Origin: Burkholderia sp. Bp8992
GTDB lineage: Bacteria > Pseudomonadota > Gammaproteobacteria > Burkholderiales > Burkholderiaceae
Assembly (NCBI RefSeq): GCF_003853705.1
Contig: NZ_QTQI01000018.1
Span: 113,869 to 177,868, forward strand
Direction of reading: 5' to 3'
Length of the DNA: 64,000 nt
This document shows, in pieces, positions 1-64,000 of this stretch; the stretch's first letter is position 1, and the number at the start of each line of letters is the position of its first letter. Position numbers and translations under genes: made by a program. Below the pieces are notes generated by a model. That model was given only the letters and a program-made list of their open reading frames with translations. It made no database searches and had not been told where the DNA came from.

Positions 1-1
1 C

Positions 2-70
2 GGCCCGCTGTCGGGGCCGTTCGGCGAGATCGTCGGCAACAACTATCTGCCGAAGGCGAGCCAGAGCTGA
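2..70 (+). CDS. ssuD: SsuD C-terminus (alkanesulfonate monooxygenase), partial
   Basis: Only the last 22 codons and the stop are in the window, ending in NNYLPKASQS. SsuD is the FMNH2-dependent monooxygenase that cleaves alkanesulfonates to an aldehyde and sulfite. The call rests mainly on position: an ssuC permease starts 17 bases downstream and ssuB follows, which is the usual ssuDCB order. The tail fits the luciferase-like SsuD family but is too short to prove it. Confidence 0.6.
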   Translation, partial: GPLSGPFGEIVGNNYLPKASQS

Positions 71-87
71 GCGAGAGGAGGCCTGCG

Positions 88-900
88 ATGACAACGAAAA
101 CGTCGACGACGGGCGCCGTCGTGGCCGCCCGCGCGTGGCGCAGCGTCGCGCCGTGGCTCGTGCCGCTCGCGCTGCTGGTGGCGTGGGAGGTCGGTGCGCG
201 CACCGGCTGGCTGTCGACCCGCGTGCTGCCCGAGCCAGTGGCGGTCGTCCGCGCGGCCTGGTCGCTCGTGACGTCGGGTGAAATGTGGGCGAACGTGAAG
301 GTCAGCACGTGGCGTGCGCTGTTCGGCTTCGCGATCGGCGGTGGCGTCGGCCTCGCGCTGGGGCTCGCGACCGGTCTGTCGAAGGCCGCCGAAGTGGCGC
401 TCGATTCGACGATCCAGATGATCCGCAACATCCCGGCACTCGCGATGATTCCGCTCGTGATCCTGTGGTTCGGCATCGACGAGAAGGCGAAGCTGTTCCT
501 CGTCGCGCTCGGTGTGTTCTTCCCGGTCTACATCAACACGTATCACGGGATCCGTTCGGTCGACGCGAACCTGATCGAGATGGCGAAGAGCTATGGCGTG
601 CGCGGTTTCGCGCTGTACCGCGACGTGATCCTGCCCGGTGCGCTGCCGTCGATCCTCGTCGGCGTGCGTTTCGCGCTGGGGCTGATGTGGGTGATGCTGA
701 TCGTCGCGGAAACGATTTCCGCGCAGTCGGGCATCGGCTACATGACGATGAACGCACGAGAATTCCTGCAAACCGACGTGGTGGTGGTCGGCATCCTGCT
801 GTACGCGGTGCTCGGCAAGCTGGCCGATGTGCTGGCGAAATGGCTCGAGCGCGTGACGCTGCGCTGGCACCCCGCTTATCAATCAGGAGCAAAGGCATGA
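88..900 (+). CDS. ssuC: Aliphatic sulfonate ABC transporter permease SsuC
   Basis: This 270-residue inner-membrane permease belongs to the SsuABC importer for aliphatic sulfonates. It has about six hydrophobic segments. The EAA loop that docks to the ATPase lies around residues 163-190 (EMAKSYG, then PGALPSI). A GAGAGG-like ribosome site precedes the ATG. Its stop overlaps the ssuB start as ATGA (897-900), which implies translational coupling. It is 17 bases behind the ssuD tail. The NitT/TauT permease family also carries taurine and nitrate; the pairing with SsuD and SsuB favours sulfonates. The periplasmic SsuA would lie upstream of the window. Confidence 0.9.
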
Positions 901-1856
901 ATGCGACGACTTCGGCGGCCGCCTACGGCCCGCTCGCCGGCGCAGACCTCGAGGTCGAACTGGCGCAGGCACGTGTCGCGGACGACGACGCGCGCAACGC
1001 GGCGATTCTCGATCGTGACGGCGGCGCATCGGTCGTGCCGCTCGCGCGGCGGCGCGCGGGCAGCCCGGCACCCGACGACGCGGTGACGCTGTCCGGCGTC
1101 AGCAAGCGTTTCGGCGCACGCACGGTGCTCGACGACGTCGAGCTCGGCATCGCACGCGGCAGCTTCGTCGCGATCGTCGGCCGCAGCGGCTGCGGGAAAT
1201 CGACGCTGTTGCGCCTCGTCGCGGGACTCGAGCAGCCCAGCAGCGGCGCGCTCGTGACGCGCGGCGAGGGCGGCGGCGTGCTCGATACGCGGATCATGTA
1301 CCAGGATGCGCGCCTGTTGCCGTGGAAGACCGTGCTGCAGAACGTGATGCTGGGGCTCGGGCGCGGTGCGCGCGACCGGGCGCGCGCGGTGCTCGATGAA
1401 GTCGGCCTGCTGGAACGGGCCGACGACTGGCCCGCGCAACTGTCGGGCGGTCAGCGGCAGCGCGTTGCGCTGGCCCGTGCGCTCGTGCACCGGCCGCAGC
1501 TGCTGTTGCTCGACGAACCGCTCGGCGCGCTCGACGCGCTGACCCGCATCGAGATGCATGCGCTGATCGAGCGGTTGTGGCGCGAGCATCGGTTTACCGC
1601 GTTGCTCGTCACGCACGATGTGCAGGAGGCCGTCGCGCTCGGCGACCGCATCCTGCTGATCGAGCAGGGGCGCGTGGCGCTCGACCAGCCCGTGCCGCTC
1701 GACCGGCCGCGTGCCCGTGCGTCGGCCGCGTTTGCGGCGCTGGAAGATCGCGTGCTGAAACGCGTGCTCGCCGGTGGGCCCGGCGCGGCCGATCAGCACG
1801 CGGAACATGAGGCAGAAAACGTTCGACCGGTCGGGCAGATCCGCTGGGCCGTTTAA
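897..1856 (+). CDS. ssuB: Aliphatic sulfonate ABC transporter ATP-binding protein SsuB
   Basis: ATPase subunit that powers SsuC. The 319-residue protein has Walker A GRSGCGKS at about 95-102, a signature LSGGQRQR, Walker B LLLLDEP and the switch histidine in THDVQEA. The ATG at 897 overlaps the ssuC stop; the open frame runs further upstream, but only this start gives a coupled operon. About 60 residues precede the ABC domain, which is longer than in E. coli SsuB and is polar and low in complexity. Such ATPases are cytoplasmic and bind the EAA loop of the permease. Expression is probably controlled by a CysB/Cbl-type sulfur regulator, though no site is visible here. Confidence 0.92.
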
Positions 1857-1859
1857 TTC

Positions 1860-1894
1860 CGGGCGGCTCCGGCCGCCCGTTCTGAGACTTTTTT
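1860..1894 (+). terminator. Weak hairpin after ssuB
   Basis: A GC-rich hairpin (GGGCGGC / GCCGCCC, loop of 4, plus a C-G pair) sits just after ssuB. A run of six T begins nine bases after the stem at 1889, which is too far for a classical intrinsic terminator. It may attenuate rather than end transcription into the mop gene. Confidence 0.3.
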
Positions 1895-1913
1895 CTTCGG
1901 AGCGATCATCCCG

Positions 1914-2129
1914 ATGAGCATCACTGCAATCAACGTACGTAATCAGTTCAAGGGCAAGGTGAAGGAGATCATTCGCGGCTCCGTGGTCTCCGAAGTCGAC
2001 GTCGAGACGCCGTTCGGCATCGTCACGTCGGTGATCACGACCCGTTCGGTCGACGAACTCGAACTGAAGGTCGGCGCGGAAGTCGTCGCGCTCGTGAAGT
2101 CCACTGAAGTATCGATCGCGCGTCTCTGA
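1914..2129 (+). CDS. Mop-type molybdenum-pterin binding protein
   Basis: This 71-residue protein is a single TOBE/Mop domain (MSITAINVRNQFKGKVKEI at the start). Members bind molybdate or tungstate as oligomers and act as cytoplasmic storage or buffering proteins. The hallmark run is visible: N-x-F-KG-x-V-x-x-I, then ...VVSEVDVE..., then a late ALVKSTEVSI. The size fits free-standing Mop proteins. A GGAG ribosome site lies about 11 bases before the ATG. It follows ssuB by 57 bases on the same strand, so it may share the ssu transcript, but no functional link to sulfonates is known to me. Confidence 0.85.
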   Translation: MSITAINVRNQFKGKVKEIIRGSVVSEVDVETPFGIVTSVITTRSVDELELKVGAEVVALVKSTEVSIARL

Positions 2130-2273
2130 ACGCGCGTGTGTCCTGCGCCGGCGGTGCCGGCGGGCAACGTGCCCGTCGGCGCCGCGTCGGCATTTCCGCA
2201 GCGCGTTTGCCTCGGTATTCGACGTCCGGATGAAGTGCTAGGATGGAAAGAAACCGATGCCGGAGGCCAACGC

Positions 2274-2471
2274 ATGACCCCCATCCTTTCCCCTGAAGCC
2301 ATCGAGGCGCTGAAATGGATCGACCAGTTTGGCGAAAGCCGGCCGGTTCCCGCCGCGTTCGACGACGTCGTCTATGCGTTGCTGAACGAGGGGCTGATCT
2401 ATCAGGCAACGGCTGACCGGGTCGACCTGACGGCCGACGGCAAATCCTTTTTGTCCAACGAATACGATTGA
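2274..2471 (+). CDS. Small protein of unknown function
   Basis: A 65-residue acidic protein starting MTPILSPEAIEALKWIDQFG. The ATG at 2274 follows a CGGAGG ribosome site (2261-2266). An upstream extension of the frame back to 2136 is possible but lacks a ribosome site and reads as noise. The sequence looks like one small helical domain with a C-terminal segment (ADRVDLTADGKSFL) that resembles the wing of a winged-helix domain, which is only a guess. No enzyme motif, signal peptide or membrane segment is seen. It is followed by another small gene at 2527. Confidence 0.7.
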   Translation: MTPILSPEAIEALKWIDQFGESRPVPAAFDDVVYALLNEGLIYQATADRVDLTADGKSFLSNEYD

Positions 2472-2526
2472 GCGCCCGGCGCTGGCCGCGGGAGCGGCCT
2501 GGCGCCGCGTCGCCACGGAGCGTGCG

Positions 2527-2775
2527 ATGGAACCGAGAGGCAGCGACCTCGGCGATTTCAGCGAGCCGTACCGCGGCTTCGAGATCGAGGTGAAGACCGA
2601 GCAGGTATGGGACGGCGAGCACGCGCACTACCGCGTGCTGCAAGGCGATGCCGTGCGGATCGACTGGCGGCTCGTCAAGGTCGACGGGGTGCTGCTGACC
2701 GAGCGACGCGTGATCGAGCGCGTGTTCGACGAGGCGCGCCGGGCCGTCGATGCGGAGCTGGGCGAGGGCGGCTAG
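2527..2775 (+). CDS. Small protein of unknown function
   Basis: An 82-residue, highly charged cytoplasmic protein. The middle (YRGFEIEVKTEQVWDGEHA) alternates polar and hydrophobic residues like a beta sheet, and the end is helical (RRVIERVFDEARRAVDAEL). This pattern, a small beta sheet plus a helix, is common in short Burkholderia proteins of no known role. A CGGAGC element lies just upstream. It sits 55 bases after the gene at 2274 and may share its transcript. The dusA gene follows after a probable promoter gap. Confidence 0.7.
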   Translation: MEPRGSDLGDFSEPYRGFEIEVKTEQVWDGEHAHYRVLQGDAVRIDWRLVKVDGVLLTERRVIERVFDEARRAVDAELGEGG

Positions 2776-2857
2776 CGCGGGTGCCGGGCAGGTACGGCCC
2801 GTGTTGCGGTAAAATGCACGGTTGTTCCCGTGCCGCCTGGCCTGTTGCCCGAATTCC

Positions 2858-3892
2858 ATGTCCGTTTCGTCCTCGCTTCCTCCCCGCCGCGTTTCCGTCG
2901 CGCCTATGCTCGACTGGACCGACCGTCATTGCCGGTCGTTCCACCGTACGCTGACGCGCAACACGTGGCTGTATACGGAGATGATCACGACGGGCGCGCT
3001 GCTGTTCGGCGATGCCCAGCGGCATCTCGCGTTCACGCCGAGCGAATCGCCGATCGCGCTGCAGCTGGGCGGCAGCGAGCGTGACGACCTCGCGCGCGCC
3101 GCGAAGCTCGGCGAGCAGTGGGGCTACGACGAAATCAACCTGAATTGCGGATGTCCGTCCGAGCGCGTGCAGCGAGGCGCGTTCGGCGCGTGCCTGATGA
3201 ACGAGCCGCAGCTCGTCGCCGACGGCGTGAAGGCGATGCGCGATGCGGTGTCGGTGCCGGTCACGGTCAAGCACCGGATCGGTGTCGATGCGGTCGAGGA
3301 CTACGCGTTCGTGCGCGACTTCGTCGGCACGGTGGCCGAGGCTGGTTGCGAAACGTTCGTCGTGCATGCACGCAACGCGATCCTGAAGGGGTTGTCGCCG
3401 AAGGAGAATCGCGAGATCCCGCCGCTCAAGTACGACTATGCGTATCAGCTGAAGCGCGATTTCCCGTCGCTGGAGATCGTCATCAACGGCGGCATCACGA
3501 CGCTCGATGAAGTTGCGCAGCATCTGGAGCATGTCGACGGCGTGATGCTGGGCCGCGAGGCGTATCACAACCCGTTTGTGCTGGCCGAAGTCGATGCGCG
3601 CTTCTACGGGGCGACCGCAGCGGTACCGACGCGCGAAGAAGCCGAAGCGCAGTTGATCGAATATTGCGCGGCCGAACTGAAGCGCGGCACCTATCTCGGT
3701 GCGATCGTGCGGCACGCGCTTGGGTTGTACCGCGGCATGCCGGGCGCGCGTGGCTGGCGTCGTGTGCTGTCCGACAACAAGAAGCTCGCACGCGGCGATC
3801 TGGCCGTGTTCGACGAGGCGCGCGCGCATCTGAACGAAGCCGAAGAAATTTTTGAAAAAAAGGCTTTGCAAGATTCAAAAGTCTTCGTATAA
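2858..3892 (+). CDS. dusA: tRNA-dihydrouridine(20/20a) synthase DusA
   Basis: DusA reduces uridine 20/20a in the D-loop of tRNAs using FMN and NADPH. The 344-residue protein has the TIM-barrel start VAPMLDWTDRHCR, which binds FMN, and the motif NLNCGCPSERVQRG, whose GCP cysteine (about residue 99) is the general acid. Further FMN-binding segments include KHRIG, HARNA and NGGI. The ATG at 2858 matches family length; an earlier ATG at 2822 would add 12 residues of unrelated sequence. The gene's stop codon lies inside the -10 box of the next gene, tRNA-His. A tRNA-modifying enzyme next to a tRNA is fitting, but the two have separate signals. Confidence 0.95.
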   Translation: MSVSSSLPPRRVSVAPMLDWTDRHCRSFHRTLTRNTWLYTEMITTGALLFGDAQRHLAFTPSESPIALQLGGSERDDLARAAKLGEQWGYDEINLNCGCPSERVQRGAFGACLMNEPQLVADGVKAMRDAVSVPVTVKHRIGVDAVEDYAFVRDFVGTVAEAGCETFVVHARNAILKGLSPKENREIPPLKYDYAYQLKRDFPSLEIVINGGITTLDEVAQHLEHVDGVMLGREAYHNPFVLAEVDARFYGATAAVPTREEAEAQLIEYCAAELKRGTYLGAIVRHALGLYRGMPGARGWRRVLSDNKKLARGDLAVFDEARAHLNEAEEIFEKKALQDSKVFV

Positions 3893-3893
3893 T
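3866..3893 (+). promoter_or_regulatory. tRNA-His promoter overlapping dusA stop
   Basis: A TTGCAA -35 element (3866-3871) and a perfect TATAAT -10 element (3888-3893) are 16 bases apart. The TAA stop of dusA (3890-3892) is part of the -10 box. Transcription would start near 3900, giving a leader of about 45 bases before the tRNA. Confidence 0.75.
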
Positions 3894-3946
3894 CTTGTTC
3901 TTCGCTGCTGAAACAAAACGGCGAAACGAAGTAAGCAGTATCAGTG

Positions 3947-4022
3947 GTGGCTGTAGCTCAGTTGGTAGAGTCCAGGATTGTGATTCCTGTCGTCGTGGGT
4001 TCGAGTCCCATCAGCCACCCCA
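3947..4022 (+). tRNA. tRNA-His (GTG)
   Basis: A full cloverleaf: acceptor GTGGCTG pairs with CAGCCAC, the D-loop contains AGTTGGTAGAG, the anticodon loop is TTGTGAT (anticodon GTG), the T-loop is GTTCGAGTC, and CCA is encoded at 4020-4022. A G at 3946 can be the extra G-1 residue typical of tRNA-His, pairing with C73. No integrase or duplicated 3' end is visible nearby, so there is no sign that this tRNA has served as an island attachment site here. Confidence 0.98.
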
Positions 4023-4033
4023 ACAAATTCAAG

Positions 4034-4066
4034 CAAAAAGCCCGGTTCATTGAACCGGGCTTTTTG
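4034..4066 (+). terminator. Intrinsic terminator of tRNA-His
   Basis: An A-tract, then the stem AGCCCGGTTCA / TGAACCGGGCT with almost no loop, then a T run from 4061. It lies 12 bases after the tRNA and has the shape of a classic rho-independent terminator. Confidence 0.9.
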
Positions 4067-4791
4067 CTTTCCGGCGTCGGTGTCAGGCAGTGCAGCCTGC
4101 AATCGACAACACCTGGATTGCGAACGGTTCGGGTCTGTAAAGAAGGAGCCGAATCGACCAGGCGATATGATTTCGACATTGCGTGTGACACCTCGGGCGA
4201 TGCGAAGTGCGCACGCGTCAAGATTGAGCGCGCACTTCGTGTTCGGCTACTAACCGATAGCACCGTCGCTGTTGAATTTGCGATGTTGCCGGCGCAAATC
4301 GCGAATGCCTTGGAAGGCCCGGGTTCGAATCACTTCACGTTTCCCGGTCGTTGCGCTGACAACGTCCACACCTGTTCGCCTGCATTGCTTCCTTTCCCGC
4401 CTAAGGTTCGCGCGCGCCGTGCCGTTATCTTTCCTGGACAGCCCTCGTGCCTCGAATGCTGATCCGTTTCCTTGCCTGCTCGCGTTTCGCTCGAGCAGGC
4501 TTTTTTCGTTTACGGCGCGCCGTTGCCGGATGGGTTGGCGGAATGGAACAGTGACTTGGCGTGACCCGACAAAGCGCAACAGTCTTACATTGGTGTAATG
4601 TATCGACTTCCTCGTGCGCGCATGCTTTTCAGGGCCGTTCGATCCCGACGACCCATGAAGGCGCCGGGATTTTTTTGCATGCGCGCTGAGTCTCCGCGAC
4701 ACGCCATCGAGAAATGCATTCTGCAAAGCACGGTATATTTTGCGACGAGACATACCGATCGAGAGAACACGCTGCAAGGAGCCGCCACCCC
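4067..4791. other. Intergenic stretch without a supported gene
   Basis: About 725 bases between tRNA-His and the acetyltransferase. Open frames exist on both strands but none has a ribosome site with a protein-like sequence. It does hold a strong plus-strand terminator (4474-4506) and a 17-base palindrome, TACATT-GGTGT-AATGTA, at 4586-4602. The latter could be an operator for the gene downstream. What the terminator ends is unclear. Confidence 0.5.
4474..4506 (+). terminator. Orphan intrinsic terminator
   Basis: Stem GCCTGCTCG / CGAGCAGGC (4474-4482 and 4492-4500), loop of nine, then TTTTTT. It points in the plus direction, but there is no plus-strand gene between the tRNA terminator at 4066 and this point. 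It may end a small RNA or a short unannotated transcript. Confidence 0.75.
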
Positions 4792-5307
4792 ATGCCGGAC
4801 ACCCGGACCACGCTGCGCGCCGCGACGGCGCACGACGCGCCCCTCATCGCTCGCCTGCATACGCTTAGCCGGCAGACCGCATACAGCCATATCCTTCCGG
4901 CCGCCTATCTGTCCGATGAGGCGCCGACGGAGCACGCGGTTCGGTGGCGCAAGTATCTCGATCGCAACGAAGGCGAGTGGGGCCTGGTGCTGATCGCCGA
5001 GTCGGACGGCGAGCCCGTGGGCTTCGTCAGTGCGGAACGTCCTGCCGATCCGGCACTCGGCGTGTTGCTCGATTGCCTGCATGTCCATCCTTCGCATCAC
5101 GGCGGCGGGACGGGCAAGCGCATGATCGAAGCCGTTCGCGCCTGGGCGCGATCGATCGGCGTGTGCAAGGTCCACCTGCAGGTGCTGGACGACAACGTGC
5201 GTGCAATCGGCTTCTACGAGCACAACGGCTGGCAATTGGCCGGTATCGAAACGAGCCGCATCGGCCAGACGGAGGTCACCGATCGGATCTACGTGATACA
5301 GGCCTGA
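4792..5307 (+). CDS. GNAT family N-acetyltransferase
   Basis: A 171-residue single-domain acetyltransferase that would move an acetyl group from acetyl-CoA to an unknown amine. The fold's landmarks are present: a substrate-binding start (TLRAATAHDAPLIARLHTLS), strand 4 LLDCLHVHP, the pyrophosphate-binding loop HHGGGTGKRMIEA, which fits Q/RxxGxG/A, and the end helix with DNVRAIGFYEHNGW. The ATG at 4792 follows an AAGGAG ribosome site (4776-4781). It stands alone; the next gene is on the opposite strand. The substrate cannot be predicted from sequence. Confidence 0.9.
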   Translation: MPDTRTTLRAATAHDAPLIARLHTLSRQTAYSHILPAAYLSDEAPTEHAVRWRKYLDRNEGEWGLVLIAESDGEPVGFVSAERPADPALGVLLDCLHVHPSHHGGGTGKRMIEAVRAWARSIGVCKVHLQVLDDNVRAIGFYEHNGWQLAGIETSRIGQTEVTDRIYVIQA

Positions 5308-5352
5308 AGGCTTGCCGGCATCCGCTGGGCGAAAGCCGGACGCGCTTCGCCG

Positions 5353-5817
5353 TTACTCGCCGCAATACCGAACGAGCAAATCGGCTTCGGTCTCGTGGAT
5401 CTCGACGGGCAGCGCCGTTGCGCCTGCATAGGCAAGATAGCGCGCGCGATGCTGGCCGTTGCGAAACGACGCGACGCCAATTTTCGACAGGCCGGGAATG
5501 CCGAGCAGCGTTCGCGTCCTGGTCTCGCGAAACGTGATGAACGGCATGTCGGGAATCCTGTGCTGGTCCGGGGCGAGGAATTCGCGAATTCCCGCGGCTT
5601 TCCCCGGCGCCCAGTACTGAACTGACGGCAGCACATAGTCCGTGGTGTCGCGGTCAGCGCAGGCCAGCAATTTCTTGAGGTCGATCGTCACGACCCGGTG
5701 TCGCGAGTCGTCGGACGAGAACACCCGCTTGAGTTGCGTATAGGCATACGGGGCATGCCCGGGGAGCTGGACAATCCAGACATCTACGCCGCTCTGTTGT
5801 GCGTGGGCGAGTGCCAT
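5353..5817 (-). CDS. Conserved-looking protein of unknown function
   Basis: A 154-residue protein starting MALAHAQQSGVDVWIVQLPG. A GAGGA ribosome site precedes the ATG by about six bases. It has no signal peptide or membrane span. The middle reads like a ParB/Srx-type fold: a strand (RHRVVTIDLKKLL), a loop with PD, then GLSKIGVASFRNGQHRARYLAYAGA, where a G-x-x-R-x-R-Y-L pattern recalls ParB/sulfiredoxin-like phosphotransfer motifs. This likeness is by eye only. It converges with the acetyltransferase gene (45-base gap), so the two are not one operon. Confidence 0.75.
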   Translation of the reverse strand: MALAHAQQSGVDVWIVQLPGHAPYAYTQLKRVFSSDDSRHRVVTIDLKKLLACADRDTTDYVLPSVQYWAPGKAAGIREFLAPDQHRIPDMPFITFRETRTRTLLGIPGLSKIGVASFRNGQHRARYLAYAGATALPVEIHETEADLLVRYCGE

Positions 5818-6130
5818 TATTTCCTCTTCTGGCGCAATCGATCTCTTTGGTTTGAGTTTAACAGCGCGATCACGGCCGCGGAGCAGGCCGATGCCCGGAA
5901 TGGAAAAACGGAGCGACTCGCCGCGCAGCCGGAAGCGCAGAACAAACAGGTGGCAAATTAGAGGCGGTCATGCGTCGGCGATCGATATCGACAGGTTGCG
6001 AGAATATCGTGATACTGCCAGCCGAAACGACACGCTGTGCAACAGTCATGCAAGATTCACGCAGCGACACGAAACGCGGCACGAGCGGATCATCACGAGA
6101 GCGGAGAGGGTGGAGTGTCGGGAGCGAACC
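5818..6130. other. Divergent intergenic region
   Basis: 313 bases between the minus-strand gene ending its start at 5817 and the plus-strand gene at 6131. It must hold both promoters, but no clear -35/-10 pair or operator palindrome is seen. A GAGAGCGGAGAGGG purine tract (6099-6112) lies shortly before the second gene. Confidence 0.4.
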
Positions 6131-6541
6131 ATGTCGTCGAAACTTGAGATCGAGTATCTCGATTACTGTTTCACCGCGACGCTCGAAATCAGGGCGTCCG
6201 GCCGGACTGCCGTCGTCGACTGGCAACTCGAGTCCGATACGCGAAGCAAGACACTCGCGTGGATCGTGTTCGATCGCTTTCTCGCGCGGAATGACTTCGC
6301 CGATGAAGAAGAGGCGCGTGCCAATATCGTCGACTGGCTGGAGCGGCTTGCCGATCCGAGGTCCGGCGCATCTGCCGAGATCGCGAGGGCGGGTGCGGTA
6401 GCTCCCAGGGCGGACGCTTCCGGGGCGGTGGCGACAGACGCATCGGCTGCCGAAATCGTCGGCGAAACCGTCATTGAAATCGTCAGCGACATGGACTGGA
6501 TCGATATGATTGCCGACTGGTTTTCCAGCGGCTCGCCTTGA
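6131..6541 (+). CDS. Acidic protein of unknown function
   Basis: A 136-residue, strongly acidic protein. Residues 1-70 look folded (LEIEYLDYCFTATLEIRASG, then WIVFDRFLARNDFADEEEA). Residues 75-115 are an Ala/Asp/Glu-rich linker (ASAEIARAGAVAPRADASGA), and the end is an acidic hydrophobic tail (ETVIEIVSDMDWIDMIADWF). No known motif is recognised. The ATG at 6131 is the first one near a plausible ribosome site, although the frame is open upstream to 5852. It is flanked by long gene-free stretches. Function unknown. Confidence 0.65.
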   Translation: MSSKLEIEYLDYCFTATLEIRASGRTAVVDWQLESDTRSKTLAWIVFDRFLARNDFADEEEARANIVDWLERLADPRSGASAEIARAGAVAPRADASGAVATDASAAEIVGETVIEIVSDMDWIDMIADWFSSGSP

Positions 6542-7173
6542 TGACCAAACCGGATTAACGCGATTTCGGATGATTCCGGCTATTGTGCGCTCGCGAAATG
6601 CCGCTTCACAAAACCAGGCACGAGAAAATGCAGCCGGAATTACGTCACTTAAAAAATAGAATAAACCTGCTTTGACAATACGCGTGACTTAACGGAAACT
6701 GCGTCGATTCCGAGAGAGGCCGCTTGAACCAGAAAAATAGAACTCCAGACATGAAAGGAAAAACGCCGCTGACGGCTGGCGCAATCAAAATCGCTGTCGT
6801 CGTGGCAGACCGTACTGTCATGCCGATCGATGACGGCAGAAATATCACACCATCTTCGATATGCCCGAGTGTCGCGGCGCGGTATGGGCGTCGTCCTGCC
6901 GGCGATCGATCGCGGTGTTGTGATACGGGTTCGTCACGCTGGGTGGAAAGATCGCGGGCACATTCCATTCGCACTTTACTGCACCGCCATGACCGATTGC
7001 CGACCGCGTAATGGCGATCGGGGCGACGATACCGATGCCCGTCATCGTCGCGGTGCTCGATCGACCGTGGATCTTGTGTCCGGCCCGTGAGGCTATCGGC
7101 CGTCGACGCATTGTCACCAAAGGGTGAGTTGCCGCACAGACCGTCGTGTGACCCGCGATCACAATTTGGCCGG

Positions 7174-7239
7174 TTGACCGTTCTTCCCCGGCCCGGTCAA
7201 CCATTTCCCCGCTCGCTCGCGCAGGAGCGGGGGCTTTTT
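7174..7239 (+). ncRNA. Candidate small RNA or orphan terminator
   Basis: Two hairpins in a row: GGTTGACC / GGTCAACC, then CCCCGCTC / GAGCGGGG (7207-7214 and 7225-7232), followed by GC and TTTTT. This is the shape of the 3' end of a bacterial small RNA ending at an intrinsic terminator. No protein gene lies upstream on this strand. The 5' end and promoter are not identified, so the start given is only the first base of the outer hairpin. Confidence 0.4.
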
Positions 7240-7361
7240 GCCCACCCGACGCCGGAAGGCTGCGTCGGCGGAACCGGACAGGCGTTCGGCAGGCTGCTCG
7301 ATGGCACCCACGGCGTGCCTCGGCAACCGTTCACCTGATCCGCACGCATCGCTTTCCTCGT

Positions 7362-7450
7362 GCCTGAGCGAACCCTCAGGCCCATCGCCGGTTTCGGCCG
7401 GCGATGCCTTGATCCCGGCGGCGCGTCACAACGCTGCCGGGATGTTTTTT
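7362..7450 (+). ncRNA. Candidate small RNA with three hairpins
   Basis: Three stems follow each other: GCCTGAG / CTCAGGC (7362-7381), CATCGCCGG / CCGGCGATG (about 7383-7406), and ATCCCGGC / GCCGGGAT (7412-7443), the last followed by TTTTTT. The final stem works as a terminator only on the plus strand, so it cannot serve the minus-strand gene that ends at 7500. A short structured transcript is the simplest reading. No promoter was recognised. Confidence 0.42.
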
Positions 7451-7499
7451 GCGCCGGACGCATCGCGTCAACTCGTGCGCAGCGGCCATGCCGATCGAC

Positions 7500-8243
7500 T
7501 TAGCCAGCCTGTTCGACGCTGGTTTCCCATCCGTCGTATTCCCCGCCGAGCGAACGCACCTCGCGATTGATCGCGATCGTATGGCGCGTGATGTCGGCCA
7601 GCGCCATCGTGCCTTCGTGCGAAAACCGTACGGCCGACTTGCCGTCTTCGGTCGGCGCGACGGATTCGACCGGATAGCCTTTTGCTTCGGCCCAGTCCGC
7701 GAACTGGTGCGCGTCGCTCGGGTCGGGGAAGTACGCCCAGTGCATCACGCGCCGGCTCACGCCGCTGGCGTCGCCTTTCTCCCGCAGTGCATCCAGTACG
7801 CGCATGTCGCGCATCATCTGCCAGTCGTCGTCGGTCGGGTAAAGGGTCTGCCAGTACGCTTCCTTGTCCGGATCGTCCTGGTGCGCGTACTGAAGCGCAT
7901 AGGTCGTCTGTTCGTCCAGAGCGTCGACGATCTCGGCCGCAGCCGCTTCATCGAACGGCACATAGAACAGGAAATCGCGGTTGCCGTCGACGGTAATGCG
8001 GCCGACCTGCACGCCGCCTTGTGCGGTGATCGCCGCGTCCAGCAGGTCCTCGACCTTCGCGAGATCGGCGAATTCGTCGCCGGCCGGCAGGCCTTCGGGC
8101 GTCGGGTGCGCGAACGGAACGCGCACGGTGAGCAGCGACGTGCGCGGATCGCCTTCGGCCATTTCCGCGAAGCTGTGGTTGAAGCTGATGAATGCCTGAT
8201 GGTCGCCCATTCTGGCAGGGAAGGTTCCCCAGGCGTCGGTCAT
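7500..8243 (-). CDS. DUF695-RraB fusion protein
   Basis: A 247-residue cytoplasmic protein with two parts. Residues 1-135 match DUF695 (MTDAWGTFPARMGDHQAFIS..., with FLFYVPFDEA). Residues 140-230 match the RraB fold, a regulator of RNase E (QTLYPTDDDWQMMRDMRVLDALREKGDA, then RRVMHWAYFPDPSDAHQFADWAEAKG). RraB proteins bind RNase E and change which RNAs it cuts. A GGGAG ribosome site precedes the ATG at 8243; the frame is open to 8531 but that extension has no ribosome site. The fusion is known from other proteobacteria. Activity on RNase E is inference. Confidence 0.82.
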   Translation of the reverse strand: MTDAWGTFPARMGDHQAFISFNHSFAEMAEGDPRTSLLTVRVPFAHPTPEGLPAGDEFADLAKVEDLLDAAITAQGGVQVGRITVDGNRDFLFYVPFDEAAAAEIVDALDEQTTYALQYAHQDDPDKEAYWQTLYPTDDDWQMMRDMRVLDALREKGDASGVSRRVMHWAYFPDPSDAHQFADWAEAKGYPVESVAPTEDGKSAVRFSHEGTMALADITRHTIAINREVRSLGGEYDGWETSVEQAG

Positions 8244-8425
8244 GTGTTTCTCCCGTACACGATCGTCTGTTGACGGTTGCAAAGCGTCCCAATGTATCAT
8301 CGAAAATCGCGTTGGCAGGGGAAGCGCGCATGACGGCGGCCACGCGGGGCGCAAGCGAGATCCGCGCGCGCTCGTGACTCGCCGCAGGTGTGCGACGGGC
8401 CGCAAGAAAATCGAAGGAGAATCCG

Positions 8426-8734
8426 ATGTCGATGTTTGCGGTGAATGGTGTTCGAATCGACCCGCGCAGTGCGCGCGTGACGCACGTGCGCTGGGCGGCC
8501 GTGAATCCGGCCGACCGGTCCTGGGCCGCAACGCCGAGCGAGGCGCCGGTGGCCGACGTGGCGCGCGCGCTTGCGTCCGGCAGCGATGTGCGCGCGGTCT
8601 TCTCGGCGGCGGACGCTACCGCGATCGGGCCCAGGCTGAAACGCGTGCTGTATCGCGACGCGTCGGAAGGCATCGAACTCGACATCGATGCAACGAGCGA
8701 GTCGCGCACGTTGCGCGATCTTCCGCAGATCTGA
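8426..8734 (+). CDS. Small protein of unknown function
   Basis: A 102-residue protein starting MSMFAVNGVRIDPRSARVTHVRWA. An AAGGAG ribosome site lies eight bases before the ATG at 8426. It appears to be an alpha/beta domain: a beta hairpin, then a helix (APVADVARALASG), a strand with Asp (SDVRAVFS), and an end strand (EGIELDIDA). The layout recalls DUF3892-like small proteins, but I do not claim membership. It has no signal peptide and no clear operon partner; the next gene starts 172 bases on. Confidence 0.7.
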   Translation: MSMFAVNGVRIDPRSARVTHVRWAAVNPADRSWAATPSEAPVADVARALASGSDVRAVFSAADATAIGPRLKRVLYRDASEGIELDIDATSESRTLRDLPQI

Positions 8735-8906
8735 CCGGAACGGCCCGCGCCGACACGCGCGCGAGTCTGCATCGACTACTGCGCCTGGCCGAACGGTCGA
8801 CTCGCGCAACGCCGATCGCGACGCGTTGTCGCGTATCGTCACAGTTTCGACGGCATCGCTTGCCGTCCGCCGGGTGAACGCGAACCGATCAGAGCTGGAT
8901 GATTCG

Positions 8907-9314
8907 ATGAACAGGTTGTTGTCAAACAAGTGGCTGGCGAGCGTGATGCTCGCAGCGATTCCCGTTTTGGCGTTTGCACTCGATTGTGACGCGCCGTCAG
9001 GCGGCGTCGGTCTCGAGGCCGCGCGCGCGAGTCTCACGTGCGCTGAACGCGATGCGGCCAGGAACGACAAGGCGCTGAACGAAGCGTATGGGCGCCTGAA
9101 TGCCTCGCTCGGCAGCCGGCCTGACGAGCGAGATGCGTTGCGCACGGCGCAGCGCGCATGGATCGCGTTTCGTGACGCCGAATGCGACCTGCGCGCGATC
9201 GATGCCGGCGGTGCGCCGCAATGGGTGCCCGTCAACCGCATACAGTGCGTGTCGGAGCTGACGGCCGAACGGGCCGCGCAACTGCGCAGTTATCGAGACG
9301 GGCATGCCGACTGA
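8907..9314 (+). CDS. LprI-like (DUF1311) secreted protein
   Basis: A 135-residue protein with a signal peptide (MNRLLSNKWLASVMLAAIPV, cleavage after about LAFA). The mature part starts with DCDAP and carries the LprI/DUF1311 hallmarks: C-x-x-x-E-x-D at SLTCAERD, and LRTAQRAWIAFRDAECDL. Some members inhibit lysozyme in the periplasm; most are uncharacterised. Four cysteines could form two disulfide bonds. The start at 8907 gives a clean signal peptide. It overlaps the beginning of the next frame region, so it may be co-transcribed with the gene at 9346. Confidence 0.85.
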   Translation: MNRLLSNKWLASVMLAAIPVLAFALDCDAPSGGVGLEAARASLTCAERDAARNDKALNEAYGRLNASLGSRPDERDALRTAQRAWIAFRDAECDLRAIDAGGAPQWVPVNRIQCVSELTAERAAQLRSYRDGHAD

Positions 9315-9345
9315 TGCCGGTGGCCATTGCCGAGGCGATCGAACG

Positions 9346-9885
9346 ATGAGCGACGAACACGCAGCAAGCGATTCCGGCTTGCATGTCGATCCTGCCGGCG
9401 GAACGGTCCTCGGCCCGTTGCCGGTGACGCTGGCGGTCGACGGCCGGAGCCTAAAAAGAAGGGCGATGGTGTGTGCGGTGCTGGCCGCGGCGAGCCTGTG
9501 CGGTTATGCGGCCGATCCGACGCTTTGGCCCGTGGCGGCGCTGGCCGCGCTGCTGGCGCTGGCCAGTGGGGCCTTCTTCGCCTCGTCGCGGCGCAAGCTG
9601 GCGTTGCATATCGACGAGACAGGTTTCAAGCTGATCGGGGCCGTGCGCGAAAAGCCCGTCACGCCATGGCGCGACGTCACCGAATTCCGGATCATCAGCG
9701 TGGCCGGAAATCGCTACATCGGCTACCAGTTCTCGCCGCATTCGTCGCGCACCAAGGTGCCGGGCGGCGTGATGCTGCCGATCGCGCGGTTTGTCGATCT
9801 TCCACTCGACGCGGTGGCCGGATTGCTGGAGGCATGCCGTCGCCAGTTCGGTGTGCCGGATGATCGGGCCGACCGAATGGAGTGA
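9346..9885 (+). CDS. Membrane-anchored protein of unknown function
   Basis: A 179-residue protein with two adjacent hydrophobic segments (about residues 40-60 and 62-80), then a soluble domain of about 90 residues. That domain opens with LALHIDETGFKL and contains TPWRDVTEFRIISV, which resembles bacterial PH-like domains behind a double membrane anchor. It would sit in the inner membrane with the domain in the cytoplasm. The ATG at 9346 follows GAGGCG; an in-frame ATG at 9304 is possible. Only 31 bases separate it from the LprI-like gene. The likeness to PH-like domains is by pattern only. Confidence 0.7.
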   Translation: MSDEHAASDSGLHVDPAGGTVLGPLPVTLAVDGRSLKRRAMVCAVLAAASLCGYAADPTLWPVAALAALLALASGAFFASSRRKLALHIDETGFKLIGAVREKPVTPWRDVTEFRIISVAGNRYIGYQFSPHSSRTKVPGGVMLPIARFVDLPLDAVAGLLEACRRQFGVPDDRADRME

Positions 9886-10040
9886 CGGCAACCGATTCAG
9901 GCGCCCGCCGACCGGCGCCTAAAAAAAAGTCGGGCGTCGTGTCGAATTTCGCTGCGGTCGTCCGTCGTAGCATCGGAGGCGTGCGCATCGCGCGTCCGTC
10001 CCGATTTTCGATACGACAACCGACTGAAGGAGCGACACCC

Positions 10041-10514
10041 ATGTCCACGTCCGTCAAACCGATCCCGGAAGGGATGCGCACGCTGACGCCGCACCTGATC
10101 TGCGCCGGCGCGACAGCCGCCATCGACTTCTACAAGCGCGCATTCAATGCAATCGAACAGTTTCGCCTGGCAATGCCTGATGGCCGGCTCGCGCACGCGT
10201 GCCCCTTGATCGGCGATTCGACGCTGATGCTGGTGGATGAAATGCCCGAACACGGCGCGCTCGGGCCGAAGGCGCTGAAAGGCACGTCGGTCTGCCTGCA
10301 TCTGTACGTACCAGACACCGATGCGGCGATCGCGAAGGCTGTCGCGGCCGGCGCGACGGTCACGATGCCGGCCGCCGACATGTTCTGGGGCGATCGCTAT
10401 GGCCAGGTCGAGGATCCGTTCGGCCATCGCTGGTCGCTCGCGACACATCAGCGCGACCTGACGCCCGAGCAGATCGCGGAGGCCATGGCCAGCGCGCCGC
10501 CGTGCGGGAACTGA
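10041..10514 (+). CDS. VOC/PhnB-like glyoxalase-fold protein
   Basis: A 157-residue protein of the vicinal oxygen chelate superfamily, PhnB/YdgE-like branch. It shows the two beta-alpha-beta-beta-beta modules: TPHLICAGATAAIDFYKRAF near the start, and later YVPDTDAAIAKAVAAGATVTMPAADMFWGDRYGQVEDPFGHRWSLATH, which is the family signature end. These proteins bind metal or small molecules; the true reaction is usually unknown. An AAGGAG ribosome site lies before the ATG at 10041. The open frame upstream to 9882 overlaps the previous gene and looks non-coding. Confidence 0.88.
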   Translation: MSTSVKPIPEGMRTLTPHLICAGATAAIDFYKRAFNAIEQFRLAMPDGRLAHACPLIGDSTLMLVDEMPEHGALGPKALKGTSVCLHLYVPDTDAAIAKAVAAGATVTMPAADMFWGDRYGQVEDPFGHRWSLATHQRDLTPEQIAEAMASAPPCGN

Positions 10515-10577
10515 TGCAGCGGCGCCACCGCCGTTGAAAAAGGCGGCGCCAAGTGCCAAAGGCCGGTTCGCGCGTCG

Positions 10578-11549
10578 CTATGTGCCGGCCGTCTTGCCGC
10601 GCTGCTTGTCCTCGTACATCAGGTGATCGGCGGAGGCGAGCAGGTCGGCCACGGCCGGATGGCGGGCGGGATCGTATGCGACGTGGCCGACGCTGAACCG
10701 GATTGCATAGCCGCGCGCATCGGCCGCGTTGCGTACCGCGAGTGCCTGTGTCACGCGTTCGACCGGCTCGGCGACGTCGGCCGGATCGGTGGCGCTCAGC
10801 AGCACGACGAACTCGTCGCCGCCGAGCCGGGCGATCACGTCGCTGTCGCGCAGCGCGCCCGTCAACGTCTCGGCGAATGTCTTGAGCGCACGATCGCCTT
10901 CGGCATGGCCGAAGCGATCGTTGATCGCCTTGAAATCGTTCAGGTCGAAGAACAGCAGCACCGCGTGACGGTCGAGGCGATCGCACAGGCTCAGCACGTG
11001 ACGGGCGAGGATCTCGAAGCCGCGCCGGTTCGTCAGTTGCGTGAGTTCGTCGGTGGTCGCGAAATGCAGTGCGGCGATCTCGCGTTCGGTCATGTGCGCG
11101 AGATCGCCGAGCAGCGCGAGTTCTTCGGGTTCGAGCGAACGCGGCCGCGTGTCGATCAGGCACAGTGTGCCGATGGGGGCGCCGTTCGGCGCCGCGAGCG
11201 GCCGGCCGGCGTAGAAGCGGATGCCCGGCGTGCCGGTGACGAGCGGGTTGTCGTGGAAGCGGTTGTCGTTCAGTGCGTCCTGGATGACCATCGTATTGCC
11301 CGTGAGCAGCGCGTGCGCGCAGAACGATACGTCGCGCGATGTCTGCGTGGCGTCGAGGCCCGCGTGGCTCTTGAACCACTGGCGATCCTCGTCGACGAGA
11401 CTGACGAGTGCGATCGGTACGTCGAACAGCCGGCGCGCGAGACGCGTCAGGCGGTCGAATCGCTCTTCGGGCGGCGTGTCGAGGATCGAGAGCGAATGAA
11501 GCGTGTCGAGTCGGGCCGCCTCGTCGGCCGGTTTCGGTGCGATTTGCAT
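10578..11549 (-). CDS. GAF-GGDEF diguanylate cyclase
   Basis: A 323-residue cytoplasmic protein that should make cyclic di-GMP from two GTP. Residues 20-155 are a GAF sensor domain (FCAHALLTGNTMVIQDALNDNRFHDNP is typical of this subgroup, shown here in part). Residues 160-320 are the catalytic domain with an intact GGDEF at 243-247. The inhibitory I-site RxxD is present at 234-237 (RDSD), exactly five residues before the motif, so product feedback is expected. No membrane segment is seen, so the signal is probably cytoplasmic. It lies alone between genes on the other strand. Confidence 0.92.
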   Translation of the reverse strand: MQIAPKPADEAARLDTLHSLSILDTPPEERFDRLTRLARRLFDVPIALVSLVDEDRQWFKSHAGLDATQTSRDVSFCAHALLTGNTMVIQDALNDNRFHDNPLVTGTPGIRFYAGRPLAAPNGAPIGTLCLIDTRPRSLEPEELALLGDLAHMTEREIAALHFATTDELTQLTNRRGFEILARHVLSLCDRLDRHAVLLFFDLNDFKAINDRFGHAEGDRALKTFAETLTGALRDSDVIARLGGDEFVVLLSATDPADVAEPVERVTQALAVRNAADARGYAIRFSVGHVAYDPARHPAVADLLASADHLMYEDKQRGKTAGT

Positions 11550-11812
11550 GGGCTTCGTCTCTTGTCCGGGCTGAAACGCCGGTCACGGGATCATATGTCG
11601 GACAGTATCGCGCATTATTCGGCGCATCGCCAAGTTGCCAGTCCGGCGACGGGCATTTCGGCGTCGCCCCGATCGATGAAGATGCGGTGAGAAGCAGGTG
11701 TCATGAACCTGCGTTGCATCACGATGCGGAATCGGATGCGTGACGTCTCAAGGTGCGCGGCGCAATGCCGTAAATAGGGCGAGTCCAATCGTTCATCGCA
11801 TCCCACCGCACC

Positions 11813-12028
11813 ATGGTTCGAATTCTGTACGCGGGCTATCTCGCGTTTGCGCTGTATCTTCTGTACCCGATGGTTCAGAACACACTGGCATTCAGCACCG
11901 ATTGCGTGCGCAATGCACTGCCCGGTTTGTCGACGTCTTCGGCAAGCGGCGTGGACGGGCACGCGAACCGCTGTGCGCCGACCACGCAGGCCGGCACCGC
12001 GACCGGGCGAACGACCGAAATCCATTGA
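11813..12028 (+). CDS. Possible small membrane or secreted protein
   Basis: A 71-residue frame starting MVRILYAGYLAFALYLLYPM, which would form one membrane helix or a signal peptide, followed by a Ser/Thr/Ala-rich polar tail with two cysteines. Third codon positions are moderately G/C-rich. The ribosome site is poor and no related protein is recognised. It may be a real small membrane protein or chance; the hydrophobic start in otherwise gene-free DNA is the only reason to list it. Confidence 0.33.
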   Translation: MVRILYAGYLAFALYLLYPMVQNTLAFSTDCVRNALPGLSTSSASGVDGHANRCAPTTQAGTATGRTTEIH

Positions 12029-12179
12029 GTGCGATGGCCGTTACGTGTCCCGTTCGATGCACGAGGCGGTGTACTGGCCATTCGGCCGAATTGATTGTCG
12101 CGCCACACTCGACGATCATCTGCAACACGACGGTTCGCATGCGAGGTATCGGGCAGCGGCGCCAGGCGCGCGGCGTGCG

Positions 12180-12803
12180 TCAGTAGCTGGAGCGGTACGG
12201 CGTGCCCTGGTCGAAGCGGCTTTGCCAGTGTGTGAGATAGCGTGACGCGAGTTGCGGATTGTTCCACACCACGACGACGTTCTCCGAATTGCGGCTGGCC
12301 GCCGACGCGCTGTAGTTGAACGAGCCCGTTTCGACGTGCTCGGCGTCGATCACGAGGTACTTGTCGTGATGAATCGCATAGGCGTCGATCGTGCGAGTGG
12401 GAATGCCGGCGTTGACGAGCAGGTTCAGTGCCTGCTTGCTGCTCTTCGCGCGGTTGCCCTTGTCGTCGACGACCACCGCGACATTGACGCCACGTCGCTT
12501 CGCGTCGAGCAGCGCGCGCGTGACGGGCGGCGACGTGAACGAATACGCGGCAACGCGGATCGAGCTGCGTGCGGCGCCGATCGTTTTCAGCACGAGCGCC
12601 TCGGCGCCGCCGTCGGGCGAGAATGCCGATTCGACGACTTGTGTCGCGGGTGCTTCGTGGGTGGGCGCAGGCAGCCATCGCGACACGAGGTCGATCGCCT
12701 GCTGGAGCAGCGATTCATTTTGCGTCTTGCCGAAGGCGGCGAAGGGTGTGGCGAGCAGGGAGGCGGCGAGACAGGCAGCGGCGAGGCGATTGCGCGACAA
12801 CAT
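12180..12803 (-). CDS. Secreted phospholipase D-family nuclease
   Basis: A 207-residue protein with a signal peptide (MLSRNRLAAACLAASLLATP, cleavage near FAAFG). It has a single HKD motif, H146-x-K148-x4-D153, followed by the GSFNYS element, which is the pattern of the Nuc/endonuclease subgroup. Such proteins act as dimers, each giving one HKD, and cut nucleic acid in the periplasm or outside. The ATG at 12803 gives the clean signal peptide; the frame is open to 12905 but that adds a non-signal tail. Phospholipase activity is possible but less likely for a single-HKD protein. Confidence 0.87.
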   Translation of the reverse strand: MLSRNRLAAACLAASLLATPFAAFGKTQNESLLQQAIDLVSRWLPAPTHEAPATQVVESAFSPDGGAEALVLKTIGAARSSIRVAAYSFTSPPVTRALLDAKRRGVNVAVVVDDKGNRAKSSKQALNLLVNAGIPTRTIDAYAIHHDKYLVIDAEHVETGSFNYSASAASRNSENVVVVWNNPQLASRYLTHWQSRFDQGTPYRSSY

Positions 12804-12942
12804 CGTGGACAGCGAATAATTTCGAGACAGCGGGCCGTGAGTGTAACGCAGACGTTGCGGCGCGGTCACGCGAGTATCGTGCGCGATTGCCCGCGCGATG
12901 TTCATTCACGCGAATGGAGATGTCGCGAAGTTGCGGTGCGCG

Positions 12943-13431
12943 TCAATCCTTGGTCGTCGGCACGCCGGTTTCGCCTGAAGCGATCCACCCGGGCCCGGGT
13001 TCGGGCTGAACGTCGCGTGCATCGAGTGGTTCGCCGCAGGCCGAGCACACGGTGACCGCATGCATCAGCTGGCCGCAGGTACGGTGGCGCAATTGCACCG
13101 GCGGCCCCTGGCCGTCGTCCTTCCAGCGGTCTCCCCACGCCATCAGCGCGAGCAGGGCCGGGTAGAGGTCGAGGCCCTTGTCCGTCAACCGGTATTCGAA
13201 GCGCGGCGGGCGTTCCTGGTACGCGCGCTTGACCAGCACGCCTTCGTCGACGAGCCGCGCGAGCCGTTCGGCCAGCACGTGGCGCGTGAGGCCAAGCTGG
13301 GTCTGGAACGCATCGAAGCGGCGGCAGCCGAGGAACGCGTTGCGCAGGATCAGCATGGTCCAGCGGTCGCCGAGCACGGCGAGCGCGCGTGCGACCGAAC
13401 AGTTCAGCGTGCCGATGTCATCCCATTTCAT
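12943..13431 (-). CDS. HxlR-family transcriptional regulator
   Basis: A 162-residue DNA-binding protein. Residues 8-105 are the HxlR winged helix (NCSVARALAVLGDRWTMLIL, then RFDAFQTQLGLTRHVLAERLARL, then the wing FEYRLTDKGLDLYP). The tail carries a CxxC...CG pattern (RTCGQLMHAVTVCSACGEPL), which could bind zinc or sense redox state; this tail is found in one HxlR subgroup. It is divergent from the thioesterase at 13608, and the shared region holds matching palindromes, so it likely controls both genes. The ATG at 13431 fits family length; the frame is open further upstream. Confidence 0.9.
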   Translation of the reverse strand: MKWDDIGTLNCSVARALAVLGDRWTMLILRNAFLGCRRFDAFQTQLGLTRHVLAERLARLVDEGVLVKRAYQERPPRFEYRLTDKGLDLYPALLALMAWGDRWKDDGQGPPVQLRHRTCGQLMHAVTVCSACGEPLDARDVQPEPGPGWIASGETGVPTTKD

Positions 13432-13470
13432 CGTCGAGTCTCTTGCCTTTTGCGGCGGTTCAGCGAAATA

Positions 13471-13493
13471 GCGGGTTCGATTATAGAACCCGC
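13471..13493. promoter_or_regulatory. Operator palindrome 1 with embedded -10 box
   Basis: A perfect inverted repeat with eight-base arms, GCGGGTTC / GAACCCGC, and a seven-base centre. On the minus strand the centre reads TATAAT (13485-13480), a consensus -10 box 49 bases before the HxlR start. Binding here would block the regulator's own transcription. Confidence 0.65.
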
Positions 13494-13519
13494 CCTCAGT
13501 CGTAGCGGTCGCGGCTGCG

Positions 13520-13567
13520 TTGACAACGGCCGGTGTCGTTGTCAATAATGAGTTCCAATTTAGAACT
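13520..13567 (+). promoter_or_regulatory. Thioesterase promoter and operator palindrome 2
   Basis: An inverted repeat TTGACAAC / GTTGTCAA (13520-13527, 13538-13545) contains a consensus -35 TTGACA, with CAATAA 17 bases further on as a possible -10. Just downstream, AGTTC / GAACT with a seven-base centre (13551-13567) repeats the GTTC-N7-GAAC core seen in palindrome 1. The shared core points to one regulator, presumably the HxlR protein. Confidence 0.6.
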
Positions 13568-13607
13568 TACTCGCGCGGCGACGCGCTTTCAACCCGGAGA
13601 CAACCCG

Positions 13608-14045
13608 ATGAATCCGCTTTCCCTGTCAGGTCTCGATCTGTTGCGCGCAGCCGCGTCGGGCGATGCGCCGCTCGCATCGATTTCCGAGACGATTCCGATG
13701 CGTCCGCTCGACGTCGAGCTCGGTTACGTGAAATTTTCCGCGCGGGCGGACGGCCGGCACCTGAATCCGCTTGGCGGCGTGCATGGCGGGTTCGCCGCGA
13801 CGGTGCTCGATTCGGTCACCGGGTGCGCAGTGCATTCGATGCTCGACGCGGGCATCGGCTATGGCACCGTCGACCTGCACGTGAAGATGCTGCGGCCGGT
13901 GCCGCGCGACGTCGACCTGATCGCCGAAGGGCGCGTGATTCACCTGTCGCGTTCGCTGGGCGTCGCGGAAGGCACGCTGAAGACGCCGGACGACAAGATC
14001 GTCGCGCATGCATCGGCGACCTGCTTCATTCAGCGGCCGCAGTAA
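13608..14045 (+). CDS. PaaI-family hotdog thioesterase
   Basis: A 145-residue hotdog-fold thioesterase that would hydrolyse an acyl-CoA or phenylacetyl-CoA-like thioester in the cytoplasm. The key motif LNPLGGVHGGFAATVLDSVTGCAV is present in parts: N-P-x-G-x-x-H-G-G is the PaaI active-site loop, with Asp on the following helix. The C-terminal strand pattern (GTVDLHVKMLRPVPRDVDLIAEG) completes the fold. A GGAGA ribosome site lies eight bases before the ATG at 13608. It is controlled from the region shared with the divergent HxlR gene. The true substrate is unknown. Confidence 0.9.
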   Translation: MNPLSLSGLDLLRAAASGDAPLASISETIPMRPLDVELGYVKFSARADGRHLNPLGGVHGGFAATVLDSVTGCAVHSMLDAGIGYGTVDLHVKMLRPVPRDVDLIAEGRVIHLSRSLGVAEGTLKTPDDKIVAHASATCFIQRPQ

Positions 14046-14192
14046 CGGCAGGCGGCAGCGCTGTCGTCCGGGCACACGCGTGAAGCGCCGGATCAGCGCC
14101 GAAGGCGGCTTGTAAGCGTGCGCGGCGCGCGCCTGAAGCGGTTGCTTCAATGTGATAGCGTTCCTGCTTTCCACCGACGCGACAGGAACAGC

Positions 14193-15245
14193 ATGGAATA
14201 CCGCACACTCGGCGATTCAGGCATCGAAGTCAGCCTGATCGGGCTCGGCACGATGACGTGGGGCGAACAGAATTCGGAGCGCGACGCGCACGAGCAGATC
14301 GACTACGCGATCGCCGAGGGCGTCACGCTGATCGATGCCGCGGAGATGTATCCGGTGCCGCCGAAGCCCGACACGCAAGGACGCACCGAGCAGTACATCG
14401 GCACCTGGCTCGCGCAGCATCGCGCACAGCGCGACCGCATCGTGCTCGCGACGAAGATCGCGGGTCCCGCGCGGCAGCCGCACAACCCGCGCCATATCCG
14501 CGGCGAGGGCAACCAGTTCGACCGCAAGAACCTGACCGAAGCGCTCGACGGCAGCCTCAAGCGCCTGCAGACCGACTATGTCGACCTCTATCAATTGCAC
14601 TGGCCCGATCGCAGCACGACGACGTTCGGCCGTCCCGCGTATCCGTGGGTCGACGACGCCTACACGGTGCCGATCGAGGAAACGCTCGGCGTGCTCGCGG
14701 AATTCGTGAAGGCCGGCAAGGTGCGCGCGATCGGCGTGTCGAACGAGACGCCGTGGGGCGTCGCACAGTTCCTGCGCGCGGCCGAGAAGCTCGGGCTGCC
14801 GCGTATCGCGAGCATCCAGAATCCGTACAGCCTGCTGAACCGTACGTTCGAGAACGGATTGTCGGAATTCACGCATCGCGACGGCGTCGGCCTGCTCGCG
14901 TACTCGCCGCTCGCGTTCGGCTGGCTGTCCGGCAAGTACGAGAATGGCGCGCGTCCGGCCGGTGCACGCATCACGCTGTTCGAGCGCTTTCAGCGCTACA
15001 GCAAGCCGCAGTCCGTCGGGGCAACGTCGCGTTACGTCGCGCTCGCGCAGCGTCACGGGCTGTCGCCCGCGCAACTCGCGCTCGCGTTCGTCAACAGCCG
15101 GCCGTTCGTGCGCAGCAACCTCGTCGGTGCTACGTCGCTCGAGCAGCTGAAGGAGAACATCGGCAGCATCGACGTGAAGCTGTCCGACGAGATCCTGGCC
15201 GAGATCGACGCGCTGCACGAACTGCAGCCGAACCCGGCGCCGTAA
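14193..15245 (+). CDS. NADP(H)-dependent aldo-keto reductase (Tas-like)
   Basis: A 350-residue TIM-barrel oxidoreductase that reduces aldehydes or ketones with NADPH. The catalytic tetrad is visible: D48 (LIDAAEMY), Y53, K88 (LATKIAG) and H136 (LYQLHWPDR). The insert after Y53 (PVPPKPDTQGRTEQYIG) and the overall length match E. coli Tas. The cofactor loop near the end reads VRSNLVGATSLEQLKENI. The ATG at 14193 follows GACAGGAACAGC; the open frame upstream is not needed. It is followed by a gene on the opposite strand, so it is monocistronic. Confidence 0.93.
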   Translation: MEYRTLGDSGIEVSLIGLGTMTWGEQNSERDAHEQIDYAIAEGVTLIDAAEMYPVPPKPDTQGRTEQYIGTWLAQHRAQRDRIVLATKIAGPARQPHNPRHIRGEGNQFDRKNLTEALDGSLKRLQTDYVDLYQLHWPDRSTTTFGRPAYPWVDDAYTVPIEETLGVLAEFVKAGKVRAIGVSNETPWGVAQFLRAAEKLGLPRIASIQNPYSLLNRTFENGLSEFTHRDGVGLLAYSPLAFGWLSGKYENGARPAGARITLFERFQRYSKPQSVGATSRYVALAQRHGLSPAQLALAFVNSRPFVRSNLVGATSLEQLKENIGSIDVKLSDEILAEIDALHELQPNPAP

Positions 15246-15322
15246 ACGGCGCGCGGCCCGCGCGGCAGCGAAGCTGCGACGGGCCGCAGCGGCGGAGCAT
15301 TGCTGCGCCGTCGTTTCCTTCG

Positions 15323-16609
15323 TTATCGCATCTTGAGCCGCGTGTGCGCGATGAACAGCGCGGCGAGACTCAGCACCGCACAGCCCATCAGATAGAGCGC
15401 CGGCGACAACCGGTTGCCGGTCGTGCTGATCAGCCAGGTGATCACGAACGGCGCAAAGCCGCCGAACAGCGTGACGCCCGTGTTGTAGCTGACTGCGAGC
15501 CCCGTTGCGCGCGTCTGCGACGGGAACAGTTCGGCCATCAGCGCCGGCAGCGCACCGCAGTACATCGCCTTCAGCACCCCGATCCAGACCAGCGCGGCGA
15601 GCATCGTCGCGAACGACGCATGGTGCGTCAGCCACGCGAATGTCGGCCACACGGTGACGAGCATCAGCAGTGCCGCGACCGCCATCATGCGGATCCGCCC
15701 GGTGCTGTCGGACAGATGACCGACGACCGGCGTGACGAGCGTCAGCACGAAGCCGGTCGCGAGCGTCGCCGCGAAGCCCGTCGACGCGGGCAGCCCGAGC
15801 TGCTTGATCGCGTAGGTCGGCATGTAGAGGATCATGTAGTTGATCGCGGTCGAGATCACGAGCGCGCCGATCGACAGCAGCACGCGCACCTTTTGTTCCG
15901 CGAACAGCTCGCGCACCGGCGCTGCGGAACGCGCCTGCGTCTTGAACTCGACGCCTTCGTCGACGTAGCGGCGGATATACAGCCCGACCGGGCCGATCGC
16001 GAGACCGAACAGGAACGGCACGCGCCAGCCCCAGCTTTCGAGTTGCGCGGGTGTCAGCGTGGCCGTCAGCAGCGCGCCGAAGCCCGACGCGAGCAGCGTC
16101 GCGAGGCCCTGGCTCGCGAACTGCCAGCTCGACATGAAGCCGCGCCGCTGCGGTGCGTGTTCGACGAGGAACGCGGTCGAGCTCGCGAATTCGCCGCCGG
16201 CGGAAAAGCCCTGCATCAGCCGCGACAGCATGATCCCGAGCGGCGCGAGAATGCCGATCGATGCGTAGGTCGGCATCAGTGCGATCAGCAGCGTGCCGGC
16301 CATCATCATCGCGATCGACAGCAGCAGCGACGCCTTGCGGCCCGCGCGATCCGCGTACGCGCCGAGCACGAAGCCGCCGATCGGCCGGATCAGGTAGGAC
16401 AGCCCGAACGTGCCGAGCGTCAGCATCAGCGACGTCGCTTCGCTCGTCGCGGGAAAGAACAGCTTGGCGATCGTCACCGCGAAGAAGCCGTAGACGATCA
16501 GGTCGAACCATTCGAGCGCGTTGCCGATCGACGCCGCGAAGATGAGGCGCCGGATCTTCGCGGCGCTGGGGCGCGCGGCGTCCTGCGAGGTCAGGGTGGT
16601 CGTGTTCAT
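15323..16609 (-). CDS. MFS transporter, metabolite:H+ symporter type
   Basis: A 428-residue inner-membrane transporter with about 12 membrane helices. It belongs to the metabolite:H+ symporter branch (ProP/KgtP-like): the start AASIGNALEWFDLIVYGFFAVTIAKLFFP is typical (shown in part), with GAYADRAGRKASLL after helix 2 and RLMQGFSAGGEFASSTAFLVE in helix 4-5. The substrate is unknown; relatives carry organic acids or betaines. It lies 35 bases after the M20 peptidase gene in one operon, so it may import that enzyme's peptide or N-acyl substrate. A LysR gene is divergent from the pair. Confidence 0.9.
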   Translation of the reverse strand: MNTTTLTSQDAARPSAAKIRRLIFAASIGNALEWFDLIVYGFFAVTIAKLFFPATSEATSLMLTLGTFGLSYLIRPIGGFVLGAYADRAGRKASLLLSIAMMMAGTLLIALMPTYASIGILAPLGIMLSRLMQGFSAGGEFASSTAFLVEHAPQRRGFMSSWQFASQGLATLLASGFGALLTATLTPAQLESWGWRVPFLFGLAIGPVGLYIRRYVDEGVEFKTQARSAAPVRELFAEQKVRVLLSIGALVISTAINYMILYMPTYAIKQLGLPASTGFAATLATGFVLTLVTPVVGHLSDSTGRIRMMAVAALLMLVTVWPTFAWLTHHASFATMLAALVWIGVLKAMYCGALPALMAELFPSQTRATGLAVSYNTGVTLFGGFAPFVITWLISTTGNRLSPALYLMGCAVLSLAALFIAHTRLKMR

Positions 16610-16644
16610 CGTATGTGCAGGTCCCGAGAAAGGGGCGAAGCGCG

Positions 16645-18066
16645 TTACAGGGCGGCGCCGGCCGCGGCGGAGGCCGCGCGGCGAACGGGCGGGGCGTCGT
16701 CGCCGAGGTCCCAGAAGAGGCCGGCCATCATCTGCAGCCCCTCGCTGACGACGCTCGCGAGCAGGTGCTCGTCGGGTGCGTGCTGCGAGCACGCCGGATA
16801 CGAGTGCGGCACCCACAGCGTCGGCAGCCCCAGCGTGTCGGCGAACACCTCGTTCGGCAGCGTGCCGCCGAGATTCGGCAGGATCGCGGGCTTCTTGCCG
16901 GTCGTGCGCGCCAGCGACGCGACGGCCCAGCGCACCCACGGATCGTCCGGCGGCACGCGCGTCGCCGGGGCGCCGCGTTCGACGTCGATCTCGATGTCGA
17001 CGAAACCGTGCGCATCGAGGTGCGCGCGCAGGTGCGCACGCAGCGCTTCCCAGTCGGTGCCGACGACGAAGCGCAACTGGCAGTGCGCATACGCGACGGG
17101 CGGGATCGCATTGACGGGATGCTCGGGATTGCCGGCCTTGAACGCGAGGATCTCGAACGTGTTCCAGCCGAACACGCGCTCGGCCGCGGACAGGCCGGGC
17201 TCGCCCCAGCCGGCGTCGAGCGCCGGATCGCCGGGATCGCCGCCGACGGTGAGGTCGGCGAGCGCGTCGCGCACGGCGGCCGGGATCGGCGGCGGGCGCA
17301 GCCCCTCGACGCGAATCGCGCCGCGCGCGTCGACGAGGCTCGCAAGTGCATGCGCGAGCACGATCGCCGGATTGCGCAGCAGCCCGCCCCAGTTGCCGGA
17401 GTGATGCGCGCCGTCGCGGGCGCGCAGGCTCAGCTTGAAATTGACCGAGCCGCGCGAGCCGAGGAACACGGTCGGACGCGCGGCGGCGATGCGCGGTCCG
17501 TCGGACGCGATCAGCACGTCGGCCGCGAGCGCGTCGCGCTCCTGGCGGCACAGTGCGTCGAGGCCCGGCGACCCCGTTTCTTCACCCATCTCGATCAGCA
17601 GCTTCGCGTTGAAGCCGAGCCGGCCGCCGCGCGCGTCGAGCACGCTCGCGAGCGCGGCCAGGTTGATCGTGTGCTGGCCCTTGTTGTCGGCGCTGCCGCG
17701 ACCGTACCAGCGATCGCCGTCGGCCGTCAGCGTCCACGGCGACAGCGGCGCGCGCCACTGCGCGTCGTAGCCGCGCACGACGTCGCCGTGGCCGTAGATC
17801 AGCACGGTCGGCAGCGCGTCGTCTTCATGGCGCGACGCGAGCAGGAACGGACCGCCGCCGTCGACGGGGTTGTCGACGATCCGCGACGTGAAGCCGAGGC
17901 GGGCCGCCTCGGGGGCGATCTCGTCGGTCAGGTACGCGCGCAACGCGGCGTCATTGCCGCTGTCCTGGCTTTCGGTGCGCAGGCCGACGCGGCGGCTCAG
18001 GGTCGTGAAGAACGCACCGGATTCGAACTGGTTCAGCGCGTGCTGGATGGCGGCGGTACGGCTCAA
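16645..18066 (-). CDS. M20-family metallopeptidase
   Basis: A 473-residue zinc peptidase or amidohydrolase of the ArgE/DapE/CPG2 type. The metal ligands and catalytic residues are visible: H93-x-D95 (YGHGDVV), D127 (RGSADNKGQ), E162-E163 (EMGEETGSPG) and a late H (PHSYPACSQHAPDEH). A central lid domain starts near DGAHHSGNWGG. I chose the TTG at 18066 because a GAGGAG ribosome site lies eight bases before it; the first ATG at 18117 has none. The next gene is an MFS transporter 35 bases on. Substrate: probably a dipeptide or N-acyl amino acid. Confidence 0.88.
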   Translation of the reverse strand: MSRTAAIQHALNQFESGAFFTTLSRRVGLRTESQDSGNDAALRAYLTDEIAPEAARLGFTSRIVDNPVDGGGPFLLASRHEDDALPTVLIYGHGDVVRGYDAQWRAPLSPWTLTADGDRWYGRGSADNKGQHTINLAALASVLDARGGRLGFNAKLLIEMGEETGSPGLDALCRQERDALAADVLIASDGPRIAAARPTVFLGSRGSVNFKLSLRARDGAHHSGNWGGLLRNPAIVLAHALASLVDARGAIRVEGLRPPPIPAAVRDALADLTVGGDPGDPALDAGWGEPGLSAAERVFGWNTFEILAFKAGNPEHPVNAIPPVAYAHCQLRFVVGTDWEALRAHLRAHLDAHGFVDIEIDVERGAPATRVPPDDPWVRWAVASLARTTGKKPAILPNLGGTLPNEVFADTLGLPTLWVPHSYPACSQHAPDEHLLASVVSEGLQMMAGLFWDLGDDAPPVRRAASAAAGAAL

Positions 18067-18178
18067 GTCGGGTCTCCTCGGACGGGGCGCTGCAAGCGCG
18101 GAGCGCGCGTGCAACATGAAGTGCGATCGATTCTAGAAAGCCGTTTTTTTTGTCACAATGATCGAATTTCGAACCTTT

Positions 18179-18197
18179 CTTTGCCGAAAAGGCAAAG
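18179..18197. promoter_or_regulatory. Palindrome before the LysR gene
   Basis: CTTTGCC / GGCAAAG with a five-base centre, located 33 bases before the LysR start in the region shared with the divergent peptidase/transporter operon. It could be the LysR operator or a leader hairpin. An 11-base TCGAA-T-TTCGA palindrome lies nearby at 18162-18172. Confidence 0.4.
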
Positions 18198-18230
18198 CAG
18201 CGCGGCCAGAAAAGGCCCGGGGACAGAACG

Positions 18231-19184
18231 ATGGCGGCTTTCCTGCATGGCCTGGCGTTGCGGTATTTCGTCGAAGTGGCGCGCACCGGCTCGATCAGCG
18301 ACGCGTCCGCGCGGCTGCACGTGGCCGTGTCGGCGATCAGCCGCCAGATCGCGAAGCTGGAAAGCGAGCTCGGCGCGCCGCTGTTCGAGCGCCGGCCGCG
18401 CGGCATGGCGCTGTCGGAGGCCGGCGAGCGGCTGCTGGCGTTCGCGCAGCGCAGCCTGCTGGAAGCCGAGCACGTGATGAAGGACATCGGCGGGCTCGAT
18501 GCGCTGCACGGCAGCCTGTTGAAGCTCGCGTGCTCGGAAGGGTTCGCGATCGATTTCCTGCCCGGCGCGCTCGCGAGCTTCAAGGCGCGCCACCCGGGCG
18601 TCGATTTCACCGTGTGGGTCGTGTCGCCGGCGGAAGCGACGCGGCGCGTGCGCGACGGCGATGCGGACATCGCACTGACCTTCAGCCTCGCGCCGGAGAA
18701 GGGCGTCCGTGTCGAGCACACCGAGCGCGCGCCGGTCTTCGCACTGGTGCGGCACGATCATCCGCTCGCGACGCGCGACGCGGTGTCGCTCGCCGAGGCC
18801 GCGCGGCACGCGCATGTGCTGCCCGAGGCCGGCACGACCGTGCGCCAGCTGATCGACATCGCGTGCGCGCTGGACGGGCTGCTGCTCGAGCCCGAGCTGA
18901 CGAGCAACAACACGGCGGCGATGTACGGCTACGCGCGGCGCACGGGCGCGGTGATGTTCACGGGGCTGCTGTCGGTGCGCGACCGTTTCGATGCGGACGG
19001 CTTTGTCGTCGTGCCCGTGACGAACCCGCAACTGCGTGAACGCAGCATCCAGGTACAGACGATGGCGGGGCGCGATCTGCCCGCGTCGGTACGCGCGTTT
19101 CGCGACCACCTGATCGACGCGATGCAGGTCGCATCGACGCCGCCGACTGCCGTGCGCGGCCCGAGACGCCGGCCCGTGAGATAA
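18231..19184 (+). CDS. LysR-family transcriptional regulator
   Basis: A 317-residue LysR regulator. Residues 10-68 hold the helix-turn-helix (VARTGSISDASARLHVAVSA and ISRQIAKLESELGAPLFER). Residues 95-295 form the periplasmic-binding-like effector domain (KLACSEGFAIDFLPGALASF...). It is divergent from the M20 peptidase/MFS operon and most likely regulates it in response to the transported compound. The ATG at 18231 is preceded by GGGGACAGAACG. The final 20 residues are Arg/Pro-rich and not part of the fold. Confidence 0.92.
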   Translation: MAAFLHGLALRYFVEVARTGSISDASARLHVAVSAISRQIAKLESELGAPLFERRPRGMALSEAGERLLAFAQRSLLEAEHVMKDIGGLDALHGSLLKLACSEGFAIDFLPGALASFKARHPGVDFTVWVVSPAEATRRVRDGDADIALTFSLAPEKGVRVEHTERAPVFALVRHDHPLATRDAVSLAEAARHAHVLPEAGTTVRQLIDIACALDGLLLEPELTSNNTAAMYGYARRTGAVMFTGLLSVRDRFDADGFVVVPVTNPQLRERSIQVQTMAGRDLPASVRAFRDHLIDAMQVASTPPTAVRGPRRRPVR

Positions 19185-19207
19185 TCGTCAATCCGCCTTC
19201 CGTGCCC

Positions 19208-19228
19208 ATACGGCTCATCGAGCCGTAT
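19208..19228 (+). promoter_or_regulatory. Hairpin before mnmH
   Basis: A perfect nine-base inverted repeat, ATACGGCTC / GAGCCGTAT, with a three-base loop. It lies between the LysR stop (19184) and the mnmH start (19249), with no T run after it. It may be an operator or an RNA structure affecting translation of mnmH, whose start has no clear ribosome site. Confidence 0.4.
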
Positions 19229-19248
19229 CGCCCCTGTTCGACGCCAAA

Positions 19249-20376
19249 TTGAAGAACCTGATTGTCACCCTCGATCGCGCCGGCGAGTTCGACGAGATCA
19301 TCGACGTGCGTACACCGCTCGAGTTCGCCGAGGACCATATTCCCGGCGCGCTGAACGCGCCCGTCCTCAGCAATGAGGAGCGCGTGCTCGTCGGCACGAT
19401 GTACCGCCAGGTATCGCCGTACGAGGCGACGCGCGTCGGCGCGGCGATCGTCGCGCGCAACATCGCGCGCCATCTCGACACGACGTTCGCCGATCGGCCG
19501 CGCAACTGGCGGCCGCTGATCTACTGCTGGCGCGGCGGCAAGCGCTCGGGCTCGATGACGACCTGGTTCAACCTGATCGGCTGGAAGGCACGCCAGCTTG
19601 ACGGCGGCTACAAGGCGTACCGCCAGTCGGTGTGCGCGACGCTCGACTCGCTGCCGACGCGCTTTCGCTACATCGCGCTGGTCGGCCATACGGGCTGCGG
19701 CAAGACGCGCCTGCTGAACGCACTGCACGACGTGGGCGCGCAGACGCTCGATCTCGAGGCGCTCGCATGCCATCGCGGCTCGCTGCTCGGCGCGCTGCCA
19801 GGCAAGCCGCAGCCGGCGCAGAAGGGGTTCGATTCGGGGCTCGTCGAAACGCTGGGGCGTTTCGACCCCGAATGGCCGGTGTTCGTCGAATCGGAAAGCC
19901 GCAGGATCGGGCTCGTGCAGTTGCCGATCGCGTTGATCGAAGCGTTTCACGCAGGGCCGTGGGTGCACGTCGACGCGGCGCACGACGAGCGGATCGCGTT
20001 CCTCCTCGACGATTACGCGCACCTGTTCGACGAACCGGACGCGTTCAAGGCGCAGCTCCATCGGCTGATCGGCCTGCACAGCCGCGAGCAGGTGACGCAC
20101 TGGAAGGCGCTGATCGACGCGAACGCACGCGCCGAACTGTTCACCGAGCTGATCGACAAGCATTACGATCCGGCCTACGCACGGACCTACCGCGCGGCAT
20201 ACAACAAGCCGAACCGGGCGCTGACGTTCACGTTCCGGCCCAACGCGGCCGACGGGCGCGATCAGGCGCGCACGCTGCTGGCCCAGCTCGCGCAGGCCGG
20301 GCTGCCCGCATCGGCCGCGTTTGCTGCAGGCGCGACACTCGAAACCGATCAAAACCAATCGACGACCACACGATGA
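19249..20376 (+). CDS. mnmH: tRNA 2-selenouridine synthase MnmH (SelU)
   Basis: MnmH replaces sulfur by selenium in 2-thiouridine at the wobble base of certain tRNAs, using selenophosphate, through a geranylated intermediate. The 375-residue protein has a rhodanese domain (IDVRTPLEFAEDHIPGALNAP) with the active cysteine C93 in YCWRGGKRSGSM, and a P-loop domain with Walker A GHTGCGKT (146-153). The start is a TTG at 19249, chosen because related proteins begin at this point; no good ribosome site is seen and a hairpin lies just upstream. Its stop overlaps the start of the next gene (ATGA), so the permease is coupled to it. Confidence 0.9.
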   Translation: MKNLIVTLDRAGEFDEIIDVRTPLEFAEDHIPGALNAPVLSNEERVLVGTMYRQVSPYEATRVGAAIVARNIARHLDTTFADRPRNWRPLIYCWRGGKRSGSMTTWFNLIGWKARQLDGGYKAYRQSVCATLDSLPTRFRYIALVGHTGCGKTRLLNALHDVGAQTLDLEALACHRGSLLGALPGKPQPAQKGFDSGLVETLGRFDPEWPVFVESESRRIGLVQLPIALIEAFHAGPWVHVDAAHDERIAFLLDDYAHLFDEPDAFKAQLHRLIGLHSREQVTHWKALIDANARAELFTELIDKHYDPAYARTYRAAYNKPNRALTFTFRPNAADGRDQARTLLAQLAQAGLPASAAFAAGATLETDQNQSTTTR

Positions 20377-21431
20377 CGACCACACGCACCCAACCCAATC
20401 CGGCCCTCGGCTGGATGACCTTCCTGCTGATCGCGGTCGCGGGACTGTTCTATGTGAAATGGTTTCCGTACTACAACAAGGCGTTCGTTGCCGCCGAGCA
20501 CCATTCGATCGGCCAGTCGATCCTGATGGGCACGTCGGCGGCCGCTCCCGAGCCGTCGCTGAAGGCCGCGCTCGACTACGCGTGGGCGTACGGCAAGGCG
20601 ATCTGGCAGGCGATGGTGCTCGGCCTGCTGCTCGGCTCGGCCGTGCAGGCGCTGCTGCCCGCGCACTGGGTCGCGCGCGTGCTCGGCCGTACCGGGTTCG
20701 GCAGCGTCGCCGCGGGCGGCCTGCTGTCGCTGCCGGGGATGATGTGCACGTGCTGCGCGGCGCCGGTCGTCGCGGGGCTGCGTGCGCGCCATGCGTCGCC
20801 GGGCGGTGCAGTCGCGTTCTGGCTCGGCAACACGGTGCTGAATCCGGCTGCGCTGGTGTTCATGGGCTTCGTGCTCGGCTGGCACTGGAGCGCGCTGCGC
20901 TTCGTGCTCGGCATCGCGATGGTGTTCGGCATCGGCTATCTGCTGAACCGCATTGCGCGTCCGGAAGACCGCAGCATCGACGATACGCAGCTCGCCGCGC
21001 TGGCGGCAGAGCAGGCCGCGGCCGGCAATCCGTTCGTGCGCTGGGTGAAGCTGCTCGCGCGCATGGCCGTGCGGCTCGTGCCCGAATACATCGTGCTGGT
21101 GCTGCTGCTCGGCGCCGCGCGCGCATGGCTGTTCCCGCATATCGGCCCGGACATCGGCAATCATCTCGGCTGGATCGTCGCATTCGCGGTCGCGGGCATG
21201 CTGTTCGTGATCCCGACGGCCGGCGAGGTGCCGATCATCCAGGCGATGCTGTCGCTCGGCATGGGCGTCGGGCCGGCCGCCGCGCTGCTGATGACGCTGC
21301 CGCCGATCAGCGTGCCGTCGCTCGCGATGCTCGCGCGTTCGTTCAAGCCGACCATGCTGGCGATCGTCGCGGCGCTCGTCGTCGTGTTCGGGATCGTGAG
21401 CGGCTTGCTCGCGATCGCGTTCGGATTCTGA
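20373..21431 (+). CDS. Permease of the YraQ/ArsP (DUF318) family
   Basis: A 352-residue inner-membrane protein with about eight helices in two repeats. The motif MMCTCCAAPVVAGLRARHASPGGAVAFWLGNTVLNP (shown here only in name: MCTCCAAP, then GNTVLNP) is typical of the family, as is the second half copy PTAGEVPIIQAMLSLGMGVG. Relatives such as ArsP export organoarsenicals; others are uncharacterised. The ATG overlaps the mnmH stop, so translation is coupled. The pairing with a selenium enzyme suggests, but does not prove, a role with selenium or sulfur compounds. Confidence 0.87.
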   Translation: MTTTRTQPNPALGWMTFLLIAVAGLFYVKWFPYYNKAFVAAEHHSIGQSILMGTSAAAPEPSLKAALDYAWAYGKAIWQAMVLGLLLGSAVQALLPAHWVARVLGRTGFGSVAAGGLLSLPGMMCTCCAAPVVAGLRARHASPGGAVAFWLGNTVLNPAALVFMGFVLGWHWSALRFVLGIAMVFGIGYLLNRIARPEDRSIDDTQLAALAAEQAAAGNPFVRWVKLLARMAVRLVPEYIVLVLLLGAARAWLFPHIGPDIGNHLGWIVAFAVAGMLFVIPTAGEVPIIQAMLSLGMGVGPAAALLMTLPPISVPSLAMLARSFKPTMLAIVAALVVVFGIVSGLLAIAFGF

Positions 21432-21527
21432 CGCGCGCAGGCCCGGTGCGATAGCCGCATTCATATTCATCCGGCGCCGCCGCGTCACGCGTGCGGCGCC
21501 CTTTACAAGAAGCAAACAGGAAAACGC

Positions 21528-21950
21528 ATGACCCAACCGAAGATTCATCCTCGACTCGAAAAGGCGCTGACGCGCGGCGATCTCGCGATCCGCCAGGCCA
21601 ATTCCGCGCGGGCGACTGCCGTGCTGAGCGCACTCGGCATGATGATCATCGAGGCCTCCGCAACGATCGGTGTGGAAGCCAGCATCGACATTCCGCAGGG
21701 CGACCGCATTTACGATCCCGTCAACGGCCTCTGGCCGCAGAAGATGCTGGTGTCGTTCGACGGCCCGGTGGACGAGGCCGAAAAGGAAGAACTGCGCACG
21801 GTCTATCTGGTTGCGGACGATCCGGGTACGCAGTTCCGCGTCGAATGGCATCGCGCGGACGGCAAGCTCGGTCGCCAGGAAGGCGGCCCGCTCGCGACCG
21901 TCGCGTTCCTGACCGACGTCGAGATTCCGTGGAGCGACGACGACGAGTAA
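21528..21950 (+). CDS. Conserved-looking protein of unknown function
   Basis: A 140-residue acidic cytoplasmic protein starting MTQPKIHPRLEKALTRGDLA. An amphipathic helix (residues 8-35) is followed by a beta-rich part (GVEASIDIPQGDRIYDPVNG, KMLVSFDGPVD, GTQFRVEWHRADGKLG, TVAFLTDVEIPW). No catalytic motif or signal peptide is seen. It follows the permease by 96 bases on the same strand and could share its transcript, but an AAACAGGAAAACGC ribosome region suggests independent translation. I do not recognise the family. Confidence 0.75.
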   Translation: MTQPKIHPRLEKALTRGDLAIRQANSARATAVLSALGMMIIEASATIGVEASIDIPQGDRIYDPVNGLWPQKMLVSFDGPVDEAEKEELRTVYLVADDPGTQFRVEWHRADGKLGRQEGGPLATVAFLTDVEIPWSDDDE

Positions 21951-21987
21951 CGTCGTCGCATGAAGCCGGCGCCTCGCGCGCCGGCCG

Positions 21988-22821
21988 TCAGCGCATCATC
22001 CGCCGCCGGAACAGCCACGCGGACAGCAGGAATCCGCCGAGCGCGTAGCCGGCGAGCACCGCGACATGCAGCACGATGTCGGTTGCCGGCCGGCCGAGCA
22101 TCGCGGGCCGGATCAGCTCGACCGCGTTCGCGAGCGGCAGCGCCTGCGCCGCGAGCTGCGCGAGCGGCGGCAACTGCGTGATCGGGAAGAACACGCCCGA
22201 CAGCAGCAGCATCGGCGTCAGCACGAGCGTCTGATAGAACATGAAGAAATCGTAGGACGGCGCGAGCGCCGTGACGATCATCGCGATGCTGGCAAACGCG
22301 AGGCCCGCGAGCGCGATCACGGGCAGCGCCGCGAGCATCGACGGAAACTGCGCATAGCCGAGCGCGCCCGCGACCAGCATGATCGCGACCCCCGACAGCA
22401 TCGCCTTGCTGGCGCCCCAGACGATCTCGCCGAGCACGATGTCGCCGAGCGCGAGCGGCGTATGCATGATCGCCTCCCACGTGCGCTGCACGTGCATCCG
22501 CGAGAAGCCCGAATACATCGACTCGAAGCTCGCGGACATCATCACGCTCGACCCGACCGTGCCGGCCGCGAGGAACGCGATATACGACACGCCGTCGACA
22601 TGGCCGAGCATCAGGCCGAGCCCGAAACCCAGCCCGAACAGATAGATCATCGGATCGGCGAGATTGCCGAACATCGACGCGAGTGCGAGCTTGCGCCAGA
22701 CGAGATAGTTGCGTCTCCAGACGGCAATCCAGTTGGTTGCGTTCGCGGGCATCGCGATCGCGAAGCGTGACTCGCGCAGCGGCGCGGACGGTGTGGCGGC
22801 GGAATAGTTGCGCACGTCCAT
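21988..22821 (-). CDS. NodJ-type ABC transporter permease
   Basis: A 277-residue ABC-2 type permease with six hydrophobic segments, matching the NodJ family by length and by motifs such as [22 protein letters not shown] and the C-terminal [16 protein letters not shown]. In rhizobia NodIJ exports lipo-chitin oligosaccharides; in Burkholderia the homologues are chromosomal and their cargo is unknown. The start lies six bases after the stop of the ATPase gene, so the two are one operon. The first 35 residues are polar and cytoplasmic. Confidence 0.88.
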
Positions 22822-22827
22822 GATCGA

Positions 22828-23748
22828 TCAGTCCTGCATTTCGCGGCCCGTGAGCCGCAGGAACACATCTTCCAGATTGGCCGGGCGATGCAGATAGCGC
22901 AACCCCGTACGACCCTTGAGTCGCGCACTGAGCGGCTCAGCGTCGCTCACGTAGCAGAACAGCGTCTCGCCGCTGATCTCGGTGTGCTTCGCGAATCCCG
23001 ACAACTCGTCGCGCAGGGCGGCCGGATCCGGCCCGTAGATCTCGATCACGTCGCAGCCGATCTCCGATTCGATCAGCGCGTGCGGCGCGCCTTCGGCGAT
23101 CTTGCGACCTTCCTCGATCACGCACAGCCGGTCGCACAGGCGTTCGGCTTCTTCCATGAAGTGCGTGGTGATCAGGATCGTCTTGCCGCGCGCGAGCAGC
23201 GAGCGCAACCGCTCCCACATCAGGTGCCGTGCCTGCGGATCGAGGCCGGTCGTCGGCTCGTCGAGCACCAGCACGTCGGGATCGTTGACGAGCGCGCGGG
23301 CGAGCGTGAGACGGCGTCGCATGCCGCCCGACAGTTCGCCGACCTTCGCATCGGCCTTGCTCTCGAGCTTCGCGAATTCGAGCAGCGGCTGTACGAGTGC
23401 GCGCGCAGCCTGTGCCGACATGCCGAAATAGCGGCTGAACACGAGCAGGTTCTCGCGCACGGTGAAGTCGGGGTCGAGATTGTCGAACTGCGGGACGACG
23501 CCGACGCGCTGGCGTGCATGCCGCGCACGCGATGGAACCGGTTCGCCGCACAGGGAAATGGTGCCGGCATCGGGGTGCGCGAGGCCGAGCAGCATTTTCA
23601 GCGTGGTGGTCTTGCCTGCGCCGTTCGGCCCGAGCAGACCGTAGCATTCGCCGGCCTGCACGTTGAAGGACAGGCCGTTGACGACGAGCTTGTCGCCATA
23701 GCGCTTTTCGACGTTGCGAAACTCGATCGGTGTGACGGACATGGGCAT
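22828..23748 (-). CDS. NodI-type ABC transporter ATP-binding protein
   Basis: A 306-residue ATPase partner of the NodJ-type permease. It has Walker A GPNGAGKT (40-47), the signature [15 protein letters not shown], Walker [14 protein letters not shown] and the switch His in [11 protein letters not shown]. After the ABC domain, about 80 residues ([15 protein letters not shown]... to [15 protein letters not shown]) match the NodI/DrrA-type C-terminal extension. The ATG at 23748 (MPMSV) fits the family; the upstream frame to 23823 is not needed. The exported compound is unknown; hopanoid-, polyketide- or oligosaccharide-type cargo are all possible. Confidence 0.9.
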
Positions 23749-24072
23749 GTTGTCGTTGTAAGCGGGCACCTGGCTGCCCGATGCGCGGCCGGCTGGCGAA
23801 CGGATCGCGCGAATGCGTGTCACACGAGCATGACCGAAGCGCGCGGCGCCTGCGTAGTGATGGCCCGCTGGAGTACGAACGGGCCATTCTAGTGCATCGG
23901 CTGCGTCTCTTCAGGGCATGCCTGCACGGTGCGATGCATGCGCGCACCGATCGTGCACTGCATCATCGCGCACGGGCCGAGCGGGGCGAATCAGCGTTTT
24001 CCATCCCTTGCGTCCTGAATTGCGGCGCACCATGATGAATGCGTAGGCTCGTTGTCGCGATAGGGAGGTTTC
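23749..24072. other. Divergent intergenic region
   Basis: 324 bases between the nodIJ-type operon and the UspA gene. I looked for an FNR/ANR-type site (TTGAT-N4-ATCAA), often found before Burkholderia usp genes, and saw none. No clear promoter pair or palindrome stands out. Confidence 0.4.
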
Positions 24073-24570
24073 ATGGCTAGCTACAACAAGATTTTGCTGT
24101 GCTACGACGGCACGCTCGAAGGGCGTAAGGCACTGCGCTGCGGTGCCAATCTCGCAATGGACCTGAAGGCTGAAACGCACTTGCTGTCGGTCGTCGACAT
24201 GCGTTCGAGCATTGCGCAAAGCGCAGGCCTGCTGACCGATGTCGCGTGCGGGCGCTTCGAGGAAACCGCGCGGGAGATCCTGCAGGAAGGCGTGAACTGG
24301 CTGCGTGAGCGCGGCGTGCAGGCCGAAGGCCATTTCGCATTCGGCTATCCGATCGACGAAATCGCGAATCTCGCGACGGAGCTGAAGGCCGACCTCGTCG
24401 TCGTCGGCCACAGGTGCCGCAGCGGGCTGTCGAGATGGTGGATGGGGTCGGGCAATACGCAACTGCTCGATCGCGTGAACTGCAGCATCCTGGTGGCGTG
24501 TTCGTCGGCACAGGAGCAGAAGGAAGAAATCGCACGCGAGCGCGAAGCCGCCATGGCGAACGGCAAATGA
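24073..24570 (+). CDS. Universal stress protein, UspA family
   Basis: A 165-residue single-domain Usp protein (start YNKILLCYDGTLEGRKALRC; end region ADLVVVGHRCRSG then MGSGNTQLL and SILVAC). In ATP-binding family members the C-terminal loop reads G-x2-G-x9-G-S/T. Here it reads GHRC...GS, so the second Gly is Cys, and nucleotide binding may be altered. A GGGAGG ribosome site precedes the ATG at 24073. The C-terminal 20 residues are a charged helix (EQKEEIAREREAAMANG). It stands alone and is probably induced by starvation or low oxygen, by analogy. Confidence 0.9.
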   Translation: MASYNKILLCYDGTLEGRKALRCGANLAMDLKAETHLLSVVDMRSSIAQSAGLLTDVACGRFEETAREILQEGVNWLRERGVQAEGHFAFGYPIDEIANLATELKADLVVVGHRCRSGLSRWWMGSGNTQLLDRVNCSILVACSSAQEQKEEIAREREAAMANGK

Positions 24571-24654
24571 TCGAATGATTCGATGACGGCCCGACCGGCG
24601 ATGCGCGCCGGTCAGGCGCCGTGCCGCATCAGCGGCGCGGGACCCGCGCAGCTG

Positions 24655-25365
24655 TTACGCGTGCAGGTCGATTGCGGACAATTTCCACGAGAACAGCCCG
24701 AAGCGGTGGAATATCGCCGCGTAGCGCGTGCCGTCGGCGCTGCGCTGGTACGTCACGACGAATTCGTCGAAATTCCGGTATCCCGCACTGGTTTGCTGCT
24801 GATGCGGCGAATGCGTTGCATCGTTCGCGCTGGCCGGTGCGGATGAGGTGGGTGCCGGGGATGACGCAGTTGCCGCGTTGTTGCCCGGAGCGGCAGCGCT
24901 TGCCGGTGCCGGGCTCGCCGGCGGTGCCGCTGGTGTGTCGGCCGGTGCATTGCCTTGCGGCTGATTCGACCATTCGGGCGGGCGCTCGCCGGGATTGCCG
25001 CGCGGCGGCAATCCGCTCATCAGCGCGGCCACGCCGTCCGGTGTCGCGTACGCATCGACCAGCGGCCCGACCAGTGCGGACCCGATCAGCGCGCCGATCA
25101 CCGCGAACGGATTGTTCTTCTTCACCGCGTCGATCCGGCGCATCAACTCTTCCGTGACCTGCTGCTTCAGGCTGATGCGCAGCGACGGGAAATCGACATA
25201 TTCGCTGATGGCCTGCGCATCGCGCGCGTCGATCGCCGATTTCAGGCGACCGAGCGCGACGTACGGTGACGCGTACGCATAGCCGATCGTCGACACGACG
25301 GCGATGGCCAGCACGACGATCAGCAGGGGCTTGAGCCGCCATGCGCGGCCCGAAGATCCAGTCAC
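24655..25365 (-). CDS. DUF2939 membrane-anchored protein
   Basis: A 236-residue protein with one N-terminal membrane helix (LKPLLIVVLAIAVVSTIGYA) and a periplasmic part. Residues 30-105 match DUF2939: SPYVALGRLKSAIDARDAQAI, DFPSLRISLKQQVTEEL, then NPFAVIGALIGSALVGPLVDAY. A long Pro/Ala/Ser linker (about 125-175) leads to a small C-terminal beta domain (YRNFDEFVVTYQRSADGTRY). The start is a GTG at 25365, chosen because CGGAGG lies five bases before it; the ATG at 25455 has no such site. Function unknown. It is 29 bases downstream of the gene after lexA. Confidence 0.82.
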   Translation of the reverse strand: MTGSSGRAWRLKPLLIVVLAIAVVSTIGYAYASPYVALGRLKSAIDARDAQAISEYVDFPSLRISLKQQVTEELMRRIDAVKKNNPFAVIGALIGSALVGPLVDAYATPDGVAALMSGLPPRGNPGERPPEWSNQPQGNAPADTPAAPPASPAPASAAAPGNNAATASSPAPTSSAPASANDATHSPHQQQTSAGYRNFDEFVVTYQRSADGTRYAAIFHRFGLFSWKLSAIDLHA

Positions 25366-25394
25366 GTTGCCTCCGGTGCGGGGATGTTCCGCAA

Positions 25395-25730
25395 TCAGAG
25401 ACCGCCAGGCGTAGCCGATCGTTCCTCGGCGATGCAGCGGTCGATCATCCGGCATACGGCATCGATCGTGCCGACCATGATCAGGCGCGAACGGCCGTGA
25501 TAGACGCGTACCGGCGCGCGGCGCGCGGGTTCCGCATGATTCAGGCCGGCGTTCAGCGATACCCGCGCGAACGCGGGAAGCGCCGACGGCAGCAGGGACG
25601 CCTGCCGTTCGACTGCGACTTCTTCTTGCACGGGCGCGGCCGCGGACAGCGGTGCGCAGGGCGTACGGCCGCGCAGATGGCGCAGGCGACCGAATTGACG
25701 GAAAGGCAGCAGGCGGGCAAGGCGTTCCAT
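25395..25730 (-). CDS. Small lexA-linked protein of unknown function
   Basis: A 111-residue basic protein that starts 25 bases after lexA, with an AGGAG ribosome site. It should be transcribed from the lexA promoter and so be induced by DNA damage. Residues 50-105 look folded (FARVSLNAGLNHAEPA, then VRVYHGRSRLIMVGTIDAVC, then a helix). No clear family is recognised. In Pseudomonas the gene in this position is the cell-division inhibitor sulA; this protein is shorter and does not obviously resemble SulA, so a checkpoint role is only a hypothesis. Confidence 0.75.
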   Translation of the reverse strand: MERLARLLPFRQFGRLRHLRGRTPCAPLSAAAPVQEEVAVERQASLLPSALPAFARVSLNAGLNHAEPARRAPVRVYHGRSRLIMVGTIDAVCRMIDRCIAEERSATPGGL

Positions 25731-25755
25731 GATGTTCTCCTAGCGAGACGGAATG

Positions 25756-26403
25756 TCAGAGTTCGCCCGAGCGGATCAGCCCGACGGCGATGCCTTCCAG
25801 CGCGAATTCCGCGCTGCCGGCCTTGACGAAGATGTTTTCGTAATCCGGGTTCTCCGCGATCAGCTCGAGACCGCCAGGCCGGCGCATCAGGCGCTTGACC
25901 GTGACGTCGTCGCCCAGACGCGCGACGATGATCTGGCCGTCCTTCGCTTCCGTGCGTTTCTGCACGGCGAGGAGGTCGCCGTCGAGAATGCCGGCGTCGC
26001 GCATCGACAGGCCGCGCACCTTCAGCAGGTAGTCGGGCTTGCTCGTGAACAGCGCGGGATCGCACGCGTAGTGCTGCGAGATGTGCTCCTGCGCAAGGAT
26101 CGGGCTACCGGCCGCGACGCGGCCGACGAGCGGCAGCGACAGCTGCATCAGGCCGGCATGCGGCAGCGTGAACTGGTGCGGGGCGTCTTCGATGCCGAGC
26201 AGGCGGATGCCGCGCGACGCGCCGGCAGCCAGCTCGATCACGCCCTTGCGTGCCAGCGCACGCAGGTGCTCCTCGGCCGCATTCGGCGAGCTGAAGCCCA
26301 GTTCGGCCGCGATCTCGGCGCGGGTGGGCGGGAATCCGGAGCGCTCGATCGCGCGACGGATCAAGTCGAACACTTGCTGCTGACGGGCGGTGAGTTTGGT
26401 CAT
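25756..26403 (-). CDS. lexA: SOS repressor LexA
   Basis: LexA represses DNA-damage genes and cleaves itself when RecA filaments form. The 215-residue protein has the winged helix at residues 1-70 ([20 protein letters not shown], then [24 protein letters not shown]), the cleavage site A98-G99 (GRVAAGSP), and the catalytic dyad S133 (RGLSMRDAG) and K170 (VTVKRL). Two LexA boxes lie directly upstream, so it is autoregulated. The ATG at 26403 is the family start; 20 extra codons upstream run into the operator and are not translated. It leads an operon with the small gene at 25395. Confidence 0.97.
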
Positions 26404-26410
26404 GGCTGAA

Positions 26411-26426
26411 CTGTATGGATAGACAG
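26411..26426 (-). promoter_or_regulatory. LexA box 1
   Basis: CTGTATGGATAGACAG, a CTG-N10-CAG site 7 bases before the lexA start codon. It matches the SOS consensus in the outer bases but is imperfect in the centre. Confidence 0.85.
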
Positions 26427-26430
26427 TGAG

Positions 26431-26446
26431 CTGTATTTTTATACAG
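26431..26446 (-). promoter_or_regulatory. LexA box 2
   Basis: CTGTATTTTTATACAG, a near-perfect palindromic SOS box four bases beyond box 1. Two boxes one helical turn-pair apart (20 bases centre to centre) allow cooperative binding and tight autorepression. Confidence 0.93.
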
Positions 26447-26463
26447 TACTTCGCGAATTTCAA

Positions 26464-26667
26464 GCGTTACTTGAGGTTCGACGCGATCGCGCCGGTTCCG
26501 ACGTGATTTCGCGACGTCCGGACGGCGGTTTATCTGCCGCAACCATCCATCCCGTCTGCGTTAGCACTTTTGAGTATTAAAAAATAAGGAACGATTATTT
26601 TTAATCATGTAACCCGTTCGTTAGACTGGCCCGACATCGCAATACCGACAACACTGGAGAACCAAGG
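26464..26667 (+). promoter_or_regulatory. Control region of the sulfate operon
   Basis: An AT-rich block (about 26575-26610) stands out in this GC-rich genome and includes GATTA-TTTT-TAATC (26593-26606). CysB sites are AT-rich and lie in such positions, so this is the likely CysB-binding region. An ACTGGAGAACCAAGG ribosome region precedes sbp. The exact promoter boxes cannot be fixed by eye. Confidence 0.5.
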
Positions 26668-27705
26668 ATGGCGAAGCGCAATACGGGGCTGGTGGGCGGA
26701 GTGGGCCGCCTGATCGCAACACTCGCGCTGGGCGCGGCGGCGGCGCTGGGCGTCGCGACGCATGCCCAGGCCGATACGACGTTCCTGAACGTGTCGTACG
26801 ACCCGACGCGCGAGCTGTATCAGGACTTCAACCAGGCGTTCGGCAAGGAGTGGAAGGCGAAGACGGGCGAGACCGTCAACTTCAAGCAGTCGCACGGCGG
26901 CTCGGGCGCCCAGGCACGCTCGGTGCTCGACGGCCTGCAGGCCGACGTCGTCACGCTGGCGCTCGCGTACGACATCGATGCGATCGCGAACAAGGGGCTC
27001 GTGAACAAGGACTGGCAGAAGCGTCTGCCCGACAACGCGTCGCCGTACACGTCGACGATCGTGTTCCTGGTGCGCAAGGGCAATCCGAAGGGGATCAAGG
27101 ACTGGGACGACCTGACCAAGCCGGGCATCTCGATCGTCACGCCGAACCCGAAGACGTCGGGCGGTGCGCGCTGGAACTACCTGGCCGCATGGGCGTACGC
27201 AGTGCACAAGCCGGGCGGCAACGAGCAGACGGCGAAGGAATTCGTCACGAAGCTCTACAAGAACGCAGGCGTGCTCGATTCGGGCGCGCGAGGCGCGACG
27301 ACGAGTTTCGTGCAGCGCGGGATCGGCGACGTGCTGATCGCATGGGAAAACGAGGCATTCCTGTCGGTGAAGGAGTTCGGTACCGACAAGTTCGAGATCG
27401 TCGTGCCGTCGGTAAGCATCCTGGCCGAGCCGCCCGTCGCGGTGGTCGACAAGGTGGTCGACAAGAAGGGCACGCGCAAGCTGGCCGAAGCGTACCTGAA
27501 CTTCCTGTACAGCCCGCAGGGCCAGGAGATCGCGGCGCGCAACTACTACCGGCCGCGCTCGAAGAACGTGCCGGCGGAACTGACGAAGCAGTTCCCGAAG
27601 CTGAAGCTGTACACGGTCGACGACACGTTCGGCGGCTGGACGAACGCACAGAAGACGCATTTCGCGGACGGCGGCGTGTTCGACTCGATCTACAAGCCGC
27701 AGTAA
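26668..27705 (+). CDS. sbp: Sulfate/thiosulfate-binding protein
   Basis: The periplasmic receptor of the sulfate importer. The 345-residue precursor has a signal peptide cleaved after about HAQA, then [20 protein letters not shown], the diagnostic family start. Ligand-binding loops are visible: [20 protein letters not shown], and later [18 protein letters not shown]. Sulfate is bound without counter-ions by backbone NH groups in such loops. It is the first gene of sbp-cysT-cysW-cysA, with cysB after it. The gap to cysT (121 bases) is long, so an internal processing or attenuation step is possible. Symbol could equally be cysP; sbp is favoured by length and motif. Confidence 0.95.
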
Positions 27706-27826
27706 CGCCATAACGACAGCGGCGCGCCACGCAGCGCGCCGCATCCCCGACGGTTCGCCGGCGCGATGCACTGCGCCGGCGTTTGCGTCGGACCCGTGAG
27801 CAGCATCGACCCAGCAAGAGCATCCG

Positions 27827-28720
27827 ATGACGACGTACACCTTTCGCAAGCCGAGCGCGCTGCCCGGCTTCGGCGTGACACTCGGCATCACGGTGGCCTA
27901 TTTGAGCCTCGTGGTGCTGATTCCGCTCGCCGCCACGTTCCTGAAGACCGCGACGCTGTCGTGGGACCAGTTCGTCACCGCCGTCACGTCGCCGCGCGTG
28001 CTCGCGTCGTACCGGCTGACGTTCTCGGCCGCGCTCGGCGGCGCGCTGATCAACGCCGTGTTCGGCTTCCTCGTCGCGTGGGTGCTCGTGCGCTACACGT
28101 TCCCGTTCAAGCGCCTCGTCGATGCGATCGTCGACCTGCCGTTCGCGCTGCCGACGTCGGTCGCCGGCATCTCGCTCGCGGCCGTCTACGCGACCAACGG
28201 CTGGGTCGGCCAGTATCTCGCGCCGCTCGGCATCAAGATCGCGTTCACGCCGGCCGGCGTGCTCGTCGCGCTGACCTTCATCGGGCTGCCGTTCGTGGTG
28301 CGCACCGTGCAGCCGGTGCTCGAGGATTTCGAGCGCGAGCAGGAAGAAGCGGCCGCGTGCCTCGGCGCATCGCGCTGGCTGACGTTCCGCCGCGTCGTGC
28401 TGCCGGCCGTGCTGCCGGCGCTCCTCACCGGGTTCGCGCTCTCGTTCGCGCGTGCGCTCGGCGAATACGGCTCGGTGATCTTCATCGCCGGCAACGTACC
28501 GATGAAATCCGAGATCACGTCGCTGCTGATCATCACGAAGCTCGAACAGTACGACTACGCGGGCGCGACCGCGCTGGCGGTCGTGATGCTGGTCGTGTCG
28601 TTCCTGATGCTGCTGCTGATCAACACGCTGCAGTGGTACCTGCAGCGCAGGACGAGCAAGGGCGCAAGCGGCCCCGCGCCCGCCACCGTCACCGCCGTCG
28701 CAGCAGGAGGCCAGCAATGA
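27827..28720 (+). CDS. cysT: Sulfate/thiosulfate permease CysT
   Basis: One of two inner-membrane channel subunits for sulfate import (also called CysU). It is 297 residues long with six membrane segments. The EAA loop reads [21 protein letters not shown], and the family motif [19 protein letters not shown] follows. The ATG at 27827 is preceded by AGCAAGAGC. The stop overlaps the cysW start (ATGA at 28717-28720), so the two subunits are made in equal amounts. The last 30 residues are an Ala/Thr-rich tail. Confidence 0.95.
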
Positions 28721-29655
28721 GCCAGGAGGCCACCGTCGTGCTGAAAACCCCGTCGCCGGCCGTGCGCGCCGCGAAACGGCTCGACCCCGTCAGCGAGTCG
28801 CGCGTCGTGCGCTGGCTGCTCACGGGCATCGCGCTGGCGTTCCTCGCGTTCTTCCTCGTCGTGCCGCTCGCCGCGGTGTTCGTCGAGGCGCTACGCAAGG
28901 GCGTCGGCTTCTATCTCGAATCGCTGGCCGATCCCGACGCGTGGTCGGCGATCAAGCTGACGCTGACCGTCGCCGTGATCGCCGTGCCGCTGAACCTCGT
29001 GTTCGGCGTGTGCGCGTCGTGGGCGATCGCGAAATTCGAATTCCGCGGCAAGGCGCTGCTCACGACGCTGATCGACCTGCCGTTCTCGGTGTCGCCGGTG
29101 ATCTCGGGCCTCGTGTACGTGCTGCTGTTCGGCGCGCAGGGCTGGCTCGGGCCGTGGCTGCAGGATCACGACGTGCAGATCATCTTCGCGGTGCCGGGCA
29201 TCGTGCTCGCGACGATCTTCGTCACGTTCCCGTTCGTCGCGCGCGAGCTGATTCCGCTGATGCAGGCGCAAGGCACCGACGAGGAGGAAGCCGCGCGCGT
29301 GCTCGGCGCGTCGGGCTGGCAGATCTTTCGCCGCGTGACACTGCCGAACGTGAAGTGGGGCCTGCTGTACGGCGTGATCCTGTGCAATGCGCGCGCGATG
29401 GGCGAATTCGGCGCGGTGTCGGTGGTGTCGGGCCATATCCGCGGCCAGACCGACACGATGCCGCTGCACGTCGAGATCCTGTACAACGAATACAACTTCG
29501 CGGCGGCGTTCGCGGTAGCGTCGGTGCTGGCGCTGCTCGCGCTCGTCACGCTCGCGCTGAAGCTGATCGCCGAGCGTCATCTCGCCGCCGAACTGGCCGG
29601 CGCGAGCGACACCGTTCCCGCACATGCCGGCCCCGCCGTTTCGTCGAAATCGTAA
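28717..29655 (+). CDS. cysW: Sulfate/thiosulfate permease CysW
   Basis: The second channel subunit, 312 residues. A 40-residue polar N-terminus is followed by six membrane segments. The EAA loop reads [22 protein letters not shown], and CysW motifs include [20 protein letters not shown] and [12 protein letters not shown]. An AGGAGG ribosome site lies within the end of cysT and the ATG overlaps its stop. The cysA gene follows after 13 bases. CysT and CysW form the heterodimeric pore driven by the CysA dimer. Confidence 0.95.
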
Positions 29656-29668
29656 AGAGGCAACCAGA

Positions 29669-30727
29669 ATGGGTATCACCGTCCGTAACCTTCAGAAGCG
29701 CTTCGGCGATTTCACGGCGCTCGACAACGTGTCGCTCGACTTTCCGCCGGGCGAACTGGTCGCGCTGCTCGGGCCGTCCGGGTGCGGCAAGACCACGCTG
29801 CTGCGCGTGATCGCGGGCCTCGAGCACGCGGACGCCGGCCAGGTCGTGCTGCAAGGGCTCGACGTCGCGTCGGTCGGCGCGCGCGACCGCCAGGTCGGCT
29901 TCGTGTTCCAGCACTACGCGCTGTTCCGCCACATGACGGTATTCGAGAACGTCGCGTTCGGGCTGCGCGTGAAGCCGCGCCGCGAGCGGCCGTCGGAAGC
30001 CGCGATTCGCGAGAAGGTGCACGAATTGCTCAAGCTCGTGCAGCTCGACTGGCTCGCGCAGCGCTATCCGTCCGAGCTGTCGGGCGGCCAGCGCCAGCGC
30101 ATCGCGCTCGCCCGCGCGCTCGCGGTCGAGCCGAAGGTGCTGCTGCTCGACGAGCCGTTCGGCGCGCTCGACGCGAAGGTCCGCAAGGAACTGCGCGGCT
30201 GGCTGCGCAGGCTCCACGACGACCTGCACATCTCGACGATCTTCGTCACGCACGACCAGGAAGAGGCGCTGGAAGTCGCCGATCGCATCGTCGTGCTGAA
30301 TCGCGGCCACGTCGAGCAGGTCGGCAGCCCGCAGGACGTCTACGATCATCCGCAAAGCGCATTCGTGTACGAGTTCCTCGGCGCCGCGAACCGGCTGCCG
30401 GGCACGGTGGCCGGGCGCGGCTTCGTCGCCGAGGGCGCGGCTGCGCCGATCGAGGTCGACGCCGATTTCGCGGGCCCCGCGAACGCCTACGTGCGCCCGC
30501 ACGACCTGCAGCTGTGGCCGGTGGGCGAAGGGCACCGCGACGGCATCGCGGTGGACGTGCGCCGCGTGATCCCGCTCGGCGGGTCGGTGCGCGTGGAGCT
30601 CGAGGCGCGGGCGGGCGGTGCGCTCGAGGCCGAACTCGATCGCGATGCGTGGCGGGCGCTGTCGCTGCAGGTCGGCGACGGTGCGACGGCCGTGCCGCGC
30701 GCGGTGCGTGTGTTTCCCGCGCGTTGA
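29669..30727 (+). CDS. cysA: Sulfate/thiosulfate import ATPase CysA
   Basis: The ATPase of the sulfate importer. The 352-residue protein has Walker A GPSGCGKT (35-42), Q-loop [19 protein letters not shown], the signature [15 protein letters not shown], Walker [13 protein letters not shown] and the switch His in [12 protein letters not shown]. Residues 240-352 are the regulatory TOBE-like domain ([11 protein letters not shown]). The ATG at 29669 follows AAAGAGGCAACCAGA; an upstream in-frame start would overlap cysW. Last gene of the operon before cysB. Confidence 0.95.
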
Positions 30728-30802
30728 CGAGCAAATACAGGGCAGGGGGCGGAACATGCTCCGAATCGACAATCAAACAACGACAGCCTAAGAGGCATAC
30801 CC

Positions 30803-31729
30803 ATGAATTTTCAGCAATTGCGGTTCGTGCGCGAAGCGGTGCGCCAGAACATGAACCTGACGGAAGTCGCGAACGTGCTGTACACGTCGCAGTCGGGCGT
30901 GTCGAAGCAGATCAAGGATCTCGAGGATGAACTGGGCGTCGACATCTTCATCCGGCGCGGCAAGCGGCTGACGGGGCTCACGGAGCCCGGCAAGGCCGTG
31001 CACCAACTGATCGAGCGGATGCTGCTCGACGCCGAGAACCTGCGCCGCGTCGCGCGCCAGTTCGCCGACCAGGACAGCGGCCACCTCGTCGTCGCGACGA
31101 CGCACACGCAGGCGCGCTACGCGCTGCCGAAGGTGATCCGGCAGTTCACCGACGTGTTCCCGAAGGTGCATCTGGCGCTGCGCCAGGGCAGCCCGCAGCA
31201 GATTGCGCAGATGATCCTGAACGGCGAAGCCGATCTCGGCATCTCGACCGAGGCGCTCGACCGCTATCCGGACATCGTCACGTTCCCGTGCTATTCGTGG
31301 CATCACACGGTCGTCGTGCCGAAGGGCCATCCGCTCGTCGGCCGCGAGAACCTGACGCTCGAGGAAATCGCCGAGTATCCGATCATCACGTACGACCAGG
31401 ACTTCACGGGCCGCTCGCACATCGACCAGGCGTTCACGCAGGCGGGCGCCGTGCCGGACGTCGTGCTGACCGCGATCGACGCGGACGTGATCAAGACCTA
31501 CGTCGAGCTTGGAATGGGGATCGGCGTCGTCGCGGCGATGGCCTACGATCCGCAGCGCGACACGGGGCTCGTCGCACTCGATACGCAGCACCTGTTCGAG
31601 GCGAGCACGACGCGCGTCGGGCTGCGCAAGGGCGCGTTCCTGCGCGCGTATGCGTACCGGTTGATCGAGATGTTCGCGCCGCACCTGAACGAAGCGGAAA
31701 TCGCGGGGCTGTTGCGCGAAGCCGTTTGA
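30803..31729 (+). CDS. cysB: LysR-type sulfur regulator CysB
   Basis: CysB activates sulfate assimilation genes in response to O- or N-acetylserine and is antagonised by sulfide or thiosulfate. The 308-residue protein starts with the exact CysB/Cbl pattern: MNFQQLRFVREAVRQNMNLT, then LYTSQSGVSKQIKDLEDELG. The effector domain carries THTQARYALPKVI and the ligand loops TEALDRYP and DQDFTGRSHIDQAF. It lies 75 bases after cysA on the same strand, so it is probably co-transcribed with the operon it controls. In Burkholderia a close paralogue, SsuR, controls sulfonate genes; location by cysA favours CysB. Confidence 0.93.
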   Translation: MNFQQLRFVREAVRQNMNLTEVANVLYTSQSGVSKQIKDLEDELGVDIFIRRGKRLTGLTEPGKAVHQLIERMLLDAENLRRVARQFADQDSGHLVVATTHTQARYALPKVIRQFTDVFPKVHLALRQGSPQQIAQMILNGEADLGISTEALDRYPDIVTFPCYSWHHTVVVPKGHPLVGRENLTLEEIAEYPIITYDQDFTGRSHIDQAFTQAGAVPDVVLTAIDADVIKTYVELGMGIGVVAAMAYDPQRDTGLVALDTQHLFEASTTRVGLRKGAFLRAYAYRLIEMFAPHLNEAEIAGLLREAV

Positions 31730-32073
31730 CGGCTGCTCGCAGCGCACGCCGTCCGGGCAGTTGCCGCGGACGGCGCGAAGCGCGCGCACGGAGCCGTGCA
31801 CCGGGCTGCGGCAGCGCAATGGCCGCGGTCACGGTTGCCTGATTCATCGAACCACCGGTTGCGGTCGCCGCGCCCGGCCCGGTTCTTCGCCGCGTGCGGC
31901 GATCGACATGTGTTCTCGTGCCGACAGAACGACAAGACGGCAGATACGAGTGCCTCGATCCGGTGTCGGCCATCCCTGGCCATCGCGGCCGGGCCATTTC
32001 TCGGAAGATATGATTCAATGCCCGTGCATGGTCTGAACGCGGGCGTTCACGCCGCACGACGAAGAGGCGAACA
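31730..32073. other. Intergenic stretch after cysB
   Basis: 344 bases between cysB and the DUF805 gene. No protein-like frame with a start signal, no terminator with a T run and no clear promoter is visible. Confidence 0.4.
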
Positions 32074-32460
32074 ATGAATCTGAAATGGTTTCTCTTTTCC
32101 TTCAAAGGCCGGACCGAGCGCCTGCCGTGGTGGATCTACTCGCTGGTTTCCGGGTTGATCGGCGTGTTCTTCGACGCGGGGTCGCGCGGTTCGTCGAACG
32201 ACGACCTGCCGCCGCTGGTGGTGCTCGTCATGGTCGCGATCGCCGTCGTCGCGACATGGTCGTGGCTGGCGGTCACCGTGAAACGGCTGCACGACATCGA
32301 CAAGTCGGGGTGGTGGATGCTGCTGCTCTTCGTGCCGATCGTCGGTGCGATCGCGTTGTTCGTGATGAACGGATTCATCGCCGGTACGCCGCATGCGAAC
32401 CGCTTTGGCGAACCGCCGGCGGTCGATGAGGACGAACCCGCGCCGCAGGACCCGGCGTGA
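32074..32460 (+). CDS. DUF805 membrane protein
   Basis: A 128-residue inner-membrane protein of the DUF805 (YhaH) family. The family start is visible (FSFKGRTERLPWW), where aromatic and Arg residues precede the first helix, and the central motif TVKRLHDIDKSGWWMLLLFVPIVG, with the conserved RLHD-x-x-SGWW, is intact (quoted here by its key residues). Three to four helices are predicted. The tail is acidic and Pro-rich. A GAAGAGGCG ribosome region lies before the ATG. Function in the family is unknown. Confidence 0.92.
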   Translation: MNLKWFLFSFKGRTERLPWWIYSLVSGLIGVFFDAGSRGSSNDDLPPLVVLVMVAIAVVATWSWLAVTVKRLHDIDKSGWWMLLLFVPIVGAIALFVMNGFIAGTPHANRFGEPPAVDEDEPAPQDPA

Positions 32461-32785
32461 TTGCGCCGCGCTGTGTGGCAGCGTTGCGACTGTCGCATTT
32501 GCGCGTCGTGCGGCACGATCGCGCGCTCCGAATAAACCCTTAAATATTGATCAGACAGGTTGCGCGCCGAAGCGAATCGGTACAGCATAGCCTCCACTCC
32601 GCCGGCCTCCCGCCGGCGGCGGCGCGTCAACGACAGCACGCGCCAGGCAGTCGGCCGTCTGCCTCGCTTCCATTCCGTGGTACCGACAGCAGCATTGATG
32701 GCCATTGCCCGGGTAGTGTGGCGCAAACGTTTGCTCACATTAAAACAACAGTCCGGCCCTATGGGCCAGTCGCCAGGAGATGTGT
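32461..32785. other. Intergenic region before the ribose operon
   Basis: 325 bases. A short AT-rich patch (32528-32550) and, near the downstream end, the RbsR-type operator at 32723-32734. No protein gene is supported. Confidence 0.45.
32723..32734 (+). promoter_or_regulatory. LacI-type operator of the rbs operon
   Basis: GCAAACGTTTGC, a perfect 12-base palindrome with the central CG typical of LacI/GalR sites such as RbsR and PurR boxes. It lies 51 bases before the rbsB start, where it can overlap the promoter. The rbsR gene in the same operon is the obvious ligand. Confidence 0.85.
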
Positions 32786-33736
32786 ATGAATGTCCGCTTT
32801 CGCCGTCGCTTCCTGACCGCCGCGCTCGCCGCCGTCGCGGTCGCTGCCGCACCGGCCGTCCACGCGCAATCGGCAGCCAAGCCGAAGGTCGCGCTCGTGA
32901 TGAAGTCGCTCGCCAACGAGTTCTTCCTGACCATGGAAACCGGCGCGAAGGAATACCAGAAGCACAACGCGAATCAGTTCGACCTGATCACCAACGGCAT
33001 CAAGGACGAGACCGACACCGCGAACCAGATCCGCATCGTCGAGCAGATGATCGTGTCGAAGGTCGACGCGATCGTGCTCGCGCCGGCCGATTCGAAGGCG
33101 CTCGTGCCGGTCGTGAAGAAGGCCGTCGACGCGGGCATCGTCGTCGTGAACATCGACAACCGGCTCGATCCCGACGTGCTGAAGTCGAAGAACCTGAACG
33201 TGCCGTTCGTCGGCCCGGACAACCGCAAGGGCGCGCGCAAGATCGGCGACTACCTCGCGAAGCGGCTGAAGGCGGGCGACCAGGTCGGCATCGTCGAAGG
33301 CGTGTCGACGACGACCAATGCGCAGCAGCGTACGGCCGGCTTCCAGGACGCGATGAAGGCGGGCGGGATGAAGGTCGTGTCGGTGCAGTCGGGCGAATGG
33401 GAAATCGACAAGGGCAATGCGGTCGCTGCCGCGATGCTCAACGAATACCCGAACCTGAAGGCGCTGCTGTGCGGCAACGACAACATGGCGATCGGCGCCG
33501 TGTCGGCCGTGCGCGCGGCCGGCAAGCAGGGCAAGGTGCTCGTGGTCGGCTACGACAACATCAACGCGATCAAGCCGATGCTGAAGGACGGCCGCGTGCT
33601 CGCGACCGCCGACCAGTACGCGGCGAAGCAGGCCGTGTTCGGCATCGACACGGCGCTCAAGGCGATCGCCGAGCATCGCAAGCAGGCCGACATGTCCGGC
33701 GTGGTCGAGACGCCGGTGGACCTCGTGACGAAGTGA
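32786..33736 (+). CDS. rbsB: Ribose-binding periplasmic protein RbsB
   Basis: Receptor for D-ribose import. The 316-residue precursor has a signal peptide (MNVRFRRRFLTAALAAVAVA, cleavage after VHA). The mature protein follows the RbsB fold: KVALVMKSLANEFFLTMETG, then IVEQMIVSKVDAIVLAPAD, VVNIDNRL, and CGNDNMAIGAVSA. The start is the ATG at 32786: AGGAG (32775-32779) is six bases before it, while the earlier in-frame ATG at 32780 overlaps the ribosome site. It is transcribed from the promoter controlled by the operator at 32723. Confidence 0.93.
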   Translation: MNVRFRRRFLTAALAAVAVAAAPAVHAQSAAKPKVALVMKSLANEFFLTMETGAKEYQKHNANQFDLITNGIKDETDTANQIRIVEQMIVSKVDAIVLAPADSKALVPVVKKAVDAGIVVVNIDNRLDPDVLKSKNLNVPFVGPDNRKGARKIGDYLAKRLKAGDQVGIVEGVSTTTNAQQRTAGFQDAMKAGGMKVVSVQSGEWEIDKGNAVAAAMLNEYPNLKALLCGNDNMAIGAVSAVRAAGKQGKVLVVGYDNINAIKPMLKDGRVLATADQYAAKQAVFGIDTALKAIAEHRKQADMSGVVETPVDLVTK

Positions 33737-33881
33737 CGCGGCTCCGGGCCGGCCGCCGCCCTCAAGAATCCGGCGTGGCGGCCGTTATCCGGAGTGAGCG
33801 CGATCACGGCCACTGCATGCACATGCACTTGTGAGCGTCATACCCGCGCGTCGCGTGCGCGCGGCCGCAACCAGGATCGCG

Positions 33882-35495
33882 ATGGAACCGACCTTCCAAC
33901 CCTCCCGTTCAGCCATCCCCGTGCTGTCCGTATCCGGCATCGGCAAGACCTATGCCGAACCCGTGCTCGCCGACGTCACGCTGACGCTCGAGGCAGGCCA
34001 CGCGCTCGCGCTGACGGGCGAGAACGGCGCCGGCAAGAGCACGCTGTCGAAGATCATCGGCGGGCTCGTCGACCCGACCACCGGCACGATGCAGCTCGGC
34101 GGCCAAGCGTACGCGCCGGCCAGCCGCACGCAAGCCGAGGCGCTCGGCGTGCGCATGGTGATGCAGGAGCTGAACCTGCTGCCGACGCTGACGGTTGCCG
34201 AAAACCTGTTCCTGAATCGCCTGCCGCGGCGCTTCGGGATCATCGATCGTGCGCGGCTGCGCGAGGACGCGCGTGCCGCGATGGCGCAGGTCGGGCTCGA
34301 CGCCGTCGATCCCGATACGCCGGTCGGCGCGCTCGGCATCGGCCATCAGCAGATGGTCGAGATCGCGCGCAATCTGATCGGCGACTGCCGCGTGCTGATT
34401 CTCGACGAACCGACCGCGATGCTGACCGCGCGCGAAGTCGAGCTGCTGTTCGAGCAGATCGACCGGCTGAAGGCGCGCGGCGTCGCGATCGTCTACATCT
34501 CGCACCGGCTCGAGGAGCTCGCGCGTGTCGCCGAGCGCGTCGCGGTGCTGCGCGACGGCCGGCTCGTGCATGCGGGCGACATGGCCGCGACGACGTCCGA
34601 CGGGCTCGTCACGCTGATGGTCGGACGCGAGATCGGCGAGCAGATCGATCTCGGCGAGCGTCATATCGGCGCGCCGCGGCTCGTCGTGTCGGGGCTCACG
34701 CGCGGGACGGCCGTGCGCGACGTGTCGCTCGAGGTGCGCGCGGGCGAGATCTTCGGCATCTCGGGGCTGATCGGCGCGGGGCGCACCGAGTTGCTGCGGC
34801 TGATCTACGGCGCCGACACGCCGGATGCGGGGATGATCGCGGTCGGCCAGCCGCTGAAGCCGGCGAAGATCGACTCGCCCGTCGATGCGGTGAAGCTCGG
34901 CATCGCGCTGATTACCGAGGACCGCAAGGGCGAGGGGCTGCTGCTGTCGCAGTCGATCACGTCGAACGTGTCGCTCGGCCAGCTCGACCGGCTGGCGCGC
35001 GGCGGCGTTGTAGATGCCGCACGCGAGACGGCGCTCGCCGAGCAGCAGATCGATGCACTGCGGATCCGCACGCACGGCGCGGCGCAGCCGGTCGGCGAGT
35101 TGTCGGGCGGCAACCAGCAGAAGGTGGTGATCGGCCGCTGGCTCGCGCGCGACATGGGCGTGCTGCTGTTCGACGAGCCGACGCGCGGAATCGATGTCGG
35201 CGCGAAGTTCGAGATCTACACTTTGATGGGCGCGCTCGCGCGCGAAGGCCGCGCGCTCGTCGTCGTGTCGAGCGACCTGCGCGAGCTGATGCTGATCTGC
35301 GACCGGATCGGCGTGATGTCGGCCGGCCGCATGACCGCCGTGTTCGAGCGCGGCAACTGGACCCAGGATGGGCTGCTGGCCGCGGCGTTCGCCGGCTTCG
35401 GCCGCGAGACGCCGGCGGGCGGTGCGCCGCATCCGGACGCGGGGCAGGCGCGAGGCGCCGCTCCGGGCAATTCGACGACAGGACCACAGCAATGA
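33882..35495 (+). CDS. rbsA: Ribose ABC transporter ATP-binding protein RbsA
   Basis: A 537-residue double ATPase for sugar import. The first cassette has Walker A GENGAGKS, the signature LGIGHQQMVEIAR and Walker B VLILDEPTAML. The second, degenerate cassette lacks a classical Walker A (SGLIGAGRTELL) but keeps the signature LSGGNQQKVVIGRWL and LLFDEPTRGID, as is normal for RbsA/MglA. The ATG at 33882 follows CCAGGA; a GTG at 33831 would add 17 residues. The stop overlaps rbsC (ATGA). The C-terminal 30 residues are Gly/Ala-rich. Confidence 0.94.
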   Translation: MEPTFQPSRSAIPVLSVSGIGKTYAEPVLADVTLTLEAGHALALTGENGAGKSTLSKIIGGLVDPTTGTMQLGGQAYAPASRTQAEALGVRMVMQELNLLPTLTVAENLFLNRLPRRFGIIDRARLREDARAAMAQVGLDAVDPDTPVGALGIGHQQMVEIARNLIGDCRVLILDEPTAMLTAREVELLFEQIDRLKARGVAIVYISHRLEELARVAERVAVLRDGRLVHAGDMAATTSDGLVTLMVGREIGEQIDLGERHIGAPRLVVSGLTRGTAVRDVSLEVRAGEIFGISGLIGAGRTELLRLIYGADTPDAGMIAVGQPLKPAKIDSPVDAVKLGIALITEDRKGEGLLLSQSITSNVSLGQLDRLARGGVVDAARETALAEQQIDALRIRTHGAAQPVGELSGGNQQKVVIGRWLARDMGVLLFDEPTRGIDVGAKFEIYTLMGALAREGRALVVVSSDLRELMLICDRIGVMSAGRMTAVFERGNWTQDGLLAAAFAGFGRETPAGGAPHPDAGQARGAAPGNSTTGPQQ

Positions 35496-36511
35496 CCCAG
35501 CCTCCCGTATCCCCGACCGACGCAGGCTCGCAGCAGGACGTGACGGGGCGCCGCGCGCGCACGCTGTCCGGCACGCGCCTCGGCCTGTCGAACTATCTCG
35601 GGCTCGCCGGCGCGCTCGCCGCGATGATCGCGCTGTTTTCGGTGCTGAGCTCGCACTTCCTGACCTACGACACGTTCAGCACGATCGCGAACCAGATTCC
35701 CGATCTCGTCGTGATGTCGGTCGGGATGACCTTCGTGCTGATCATCGCCGGGATCGACCTGTCGGTCGGCTCGGTGCTCGCGCTCGCCGCATCGATGGTC
35801 AGCGTCGCCGCGCTGAAATGGCAGTGGGGGCCGCTGCCGGCCGCGCTGATCGGGATCGCGGTCGCGACCGTCACGGGCGCGCTGACCGGCGCGGTCACGG
35901 TCGGCTGGCGGATTCCGTCGTTCATCGTGTCGCTCGGCGTGCTGGAGGCCGCGCGCGGCCTCGCGTACCAGCTGACGAATTCGCGCACGGCGTATATCGG
36001 CGACGCGTTCGATTTCCTGTCGAACCCCATCGCGCTGGGCATCTCGCCGGCGTTCGTGATCGCGGTCGCGGTGATGATCGCGGCCCAGTTCGTGCTGACG
36101 CGCACGGTGTTCGGGCGCTATCTGGTGGGCATCGGCACGAACGAGGAAGCGGTGCGACTTGCAGGGGTTAACCCGCGGCCGTATAAAATCCTCGTATTCG
36201 CATTGATGGGCGCGCTCGCGGGGCTCGCGTCGCTGTTCCAGATTTCGCGGCTCGAGGCCGCCGACCCGAACGCGGGCGCGGGTCTCGAACTGCAGGTCAT
36301 CGCGGCCGTCGTGATCGGCGGCACGAGCCTGATGGGCGGGCGCGGCTCGGTGATCAGCACGTTCTTCGGCGTGTTGATCATCTCCGTGCTGGCCGCGGGG
36401 CTGGCGCAGATCGGCGCGAACGAGCCGACCAAGCGGATCATCACCGGGGCGGTGATCGTGGTGGCCGTCGTGCTCGATACGTATCGCAGCCGGCGCTCGC
36501 GCGCCCGGTAG
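35492..36511 (+). CDS. rbsC: Ribose ABC transporter permease RbsC
   Basis: The membrane channel of the ribose importer, 339 residues with about eight to ten helices after a 35-residue polar tail. Family hallmarks: FVLIIAGIDLSVGSVLALAA in the first half and GRYLVGIGTNEEAVRLAGVN (the cytoplasmic loop that meets RbsA), then VVIGGTSLMGGRGSV. The ATG overlaps the rbsA stop, giving coupled translation. The rbsR gene follows 35 bases later. Confidence 0.95.
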   Translation: MTQPPVSPTDAGSQQDVTGRRARTLSGTRLGLSNYLGLAGALAAMIALFSVLSSHFLTYDTFSTIANQIPDLVVMSVGMTFVLIIAGIDLSVGSVLALAASMVSVAALKWQWGPLPAALIGIAVATVTGALTGAVTVGWRIPSFIVSLGVLEAARGLAYQLTNSRTAYIGDAFDFLSNPIALGISPAFVIAVAVMIAAQFVLTRTVFGRYLVGIGTNEEAVRLAGVNPRPYKILVFALMGALAGLASLFQISRLEAADPNAGAGLELQVIAAVVIGGTSLMGGRGSVISTFFGVLIISVLAAGLAQIGANEPTKRIITGAVIVVAVVLDTYRSRRSRAR

Positions 36512-36546
36512 AAAGACAGACAGAACAGACCAGAGAGAAACGGGAA

Positions 36547-37578
36547 ATGGCGACGATCAAGGATGTGGCAGCCATGGCGGGCGTGTCGTTTACGACCGTC
36601 TCGCACGTGGTGAACAATTCGCGGCCGGTGTCCGCGGATGTGCGTGCGAAGGTCGAGGGCGCAATCCGCGAGCTGAATTACGTGCCGTCGGCCGTGGCGC
36701 GCTCGCTGAAGGCGCGGGCGACGGCGACGATCGGCCTCGTCGTGCCGAACAGCACGAATCCGTACTTCGCCGAGCTGGCGCGCGGCATCGAGGATCAGTG
36801 CGCGGCCAACGGCTATTGCGTGTTCTTCTGCAACTCGGACGACGATCCCGTGAAGCAGCGCAACTATCTGCGCGTGCTGCAGGAAAAACGCATCGACGGA
36901 CTGATCGTCGCGTCGGCCGGCGAGGACGCGGTGCTCGCGCAGACGCTCGCGGATATCCATGCGCCGCTCGTCGTCGTCGACCGCAACATCGAGGGGCTCG
37001 CGGCCGATCTCGTGCAGATCGACCACGAGCGCGGCGCGTACCTGGCGACGCGCCACCTGCTCGAACTCGGGCACGCGAAGATCGGCTGCATCACGGGGCC
37101 GACCGACACGGCCGTCAGCGCGATGCGCGTGCACGGCTTCATCCGCGCGATGGCCGAGCGCGGCGTCGACATCGTGCCGGGCGCGATCGCGGAAAGCGAC
37201 TTTTCGTGCCTCGGCGGCTATCACGCGGCGTCGCGGCTGTTCGAATCGGTGCGGCCGAGCGCGATTTTCGCGGGCAACGACCTGATGGGCGTCGGCGCGC
37301 TGCGCGCGGCGGCCGAGCGCGGGCTGCGCGTGCCGGACGACTGCTCGATCATCGGTTTCGACGACATCGAGTTTTCCCGCTACACGTATCCGGCGCTGTC
37401 GACGGTCGGCCAGTCGGTGCGCGCGCTCGGTGAAATGGCCGCGCAGACGCTGATCGAGCGGATCGGCGGCGGCTCGACGGCCGTGCCGAGCCGCCGCCGC
37501 GTGGTGTCGCCGCGCCTCGTGCTGCGCGAATCGACCGCGGTTTACCGCGAGCCGCCGGCATCGGGCGGTCGCGCATGA
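36547..37578 (+). CDS. rbsR: LacI-family ribose operon repressor RbsR
   Basis: A 343-residue LacI-type repressor. The helix-turn-helix and hinge are at residues 1-55 ([20 protein letters not shown], then [12 protein letters not shown]), and the rest is a sugar-binding domain ([46 protein letters not shown]). It should bind the palindrome before rbsB and release it on ribose. The gene lies inside the operon it controls, between rbsC and rbsK, and its stop overlaps the rbsK start (ATGA at 37575-37578). Confidence 0.93.
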
Positions 37579-38510
37579 CGGCGCCCGCAGCGGGTGCCGG
37601 CCGCGTGACGGTGGTCGGCAGCCTCAACATGGATCTCGTCGTGCGGGCGCCGCGGCTGCCGCTGCCGGGCGAAACGCTCGCCGGCCATGCGTTTGCGCAG
37701 GCGGCGGGCGGCAAGGGCGGCAACCAGGCCGTGGCCGCCGCACGGCTCGGCGCGCAGGTCGCAATGATCGGTTGCGTCGGCGCGGATGCGCACGGCGCGG
37801 CACTGCGCGCGGGCCTGGAAGCCGAGGGCATCGACTGCACGGGGCTCGCGACCAGCGCGTCGGCGTCGACCGGCGTCGCGCTGATCGTCGTCGACGATGC
37901 GAGCCAGAACGCGATCGTGATCGTCGCGGGCGGCAATGGCGAGGTCACGACCGGGACGGTTGCGCGGCACGAGGCCGCGCTGGCGTCGGCCGACGTGCTG
38001 ATCTGCCAGCTCGAGACGCCGCCGGACACCGTGTTCGCGGCGCTGGCGGCCGGGCGGCGGCTCGGCCGCACGGTGGTGCTCAATCCGGCGCCGGCCGTCG
38101 CGCCGCTGCCGGACGGCTGGCTGCCGCTCGTCGATTATCTGATCCCGAACGAGGTCGAGGCCGCCGCGCTGACCGCGCTGCCCGTGCGCGACCCGGCGGA
38201 GGCGGAGGCCGCCGCGCGTGCGCTGCAGGCCGGCGGCGCGCGCAACGTGCTGGTCACGCTCGGCGCGCGCGGCGTGCTCGCGCTGACGGCCGACGGCACC
38301 GCGCGGCACTATCCGGCACCAGTCGTGCAGGCCGTCGACACGACGGCCGCCGGCGACACCTTCATCGGCGGTTTTTCCGCACGGCTGGCGGCCGGCGCGG
38401 ACGTCGACACGGCGATCCGCTTCGCGCAACGCGCGGCGGCGCTGTCGGTCACGCGCGCGGGCGCGCAACCGTCGATCCCCACGCTCTCCGAACTGGCCGA
38501 CCAGGCCTGA
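37575..38510 (+). CDS. rbsK: Ribokinase RbsK
   Basis: Phosphorylates ribose to ribose 5-phosphate with ATP as the first step after import. The 311-residue PfkB-family protein has the ribose-binding start VVGSLNMDLVVRAPRLPLPG, then the family loop AAGGKGGNQAVAAARLG, and the ATP/catalytic motif DTTAAGDTFIGGF with the base D261. The ATG overlaps the rbsR stop. No rbsD (ribose pyranase) is present in this operon, so the anomer step must be done elsewhere or spontaneously. Confidence 0.95.
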   Translation: MTAPAAGAGRVTVVGSLNMDLVVRAPRLPLPGETLAGHAFAQAAGGKGGNQAVAAARLGAQVAMIGCVGADAHGAALRAGLEAEGIDCTGLATSASASTGVALIVVDDASQNAIVIVAGGNGEVTTGTVARHEAALASADVLICQLETPPDTVFAALAAGRRLGRTVVLNPAPAVAPLPDGWLPLVDYLIPNEVEAAALTALPVRDPAEAEAAARALQAGGARNVLVTLGARGVLALTADGTARHYPAPVVQAVDTTAAGDTFIGGFSARLAAGADVDTAIRFAQRAAALSVTRAGAQPSIPTLSELADQA

Positions 38511-38803
38511 TCCCAGGATTTCGGGTCCGCATCGAGGCCGGTCCGTCGCACGAGACGGCCGGCCGCGCCTGCGCGCGCCGGCACATCGCCGATCTTTTCC
38601 TCCCGTTGTCGAACTCCTCCCGTTGTCGAACCGGTCCGAATTTGCGTCGATTCATTCAGCTATTTGTAATGTTCAGACTAATAATTCGAAAAAATGGGCT
38701 GAAATCCGTCAAGTTGTGCGTGGTGCGGTCGTAAATAAATCAAGTGAAGCAATGCTTCGAGCCAACGGGCCTGGCCCGTTCATGACGACGCAACACAGGA
38801 TGG

Positions 38804-40567
38804 ATGATGGTGTTCAAGAACCTGACGATTCGTGCGCGCATCGGTTTGACGATGGCGTTTCTGGCGGTACTGCTGGGTGTCACCGGCGTGCTCGGTCTGT
38901 ACGGGATGACGCGTTCGAACGATTCGACGCGCGAGATATTCACGAACCAGATGCCGAGCGCGGTCGACGTGACGCTCTCGGAAATGTTCGCCGCGCGCGA
39001 GCGCCTCGCACTCGACCGGGCGGCGCTGCTGGCCGGCACGCCCGACTCCACGGCCGCCATCGAGCGCAGCCGCGGGATGCGCACGCAGTCGGACGCGTGG
39101 TGGCAGAAATACCTCGCACTGCCGCGCGGTGCGGAGGAGGACCGGCTCGCACAGGACGTCGCCGCCCGCCGCAAGGCGGTGCAGGACACCTGCGACGCGT
39201 TCGCGAGTGCGATCGGGGCCGGCGATCACGACCGGATCGGCGAGGGCGCGAAGCAGCTTCAGACGCGCTTTAACGATCTGGCCGTGGCCGGCGAAGCACT
39301 GCGCAATTTCCAGTTCACCGATGCGCAAGCCGGATTCGATCGGGCGGAATCGGTGTTCGAGACGCTGCGCGTGCTGTCGATCGTCGCGTTGCTGGCCGGC
39401 ATCGGCGCCGCGCTGCTGTCGTGGCTGACGCTGAGTCGCGCGATCGGCCGCCCGATCGCCGACGCGCTGTCGCATTTCGACGCGATCGCCGCCGGCGACC
39501 TGCGCCGTCCGATCGTCGTCGACCGGCGCGACGAGATGGGCCAGTTGCTGGAAGGCCTCGCGAAGATGCAGCGCGGGCTGGTCGACACGGTGCGCACCGT
39601 GCGCGGCGGCAGCGAGTCGATCGCGACCGCGGCGCGCCAGATCGCGGCCGGCAACATCGACCTGTCGTCGCGCACCGAGGAGCAGGCCGCGGCGCTGCAG
39701 GAAACCGCGTCGAGCATGGAACAGCTGACCGGCACCGTGAAGCAGAACGCCGACAATGCGCGCCAGGCAAGCTCGCTGGCCGCGAATGCGTCGGAGATTG
39801 CGAACAAGGGCAATACGGTGGTCGGCCAGGTGGTCGGCACGATGGGCGAAATCAACGACAGCTCGGCGAAGATCGCTGACATCATCGCGATCATCGAGGG
39901 AATCGCGTTCCAGACCAACATTCTTGCGCTGAATGCGGCCGTCGAAGCCGCGCGGGCGGGCGAGGAAGGCCGCGGCTTCGCGGTCGTCGCGGGCGAGGTG
40001 CGCAGCCTCGCGCAGCGTTCGTCGAGCGCGGCGAAGGAAATCAAGGCGCTGATCGACGCGTCGGTGGAGCGGATCCGGACGGGTTCGACGCTGGTCGACG
40101 AAGCCGGGCGCACGATGAGCGACGTGATCGGCGCCGTGCAGCGCGTGACCGACATCATGGGTGAGATCGCGGCGGCGTCCGAGGAGCAGAGCGGCGGCAT
40201 CGACCAGGTCGCGCGTGCCGTGGCGCAGATGGACGAAGTCACGCAGCAGAATGCGGCGCTCGTGGAGGAAGCGGCGGCCGCCGCGCAGTCGCTCGACGAG
40301 CAGGCCGGGCGCCTGCGTGAAACGGCAGCGGTATTCCAGCTCGATGACGAAGCAGCACGCGCTGTCGCGCCGGTTGCGGCGCGCCAGGTGTCGCGCGCGC
40401 CTGCCGCTGCGGTTGCCGCACCCGTGCAGGCCGCTGCGCGCGACGATCGCGATGCACCGCCGAAGCGCACGGCCGCGCCGCTGCCGGCACGCAAGCCCGT
40501 CGCGGCCGCTGCTGCGCCGGCACCGGCTGCTGCCGCGGCAGGCGGCGACGACTGGGAGACCTTCTGA
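38804..40567 (+). CDS. Methyl-accepting chemotaxis protein
   Basis: A 587-residue chemoreceptor. It has an N-terminal membrane helix ([20 protein letters not shown]), a periplasmic four-helix-bundle sensor (about 32-190, Tar/Tsr type), a second helix ([20 protein letters not shown]), a HAMP domain (about 212-265) and a long signalling coiled coil whose hairpin tip reads [20 protein letters not shown]. An Ala/Pro-rich linker ends in DDWETF, like the CheR/CheB-tethering pentapeptide NWETF of E. coli Tar and Tsr. ATG at 38804 or 38807; the ligand is unknown. It lies after the ribose operon but has its own 293-base leader region, so ribose sensing is only a guess. Confidence 0.93.
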
Positions 40568-40605
40568 TACGCGCGTGCCGCGCATCTATCCCCATTTGGT
40601 GACGA

Positions 40606-40637
40606 ACGACGCCCGCGACATGCGGGCGTCGTCGTTT
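40606..40637 (+). terminator. Terminator after the chemoreceptor gene
   Basis: A perfect 11-base stem ACGACGCCCGC / GCGGGCGTCGT with a five-base loop, followed by CGTTT. The stem is strong and the T run short. Confidence 0.6.
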
Positions 40638-41116
40638 CCGCGACAGACGAAATGTGACAGTGCGAACGATCGATCGCGCATCGTTGCGTGCGTCGCGCGT
40701 CCCGCCTCGATGGATGCGCGTACGCGTGCGGCATCGATGAGGTTCCCGCGTCCGTCGTACGGGTATCTCCGTAAGGGCGCTGCGAAAAAAATTTGTAACG
40801 GTGCGCGCAACGTGTCATCGCACGCGGTTGCTCGAACGTCTAGGGATGAAGGGGGAAGCGACGACGTCGGATGTGTCCAACGCACAGGATGTTCCGTCGT
40901 TCGACGAGACGTGGCGGATGCAGTTTCTGCGGCTCGGGAGATCGATTGTAAAACGACGAAATGCGTTGTCCAAGCGGTGTTGTCGAGAATGACGAACTTC
41001 ATACGAAGAGTTCGTGAAAAAAAATAAGAAAGGGTTTAGGATGAATTCGAACGCGCTTGCTTCTGCGCAGTCGTACGAAGGCAGGCACGTCTTCAGACTC
41101 AGGCGAGGGAGGTAGC
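40638..41116. other. Intergenic region before prkA
   Basis: About 480 bases without a supported gene. It contains an A-rich patch (41014-41030) after the hairpin ACGAACT / AGTTCGT. This long leader probably carries the stress promoter of prkA. I looked for a sigma-54 site (TGGCAC-N5-TTGCA) and found no good match. Confidence 0.45.
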
Positions 41117-43039
41117 ATGGATATTTACAGCAGCTTCGCGAACCGCTTCGAAAAAACGCGAGAGGAAGAGCTCTCGCTGGAGGAGTATCTCGCGCTCTGC
41201 AAGAACGATCCATCCGCGTACGCGACGGCGGGTGAACGCATGCTGGAAGCAATCGGGGAACCTGAACACATCGATACCCGCAACGATCCGCGCCTGTCGC
41301 GCATCTTTGCGAACAAGGTCATCAAGGTCTATCCGGCATTCCGTGAGTTCTACGGAATGGAGGAAGTGATCGAGCAGGTGGTCGCGTACTTCCGCCACGC
41401 TGCGCAAGGGCTCGAAGAGAAGAAGCAGATCCTCTACCTGCTGGGCCCGGTGGGCGGCGGCAAGTCGTCGATCGCCGAGCGTCTGAAGCAGCTGATGGAG
41501 CACGTGCCGTTCTATTCGCTGAAGGGCTCGCCCGTCAACGAATCGCCGCTCGGGCTGTTCGACTACGACGAGGATGGTCCGATCCTCGAGGAACAGTACG
41601 GCATTCCGCGCCGCTACCTGAAAAGCATCCTGAGTCCGTGGGCCGTCAAGCGCCTGCACGAATACAACGGCGACATCCGGCAGTTCCGCGTGGTGCGCCG
41701 CTACCCGTCGATCCTGCGGCAGGTCGGCATCGCGAAGACCGAGCCGGGCGACGAGAACAACCAGGACATCTCGTCGCTGGTCGGCAAGGTCGATATCCGC
41801 AAGCTCGAACAGTATGCGCAGGACGACGCCGACGCCTACAGCTACTCCGGCGGCCTGTGTCTCGCGAACCAGGGCCTGCTCGAGTTCGTCGAAATGTTCA
41901 AGGCGCCGATCAAGGTGCTGCACCCGCTGCTCACTGCGACGCAGGAAGGCAACTTCAAGGGCACCGAAGGGTTCGGCGCGATTCCGTTCGACGGCGTGAT
42001 CCTCGCGCACTCGAACGAGTCGGAGTGGAAGGCGTTCCGCAACAACCGCAACAACGAGGCACTGCTCGACCGGATCTTCGTCGTGAAGGTGCCGTACTGC
42101 CTGCGCGTGTCGGAAGAGACCAAGATCTACGAGAAGCTGATCCGCAACTCGTCGCTCGCCGAGGCCGTGTGCGCGCCGGGCACGCTGAAGATGATGTCGC
42201 AGTTCGCGGTGCTGTCGCGCCTGCACGAGCCGGAGAATTCGAGTTTGTTCTCGAAGATGCAGGTGTACGACGGCGAAAACCTGAAGGACACCGATCCGAA
42301 GGCGAAGTCGTACCAGGAGTACCGCGACTACGCGGGCGTGGACGAAGGGATGACCGGCGTGTCGACCCGCTTCGCGTTCAAGATCCTGTCGCGCGTGTTC
42401 AACTTCGATTCGAGCGAGGTCGCGGCCAACCCCGTGCACCTGATGTACGTGCTCGAACAGCAAATCGAACGCGAGCAGTTCCCGCCGGAAACCGAGCAGA
42501 AGTACCTGTCCTTCGTGAAGGACGTGCTCGCGTCGCGCTACGCGGAGTTCATCGGCAAGGAGATCCAGACGGCTTACCTCGAATCGTATTCGGAGTACGG
42601 CCAGAACATCTTCGACCGCTACGTCACGTATGCAGACTTCTGGATCCAGGACCAGGAATTCCGCGATCACGATACGGGCGAGAGCTTCGACCGCGCCGCG
42701 CTGAACGCGGAGCTGGAGAAGATCGAGAAGCCTGCGGGCATCAGCAATCCGAAGGATTACCGCAACGAGATCGTGAATTTCGTGTTGCGCGCACGGGCGG
42801 CGAACGCCGGCAAGAACCCCGTGTGGACGAGCTACGAGAAGTTGCGCGTCGTGATCGAGAAGAAGATGTTCTCGAACACCGAGGAACTGTTGCCGGTGAT
42901 TTCGTTCAACGCCAAGGGTTCGGCGGAGGAGCAGCGCAAGCATGAGGACTTTGTGAACCGGATGGTCGCGAAGGGCTATACGCCGAAGCAGGTGAGGCTG
43001 CTTTGCGACTGGTACCTGCGCGTGCGCAAGTCGTCATGA
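41117..43039 (+). CDS. prkA: PrkA-type serine kinase/AAA protein (YeaG)
   Basis: A 640-residue cytoplasmic protein, start MDIYSSFANRFEKTREEELS. Residues 60-400 are the PrkA AAA+ domain with Walker A GPVGGGKS (110-117); the C-terminal third is the PrkA kinase-like domain. YeaG of E. coli is a protein kinase that works with YeaH in nutrient and stationary-phase stress; the AAA part may instead act as a protease in some species. A GGGAGG ribosome site precedes the ATG at 41117. It is the first gene of prkA-yeaH-spoVR. Confidence 0.95.
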   Translation: MDIYSSFANRFEKTREEELSLEEYLALCKNDPSAYATAGERMLEAIGEPEHIDTRNDPRLSRIFANKVIKVYPAFREFYGMEEVIEQVVAYFRHAAQGLEEKKQILYLLGPVGGGKSSIAERLKQLMEHVPFYSLKGSPVNESPLGLFDYDEDGPILEEQYGIPRRYLKSILSPWAVKRLHEYNGDIRQFRVVRRYPSILRQVGIAKTEPGDENNQDISSLVGKVDIRKLEQYAQDDADAYSYSGGLCLANQGLLEFVEMFKAPIKVLHPLLTATQEGNFKGTEGFGAIPFDGVILAHSNESEWKAFRNNRNNEALLDRIFVVKVPYCLRVSEETKIYEKLIRNSSLAEAVCAPGTLKMMSQFAVLSRLHEPENSSLFSKMQVYDGENLKDTDPKAKSYQEYRDYAGVDEGMTGVSTRFAFKILSRVFNFDSSEVAANPVHLMYVLEQQIEREQFPPETEQKYLSFVKDVLASRYAEFIGKEIQTAYLESYSEYGQNIFDRYVTYADFWIQDQEFRDHDTGESFDRAALNAELEKIEKPAGISNPKDYRNEIVNFVLRARAANAGKNPVWTSYEKLRVVIEKKMFSNTEELLPVISFNAKGSAEEQRKHEDFVNRMVAKGYTPKQVRLLCDWYLRVRKSS

Positions 43040-43164
43040 CGCGCGCGGTATCGCGCCCGTACGGCGAGTCCGTACGGGCGCTTTCAGAGGCGCCGCCCGC
43101 ATGACGGCAGACGGCATGCGCGGCGAGTGCCCCGGCAGATCGACTTTCGAGCGGGAGACCGGGA

Positions 43165-44433
43165 GTGCTTCATCAAATCATCGACCGCAGGCTGGCCGGC
43201 AAGAACAAGAGCATCGCCAATCGCGAACGCTTTCTGCGTCGCGTCAAGAACTACATTCGTCGTGCCGTGTCCGACGCGGTACGCGACCGTAGCATCAAGG
43301 ATATCCAGAGCACGCAGAGCATCACGATCCCGCGCAAGGACATCGCGGAGCCGAATTTCCGGCACGCGCCTGGCGGGCGTCGTGAATACGTGCACCCCGG
43401 CAACGAGGACTACGTGCGCGGCGACAAGATCCCGCGCCCGCAGGGCGGCTCGGGCGGCGGCGGCAGTCAGGCGAGCAACGAGGGCGAAGGTCAGGACGAC
43501 TTCGTGTTCGAGTTGTCGCGCGACGAGTTCATGCAGTACTTCTTCGACGATCTCGAACTGCCGCGCCTCGTGAAGACGCACCTGCTGACGGTGCCGAGCT
43601 GGAAGAACGTGCGCGCGGGCTGGTCGGCGGAAGGCACGCCGAACAACATCGACGTCGTGCGTTCGCTGCGCAGCGCGCTCGGCCGGCGCATCGCGCTCGG
43701 CTCGCCGCTCGTCAACGAGTTGCGCGAACTCGAGGCGCAGCTCGAAGCCCTGAAGAGTGACCCTGAGGACCGCCGCGCGGAAATCTCGGCACTCGAGGCC
43801 GAGATCCATCACCTGAAAGGGCGCATCTGGCGGATTCCGTTCATCGATCCGTTCGACCTGCGCTACATCAACCGCGTGAAGCAGCCGCAACCGTCGAGCC
43901 AGGCCGTGATGTTCTGCCTGATGGACGTGTCGGGCTCGATGGACGAGCAGCGCAAGGATCTCGCGAAGCGCTTCTTCATCCTGCTGTACCTGTTCCTCAA
44001 GCGTAACTACGAACGCATCGAGGTCGTGTTCATCCGTCACCACACGCGCGCCGAGGAAGTCGACGAGGACACCTTCTTTCATTCGACCGAAAGCGGCGGC
44101 ACGGTCGTGTCGAGCGCGCTCGAACTGATGCGCAAGGTGATGAACGAGCGCTACTCGCCGACCGAGTGGAACATCTACGGCGCGCAGGCCTCCGACGGCG
44201 ACAACTGGACTGACGATTCGCCCAAGTGTCGCAAAATCCTGGAAGAGGATATCCTCACGAAGACGCGTTACTTCGCGTATATCCAGGTCGCGCCGGAAGA
44301 GCAGAACCTGTGGCTGGAATACGCGCAACTGGCGGTGTCGCAGCAGCATCTCGCGATGAAAAAAGTGGAATCGGCTGCCGACATCTACCCGGTGTTTCGC
44401 GAATTGTTCGAAAAGCAGGTGGAAACGTCATGA
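43165..44433 (+). CDS. yeaH: YeaH/YhbH-family VWA protein
   Basis: A 422-residue partner of PrkA, probably cytoplasmic. The N-terminal half is basic with a Gly-rich linker (GGSGGGGSQASNEGEGQDDF). The C-terminal half is a von Willebrand A domain with a metal-site motif D254-V-S-G-S (CLMDVSGSMDEQ) and ASDGDNWTDDSP. The start is a GTG at 43165 with GGGAG just before; E. coli YeaH begins at the same relative point. The gene lies 125 bases after prkA. The three proteins are thought to act in one stress-response complex. Confidence 0.93.
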   Translation: MLHQIIDRRLAGKNKSIANRERFLRRVKNYIRRAVSDAVRDRSIKDIQSTQSITIPRKDIAEPNFRHAPGGRREYVHPGNEDYVRGDKIPRPQGGSGGGGSQASNEGEGQDDFVFELSRDEFMQYFFDDLELPRLVKTHLLTVPSWKNVRAGWSAEGTPNNIDVVRSLRSALGRRIALGSPLVNELRELEAQLEALKSDPEDRRAEISALEAEIHHLKGRIWRIPFIDPFDLRYINRVKQPQPSSQAVMFCLMDVSGSMDEQRKDLAKRFFILLYLFLKRNYERIEVVFIRHHTRAEEVDEDTFFHSTESGGTVVSSALELMRKVMNERYSPTEWNIYGAQASDGDNWTDDSPKCRKILEEDILTKTRYFAYIQVAPEEQNLWLEYAQLAVSQQHLAMKKVESAADIYPVFRELFEKQVETS

Positions 44434-46109
44434 CGACCCGCCATCTGCACAACGAGTCGCGCGGCTACGAGCCGCGCCCTTCCGGCGACGATACGGCCGG
44501 TCCTGCCGCAGCGCAGCAACGCGTGCAGGCCGAACCACCGCCGCCGGCCGCCGACTTGCCCGGTTCCGGGCAGAAGGAAGCGCGTATGAACGTTGCCGAA
44601 CGCAAGCCGCTGCCGTGCCCGTCCGACTGGACGTTCGAACTGCTCGAGGAATACGACACGCACATCGCGCAGGTCGCCGAACAATACGAGCTCGACATCT
44701 ACCCGATCCAGCTCGAACTGATCAGCGCCGAGCAGATGATGGACGCGTATGCGTCGGTCGGGATGCCCGTCAACTACCGTCACTGGTCGTTCGGCAAGCA
44801 CTTCCTCGCGACCGAGAAGAGCTACCGCCGTGGCCAGATGGGCCTCGCGTACGAAATCGTCATCAATTCGAATCCGTGCATCGCGTACCTGATGGAAGAG
44901 AACACGATGACGATGCAGGCGCTCGTCATCGCGCACGCGGCGTACGGACACAACTCGTTCTTCAAGGGCAACTACCTGTTCCGGCTGTGGACCGACGCGC
45001 ACGCGATCATCGACTATCTCGTGTATGCGAAGAACTACGTCGCGGAATGCGAGGAGCGCTACGGTCTCGATCGCGTCGAGGAACTGCTCGATTCGTGCCA
45101 TGCGCTGATGAATTACGGCGTCGACCGCTACAAGCGCCCGCAAAAGCCGTCGCTGTCGAAGGAATCCGCGTTGCGGCGCGAGCGCGAGGCGTACCTGCAG
45201 TCGCAGGTGAACGAACTGTGGCGCACGCTGCCGGGCAAGAAGCCCGAGCTGATGGAGGAGCAGGAAGACCGCTATCCGCCCGAGCCGCAGGAGAACCTGT
45301 TGTATTTCGCGGAGAAGAATGCGCCGCTGCTCGAGCCGTGGGAGCGGGAAGTGATCCGCATCGTGCGCAAGATCGGCCAGTATTTCTACCCGCAGCGGCA
45401 GACGCAGGTGATGAACGAGGGCTGGGCGACGTTCTGGCACTACACGCTGCTGAACACGCTGTACAACCAGGGGAAGCTGGAAGACGGCTTCATGATGGAG
45501 TTCCTGCATTCGCACAGCAACGTGGTTTACCAGCCGCCCGTCACGAAGCCGTACTACAGCGGGATCAACCCGTATGCGCTCGGTTTCTCGATGATGAGCG
45601 ACATCCGGAGGATCTGCGAAGCGCCGACGGACGAAGACTACAAGTGGTTTCCGGAGATCGCGGGCACCCCGTGGCTGCCGGCGATGCACTACGCGATGCG
45701 CAACTTCAAGGACGAGAGCTTCATCGCGCAATACCTGTCGCCGAACCTGATCCGCGAAATGCGGCTCTTCTCGGTGCTCGACGACGACATGCGCGATTCG
45801 CTCGAAGTCTCGGCGATCCACGACGATTCCGGCTACCAGTACGTGCGGCAGGCGTTGTCGCGGCAGTACGACATCCATCACCGCGAGCCGAACATCCAGG
45901 TGTGGGCGGTGAACACGCGCGGCGACCGCAGCCTCACGCTGCGCCACTTCATGACCGACAACCGCCACCTGTCGAACGACAGCGACGAAGTGCTCAAGCA
46001 CATGGCGCGGCTCTGGCAGTTCGACGTGTACCTGGAAAGCGTCGACGAGGCCGGTACCGTGCGCAAGCGCCACGAGTGCCGCTACGTGCCGCCCGAGATC
46101 CGCGTTTGA
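44430..46109 (+). CDS. SpoVR-family protein (YcgB)
   Basis: A 559-residue cytoplasmic protein of the SpoVR family, which in Bacillus affects spore cortex formation and in non-spore formers is linked to PrkA. The core begins at DWTFELLEEYDTHI (about residue 67) and includes NSNPCIAYLMEENTMTMQAL, GHNSFFKGNYLFR, and the HExxH-like NEGWATFWHYTLL. The ATG at 44430 overlaps the yeaH stop (ATGA); codon use from there is coding-like. A second start at 44586, after AAGGAAG, matches E. coli YcgB in length and could be the true one. Confidence 0.92.
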   Translation: MTTRHLHNESRGYEPRPSGDDTAGPAAAQQRVQAEPPPPAADLPGSGQKEARMNVAERKPLPCPSDWTFELLEEYDTHIAQVAEQYELDIYPIQLELISAEQMMDAYASVGMPVNYRHWSFGKHFLATEKSYRRGQMGLAYEIVINSNPCIAYLMEENTMTMQALVIAHAAYGHNSFFKGNYLFRLWTDAHAIIDYLVYAKNYVAECEERYGLDRVEELLDSCHALMNYGVDRYKRPQKPSLSKESALRREREAYLQSQVNELWRTLPGKKPELMEEQEDRYPPEPQENLLYFAEKNAPLLEPWEREVIRIVRKIGQYFYPQRQTQVMNEGWATFWHYTLLNTLYNQGKLEDGFMMEFLHSHSNVVYQPPVTKPYYSGINPYALGFSMMSDIRRICEAPTDEDYKWFPEIAGTPWLPAMHYAMRNFKDESFIAQYLSPNLIREMRLFSVLDDDMRDSLEVSAIHDDSGYQYVRQALSRQYDIHHREPNIQVWAVNTRGDRSLTLRHFMTDNRHLSNDSDEVLKHMARLWQFDVYLESVDEAGTVRKRHECRYVPPEIRV

Positions 46110-46138
46110 TCGCGTATCTTCGAAAATGTTTGCATCGG

Positions 46139-46163
46139 ACGCCAGCCTGACGGCTGGCGTTTT
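46139..46163 (+). terminator. Terminator of prkA-yeaH-spoVR
   Basis: Stem ACGCCAGCC / GGCTGGCGT with a four-base loop, then TTTTC. It lies 30 bases after the spoVR stop. Confidence 0.7.
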
Positions 46164-46344
46164 CATATGACAAGCGCGTGGCGGGAGAAAATTCTTCTAC
46201 ATCCGGACGAACCCGGAGTGCCTGTTACTTTACATTTCGCTAAACTCTCGTAGCGCCGTGCGCCGGAACCGGTGCCACGTGCGACCGCATGCGGCGGCCC
46301 CCAGCCGTCTCGCCCAGAAAGCACTAAAAGGAACAGACCAACCC

Positions 46345-47649
46345 ATGGACGTCCAGACCGACCAAGCTGCGCTGTCCGCGCATGACACCCGGCGGCGCGT
46401 GTTCGCCATCGTCGGCGCCTCATCGGGCAACCTCGTCGAGTGGTTCGACTTCTACATCTACTCGTTCTGCGCGCTGTACTTCGCGCCGGCGTTCTTCCCG
46501 AGCGGCAACACGACGACGCAGCTGCTGAACACGGCCGGCGTGTTCGCGGCCGGCTTCCTGATGCGTCCGATCGGCGGCTGGCTGTTCGGCCGCATCGCCG
46601 ACCGTCACGGCCGCCGCGCGGCGATGATGATCTCGGTGCTGATGATGTGCGGCGGGTCGCTCGTGATCGCGGTGCTGCCGACCTACGCACAGATCGGCGC
46701 GCTCGCGCCGGCACTGCTGCTGGTCGCGCGCCTGTTCCAGGGCCTGTCGGTGGGCGGCGAGTACGGCACCAGCGCGACCTACATGAGTGAAGTCGCGCTG
46801 AAGGGGCGCCGCGGCTTCTTCGCGTCGTTTCAGTACGTGACGCTGATCGGCGGCCAGCTGTGCGCGCTGCTGGTGCTCGTGATCCTGCAGCAGACGCTGT
46901 CGGCCGACGAACTGAAGGCATGGGGCTGGCGCATTCCGTTCGTGGTCGGCGCGGCGGCTGCGCTGATCTCGCTGTACCTGCGGAAATCGCTCGACGAGAC
47001 GTCGACCAGCGAATCGCGCGACAAGAAGAACGCCGGCACGATCCGCGGCGTGTGGGAACACAAGGGCGCGTTCTTCACGGTGGTCGGCTTCACGGCCGGC
47101 GGCTCGCTGATTTTCTACACGTTCACGACGTACATGCAGAAGTACCTCGTGAACACGGCCGGCATGCACGCGAAGACGGCCAGCAACGTGATGACCGTCG
47201 CGCTGCTCGTCTACATGCTGATGCAGCCGGTGTTCGGCGCGCTGTCCGACAAGATCGGCCGCCGCACGTCGATGATCCTGTTCGGCTCGTTCGCGGTGAT
47301 CGGCACCGTGCCGCTGATGCATGCGCTGAAGGACGTGACGAGCCCCGTGGCCGCGTTCGTGCTGATCACGGTCGCACTGGCGATCGTCAGCTTCTACACG
47401 TCGATCAGCGGCCTCATCAAGGCCGAGATGTTCCCGCCGGAAGTGCGCGCGATGGGCGTTGGCCTGTCGTATGCGGTGGCGAACGCAATCTTCGGCGGTT
47501 CGGCCGAGTACGTCGCGCTGTGGTTCAAGTCGATCGGCAGCGAGGAAACCTTCTACTGGTACGTGACCGTGCTGTGCGCGATCTCGCTGATCGTGTCGTG
47601 GCGGATGCGCGATCCGAGCAAGGAAGGGTACCTGCGTCACGAGCCGTGA
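46345..47649 (+). CDS. kgtP: Alpha-ketoglutarate permease KgtP
   Basis: A 434-residue MFS symporter that imports alpha-ketoglutarate with protons. It matches E. coli KgtP closely from memory: [60 protein letters not shown], and [20 protein letters not shown], with almost the same length (432 in E. coli). Twelve helices are expected. The ATG at 46345 follows AAAAGGAAC. It has its own terminator, so it is a single-gene unit. Confidence 0.92.
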
Positions 47650-47685
47650 TCGGCTGCGCGTTGCGCATACCTGCACCATGACGAA

Positions 47686-47716
47686 ACGTCCCGCCGGTTG
47701 GCGGGACGTTTTTTTT
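47686..47716 (+). terminator. Intrinsic terminator of kgtP
   Basis: Stem ACGTCCCGCC / GGCGGGACGT with a four-base loop, flanked by AAA before and eight T after. The A and T flanks allow it to work for both converging genes, kgtP and the LysR gene. Confidence 0.92.
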
Positions 47717-47727
47717 GCGGCGTGCGA

Positions 47728-48657
47728 TTACGCGGGCGGCAGCTTCGCGCGGTCGGCTGCCGGGTCGGCCGCGCTCGACAGGATGCCTTGTTGGACCAGC
47801 CAGTCGAACATCTGCTCGACGATCGGCGAGCGCGACGGGCCTTCCAGCCGCGACAGCCACCACGTGGTGCCGGGCAGGCGCGGGTAGTCGGCGAGTACGG
47901 TCAGTGTGTGCTGGTCGAGGCCGGCCTGTGCGACGAGACGCGGCAGGCACGCGATGCCGCGTCCGCGCTGCACGGCGTCCAGTACGAGCCGCTGATCGTC
48001 GTAGATCGCCTGCATCCGGAAGTCCGACAGCTGCTCGCGAAAGACGGTCGCCATGCGCTCGTCGGTCAGGCTCGTCTCGAGGCAGACGAGCCCCGTGTGC
48101 TGCGCGTGTTCGGCGCGCGGCACGCGGGCGAGCGTCTCGGCCACCGGCGTCGCGCACACCGTCACCCATTCGTCGCGCATGAACGGGATGTCGACCAGGC
48201 CGGGCTGCAGCATCGGTCGCGTACCGATCGTCATGTCGACGTCGATCTCGTCGACGTAGCGCGCGGTTTCGTCGGTCGACAGCAGTGGGCACAGGTCCGG
48301 CAGCACCTGCTGCAATTGCTCGAGGCGCGGCTGCAGCCAGCCGTGCAGCAACGGCGCTGGGCAGACCAGCACGACAAGCCCCGGGTTCAGGTAGGTCGCG
48401 ATGCGGTCGAGCCCGCCGCGCAACGTGTCCATCGCGCGCTGCACGCTGCGATGCAGGACCTCGCCGGCGATGGTCAGCTCGACGCCGCGGCCGCGCCGGC
48501 GGAACAGCGGCTGCCCGAGTTGCGCTTCAAGCTGCTGGATCTGATGGCTGATCGCCGATTGCGACAGGTGCAACTCGTCGGCCGCACGCGAGAAATTGCC
48601 CAGTCGGGCCGCGGCTTCGAAGCCGGTCAACAGTTTCAGGGACGGAACGCGTCGCAT
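47728..48657 (-). CDS. LysR-family regulator next to the agmatine genes
   Basis: A 309-residue LysR regulator of the GcvA-like branch: start RRVPSLKLLTGFEAAARLGN, then FSRAADELHLSQSAISHQIQ. The effector domain (95-300) includes RYVDEIDVDMTIGTRPMLQP and VQRGRGIACLPRLVAQ. It is divergent from aguA with 101 bases between starts, so it probably controls the agmatine operon, likely sensing agmatine or N-carbamoylputrescine. I chose the ATG at 48657; a TTG at 48690 would add 11 residues and run into the operator. Confidence 0.9.
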   Translation of the reverse strand: MRRVPSLKLLTGFEAAARLGNFSRAADELHLSQSAISHQIQQLEAQLGQPLFRRRGRGVELTIAGEVLHRSVQRAMDTLRGGLDRIATYLNPGLVVLVCPAPLLHGWLQPRLEQLQQVLPDLCPLLSTDETARYVDEIDVDMTIGTRPMLQPGLVDIPFMRDEWVTVCATPVAETLARVPRAEHAQHTGLVCLETSLTDERMATVFREQLSDFRMQAIYDDQRLVLDAVQRGRGIACLPRLVAQAGLDQHTLTVLADYPRLPGTTWWLSRLEGPSRSPIVEQMFDWLVQQGILSSAADPAADRAKLPPA

Positions 48658-48692
48658 CGAGATATGAGGTGAATTGATTGATTCGGCCAATA

Positions 48693-48704
48693 AATATCAA
48701 TATT
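48693..48704. promoter_or_regulatory. Palindrome between the LysR gene and aguA
   Basis: AATAT-CA-ATATT, in an AT-rich patch 54 bases before aguA. LysR sites are often short AT-rich inverted repeats of the T-N11-A type, so this is a candidate operator. Confidence 0.45.
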
Positions 48705-48758
48705 CATCAAGTTTAGCCTGACGGACAATCGCTCATCAATCACAACGGAGTCGGATCG

Positions 48759-49796
48759 ATGGGTCGCTTTGATGCTCGCCAGCGCGGTTACCGGATGCCC
48801 GCCGAATGGGAAGCCTCGCATGCCACGTGGCTCGGATGGCCGGTTCTCGACAACCGCGAGGACCTGTGGGGGACGCATTACGCGCAGGTGTGCCGCGAGT
48901 TCGCGCTGGTCGCGCGGACCATCGCGCGCTACCAGCGCTGCGTGGTCGCGGTGCACCACAGCCAGGCCGATACCGCGCGCGAGCTGGTGGGTCCGAGCGT
49001 CGACGTGCTGCCGGTCGCGGCCGAGGACAACTGGCTGCGCGACTGCGGGCCGATCTTCCTCGTGAGCGAGCAGCGCGGGCTCGGCGCGGCCGTATTCCGT
49101 TTCAACTGCTGGGGCGAGAAGTACCAGCCGTACGACGGCTGCCAGCAGGCCGGGCAGGACATCGCGCGTGCGGCCGGCGCCGAGATCTTCAATTCGCACA
49201 TGGTGCTGGAGGGCGGCTCGTTCTACGTCGACGGGCAGGGCACGCTGGTCACGACCGAGAGCTGCCTGCTGCATCCCAATCGCAACCCGCATCTGAGCCG
49301 TGTGGAGATCGAGGCGGAACTGCGCCGGATGCTGGGTGTGGAGAAGATCGTATGGCTGCCGGGCAACCCCGACGAAGTGGAGACGAACGGGCACGTGGAC
49401 GGCATCGCGTCGTTCATCGCGCAGGGCCGGATGCTGTGCCAGACCGCCGTGCCCGAGCAGGGCGACTATTTCCGCGTGATGCGCGAGAATCGCCGCGCGC
49501 TGGAGCTCGCGACCGATGCGGCGGGGCGCCGTTTCGAGCTGCTCGACCTGCCGTCGCCGATCGTCAGCGAACGCTTCGGTTCCGAGCGCTACTGCGATTG
49601 CTATGCGAACTACATCCTGGTGAACGGCGCGGTGATCGTGACTGCGTTCGGCGTCGAGCAGGACGAGGCCGCACGCGACGCGTTCAGCCGCGCGTTCCCG
49701 GAGCGCAAGGTGGAGATGTTGCCGATTCCGACGCTGTCGATCGGCGGCGGTAGCATCCACTGTTCGACGCAGCAGCAGCCTTTCGTCGCGCACTGA
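48759..49796 (+). CDS. aguA: Agmatine deiminase AguA (cytoplasmic)
   Basis: Hydrolyses agmatine to N-carbamoylputrescine and ammonia. The 345-residue protein has the guanidine-modifying fold with D95 (NWLRDCGP), H212 and D214 (NGHVDG), and the nucleophile C335 in GGGSIHCSTQQQP. It has no signal peptide, so it acts in the cytoplasm, and it is similar in length to plant and Pseudomonas AguA (about 370). It is the first of five genes: aguA, aguB, a PotF-like protein and two exported deiminase paralogues. The aguB start is 45 bases on. Confidence 0.94.
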   Translation: MGRFDARQRGYRMPAEWEASHATWLGWPVLDNREDLWGTHYAQVCREFALVARTIARYQRCVVAVHHSQADTARELVGPSVDVLPVAAEDNWLRDCGPIFLVSEQRGLGAAVFRFNCWGEKYQPYDGCQQAGQDIARAAGAEIFNSHMVLEGGSFYVDGQGTLVTTESCLLHPNRNPHLSRVEIEAELRRMLGVEKIVWLPGNPDEVETNGHVDGIASFIAQGRMLCQTAVPEQGDYFRVMRENRRALELATDAAGRRFELLDLPSPIVSERFGSERYCDCYANYILVNGAVIVTAFGVEQDEAARDAFSRAFPERKVEMLPIPTLSIGGGSIHCSTQQQPFVAH

Positions 49797-49841
49797 GCGA
49801 CGTTCCGTCAGCCGTTTCCGGTCTCACCGAGGAGCAACGCA

Positions 49842-50756
49842 ATGCCGTCCAAACACATCACCGTCGCTGCCGTGCAGATGGCGTCGGGCAGCTGGAACTT
49901 CGAAGACAACATGGCCACCGCGGAGCGCTTGATCCGCGCGGCCGCCGCACAGGGCGCGAATCTCGTGCTGTGCCCAGAGTTGTTCGCGATGCCGTATTTC
50001 TGCGTCGACCAGAACGTGCGCCACCTCGAACTCGCGCAGCCGTTCGAAGGCAATGCGCAGATCGCCCGGTTCGCGGCGCTGGCCGGCGAGCTCGGCATCG
50101 TGCTGCCGATCGGCTTCTTCGAGCGCGCGGGAAATGCCGCGTACAACTCGATCGCGGTGGCGGATGCCGACGGGCGCGTGCTTGGCGTCTATCGCAAGAC
50201 GCATATCCCGGACGGGCCGGGCTATACGGAGAAGTTCTATTTCACGCCGGGCGACACCGGCTTCAAGGTGTGGGACACGCGTTTCGGCCGAATCGGCATC
50301 GGCATCTGCTGGGACCAGTGGTATCCGGAGACGGCGCGCAGCCTCGCGCTGATGGGCGCCGAGATCCTGTGCTTTCCGACCATCATCGGTTCGGAGCCGT
50401 TCAGCAGCGAGTTCGATTCGGCCGGCCACTGGCAGCGCACGATGCAGGGCCACGCGGCGGCCAACATGGTGCCGGTCGTCGCAGCCAACCGGATCGGCCG
50501 CGAAACGGGCTTCGGCAACGGCAATCCGCGGCAGCAGGGGCTCACCGGCGTGTTCTACGGGTCGAGCTTCATCGCGGATCACACCGGCGAGAAGCGGGCC
50601 GAGGCGAACCGCACCGACGAAGCCGTGCTCGTGCAGACGTTCGACCTCGACGCGATCCGCGCCGACCGGCAGTCGTGGGGCTTCTTCCGCGATCGCCGCC
50701 CCGAGATGTATCGCACGTTGTTGACCAGCGACGGCATGTCGTCCTGCTATCGATAA
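49842..50756 (+). CDS. aguB: N-carbamoylputrescine amidohydrolase AguB
   Basis: A nitrilase-superfamily enzyme that converts N-carbamoylputrescine to putrescine, CO2 and ammonia. The 304-residue protein has the catalytic triad E46 (LCPELF), K119 (YRKTHIPDGPGY) and C156 (GICWDQWYPE). The motif EKFYFTPGDTGFKVWDTRFG is typical of AguB. A GAGGAG ribosome site precedes the ATG. It directly follows aguA and is nine bases before the PotF-like gene, so all are one transcript. It has no export signal, so this last step is cytoplasmic. Confidence 0.95.
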   Translation: MPSKHITVAAVQMASGSWNFEDNMATAERLIRAAAAQGANLVLCPELFAMPYFCVDQNVRHLELAQPFEGNAQIARFAALAGELGIVLPIGFFERAGNAAYNSIAVADADGRVLGVYRKTHIPDGPGYTEKFYFTPGDTGFKVWDTRFGRIGIGICWDQWYPETARSLALMGAEILCFPTIIGSEPFSSEFDSAGHWQRTMQGHAAANMVPVVAANRIGRETGFGNGNPRQQGLTGVFYGSSFIADHTGEKRAEANRTDEAVLVQTFDLDAIRADRQSWGFFRDRRPEMYRTLLTSDGMSSCYR

Positions 50757-50765
50757 GGACTCGAA

Positions 50766-51878
50766 ATGAAACGAAAAGGATGGCTGCGTGTCGCGGCGCC
50801 GGGTCTCGCACTGTGCATGCTGGCCGGTGCGGCCCGCGCCGATGAAGAGAAGGTGTTGAACCTGTACAACTGGAGCAACTACTTCGCGCCGGATACGATT
50901 TCCGCCTTCGAGAAGGAAACCGGCATCAAGGTGCGCTACGACGCGTACGACAGCGACGAGACGTTGCAGTCGAAGCTGCTGACCGGCAACAGCGGCTACG
51001 ACCTCGTGTGGCCGACCAACGACTTCATGGCCAGGCAGATCCAGGCCGGCGTGTATCGCAAGCTCGACAAGGGCCGGCTGCCTAACCTGAAGTATCTCGA
51101 CCCGTCGCTGCTGAAGCAGATGGCGCAGTCCGATCCCGGCAACCAGTATGGCGTGCCGTACATGTGGGGCACCGTGGGCGTCGGCTACGACCGCGCTAAG
51201 GTGAGCGCGATCCTCGGCAAGGACATGCCGGCCAACAGCCTCGACCTGCTGTTCAACCCGGCGATCGCGGCGCGCGTCGCCGCAAAATGCGGGCTGGGCC
51301 TGCAGGACTCCGCGAGCACGGTGCTGCCGCTAGCGTTGCGCTACGTCGGCCGCGATCCGATGCATCCGTCCGCGCAGGATTACGCGGCCGCGCACGCGAT
51401 GCTGATGAAGGTCCGGCCGTTCATCCGCCAGTTCGTCGGGTCGTCCGACGCCAACGAGCTGATCGAAGGCGAGCTGTGCGTGACAGTCGGCTTCTCCGGC
51501 GCGATCAATCTGGCCGCGCTGAAGGCGAAGGCGCGCGATCCGAAGCGCAGCATCGTGTACGACATCCCGCGCATCGGCAGCCTGATGTGGTTCGACGCGA
51601 TGTTGATTCTGGCGTCGGCGAAGCATCCGGACAACGCGCATGCGTTCATCAACTACATCCTGCGTCCGGACGTGACCGCGAAGATCTCGAACTCGACGCG
51701 CTACGCGAATGCGAACCAGGGTGCGTTGAAGCTGATGGACCCGGCGCTGGTGCGCGATCCGGGCGTCTATCCGGACGAGGCGACCCGACGCACACTGTTC
51801 ACGCCGATCGCCGAATCCCCGGCTGCGATGCGCCTGGAAGGCCGGACCTGGCTCGGCTTCAAGACCGCGCGGCCGTGA
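50766..51878 (+). CDS. PotF-like polyamine-binding protein, altered pocket
   Basis: A 370-residue periplasmic binding protein with a signal peptide (cleavage after GAARA). It follows PotF/SpuD closely: LNLYNWSNYFAPDTISAFEK and GVPYMWGTVGVGYD. By recalled alignment to E. coli PotF, D278 is kept (D277 here), but D247 is Ala (A246), D39 is Asn (N38), W244 is Phe (F243) and the acidic pair near 184-185 is Ser-Thr. Those acids hold one end of putrescine. A ligand with one neutral end, such as N-carbamoylputrescine, would fit better; this is inference. No permease or ATPase is encoded nearby. It lies nine bases after aguB. Confidence 0.88.
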   Translation: MKRKGWLRVAAPGLALCMLAGAARADEEKVLNLYNWSNYFAPDTISAFEKETGIKVRYDAYDSDETLQSKLLTGNSGYDLVWPTNDFMARQIQAGVYRKLDKGRLPNLKYLDPSLLKQMAQSDPGNQYGVPYMWGTVGVGYDRAKVSAILGKDMPANSLDLLFNPAIAARVAAKCGLGLQDSASTVLPLALRYVGRDPMHPSAQDYAAAHAMLMKVRPFIRQFVGSSDANELIEGELCVTVGFSGAINLAALKAKARDPKRSIVYDIPRIGSLMWFDAMLILASAKHPDNAHAFINYILRPDVTAKISNSTRYANANQGALKLMDPALVRDPGVYPDEATRRTLFTPIAESPAAMRLEGRTWLGFKTARP

Positions 51879-51928
51879 TGACACACCACGAAACCATTGA
51901 AGTAACCGGCAAGCGAAAGAGGGATGCC

Positions 51929-53041
51929 ATGACCACACGACGTCAACTGTTGAAACGCGGCCTGTCCGTCTCGGGCGCGGCGCTGGCCGCCAGCGCGATG
52001 GGCGGGTTGTTCGGCCGCGCCGCGCATGCGCAGCAGGGTGCCGCCTGGCACATGCCGGACGAAGGCGCACCGCACACCGCGACCTGGATGGCGTTCGGCC
52101 CGAGCGAGGACATCTGGGGCGCTCGCCTGTTGCCGGTGGTGCGCGAGAACCTCGCGGCCGTCGCGAAGGCAATTGCCGCGCACGAACCGCTGAAGATGCT
52201 GGTGCGGGAGCAGGACTACGCGCTCGCATCGCGGCTGTGCGGCTCGTCGGTCGAACTCGTCCAGCATCCGGTCGACGATCTGTGGATGCGTGACACGGGG
52301 CCCGTGTTCGTGAAGAACGCGTCGGGCCGGCTCGGTGGCGTGAGCTTCAATTTCAACGGCTGGGGCAACAAGCAGGAACACGATCAGGACGCGGAAGTCG
52401 CGCCGTTCGTGGCCGAACGCGCCGGCGCGCGGCTGATCGACACGAAGCTCGTGCTGGAAGGCGGCGGCATCGAGGTGGACGGCGAAGGCACGGCGATCGT
52501 CACGCGCAGTTGCGTGCTCAATGCGAACCGCAATCCGGGCGTCAGCCAGGCGCAGTGCGAGGCCGAACTGAGCCGCCTGCTCGGGCTGAAGAAGATCATC
52601 TGGCTGCCCGGCATCGCGGGCAAGGACATTACCGACGGGCATACCGACTTCTACGCGCGATTTACGAGCCCGGGCGTCGTGGTGGCCGGGCTCGACACCG
52701 ATCCGTCGTCGTACGATCACGCGGTGACGCGGCAGCATCTGGAGATCCTGCGGAAGTCCACCGACGCGAAGGGGCGCCCGTTGAAGGTCGTCGTGCTGCC
52801 GGGGCCGAAGACCGTCCGGCACATCTACGAGAACGCGGAGTTCGCGGCCGGCTACATCAACTTCTACGTGTGCAATCGCGCGGTGATCGCGCCGCAATTC
52901 GGCGACAGCCGCGCCGACCGCAATACGCGCGACACGCTCGTCGACCTGTTCCCCGGCCGCGAAGTCATCCAGCTGAACATCGACGGCATCGCCGCGGGCG
53001 GCGGCGGCATCCACTGCACCACGCAACAGCAGCCGGCCTGA
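51929..53041 (+). CDS. Exported agmatine deiminase paralogue (Tat signal)
   Basis: A 370-residue member of the agmatine/peptidylarginine deiminase family with a twin-arginine signal: TTRRQLLKRGLSVSGAALAA, cleavage after AHA. The mature enzyme keeps WMRDTGPVF (Asp), H238 and D240 (DGHTDFYARF), and C363 in GGGGIHCTTQQQP, so it should be active. The Tat route suggests folding before export. It lies 50 bases after the PotF-like gene. It is about as similar to AguA as to the next paralogue. Agmatine is the likely substrate, but peptidyl-arginine cannot be excluded. Confidence 0.9.
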   Translation: MTTRRQLLKRGLSVSGAALAASAMGGLFGRAAHAQQGAAWHMPDEGAPHTATWMAFGPSEDIWGARLLPVVRENLAAVAKAIAAHEPLKMLVREQDYALASRLCGSSVELVQHPVDDLWMRDTGPVFVKNASGRLGGVSFNFNGWGNKQEHDQDAEVAPFVAERAGARLIDTKLVLEGGGIEVDGEGTAIVTRSCVLNANRNPGVSQAQCEAELSRLLGLKKIIWLPGIAGKDITDGHTDFYARFTSPGVVVAGLDTDPSSYDHAVTRQHLEILRKSTDAKGRPLKVVVLPGPKTVRHIYENAEFAAGYINFYVCNRAVIAPQFGDSRADRNTRDTLVDLFPGREVIQLNIDGIAAGGGGIHCTTQQQPA

Positions 53042-53190
53042 GAACGGCCGCGGGCCGGTTCGCGTGACCGGTCCGCATGCTGCTTCAAATTTCCAGTCTT
53101 TCCGGACTACTGAAAACAATGCGGAGTCCGTCCCGCGGGACGGAAGTCGGCGCGCGCGTGCGCGCCGTCCGCGCAATGGAGTTGAAATAC

Positions 53191-54705
53191 ATGACGAAGA
53201 AAGATACTCACGCGAGCCCGAACAAGCGCGAGCCGAACCTGCCGGATGCGCGCCGACGCGGATTCATTCGCTGTTCGGCGGCGTGGCTCGGCATGCCGCT
53301 GCTGGGCAGCCTGGCCGCGTGCGGTGGCGGCGACAGCGGCAGCGGCGTGTCCGACGCGGCTTCCGCGTCGCGCCCGACGCCGTCGGCACGGCAGGCCGTG
53401 TACCGGCTGCCGGCTGAAGATACGCCGCACGCGTTGACCTACATGACCTTCGCGTCCGGCGCGGACGGCATCTGGGCGCCCGTCACGTCACAGAGCACGG
53501 ACGCCGGCATCGACCGCGTGCGGGCCGACCTGATGGACGTCGCGAAGGCGATCGGCGCGACCGAACCCGTCAACATGCTGGTGTTGCCGGTCGATCTGGA
53601 CGCGGCCCGTGTGCTGCTCGGGAACGCAAGCGTGGCGAATCCCGACCTGCATGCACGTTATGCGGCGCGCGCCGCAGGCACGGGCGGGATCACTCTCGTG
53701 CCGCTCGCCGACGGCTTCAACGATTTCTGGGTGCGCGACACGGGTTGCGTGTTCGTCAGGGATACGACGAACGGCAATGCGCTGAACGCGATCGGCTTCA
53801 ACTTCAACGGCTGGGGCAACGCGAACACCGACGGCGCCGGCCAGAGTGCGGGAGTGATTCCGCCGGCGCTTCTGGCCGCGAGCAACCGGTCGAAAGCGGG
53901 CAAGTTCTTCCAGGCGTTCAGCCAGGACAGCAGGGTGGCGGGCTGGATGGCGCAAACCAAAGGCGCGAACCTGATCCGCAGCACATTGACGCTCGAAGGC
54001 GGCGCGATCGAATTCGACGGCGACGGGACGGCGATCCTCACCGAATCGTCGGTGCTGCACGTGAACCGCAATCCGCAGTTGTTCGACATCCCGAACGGCG
54101 TGATCGCCAATGCGACGCTGCGGCCGACGGCCCGCGATACCGTGCTGGCCGAACTGCAGCGCACGCTCGGGGTGCGGAAGATCATCTGGTTGCCGGGCAC
54201 GGCGACGTTTCCGCGCGGCAGCGGCGTCGGTGGCGCGGGCGGTGCGTCGACGCCGGCCGGCGAAAGCGACATCACGAACGGCCACGTCGATTTCTACGCG
54301 CGCTTTCTCGCACCCGGCGTGGTCGCGTGCTGCTACGACGCGTCGAATTCGACCGGCGAACGCGCATTGACAGACGCCAACCGGCAACGCCTGGCCGGCC
54401 AGACCGATGCGAACGACCGGCCGCTGAAGATCGTCGAGCTCGTGCCGCCGGTCAACTACGGCACGTCGGCGGGCACGACGCTGAACGAGCGGCAGATGTC
54501 GCATTTCGCAGCCGGCTACATCAACTTCTATACGTGCAACGGCGCGATCGTCATGCCGAAGTTCAACGACGCGGCGGCCGACGCGGCCGCGGTCGCAGCG
54601 ATCCAGCCGTATGCGGCGAACCGCGCGATCGTGCAGGTCGACATCCTCGGCATCGCGTCGGGCGGTGGCGGCATCCACTGTGCGACCCGGGAAGTGCCGG
54701 CGTGA
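53191..54705 (+). CDS. Exported deiminase paralogue, predicted Tat lipoprotein
   Basis: A 504-residue third paralogue, larger than the others. Its N-terminus has an RR motif (ARRRGFIRCSAAWLG) and a lipobox LAAC followed by GGGDSGSG, so it should be lipid-anchored after Tat-like export. The catalytic set is complete: WVRDTGCVF, H365 and D367 (NGHVDFYARF), C497 in GGGGIHCATREVP. Inserts lie around 215-255 and 330-360 (Gly/Ala-rich). The usual TQQQP after the cysteine is TREVP, which may change substrate choice. The ATG at 53191 follows GGAG. It is 149 bases after the second paralogue and ends the cluster at a strong terminator. Confidence 0.88.
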   Translation: MTKKDTHASPNKREPNLPDARRRGFIRCSAAWLGMPLLGSLAACGGGDSGSGVSDAASASRPTPSARQAVYRLPAEDTPHALTYMTFASGADGIWAPVTSQSTDAGIDRVRADLMDVAKAIGATEPVNMLVLPVDLDAARVLLGNASVANPDLHARYAARAAGTGGITLVPLADGFNDFWVRDTGCVFVRDTTNGNALNAIGFNFNGWGNANTDGAGQSAGVIPPALLAASNRSKAGKFFQAFSQDSRVAGWMAQTKGANLIRSTLTLEGGAIEFDGDGTAILTESSVLHVNRNPQLFDIPNGVIANATLRPTARDTVLAELQRTLGVRKIIWLPGTATFPRGSGVGGAGGASTPAGESDITNGHVDFYARFLAPGVVACCYDASNSTGERALTDANRQRLAGQTDANDRPLKIVELVPPVNYGTSAGTTLNERQMSHFAAGYINFYTCNGAIVMPKFNDAAADAAAVAAIQPYAANRAIVQVDILGIASGGGGIHCATREVPA

Positions 54706-54809
54706 GCGCGTCCTGTCATATCGATATGGAAATCGATTCGTTGTCCGTCGCACGCGAATTCCTTAATCTGGGCCTGTAGTTCGTGTGACACCTCCTTGAC
54801 TGGGATTCG

Positions 54810-54840
54810 CGCCCGCTGCATGCAGCGGGCGTCTTTTTTT
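54810..54840 (+). terminator. Terminator of the agmatine cluster
   Basis: A perfect ten-base inverted repeat, GCCCGCTGCA / TGCAGCGGGC, extended by a C-G pair, then TC and a run of seven T. It lies 104 bases after the last deiminase gene. Confidence 0.9.
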
Positions 54841-54982
54841 GTGCGCTGCATCTCACGCCGGCCCCGGCGGGGTTGGTGGCGCGCGTTGGCTCGCCTATGC
54901 TGGTTGCTGCGTGTCCGCGCGAAGGTCCGGATCGGCTGGACCGGTGACGGTTCGATGACATGCCACGTCAAGGAGATTCACG

Positions 54983-55675
54983 ATGAGCAAACCCGCGATC
55001 GTGCTCGTGCACGGCTTCTGGGGCGGCGCCGCGCACTGGGCAAAGGTAATCGTCGAACTCGCGCGCAAGGGCCAACCATCGCTGCACGCGGTCGAGATAC
55101 CGCTGACGTCGCTTGCCGACGACGCCGAGCGCACGCGCAAGATGGTGGCGCAGCAGGCCGGCCCCGTGTTGCTGGTCGGCCATTCGTACGGCGGTGCCGT
55201 GATCAGCGATGCCGGCAACCTGCCGAATGTCGCGGGCCTCGTGTTCATCGCCGCGTTCGCGCCCGACGCGGGCGAAAGCCCCGGCGGGATCACGCAGGAA
55301 CACTTGCCGGCGGCGGCGCCGAATCTCGCGCCCGACAGCGACGGCTATCTGTGGCTCAAGCCCGACAAATTCCACGAGAGCTTCTGCCAGGATCTTTCGT
55401 CAGACGAAGCGCTCGTGATGGCCGTCACGCAGAAGGCGCCGCTGGCGAGCACGTTCGCGGACACCATCAGCACGCCTGCATGGCGTTCGAAACCGTCGTG
55501 GTATCAGATTTCGAGCGAGGACCGGATGATCGCGCCGGAGAACCAGCAGCGGATGTCGGCACGAATGGACGCGCGCAAGATCATCACGCTCGATGCCAGC
55601 CATGCGTCGCTTGCGTCGCAGCCGGTGGCGGTCGCCGCGCTGATCGACGAGGCCGCGACGGTGCTCGCAGGGTAA
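54983..55675 (+). CDS. Alpha/beta-fold hydrolase (HNL/EstC-like)
   Basis: A 230-residue cytoplasmic alpha/beta hydrolase. The oxyanion loop reads LVHGFWGGAAHW, the nucleophile elbow GHSYGG has S68, and the catalytic His is in LDASHASLASQP near the end. This subfamily (salicylate esterase, hydroxynitrile lyase and EstC-like) acts on small esters. An AAGGAG ribosome site precedes the ATG at 54983. It is preceded by the terminator of the agmatine cluster and followed by an unrelated transporter, so it is a single-gene unit. The substrate is unknown. Confidence 0.9.
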   Translation: MSKPAIVLVHGFWGGAAHWAKVIVELARKGQPSLHAVEIPLTSLADDAERTRKMVAQQAGPVLLVGHSYGGAVISDAGNLPNVAGLVFIAAFAPDAGESPGGITQEHLPAAAPNLAPDSDGYLWLKPDKFHESFCQDLSSDEALVMAVTQKAPLASTFADTISTPAWRSKPSWYQISSEDRMIAPENQQRMSARMDARKIITLDASHASLASQPVAVAALIDEAATVLAG

Positions 55676-55900
55676 GGCGCGGGAAGCGGGGCATGGCGGG
55701 AAAGGCACGGCGCGATGCTGCGCCGGTGCCCGCCGCGCCTCATCACGAAACCCGCAGAGCAAAGCACCATTTGTTGGTTCTGATTCGCCGCACGCGCTGA
55801 TACGTTAGCGGCTTCGCGACGGCACACTTCGTCGCGATGTTCTTCGAACCGGGCCGCCGCGCGATCCGCGGCGGCCTTCATAACAAATCAGGTCGTGCTC

Positions 55901-56716
55901 ATGAAATTCCACACTCTCGCTACGTGGCTCGTCGGGGCCGCGCTCATCACCGCAGGCACCGTCGCGCATGCGGACCGGCTCGACGACATCAAGAAGGCCG
56001 GCGTGCTGCGCGTCGCGACGTTCGACAGCAACCCGCCGTTCGGCTATGTCGATGCGAAGAACAACCACATCGTCGGCCTCGACGTCGACTACGCGAAGGC
56101 GCTTGCCGACAAGCTCGGCGTGAAGCTGCAACTGCAACCGACCAATCCCGCGAACCGCATTCCGTTCCTGACGTCGGGCAAGGTCGACCTCGTGCTCGCG
56201 AACTTCACGATCACCGACGAGCGTGCGAAGCAGGTCGACTTCAGCATTCCGTATTTCTCGTCGGGCCAGCAGTTTCTCGCGAAGAAGGGTGTGCTGAAAT
56301 CGGCCGACCAGCTGAACGGGCTGCGCGTCGGCGCAGACAAGGGCACGACCAACGAGATCACGCTGCGCGAGAAATTCCCGAAGGCGACGATCGTCGCGTA
56401 CGACGACACGCCGTTCGCGTTCGCCGCGCTGCGCGCCGGCAACGTGCAGGCGATCACGCAGGACGGCCCGAAGCTGATCGGCCTGCTCGCGAACGTGCCG
56501 GACAAGCAGAACTACGAGATCCCGGCGTTCACGATCTCGAACGACTACATGGGCGTCGGCGTGCCGAAGGGCGAGACGCGCCTGCTCGGCTTCGTCAACG
56601 ACACGCTGAAGGGCCTCGAGGCGAACGGCCGCGCCACGCAGATCTACGACGCATGGTTCGGGCCGACGACGAAGACGCCGCTCACGCGCATCTTCCGCAT
56701 CGGCGACAAGACCTGA
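55901..56716 (+). CDS. Polar amino-acid ABC transporter binding protein
   Basis: A 271-residue periplasmic receptor (family 3). The signal peptide is MKFHTLATWLVGAALITAGT..., cleaved after AHA. The mature part shows DIKKAGVLRVATFDSNPPFG, LDVDYAKALADKLGVKLQLQ and VLANFTITDERAKQVDFSIP, all typical of receptors for glutamate, glutamine or cystine. The ATG at 55901 is favoured over a GTG at 55895. Two permeases follow, but no ATPase gene does. Confidence 0.92.
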   Translation: MKFHTLATWLVGAALITAGTVAHADRLDDIKKAGVLRVATFDSNPPFGYVDAKNNHIVGLDVDYAKALADKLGVKLQLQPTNPANRIPFLTSGKVDLVLANFTITDERAKQVDFSIPYFSSGQQFLAKKGVLKSADQLNGLRVGADKGTTNEITLREKFPKATIVAYDDTPFAFAALRAGNVQAITQDGPKLIGLLANVPDKQNYEIPAFTISNDYMGVGVPKGETRLLGFVNDTLKGLEANGRATQIYDAWFGPTTKTPLTRIFRIGDKT

Positions 56717-56810
56717 CCTGCACCGCACGCGCGCCGCGACCGGCCGGAACATCGGCTGCGCGGCGCTTTCCGTTTTCTTCCGATCGCGTGCTTCACGCGC
56801 GCACCCCAGC

Positions 56811-57533
56811 ATGCTCGGGTTGGCTCCCAAATATCTGTCCTGGCTCTGGCAGGGCTTCCTGCTGACACTCGGCCTTGCCGCCGCGGCAGCCATCGCCGCG
56901 ACCGTCGGCGGGCTGCTGCTTGCCGTCATGCGGCATGCGCGCGGCAGGACACCGCGCGCGGCCGCCGCCGCGTACGTCGTCGCGTTCCGCAACACGCCGC
57001 TGCTCGTACAGTTGCTGTTCTGGTATTTCGGCGTCGCGTCGTTGCTGCCCGACACGTGGATCGCGTGGCTGAATGCGCGCCATGCCGTGAGTGCAGGCCC
57101 GGTCACGCTCGCGTGGCCGTCGTTCGAATTCGTCGCCGGCTGGGTCGGATTGAGCGCATACACGGCCGCGTTCGTCGCCGAGGAATGCGAGGCCGGCCTG
57201 CGCGGCGTGCGTCGCGCGCAGCATGACGCGGCGGCGGCGCTCGGCCTCACGCCGATGCAGTCGCTGCGCTACGTGGTGCTGCCGCAGGCCGTGCGGATCG
57301 CGCTGCCGCCGCTGTTCGGCCAGTACATGAATCTCGTGAAGAACTCGTCGCTCGCGATGGCGATCGGCGTCGCCGAGCTGTCGTATGCATCGCGGCAGGT
57401 CGAGACCGAGACGTTCAAGACGTTCGCCGCATTCGGCGTCGCGACCTTGCTGTACGTCGCGGCGGTGGCCGCGATCGAGGCCGGTGCGTACGCGGCCACG
57501 CAATGGCGCGACCGGCTCGGAGCAGGGCGCTGA
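56811..57533 (+). CDS. Polar amino-acid ABC permease, subunit 1
   Basis: A 240-residue inner-membrane permease of the HisM/GlnP family. It shows the start LSWLWQGFLLTLGLAAAAAI, the motif AFRNTPLLVQLLFWYFG and the EAA loop DAAAALGLTPMQSLRYVVLP QAVRI, split here for length. It has four to five helices. It starts 94 bases after the binding protein and ends two bases before the next permease start, so translation of the pair is probably coupled. Together they would form a heterodimeric pore. Confidence 0.92.
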   Translation: MLGLAPKYLSWLWQGFLLTLGLAAAAAIAATVGGLLLAVMRHARGRTPRAAAAAYVVAFRNTPLLVQLLFWYFGVASLLPDTWIAWLNARHAVSAGPVTLAWPSFEFVAGWVGLSAYTAAFVAEECEAGLRGVRRAQHDAAAALGLTPMQSLRYVVLPQAVRIALPPLFGQYMNLVKNSSLAMAIGVAELSYASRQVETETFKTFAAFGVATLLYVAAVAAIEAGAYAATQWRDRLGAGR

Positions 57534-57535
57534 CG

Positions 57536-58261
57536 ATGGACCTTTCGCTGCTGTTCTCCAATCTGCCGTACCTGCTCGTCGGCGCGTTCCCGGACGGCCC
57601 GCTCGGCGGCGCCGCGCTGTCGCTGGTGCTGGCGATTGCGTCCGCCGTCGCGTCGGCCGTGCTCGGCGTGGCGCTCGGTGTCGCGATGGCGCTCGCACGC
57701 GGGCCGGTGCGCGTGCTGCTGCTCGCGTTCATCGGCTTCTTTCGCGCGATTCCGGTGCTGATGCTGATCTTCTGGACGTATTTCCTGATGCCCGTGCTGC
57801 TGCACATGGATGTGCCGGGACTCGCGACGGTCGTGTGCGCGCTCGCGCTGATCGGCGGCGCGTATCTCGCGCATGCAGTGCACGCGGGCATCGTCGCGGC
57901 GGGCGACGGGCAGTGGCAGGCCGGGCTGTCGCTCGGGCTCACGCGCTGGCAGACGGTGCGCTACGTGCTGCTGCCGCAGGCGATCCGGATCATGACGCCG
58001 TCGTTCGTCAACCAGTGGGTCGCGCTCGTGAAGGACACGTCGCTAGCGTATATCGTCGGCGTGCCCGAGCTGTCGTTCGTCGCGACGCAGGTGAACAACC
58101 GGCTGATGGTGTATCCGGCGCCGATCTTCCTGTTCGTCGCCGTGATCTACCTGGTGCTGTGCACGTCGCTCGACGGCGCGGCGCGCTGGCTGCTGACGCG
58201 GCGCCCGAGGGAGCGGAGCATTGAGGGCACGGCGGTCGAACGGATCAAATCCTTGCGATGA
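57536..58261 (+). CDS. Polar amino-acid ABC permease, subunit 2
   Basis: A 241-residue permease of the same family as the gene before it, with FRAIPVLMLIFWTYF in place of the RNTP motif and the EAA loop GLSLGLTRWQTVRYVLLPQA. After it come SFVNQWVALVKDTSLAYIVG and a C-terminal helix. The start at 57536 is two bases after the previous stop. No ATP-binding gene follows; DNA downstream is AT-rich and gene-free to 58613, so the ATPase must be shared or encoded elsewhere. Confidence 0.92.
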   Translation: MDLSLLFSNLPYLLVGAFPDGPLGGAALSLVLAIASAVASAVLGVALGVAMALARGPVRVLLLAFIGFFRAIPVLMLIFWTYFLMPVLLHMDVPGLATVVCALALIGGAYLAHAVHAGIVAAGDGQWQAGLSLGLTRWQTVRYVLLPQAIRIMTPSFVNQWVALVKDTSLAYIVGVPELSFVATQVNNRLMVYPAPIFLFVAVIYLVLCTSLDGAARWLLTRRPRERSIEGTAVERIKSLR

Positions 58262-58613
58262 TGTAACCCCCTGTATGCAGTTAAAAACGATCTGATTACG
58301 GGGCGCGTGCCGATTCGACCTCGCAATTCTGTCAGGGATTTTTTTGAGATGATGCGTGAGGTAAGATTCGCGCGGATTGCCATTAACAATACCGACGATA
58401 TTAGTAGTCGACGGAATATGTCGTTATCCAAAATATCAAGATAGTCGGATTGGCGTGGCAGTAAGCGAGCGATATATCGAGTTGTTTCGTCCGTCGCATC
58501 TCTGCAACGATTGACACTCTTTGACGCTGCCTTGCCACGGTTTCAATTAGATTCCATGCGATGTTCGAGGTCGTGAGAGCAATTCGAACAAAAATCGCGA
58601 GTAGACCAGGGTT
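58262..58613. other. AT-rich region before the exoprotein gene
   Basis: 352 bases with clearly lower GC than the flanks; one 60-base line (58381-58440) has 21 G/C. It contains no supported gene. Such a drop often marks horizontally acquired DNA or a region silenced by H-NS-like proteins. The exoprotein promoter must lie here, but no boxes are certain. Confidence 0.5.
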
Positions 58614-61600
58614 ATGAACAAAAACCATTATCGGCTGGTGTTCAGCTGCGTGCACGGTATGTTGGTCGCAGTGGAAGAAACGGCCAGCTCAGCGGGGAAA
58701 GCAAGCGCAGGTGAAACGCGGCGTACCCTCGATCGCAGCGGTGTGCATGTAGTGACGCAGTTCGCGTTACGTTTTGCGGTATTTGCTGCGCTGATTGCCG
58801 CGGGCGCGATACCGATGTGGGTGCACGCACAAATCGTCGGAGCGGGGCCGAATGCACCATCGGTAATCCAGACGCCCAACGGCCTGCCGCAAGTGAATAT
58901 CAACAAGCCGGGTGGCGCTGGCGTTTCGCTGAACACCTACAACCAGTTTGACGTGTCGCATGCTGGCGCGATCCTGAACAACTCGCCGACGATCGTCAAC
59001 ACGCAGCAGGCCGGCTATATCAACGGCAATCCGAACCTGGGTGCGGGGCAGGCGGCGCGCATCATCGTCAACCAGGTCAACAGCACGGCGGCCAGCCAGA
59101 TCAAAGGGTACGTCGAGATAGCGGGAAGCCGTGCGGAGATTGTGCTGGCCAACCCTGCCGGTATCGTCGTGGACGGTGGCGGGTTCATCAATACCTCGCG
59201 CGCAGTCCTGACAACTGGCGTGCCGCAGTTTAGCGCGGACGGATCGTTGACGGGCTTCAATGTAAATCGTGGCCTCGTGACCGTGCAAGGTGCGGGCCTC
59301 GATACCTCGAATGTTGATCAGACTGACATCATCGCCCGCGCTGTACAGGCTAATGCCGCGATCTATGCGAAGAATCTCAATGTAATTGCCGGTACGAACC
59401 AGGTTAATCACGACACGCTTGTCGCGACGCAGATCGCCGGTGACGGTCCTGCGCCGGCTGTCGCGATTGACGTAGCTCAGTTAGGTGGCATGTATGCCAA
59501 TAGGGTGTTTTTGGTTGGCAACTCCGCAGGCGTGGGTGTCGCGAACGCCGGGACGATCGCGGCGCAGGCAGGCGACCTGACGCTGCAGTCGGATGGCCGG
59601 CTCGTGCTCACGGGCAAGACCACGGCAAGCGGCAATCTGGCGCTGTCGGCCGCAGGCGGCATCCAGAATAGCGGCACCACGTACGCGCAGCAATCGCTGT
59701 CGGCCAGCACAAGCGCCGATCTTACGAACACCGGGACGCTCGCGGCGCAGCAAAATACGACGGGGCACGCCGGGAGCATCAATTCGACCGGCACGCTTGG
59801 CGCCGGCGTGAACAATGACGGCTCCGTCGCACACAGCGGCGATTTGAACCTGACGGCGTCCGGCCAACTGACCGCGACCGGCCAGAATGTCGCGGGCGGC
59901 AATGCATCGCTGACGGGCGGCAGCGTGAATCTCGCCGGCAGCCAGACGGCAGCGAACGGCAATCTGTCACTGAACGCGACGGCCGGCGACGTGAACCTGT
60001 CGAACGCGACGACGAGCGCGCAGGGCGCCATTCTGGCGAACGCGTCGGGCACCGTGATGAACGATCACGGCAGCCTGTCGAGCGGCGGCAGCACGACGCT
60101 GACCGGCGGCAATCTGTCGAACCAGAGTGGCAAGGTTTCATCGCAGGGGCCGTTGTCAGTCAACGTGGCTGGCCAGATCGCCAACCAGTCCGGCGAACTG
60201 GTATCCGAAAGCACTGCCGACGTGCGTGGCGGCGCCATCGCGAACAACCAGGGCACACTTCAAAGCGCGGCCGGCATGACGGTGGCCGGTGCGTCGCTGG
60301 ACAACACGGCGGGTCGGATCACGTCGCTCAACGGCGACGGCCTGTCGGTGACGACCAGCGGCCAATTGACCAATGCGGCGGGTACCACCGCGAATGGCGC
60401 GCAAGGCGGTGTTATCGGCGGCAACGGCGATGTTTCGGTCCAAGGCGCAAACGTTGTCAATCGCGGCGCGATCACATCCAATACGAATTTGCGGGTATCG
60501 GGCCAGTCGGTCGACAACGGTGGCGGCTCGCTGCAGGCCGCGCAAAAGGTGGCTGTCGATGCGGGCGCGCGCCTGATCAACAGCGGCGGCTCGATCTCCG
60601 GCCAGACGGCAACGGTCAGCGGAACGACGCTCGACAACAGCGCGGGCACCGTGCAGGCGGGCCAGATTTCGTTGAACGCGACCGACCTCGTGAACCACGG
60701 CGGCACGATCACGCAGACCGGCGCTGGTGCGATGAGCGTGAACGTGTCGGGCACGCTCGACAACTCGAATGGCGGCACGCTGCAAACCAACAGTACCGAT
60801 CTGACGCTCGCGCCGACGGCAATCGTCAACGACGGCGGCACGATCACGCATGCCGGCAACGGCACGCTGACGCTCGGAAACGGTTCAGGCTCTGTGTCGA
60901 ACGTCGGTGGCGCGATTGCCAGCAACGGGCGCGTCGTCGCACAAACGGGCGCGCTGAACAACACGGCGGGCTCGATCAACTCGCAGAATGGATTGACGGC
61001 GACCGTCGCCGGAACGCTGAACAATGCGAACGGCAAGCTGTTGTCGAATACGGATCTGAGCGTCGCGAGCGGTACGCTCGCGAACGACGGCGGCCAGATC
61101 GGTGCCAGCACGAACGTGACGATCCACACAGGCTCGATGACGAACCAGGGCGGTTCGATCGTCGCGCCAAACCTGTCGGTCACCGCCGATTCAACGCTCG
61201 ACAACAGCGGCGGCAAACTCGAGGCCAATCAGCTTGCGCTGGCGGCAGCGAACCTCGTGAACCACGGCGGTACGATCACGCAGTTTGGATCGTCGGCGAT
61301 GGGGATGAACGTTAGCGGCACCCTCGACAACTCGGCCGCTGGCGTGATCCAGACGAACGCCACGGATTTGACGCTCGAGCCGGCCGAGCTGAACAACGCG
61401 GGCGGCACCATCACGCATGCCGGCACCGGCGCGCTGACGATCGCGCCGGGCAATGGATCGAGCGCGCTGAACAACGCGTCGGGCACCATCGTGACGAAGG
61501 GACAAGCCATCGTCAACGCGGCGATCTGGAACAACGCGAGCGGTATCCTCGCCGCGCAGCGCGGCATCAACGCGACGATTACGGGTGACGTGAACAACGC

Positions 61601-64000
61601 GCAGGGCCTGCTGCGATCGGACGCGTCGCTGTCATTGAAGAACGGCGGTGCTCTGTCAAACCGAGGCGGGCACATCCAGGCGGGGCAATCGGTTGCGGGC
61701 GACACCAGCACACTCGCCATTCAATCGGCCTCGATCGACAACGCGGACGGCGCCATTGTCGACCTCGGTGCCGGCAAGATGACGGTGCAAGGCGGTAGCC
61801 AGATCGCCAATAGCCGTGCCGGCGGCGTAGCGGGCATGGGTGCGATTACCGGCAACGGCGATGTGACGGTCAGCGCCGCGTCGATCAACAATACGCAGGG
61901 CGGTCAGCTCAGCGGCGCATCGCTGCATGTTCAAGGCAACACGTTGGACAACAGCGGCGGCACCATCGGCAACGTAACGAATTCGAATGGTGACGTGGAC
62001 GTCACGACGACCGGCGCGATCACGAATACGAACGGCCAGATCAGCTCGACGCACGACCTGTCGATTGCGGCGGCCACGCTGCAGGGCGGCGGCACATACA
62101 GCGCAGCGCACGACGCCAACGTGAACCTGCAGGGCGATTACACGACGACGTCTGATACGCAGTTCAACGTCGGTCATGATCTCGCCTTCACGTTGCCCGG
62201 CACCTTCACGAACAACGCGAACCTGCAATCGGTCAACAACCTGAGCGTCAACGCGGGCAACATCGTCAACGTGGGCGCGCTGACTGCTGGCGGCCTGCTG
62301 CACACGCAATCGACCAACCTGACGAATACGGGCGCACTCGTGGGCGCCAGCGCGTCGCTCAACGCAACGAATACGCTCTCGAATCTCGGGCCGACCGCGC
62401 TGATCGGTGCGTCGGACAGCAACGGTACGCTCGAAATCCTCGCGCACGACATCGAAAACCGCGACGACACGACCGCGACTGATTCGATGGCGACGACGGC
62501 CATCTTCGGCATGGGCAAGGTCGTACTCGCAGGCGGCAAGGACGCAAGCGGCAATTACACGAACGCCGCGCTGGTCAACAACGTGTCTGCCCTGATCCAG
62601 TCCGGCGGCGACATGGAACTGCACGCGGACAAGATCACGAGCACGCGCCGCGTGATGAAGACCTCGACGAGTTCGATCGATCCATCGCTGCTCGGCCAGT
62701 TCGGTATTCCGATCAGCGGCCGTACTGGCCAGGTTGGCGTGAAGGATCCGGACAGCATCGGCGGCGTCTACACCGAGCCGCCTCACGGCGGTCAGTGGAA
62801 CAGCACGTATCAGTTCACGACCTACTACGCGGATAGCGCGACGGCGACGACCGTGACGGACATCAGCCCGGCCGCGCAAATCGTGTCGGGCGGCAGGATC
62901 GATGCGTCATCGGTCGGCACGCTGCAAAACTACTGGAGTAACATCGCCGCGGTCGGCGACATCAAGATGCCGTCCCACTACGACGCCGACGGCTGGGCGG
63001 CGTCCGGCCAGAAACTGCCGGGCGTGACGGTCTCGTACTCGGGGCAGTATCACTACAACAACTACGACAATAGCGAACACGACTGGCAACTGCCGTTCGG
63101 TAACGCGCCGTTCGTGACGGGGCGCCCGGGCGGCTATACGCAGGCGGCGCCGGCATCGATCAAGGATTACACGCTGCCGGGCTACTTTTCGACGCTGAGT
63201 TCCAACGGCACGATTTCGGGAACGGGCGTCAGCGTCAGCAACACGGCGGGCAACGCATCGATTCCGTCGCTCGGCTTGCTGCCGGGGCAGTCGGTGCCGG
63301 GCCTAACGCCCGCCAACCTGAGCGGTAACGCGAGCGGCGCGAAATCGGGTGCATCGTCGGTGCACGGTGGTCCGCAGGCGCCGGTGGATCCGATCATCGC
63401 CAGTGCGACGGCGCTGAACGTGTTGAACAACCTCACGATTCCGCAGGGTGGGTTGTACCGGCCGACTACCGCGCCGAATGCGAACTACGCGATCGAGACG
63501 AACCCGGCGTTTACGAACCAGAAGAACTTCATTTCGAGCGACTACTTCTTCGGACAACTCGGCGTCGACCTCACGCACATTCCGAAGCGTCTCGGCGACG
63601 GCTTTTATGAGCAGCAGCTCGTGCGCAATCAGGTGACGTCGCTGACCGGCAAAGCGGTGCTGGGGCCGTACGCGGATCTGCAAACGATGTACCAATCGTT
63701 GATGACGGCGGGCGCTGATCTGTCGAAGTCGCTCGATCTGCCGATGGGCGCGAGCCTGTCGGCCGAGCAGGTGTCGAAGCTGACCAGCAACGTGATCATG
63801 ATGGAAACGCGCGTGGTGGACGGCCAGTCGGTGCTGGTGCCGGTCGTGTATCTCGCGCAGGCGAACCAGCAGAATGTCAACGGCCCGTTGATCAGCGCAA
63901 CGAACATCGATTTCCAGAACGCGCAGTCGTTCACGAACAGCGGCACGATCAAGGCGGACAACACGCTGGCGATCCAGGGCAAGCAGATCGACAACGCGTT
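58614..64000 (+). CDS. Two-partner-secretion exoprotein, CdiA/BcpA/FhaB type, partial
   Basis: An open frame of 1,795 codons that runs off the window. Residues 1-25 are an extended signal peptide region (MNKNHYRLVFSCVHGMLVAV), then a second hydrophobic stretch ending in VHA at about 72. Residues 75-320 are the TPS domain, with the NPAGI motif at 180-184 and DGGGFINTSRAVLTTG. Then come haemagglutinin repeats (to about 1,230). A later segment with NFISSDYFFGQLG and KRLGDGFYEQQLVRNQV (about 1,635-1,665) matches the part of CdiA/FhaB proteins after FHA-1. The surface protein is secreted by a TpsB pore. No TpsB gene lies upstream; Burkholderia bcpAIOB loci carry it downstream. Toxin tail and immunity gene are out of view. 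Confidence 0.9.
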   Translation, partial: MNKNHYRLVFSCVHGMLVAVEETASSAGKASAGETRRTLDRSGVHVVTQFALRFAVFAALIAAGAIPMWVHAQIVGAGPNAPSVIQTPNGLPQVNINKPGGAGVSLNTYNQFDVSHAGAILNNSPTIVNTQQAGYINGNPNLGAGQAARIIVNQVNSTAASQIKGYVEIAGSRAEIVLANPAGIVVDGGGFINTSRAVLTTGVPQFSADGSLTGFNVNRGLVTVQGAGLDTSNVDQTDIIARAVQANAAIYAKNLNVIAGTNQVNHDTLVATQIAGDGPAPAVAIDVAQLGGMYANRVFLVGNSAGVGVANAGTIAAQAGDLTLQSDGRLVLTGKTTASGNLALSAAGGIQNSGTTYAQQSLSASTSADLTNTGTLAAQQNTTGHAGSINSTGTLGAGVNNDGSVAHSGDLNLTASGQLTATGQNVAGGNASLTGGSVNLAGSQTAANGNLSLNATAGDVNLSNATTSAQGAILANASGTVMNDHGSLSSGGSTTLTGGNLSNQSGKVSSQGPLSVNVAGQIANQSGELVSESTADVRGGAIANNQGTLQSAAGMTVAGASLDNTAGRITSLNGDGLSVTTSGQLTNAAGTTANGAQGGVIGGNGDVSVQGANVVNRGAITSNTNLRVSGQSVDNGGGSLQAAQKVAVDAGARLINSGGSISGQTATVSGTTLDNSAGTVQAGQISLNATDLVNHGGTITQTGAGAMSVNVSGTLDNSNGGTLQTNSTDLTLAPTAIVNDGGTITHAGNGTLTLGNGSGSVSNVGGAIASNGRVVAQTGALNNTAGSINSQNGLTATVAGTLNNANGKLLSNTDLSVASGTLANDGGQIGASTNVTIHTGSMTNQGGSIVAPNLSVTADSTLDNSGGKLEANQLALAAANLVNHGGTITQFGSSAMGMNVSGTLDNSAAGVIQTNATDLTLEPAELNNAGGTITHAGTGALTIAPGNGSSALNNASGTIVTKGQAIVNAAIWNNASGILAAQRGINATITGDVNNAQGLLRSDASLSLKNGGALSNRGGHIQAGQSVAGDTSTLAIQSASIDNADGAIVDLGAGKMTVQGGSQIANSRAGGVAGMGAITGNGDVTVSAASINNTQGGQLSGASLHVQGNTLDNSGGTIGNVTNSNGDVDVTTTGAITNTNGQISSTHDLSIAAATLQGGGTYSAAHDANVNLQGDYTTTSDTQFNVGHDLAFTLPGTFTNNANLQSVNNLSVNAGNIVNVGALTAGGLLHTQSTNLTNTGALVGASASLNATNTLSNLGPTALIGASDSNGTLEILAHDIENRDDTTATDSMATTAIFGMGKVVLAGGKDASGNYTNAALVNNVSALIQSGGDMELHADKITSTRRVMKTSTSSIDPSLLGQFGIPISGRTGQVGVKDPDSIGGVYTEPPHGGQWNSTYQFTTYYADSATATTVTDISPAAQIVSGGRIDASSVGTLQNYWSNIAAVGDIKMPSHYDADGWAASGQKLPGVTVSYSGQYHYNNYDNSEHDWQLPFGNAPFVTGRPGGYTQAAPASIKDYTLPGYFSTLSSNGTISGTGVSVSNTAGNASIPSLGLLPGQSVPGLTPANLSGNASGAKSGASSVHGGPQAPVDPIIASATALNVLNNLTIPQGGLYRPTTAPNANYAIETNPAFTNQKNFISSDYFFGQLGVDLTHIPKRLGDGFYEQQLVRNQVTSLTGKAVLGPYADLQTMYQSLMTAGADLSKSLDLPMGASLSAEQVSKLTSNVIMMETRVVDGQSVLVPVVYLAQANQQNVNGPLISATNIDFQNAQSFTNSGTIKADNTLAIQGKQIDNA
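60687..61444 (+). repeat. Diverged direct repeat inside the exoprotein gene
   Basis: Two copies of a unit of about 190 bases, at 60687-60877 and 61254-61444. Both encode LVNHGGTITQ, then NVSGTLDNS, TDLTL and GGTITHAG. The pair shows internal duplication within the beta-helical haemagglutinin region, each turn being about 20 residues. Confidence 0.75.

Follow-up and report, generated by a model that had tools for sequence, protein, structure and literature searches.

The locus considered here raises the question of why one gene cluster should encode three deiminases of the agmatine type, two of them with export signals, together with a single N-carbamoylputrescine amidase and a single periplasmic binding protein. 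The cluster lies at positions 47728–54705 of a 64,000-nucleotide stretch of the genome of Burkholderia sp. Bp8992 (the window), and comprises a gene for a GcvA-like LysR-type regulator on the minus strand (47728–48690; PF00126 83.9 bits, PF03466 77 bits) and, divergent from it, five genes that all lie on the plus strand. For brevity we call the deiminases A, A' and A'', and the binding protein C. The genes are A (48759–49796), a cytoplasmic deiminase lacking a signal; aguB (49842–50756), for the amidase; the PotF-like C (50766–51878); A' (51929–53041), a deiminase with a Tat-type signal; and A'' (53191–54705), a Tat-type lipoprotein deiminase. They are separated by 45, 9, 50 and 149 bases respectively. 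The start of A' is taken as the ATG at 51929 that opens the Tat-type signal, the open reading frame as listed beginning further upstream. Coordinates and family matches bear out the five-gene content and positions given in a preliminary description of this DNA.

All three deiminases belong to the PAD_porph family, with PF04371 scores of 332 (A), 364.6 (A') and 237 bits (A'') against a cut-off of 25 bits, and each has the catalytic Asp, His-x-Asp and Cys intact, as first read; Glu-Gly-Gly is also visible in them. These catalytic residues are common to the plant and Enterococcus agmatine iminohydrolases (3H7C, 6NIB, 2JER). However, all three fall below the AguA equivalog cut-off of 381.8 bits in TIGR03380, at 282 (A), 270 and 158 bits, as do Agu2A (303 bits) and Agu2A' (246 bits) of Pseudomonas aeruginosa, and in this they differ from canonical AguA; the AguA of one other genome, G532, scores 563.6. 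The amidase is an AguB by TIGR03381 (466.2 bits, cut-off 410.25), and shares family and reaction with that of canonical aguBA. C matches binding protein families (SBP_bac_8, 95.7 bits) but reaches only 350.5 bits against the cut-off of 636 for the PotF equivalog NF007962.

Most of this cluster is not new. To our knowledge exported enzymes are absent from canonical aguBA, but an operon designated agu2ABCA' was reportedly described in P. aeruginosa PA14 by Williams et al. 2010. Its gene order matches the cluster core, according to two reports (PMC4287709, PMC4211729). On the P. aeruginosa plasmid NZ_CP131792 the order LysR–A–aguB–SBP–A', with LysR divergent, is the same as in the window; A, B, C and A' share one strand, A' carries a Tat signal, and the LysR, at 32% identity, adjoins A as it does in Burkholderia and Paraburkholderia loci. 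The preliminary description had suggested comparing gene order across genomes, and the order is found again in several species, so the arrangement is not due to chance. The four-gene core with its divergent LysR is thus already known, and what is added here is the distribution of A'', which the P. aeruginosa operon lacks, an exported clade with an Ile signature, and an altered pocket in C.

The export signals that had been noted on two of the three deiminases stand up to closer comparison. The A' protein starts MTTRRQLLKRG, with AHA-QQ following a hydrophobic stretch, which reads as a Tat-type signal; A'', which exceeds A' by 134 residues and was compared in an alignment of 17 sequences, has RRGFIR and the lipobox LAAC, with Gly following the lipobox Cys, and so combines the two elements of a Tat lipoprotein signal. 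Among distinct proteins assigned to sets by best match, the motif RRx[FLIVM][LIVMFY] occurs in 38 of 41 in the A' set, 30 of 32 in the A'' set and 0 of 19 in the A set, and the lipobox in 1 of 41, 30 of 32 and none respectively. Because of the manner of assignment the A' set holds some odd members, and the three that lack the motif are these: Agu2A of P. aeruginosa, which is cytoplasmic, a protein from Heliophilum, and the A' L072, which was read without its start. From these signals two of the deiminases are probably exported, with A'' anchored in the envelope.

We propose that the cluster is an agu2ABCA'-type operon with a third, probably envelope-anchored deiminase, in which agmatine would be converted outside the cytoplasm to N-carbamoylputrescine that is taken up through C and processed inside by AguB; we put the probability of this at about 0.45. 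In this model A' would be soluble in the periplasm and A'' lipid-anchored, perhaps at the outer membrane; C, with a pocket unsuited to a diamine, would bind N-carbamoylputrescine and deliver it to an ABC permease for polyamines whose genes lie outside the cluster. AguB would then free putrescine inside the cell, A would process any agmatine that enters whole, and the LysR protein would control the unit. No ABC permease gene is seen between LysR and A'', which counts against the model. At the level of sequence, the gene content and order, the export signals, the intact catalytic residues and dN/dS values well below 1 are established. The AguB match, the gene order shared with P. aeruginosa, the place of A'' directly after A' and the evidence below on the pocket of C and on neighbouring transport genes favour the split pathway in Burkholderia, and the split suggested in the preliminary description is partly supported. 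Literature searches on Tat or on N-carbamoylputrescine uptake listed no paper on such a pathway. If the model is correct, one polyamine route would span envelope and cytoplasm and would include a binding protein adapted to the intermediate, and the cluster bears on how plant and lung bacteria handle agmatine, a metabolite of hosts and plants.

The pocket of C provides one argument in favour. C belongs to the same family as E. coli PotF and P. aeruginosa SpuE and retains most of their aromatic box, but its pocket (PotF numbering) has Asn39, Thr185, Ala247, Lys254 and Asp278, so that of the acids of a PotF-type diamine binder, D39, E185, D247 and D278, only the last is present. The changes of E185 to Thr and D247 to Ala are found in 24/24 readable C proteins of Burkholderia and Paraburkholderia, all of which retain W37, Y40, D278 and Y314, whereas Agu2C of P. 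aeruginosa keeps all four acids. One study reports that each of the four is conserved in at least 96% of 250 PotF homologues, and that putrescine and spermidine binding is undetectable in the variant PotF_Prox (S38T, D39E, D247S) (PMC8666671). Against this, loss of D247 could point to a different ligand; PotD likewise lacks D247 (PMC3223731). As judged from sequence alignment, the combined loss of E185 and D247 would suit a singly charged cationic ligand, for example N-carbamoylputrescine.

The deiminases themselves are less easily accommodated. With the exception of one protein, the exported deiminases form a single clade, which includes both A' and A'', and the position directly before T-x-x-H-x-D, where an Asp binds the amine of agmatine in the solved plant enzyme (Asp220 of AtAIH; Glu in E. 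faecalis), is Ile in A' and A'', as in the A' of P. aeruginosa. Among the matches listed, which are the stronger ones, Ile occupies this amine-clamp position in 19/19 exported proteins with a readable motif and in 0/127 others, while A and its set have Glu in 19/19. Within the tested sample of 148 unique PF04371 proteins among those matches the Ile signature thus separates exported from cytoplasmic deiminases, by their predicted signals. Automatic signal calls were corrected by hand: L153 and L219, whose calls depended on in-frame sequence further upstream, were struck out, and L110, L111, L117 and L122, with clear signals below the threshold, were added. The motif pattern was widened once variants had appeared, and two proteins with no readable motif, the distant, exported-looking L253 and one cytoplasmic protein, were left out. 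The site of Asn35, near the clamp in the plant enzyme, is Ile in A' and A''; almost every exported protein has Ile or Val there, the exceptions being Thr in L108 and Ala in L112.

The absence of an acidic clamp throughout the exported clade counts against the split pathway, and both substitutions would suit an exported clade that acts on some other guanidino compound (arginine, acylated agmatine or peptide arginine), the product being taken up or discarded. We had considered whether Ile proves another substrate, but this argument is weakened by cytoplasmic enzymes encoded beside aguB that have His at the clamp (L123, L124, L125, L128 and L129) or Met, as in P. aeruginosa Agu2A where A of the window has Glu, and an acid at this position is therefore not essential. 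As the Burkholderia genes also adjoin aguB, we regard a different substrate as unlikely. The signature offers a concrete mutational test of the role of the clamp site; a literature search for structures of the corresponding H. pylori and C. jejuni proteins listed none apart from the paper on the plant enzyme.

The split pathway as a general scheme is counted against by the genomes in which exported-type deiminases occur, 28/59 of which have no AguB match (E <= 1e-60). LysR–A' pairs are also found with no A, B or C nearby (L095, L097, L098, L099, and L056 of genome G015), and nine genes adjoining solitary A' genes, scanned against Pfam, reveal no shared theme. The missing AguB matches and the lone LysR–A' pairs would suit a main role of the exported enzymes in removing or modifying external agmatine as a signal or inhibitor, with the feeding of AguB secondary, and agu2ABCA' is reported to alter the biofilm response to agmatine (PMC4211729). 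However, the Burkholderia and P. aeruginosa genes remain linked to those for AguB and the binding protein, and the same source describes B. cepacia sputum isolates as 'agmatine neutral', the agmatine of the culture being unchanged (PMC4211729). If those isolates carry the cluster, the latter observation tells against removal and against the split pathway alike. We consider removal rather unlikely as the main role. In favour of the split pathway, a Phyllobacterium plasmid has the order A', ABC ATPase, two permeases, binding protein, aminotransferase, aguB, LysR on the minus strand and cytoplasmic deiminase, which puts a complete ABC importer between A' and aguB.

A'' is present in 19/65 genomes of the genus and lies directly 3' of A' in 17, starting 148–153 bases past A' in 16 of these and 171 bases past it in the other. 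Three genomes (G009, G015 and G060) have A' but no A'', which is a further point against the split pathway and would suit plain redundancy, with paralogues that overlap in agmatine deiminase activity, no division of labour, and A'' a lineage-specific duplicate. The position of A'' inside the exported clade with A' and its higher dN/dS (0.17–0.28 against six relatives, compared with 0.05–0.19 for A') are in keeping with this, but the catalytic residues of A'' are kept across two genera, its signal is mostly kept, and it has a module of its own with SBP2 and DUF3138. Simple redundancy is, to our minds, very unlikely.

The intergenic regions bear on how the unit may be expressed. The LysR–A region (48691–48758), presumably the promoter/operator, contains conserved blocks, in Burkholderia including ATATCAATATTCATCAAGTTTA, and 68/132 columns are invariant in an alignment of 14 loci that includes some coding bases at its ends. 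The A'–A'' gap (53042–53190, plus strand) also holds conserved blocks, with 53/178 columns invariant across 15 loci, and may be a separate promoter/operator for A''; in four Paraburkholderia loci it is 256–320 bases long. No terminator-like sites were found on the plus strand between the cluster genes, and A'' is likely to be co-transcribed with the genes upstream, a prediction we do not put more firmly because of the blocks in this 149-base gap. Beyond A'' is a terminator-like hairpin of 10 pairs with a T tail (54809–54832, plus strand), in itself weak evidence because 3 such sites were observed on both strands compared with 4.3 expected in shuffled sequences.

Three genomes carry a second A'', preceded there by a further PotF-like gene and one for a beta-barrel, and this module lends some support to the split pathway. 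Six Paraburkholderia loci, five of them distinct, have SBP2–DUF3138 on the upstream side of the cluster; against this, at another Paraburkholderia cluster locus (L040) neither SBP2 nor DUF3138 was found in the examined stretch. SBP2 keeps the acids at 39, 185, 247 and 278 in 5/5. A more elaborate model, which we regard as possible but doubtful, is that in Burkholderia the operon now serves a two-compartment pathway, in which exported deiminases marked by a distinct active-site signature would produce N-carbamoylputrescine within the envelope and C would be specialised for this intermediate, and that in Paraburkholderia the beta-barrel, the second binding protein and the lipid-anchored deiminase would form an entry gate. 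DUF3138 was rejected as a specific marker, being present in 59/65 genomes of the genus, and is informative solely by its position beside A'' or the cluster.

The gene cluster claimed in the preliminary description is borne out: a LysR gene is divergent from five plus-strand genes encoding a cytoplasmic deiminase A (48759-49796), the N-carbamoylputrescine amidase AguB (49842-50756), a PotF-like binding protein C (50766-51878), a Tat-type deiminase A' (51929-53041) and a Tat-type lipoprotein deiminase A'' (53191-54705). A, A' and A'' match PF04371 with 332, 365 and 237 bits respectively, AguB matches the Pfam carbon-nitrogen hydrolase family and passes its curated model, and C matches Pfam solute-binding families. 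A scan with the curated AguA equivalog placed none of A, A' and A'' above its cut-off, while an AguA of genome G532 scores 563.6 bits. As Agu2A (303 bits) and Agu2A' (246 bits) of P. aeruginosa also fall below it, this failure does not separate the window enzymes from agu2-type enzymes. A P. aeruginosa plasmid record shares the order LysR, deiminase, aguB, binding protein, deiminase but, unlike the window, has no adjoining A''; these genes make up the agu2ABCA' operon, which the available text of PMC4287709 and PMC4211729 describes. The core of the operon is therefore already known, and A'' is the addition; a literature search, with most subscription journals outside it, turned up no publication that describes a third deiminase for this operon. 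In three genomes of family f15 (L105, L110, L111) C and AguB likewise lie directly ahead of an A'-type gene, and A'' itself has its nearest relatives in Burkholderia, among them B. sp. D-99, B. arboris and B. cepacia.

A' begins with MTTRRQLLKRG followed by a hydrophobic stretch and AHA-QQ, and in A'' a hydrophobic stretch stands between RRGFIR and LAAC-G. Among the distinct homologues read, assigned to sets by best match, RRx[FLIVM][LIVMFY] is present in 38/41 of the A' set, 30/32 of the A'' set and 0/19 of the A set. The motif is absent from three A'-set members: the cytoplasmic Agu2A, a protein of Heliophilum and an A' whose start was missing from the read. Agu2A' is reportedly exported by Tat, according to the original agu2ABCA' paper. 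A lipobox is found in 30 of the 32 A'' proteins, the next residue being Gly in 28 of them and Leu in the other 2; Gly after the lipobox Cys denotes, as a rule, an outer membrane destination. Because A'-type deiminases of a Tsukamurella plasmid (L090 5914-7020) and of a Burkholderiaceae genome (L095 5725-6864) also combine an RR motif and a lipobox-like Cys, lipid anchoring of deiminases may have more than one origin.

A branch with 100/100 support separates the exported A', A'', Agu2A', Phyllobacterium and Tsukamurella proteins from A, Agu2A and the solved enzymes in a 41-row maximum-likelihood tree, shown midpoint-rooted and with its long branches flagged. With 154 rows, FastTree recovers a clade (support 100) that holds 21 of 22 exported proteins. 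The available text of PMC6447857 describes Asp220 of the plant enzyme as binding the free amine of agmatine, and the equivalent site is immediately ahead of T-x-x-H-x-D. This residue is Glu in 19/19 of the A set, Ile in 32/32 of the A'' set and Ile in 39/41 of the A' set, where Agu2A has Met and the Heliophilum protein has His. A wider test, not selected by A' similarity, drew on the matches to PF04371 listed across 396 genomes of the phylum, at least 127 of them with a match; these gave 148 unique proteins, whose signal calls were corrected by hand. Among the matches listed, Ile is found in 19/19 exported proteins with a readable motif vs 0/127 others, one exported and one other row without the motif being outside this count; the Fisher value of 3e-24 overstates the independence of the rows, which are related. 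One exported deiminase of Sec type that falls outside the main clade (L252 298-1311) likewise has Ile ahead of T-x-x-H-x-D. The site alone is no proof of substrate, as cytoplasmic enzymes beside aguB can have His there.

A'' with at least 65% identity is found in 19/65 genomes of the genus, directly 3' of A' in 17 of the 19, and three genomes (G009, G015, G060) have A' without A''. Three genomes of the genus have a second A'' at 70-72% identity, in all three directly behind a second PotF-like gene (SBP2) and a DUF3138 beta-barrel gene. Six Paraburkholderia loci (L035, L036, L037, L038, L041 and L100, with L035 and L100 apparently from one species) carry SBP2-DUF3138 upstream of LysR-A-B-C-A', and their A'' is ahead of LysR, after A', or both. 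The fetched stretch of a further Paraburkholderia locus with the cluster and A'' (L040) holds neither SBP2 nor DUF3138. DUF3138 is widespread (59/65 genomes of the genus). Among 369 genomes of the class, A'' at E <= 1e-90 is found in the nearest genome only, and two Rhizobium MAGs have A'' at 55-56%. The three-gene module is seen at L033 4840-9503 and L036 4832-9461, and in the majority of the Paraburkholderia loci seen, it or its first two genes are found 5' of the agmatine operon.

PotF holds one amine by S38, D39 and D247 and has S85, S87, A182, E185, D278 and L348 at the opposite end, with conservation of at least 96% for D247, D278, E185 and D39 across 250 homologues (PMC8666671, available text; key residues also in that of PMC3223731). 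Our PotF alignment row is an engineered variant, its four acids being wild type according to the paper. C of Burkholderia and Paraburkholderia has Thr at 185 and Ala at 247 in 24/24 readable proteins, one unreadable fragment being outside this count; the relocated clusters L091 and L092 have Met and Ala, and the remnant L052 Leu and Ala. Position 39 is Asn in Burkholderia (His in one) and Asp in Paraburkholderia (Glu in one). Acids occupy 39, 185, 247 and 278 in 5/5 SBP2 proteins and in the binding proteins of P. aeruginosa and four f15 genomes (L088, L105, L108, L110, L111). The acid-depleted pocket of C would suit a ligand charged at one end and neutral at the other, for example N-carbamoylputrescine; PotD also lacks D247 (PMC3223731, available text).

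It had been proposed that agmatine is converted to N-carbamoylputrescine outside the cytoplasm, taken up and turned into putrescine by AguB inside. For Burkholderia this is a reasonable hypothesis that has gained support, favoured by the altered pocket of C, by the A'' modules, and by a Phyllobacterium plasmid on which A' precedes an ABC importer, an aminotransferase and aguB, after which come LysR and a cytoplasmic deiminase. It does not hold as a general rule for exported deiminases: AguB (TIGR03381, E <= 1e-60) is matched in 31 of 59 genomes picked for an exported-type deiminase, 28 above the curated cut-off, where signals were read for part of the set and G492 was included on a Sec-type protein only. 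The matches comprise 18/20 Burkholderia, 4/5 of genus g20 and 9/9 in genera g63, g65, g67 and g86, three of these nine scoring below the cut-off, with 0/14 in genus g11 and 0/11 in the remaining genomes; the background is 50/219 in a set overlapping some of the 59. A divergent or non-homologous hydrolase could take the place of AguB, and PMC12283126 names another N-carbamoylputrescine amidohydrolase. Also against the pathway, B. cepacia sputum isolates were agmatine neutral, leaving the agmatine in culture unchanged (PMC4211729, available text).

The LysR-A gap is strongly conserved, sigma-70-like promoters in the region number 0 vs 0.9 expected, and one plus-strand terminator-like site follows A''. 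Conserved blocks lie within the 149-base gap ahead of A'', and separate control of A'' is therefore possible. Against six relatives, A'' has a dN/dS of 0.17-0.28 and A' one of 0.05-0.19, in keeping with purifying selection.

Past the terminator-like site, an alpha/beta hydrolase gene (54983-55675) is followed by 55895-58261, which encodes an SBP_bac_3 amino-acid type ABC binding protein and two subsequent genes that, judged by translation, resemble its permeases. LysR-A' pairs occur without A, AguB or C within the fetched stretch at L095, L097, L098 and L099, and the neighbours scanned there (MFS, aminotransferase, BenE and asparaginase genes among them) share no theme. Operon remnants are also seen: the start of A is fused to C in G054 (L052 3345-4396), B and C are broken in G060 (L093 5323-5654), and several operon genes are in pieces in a Paraburkholderia symbiont MAG (L044).
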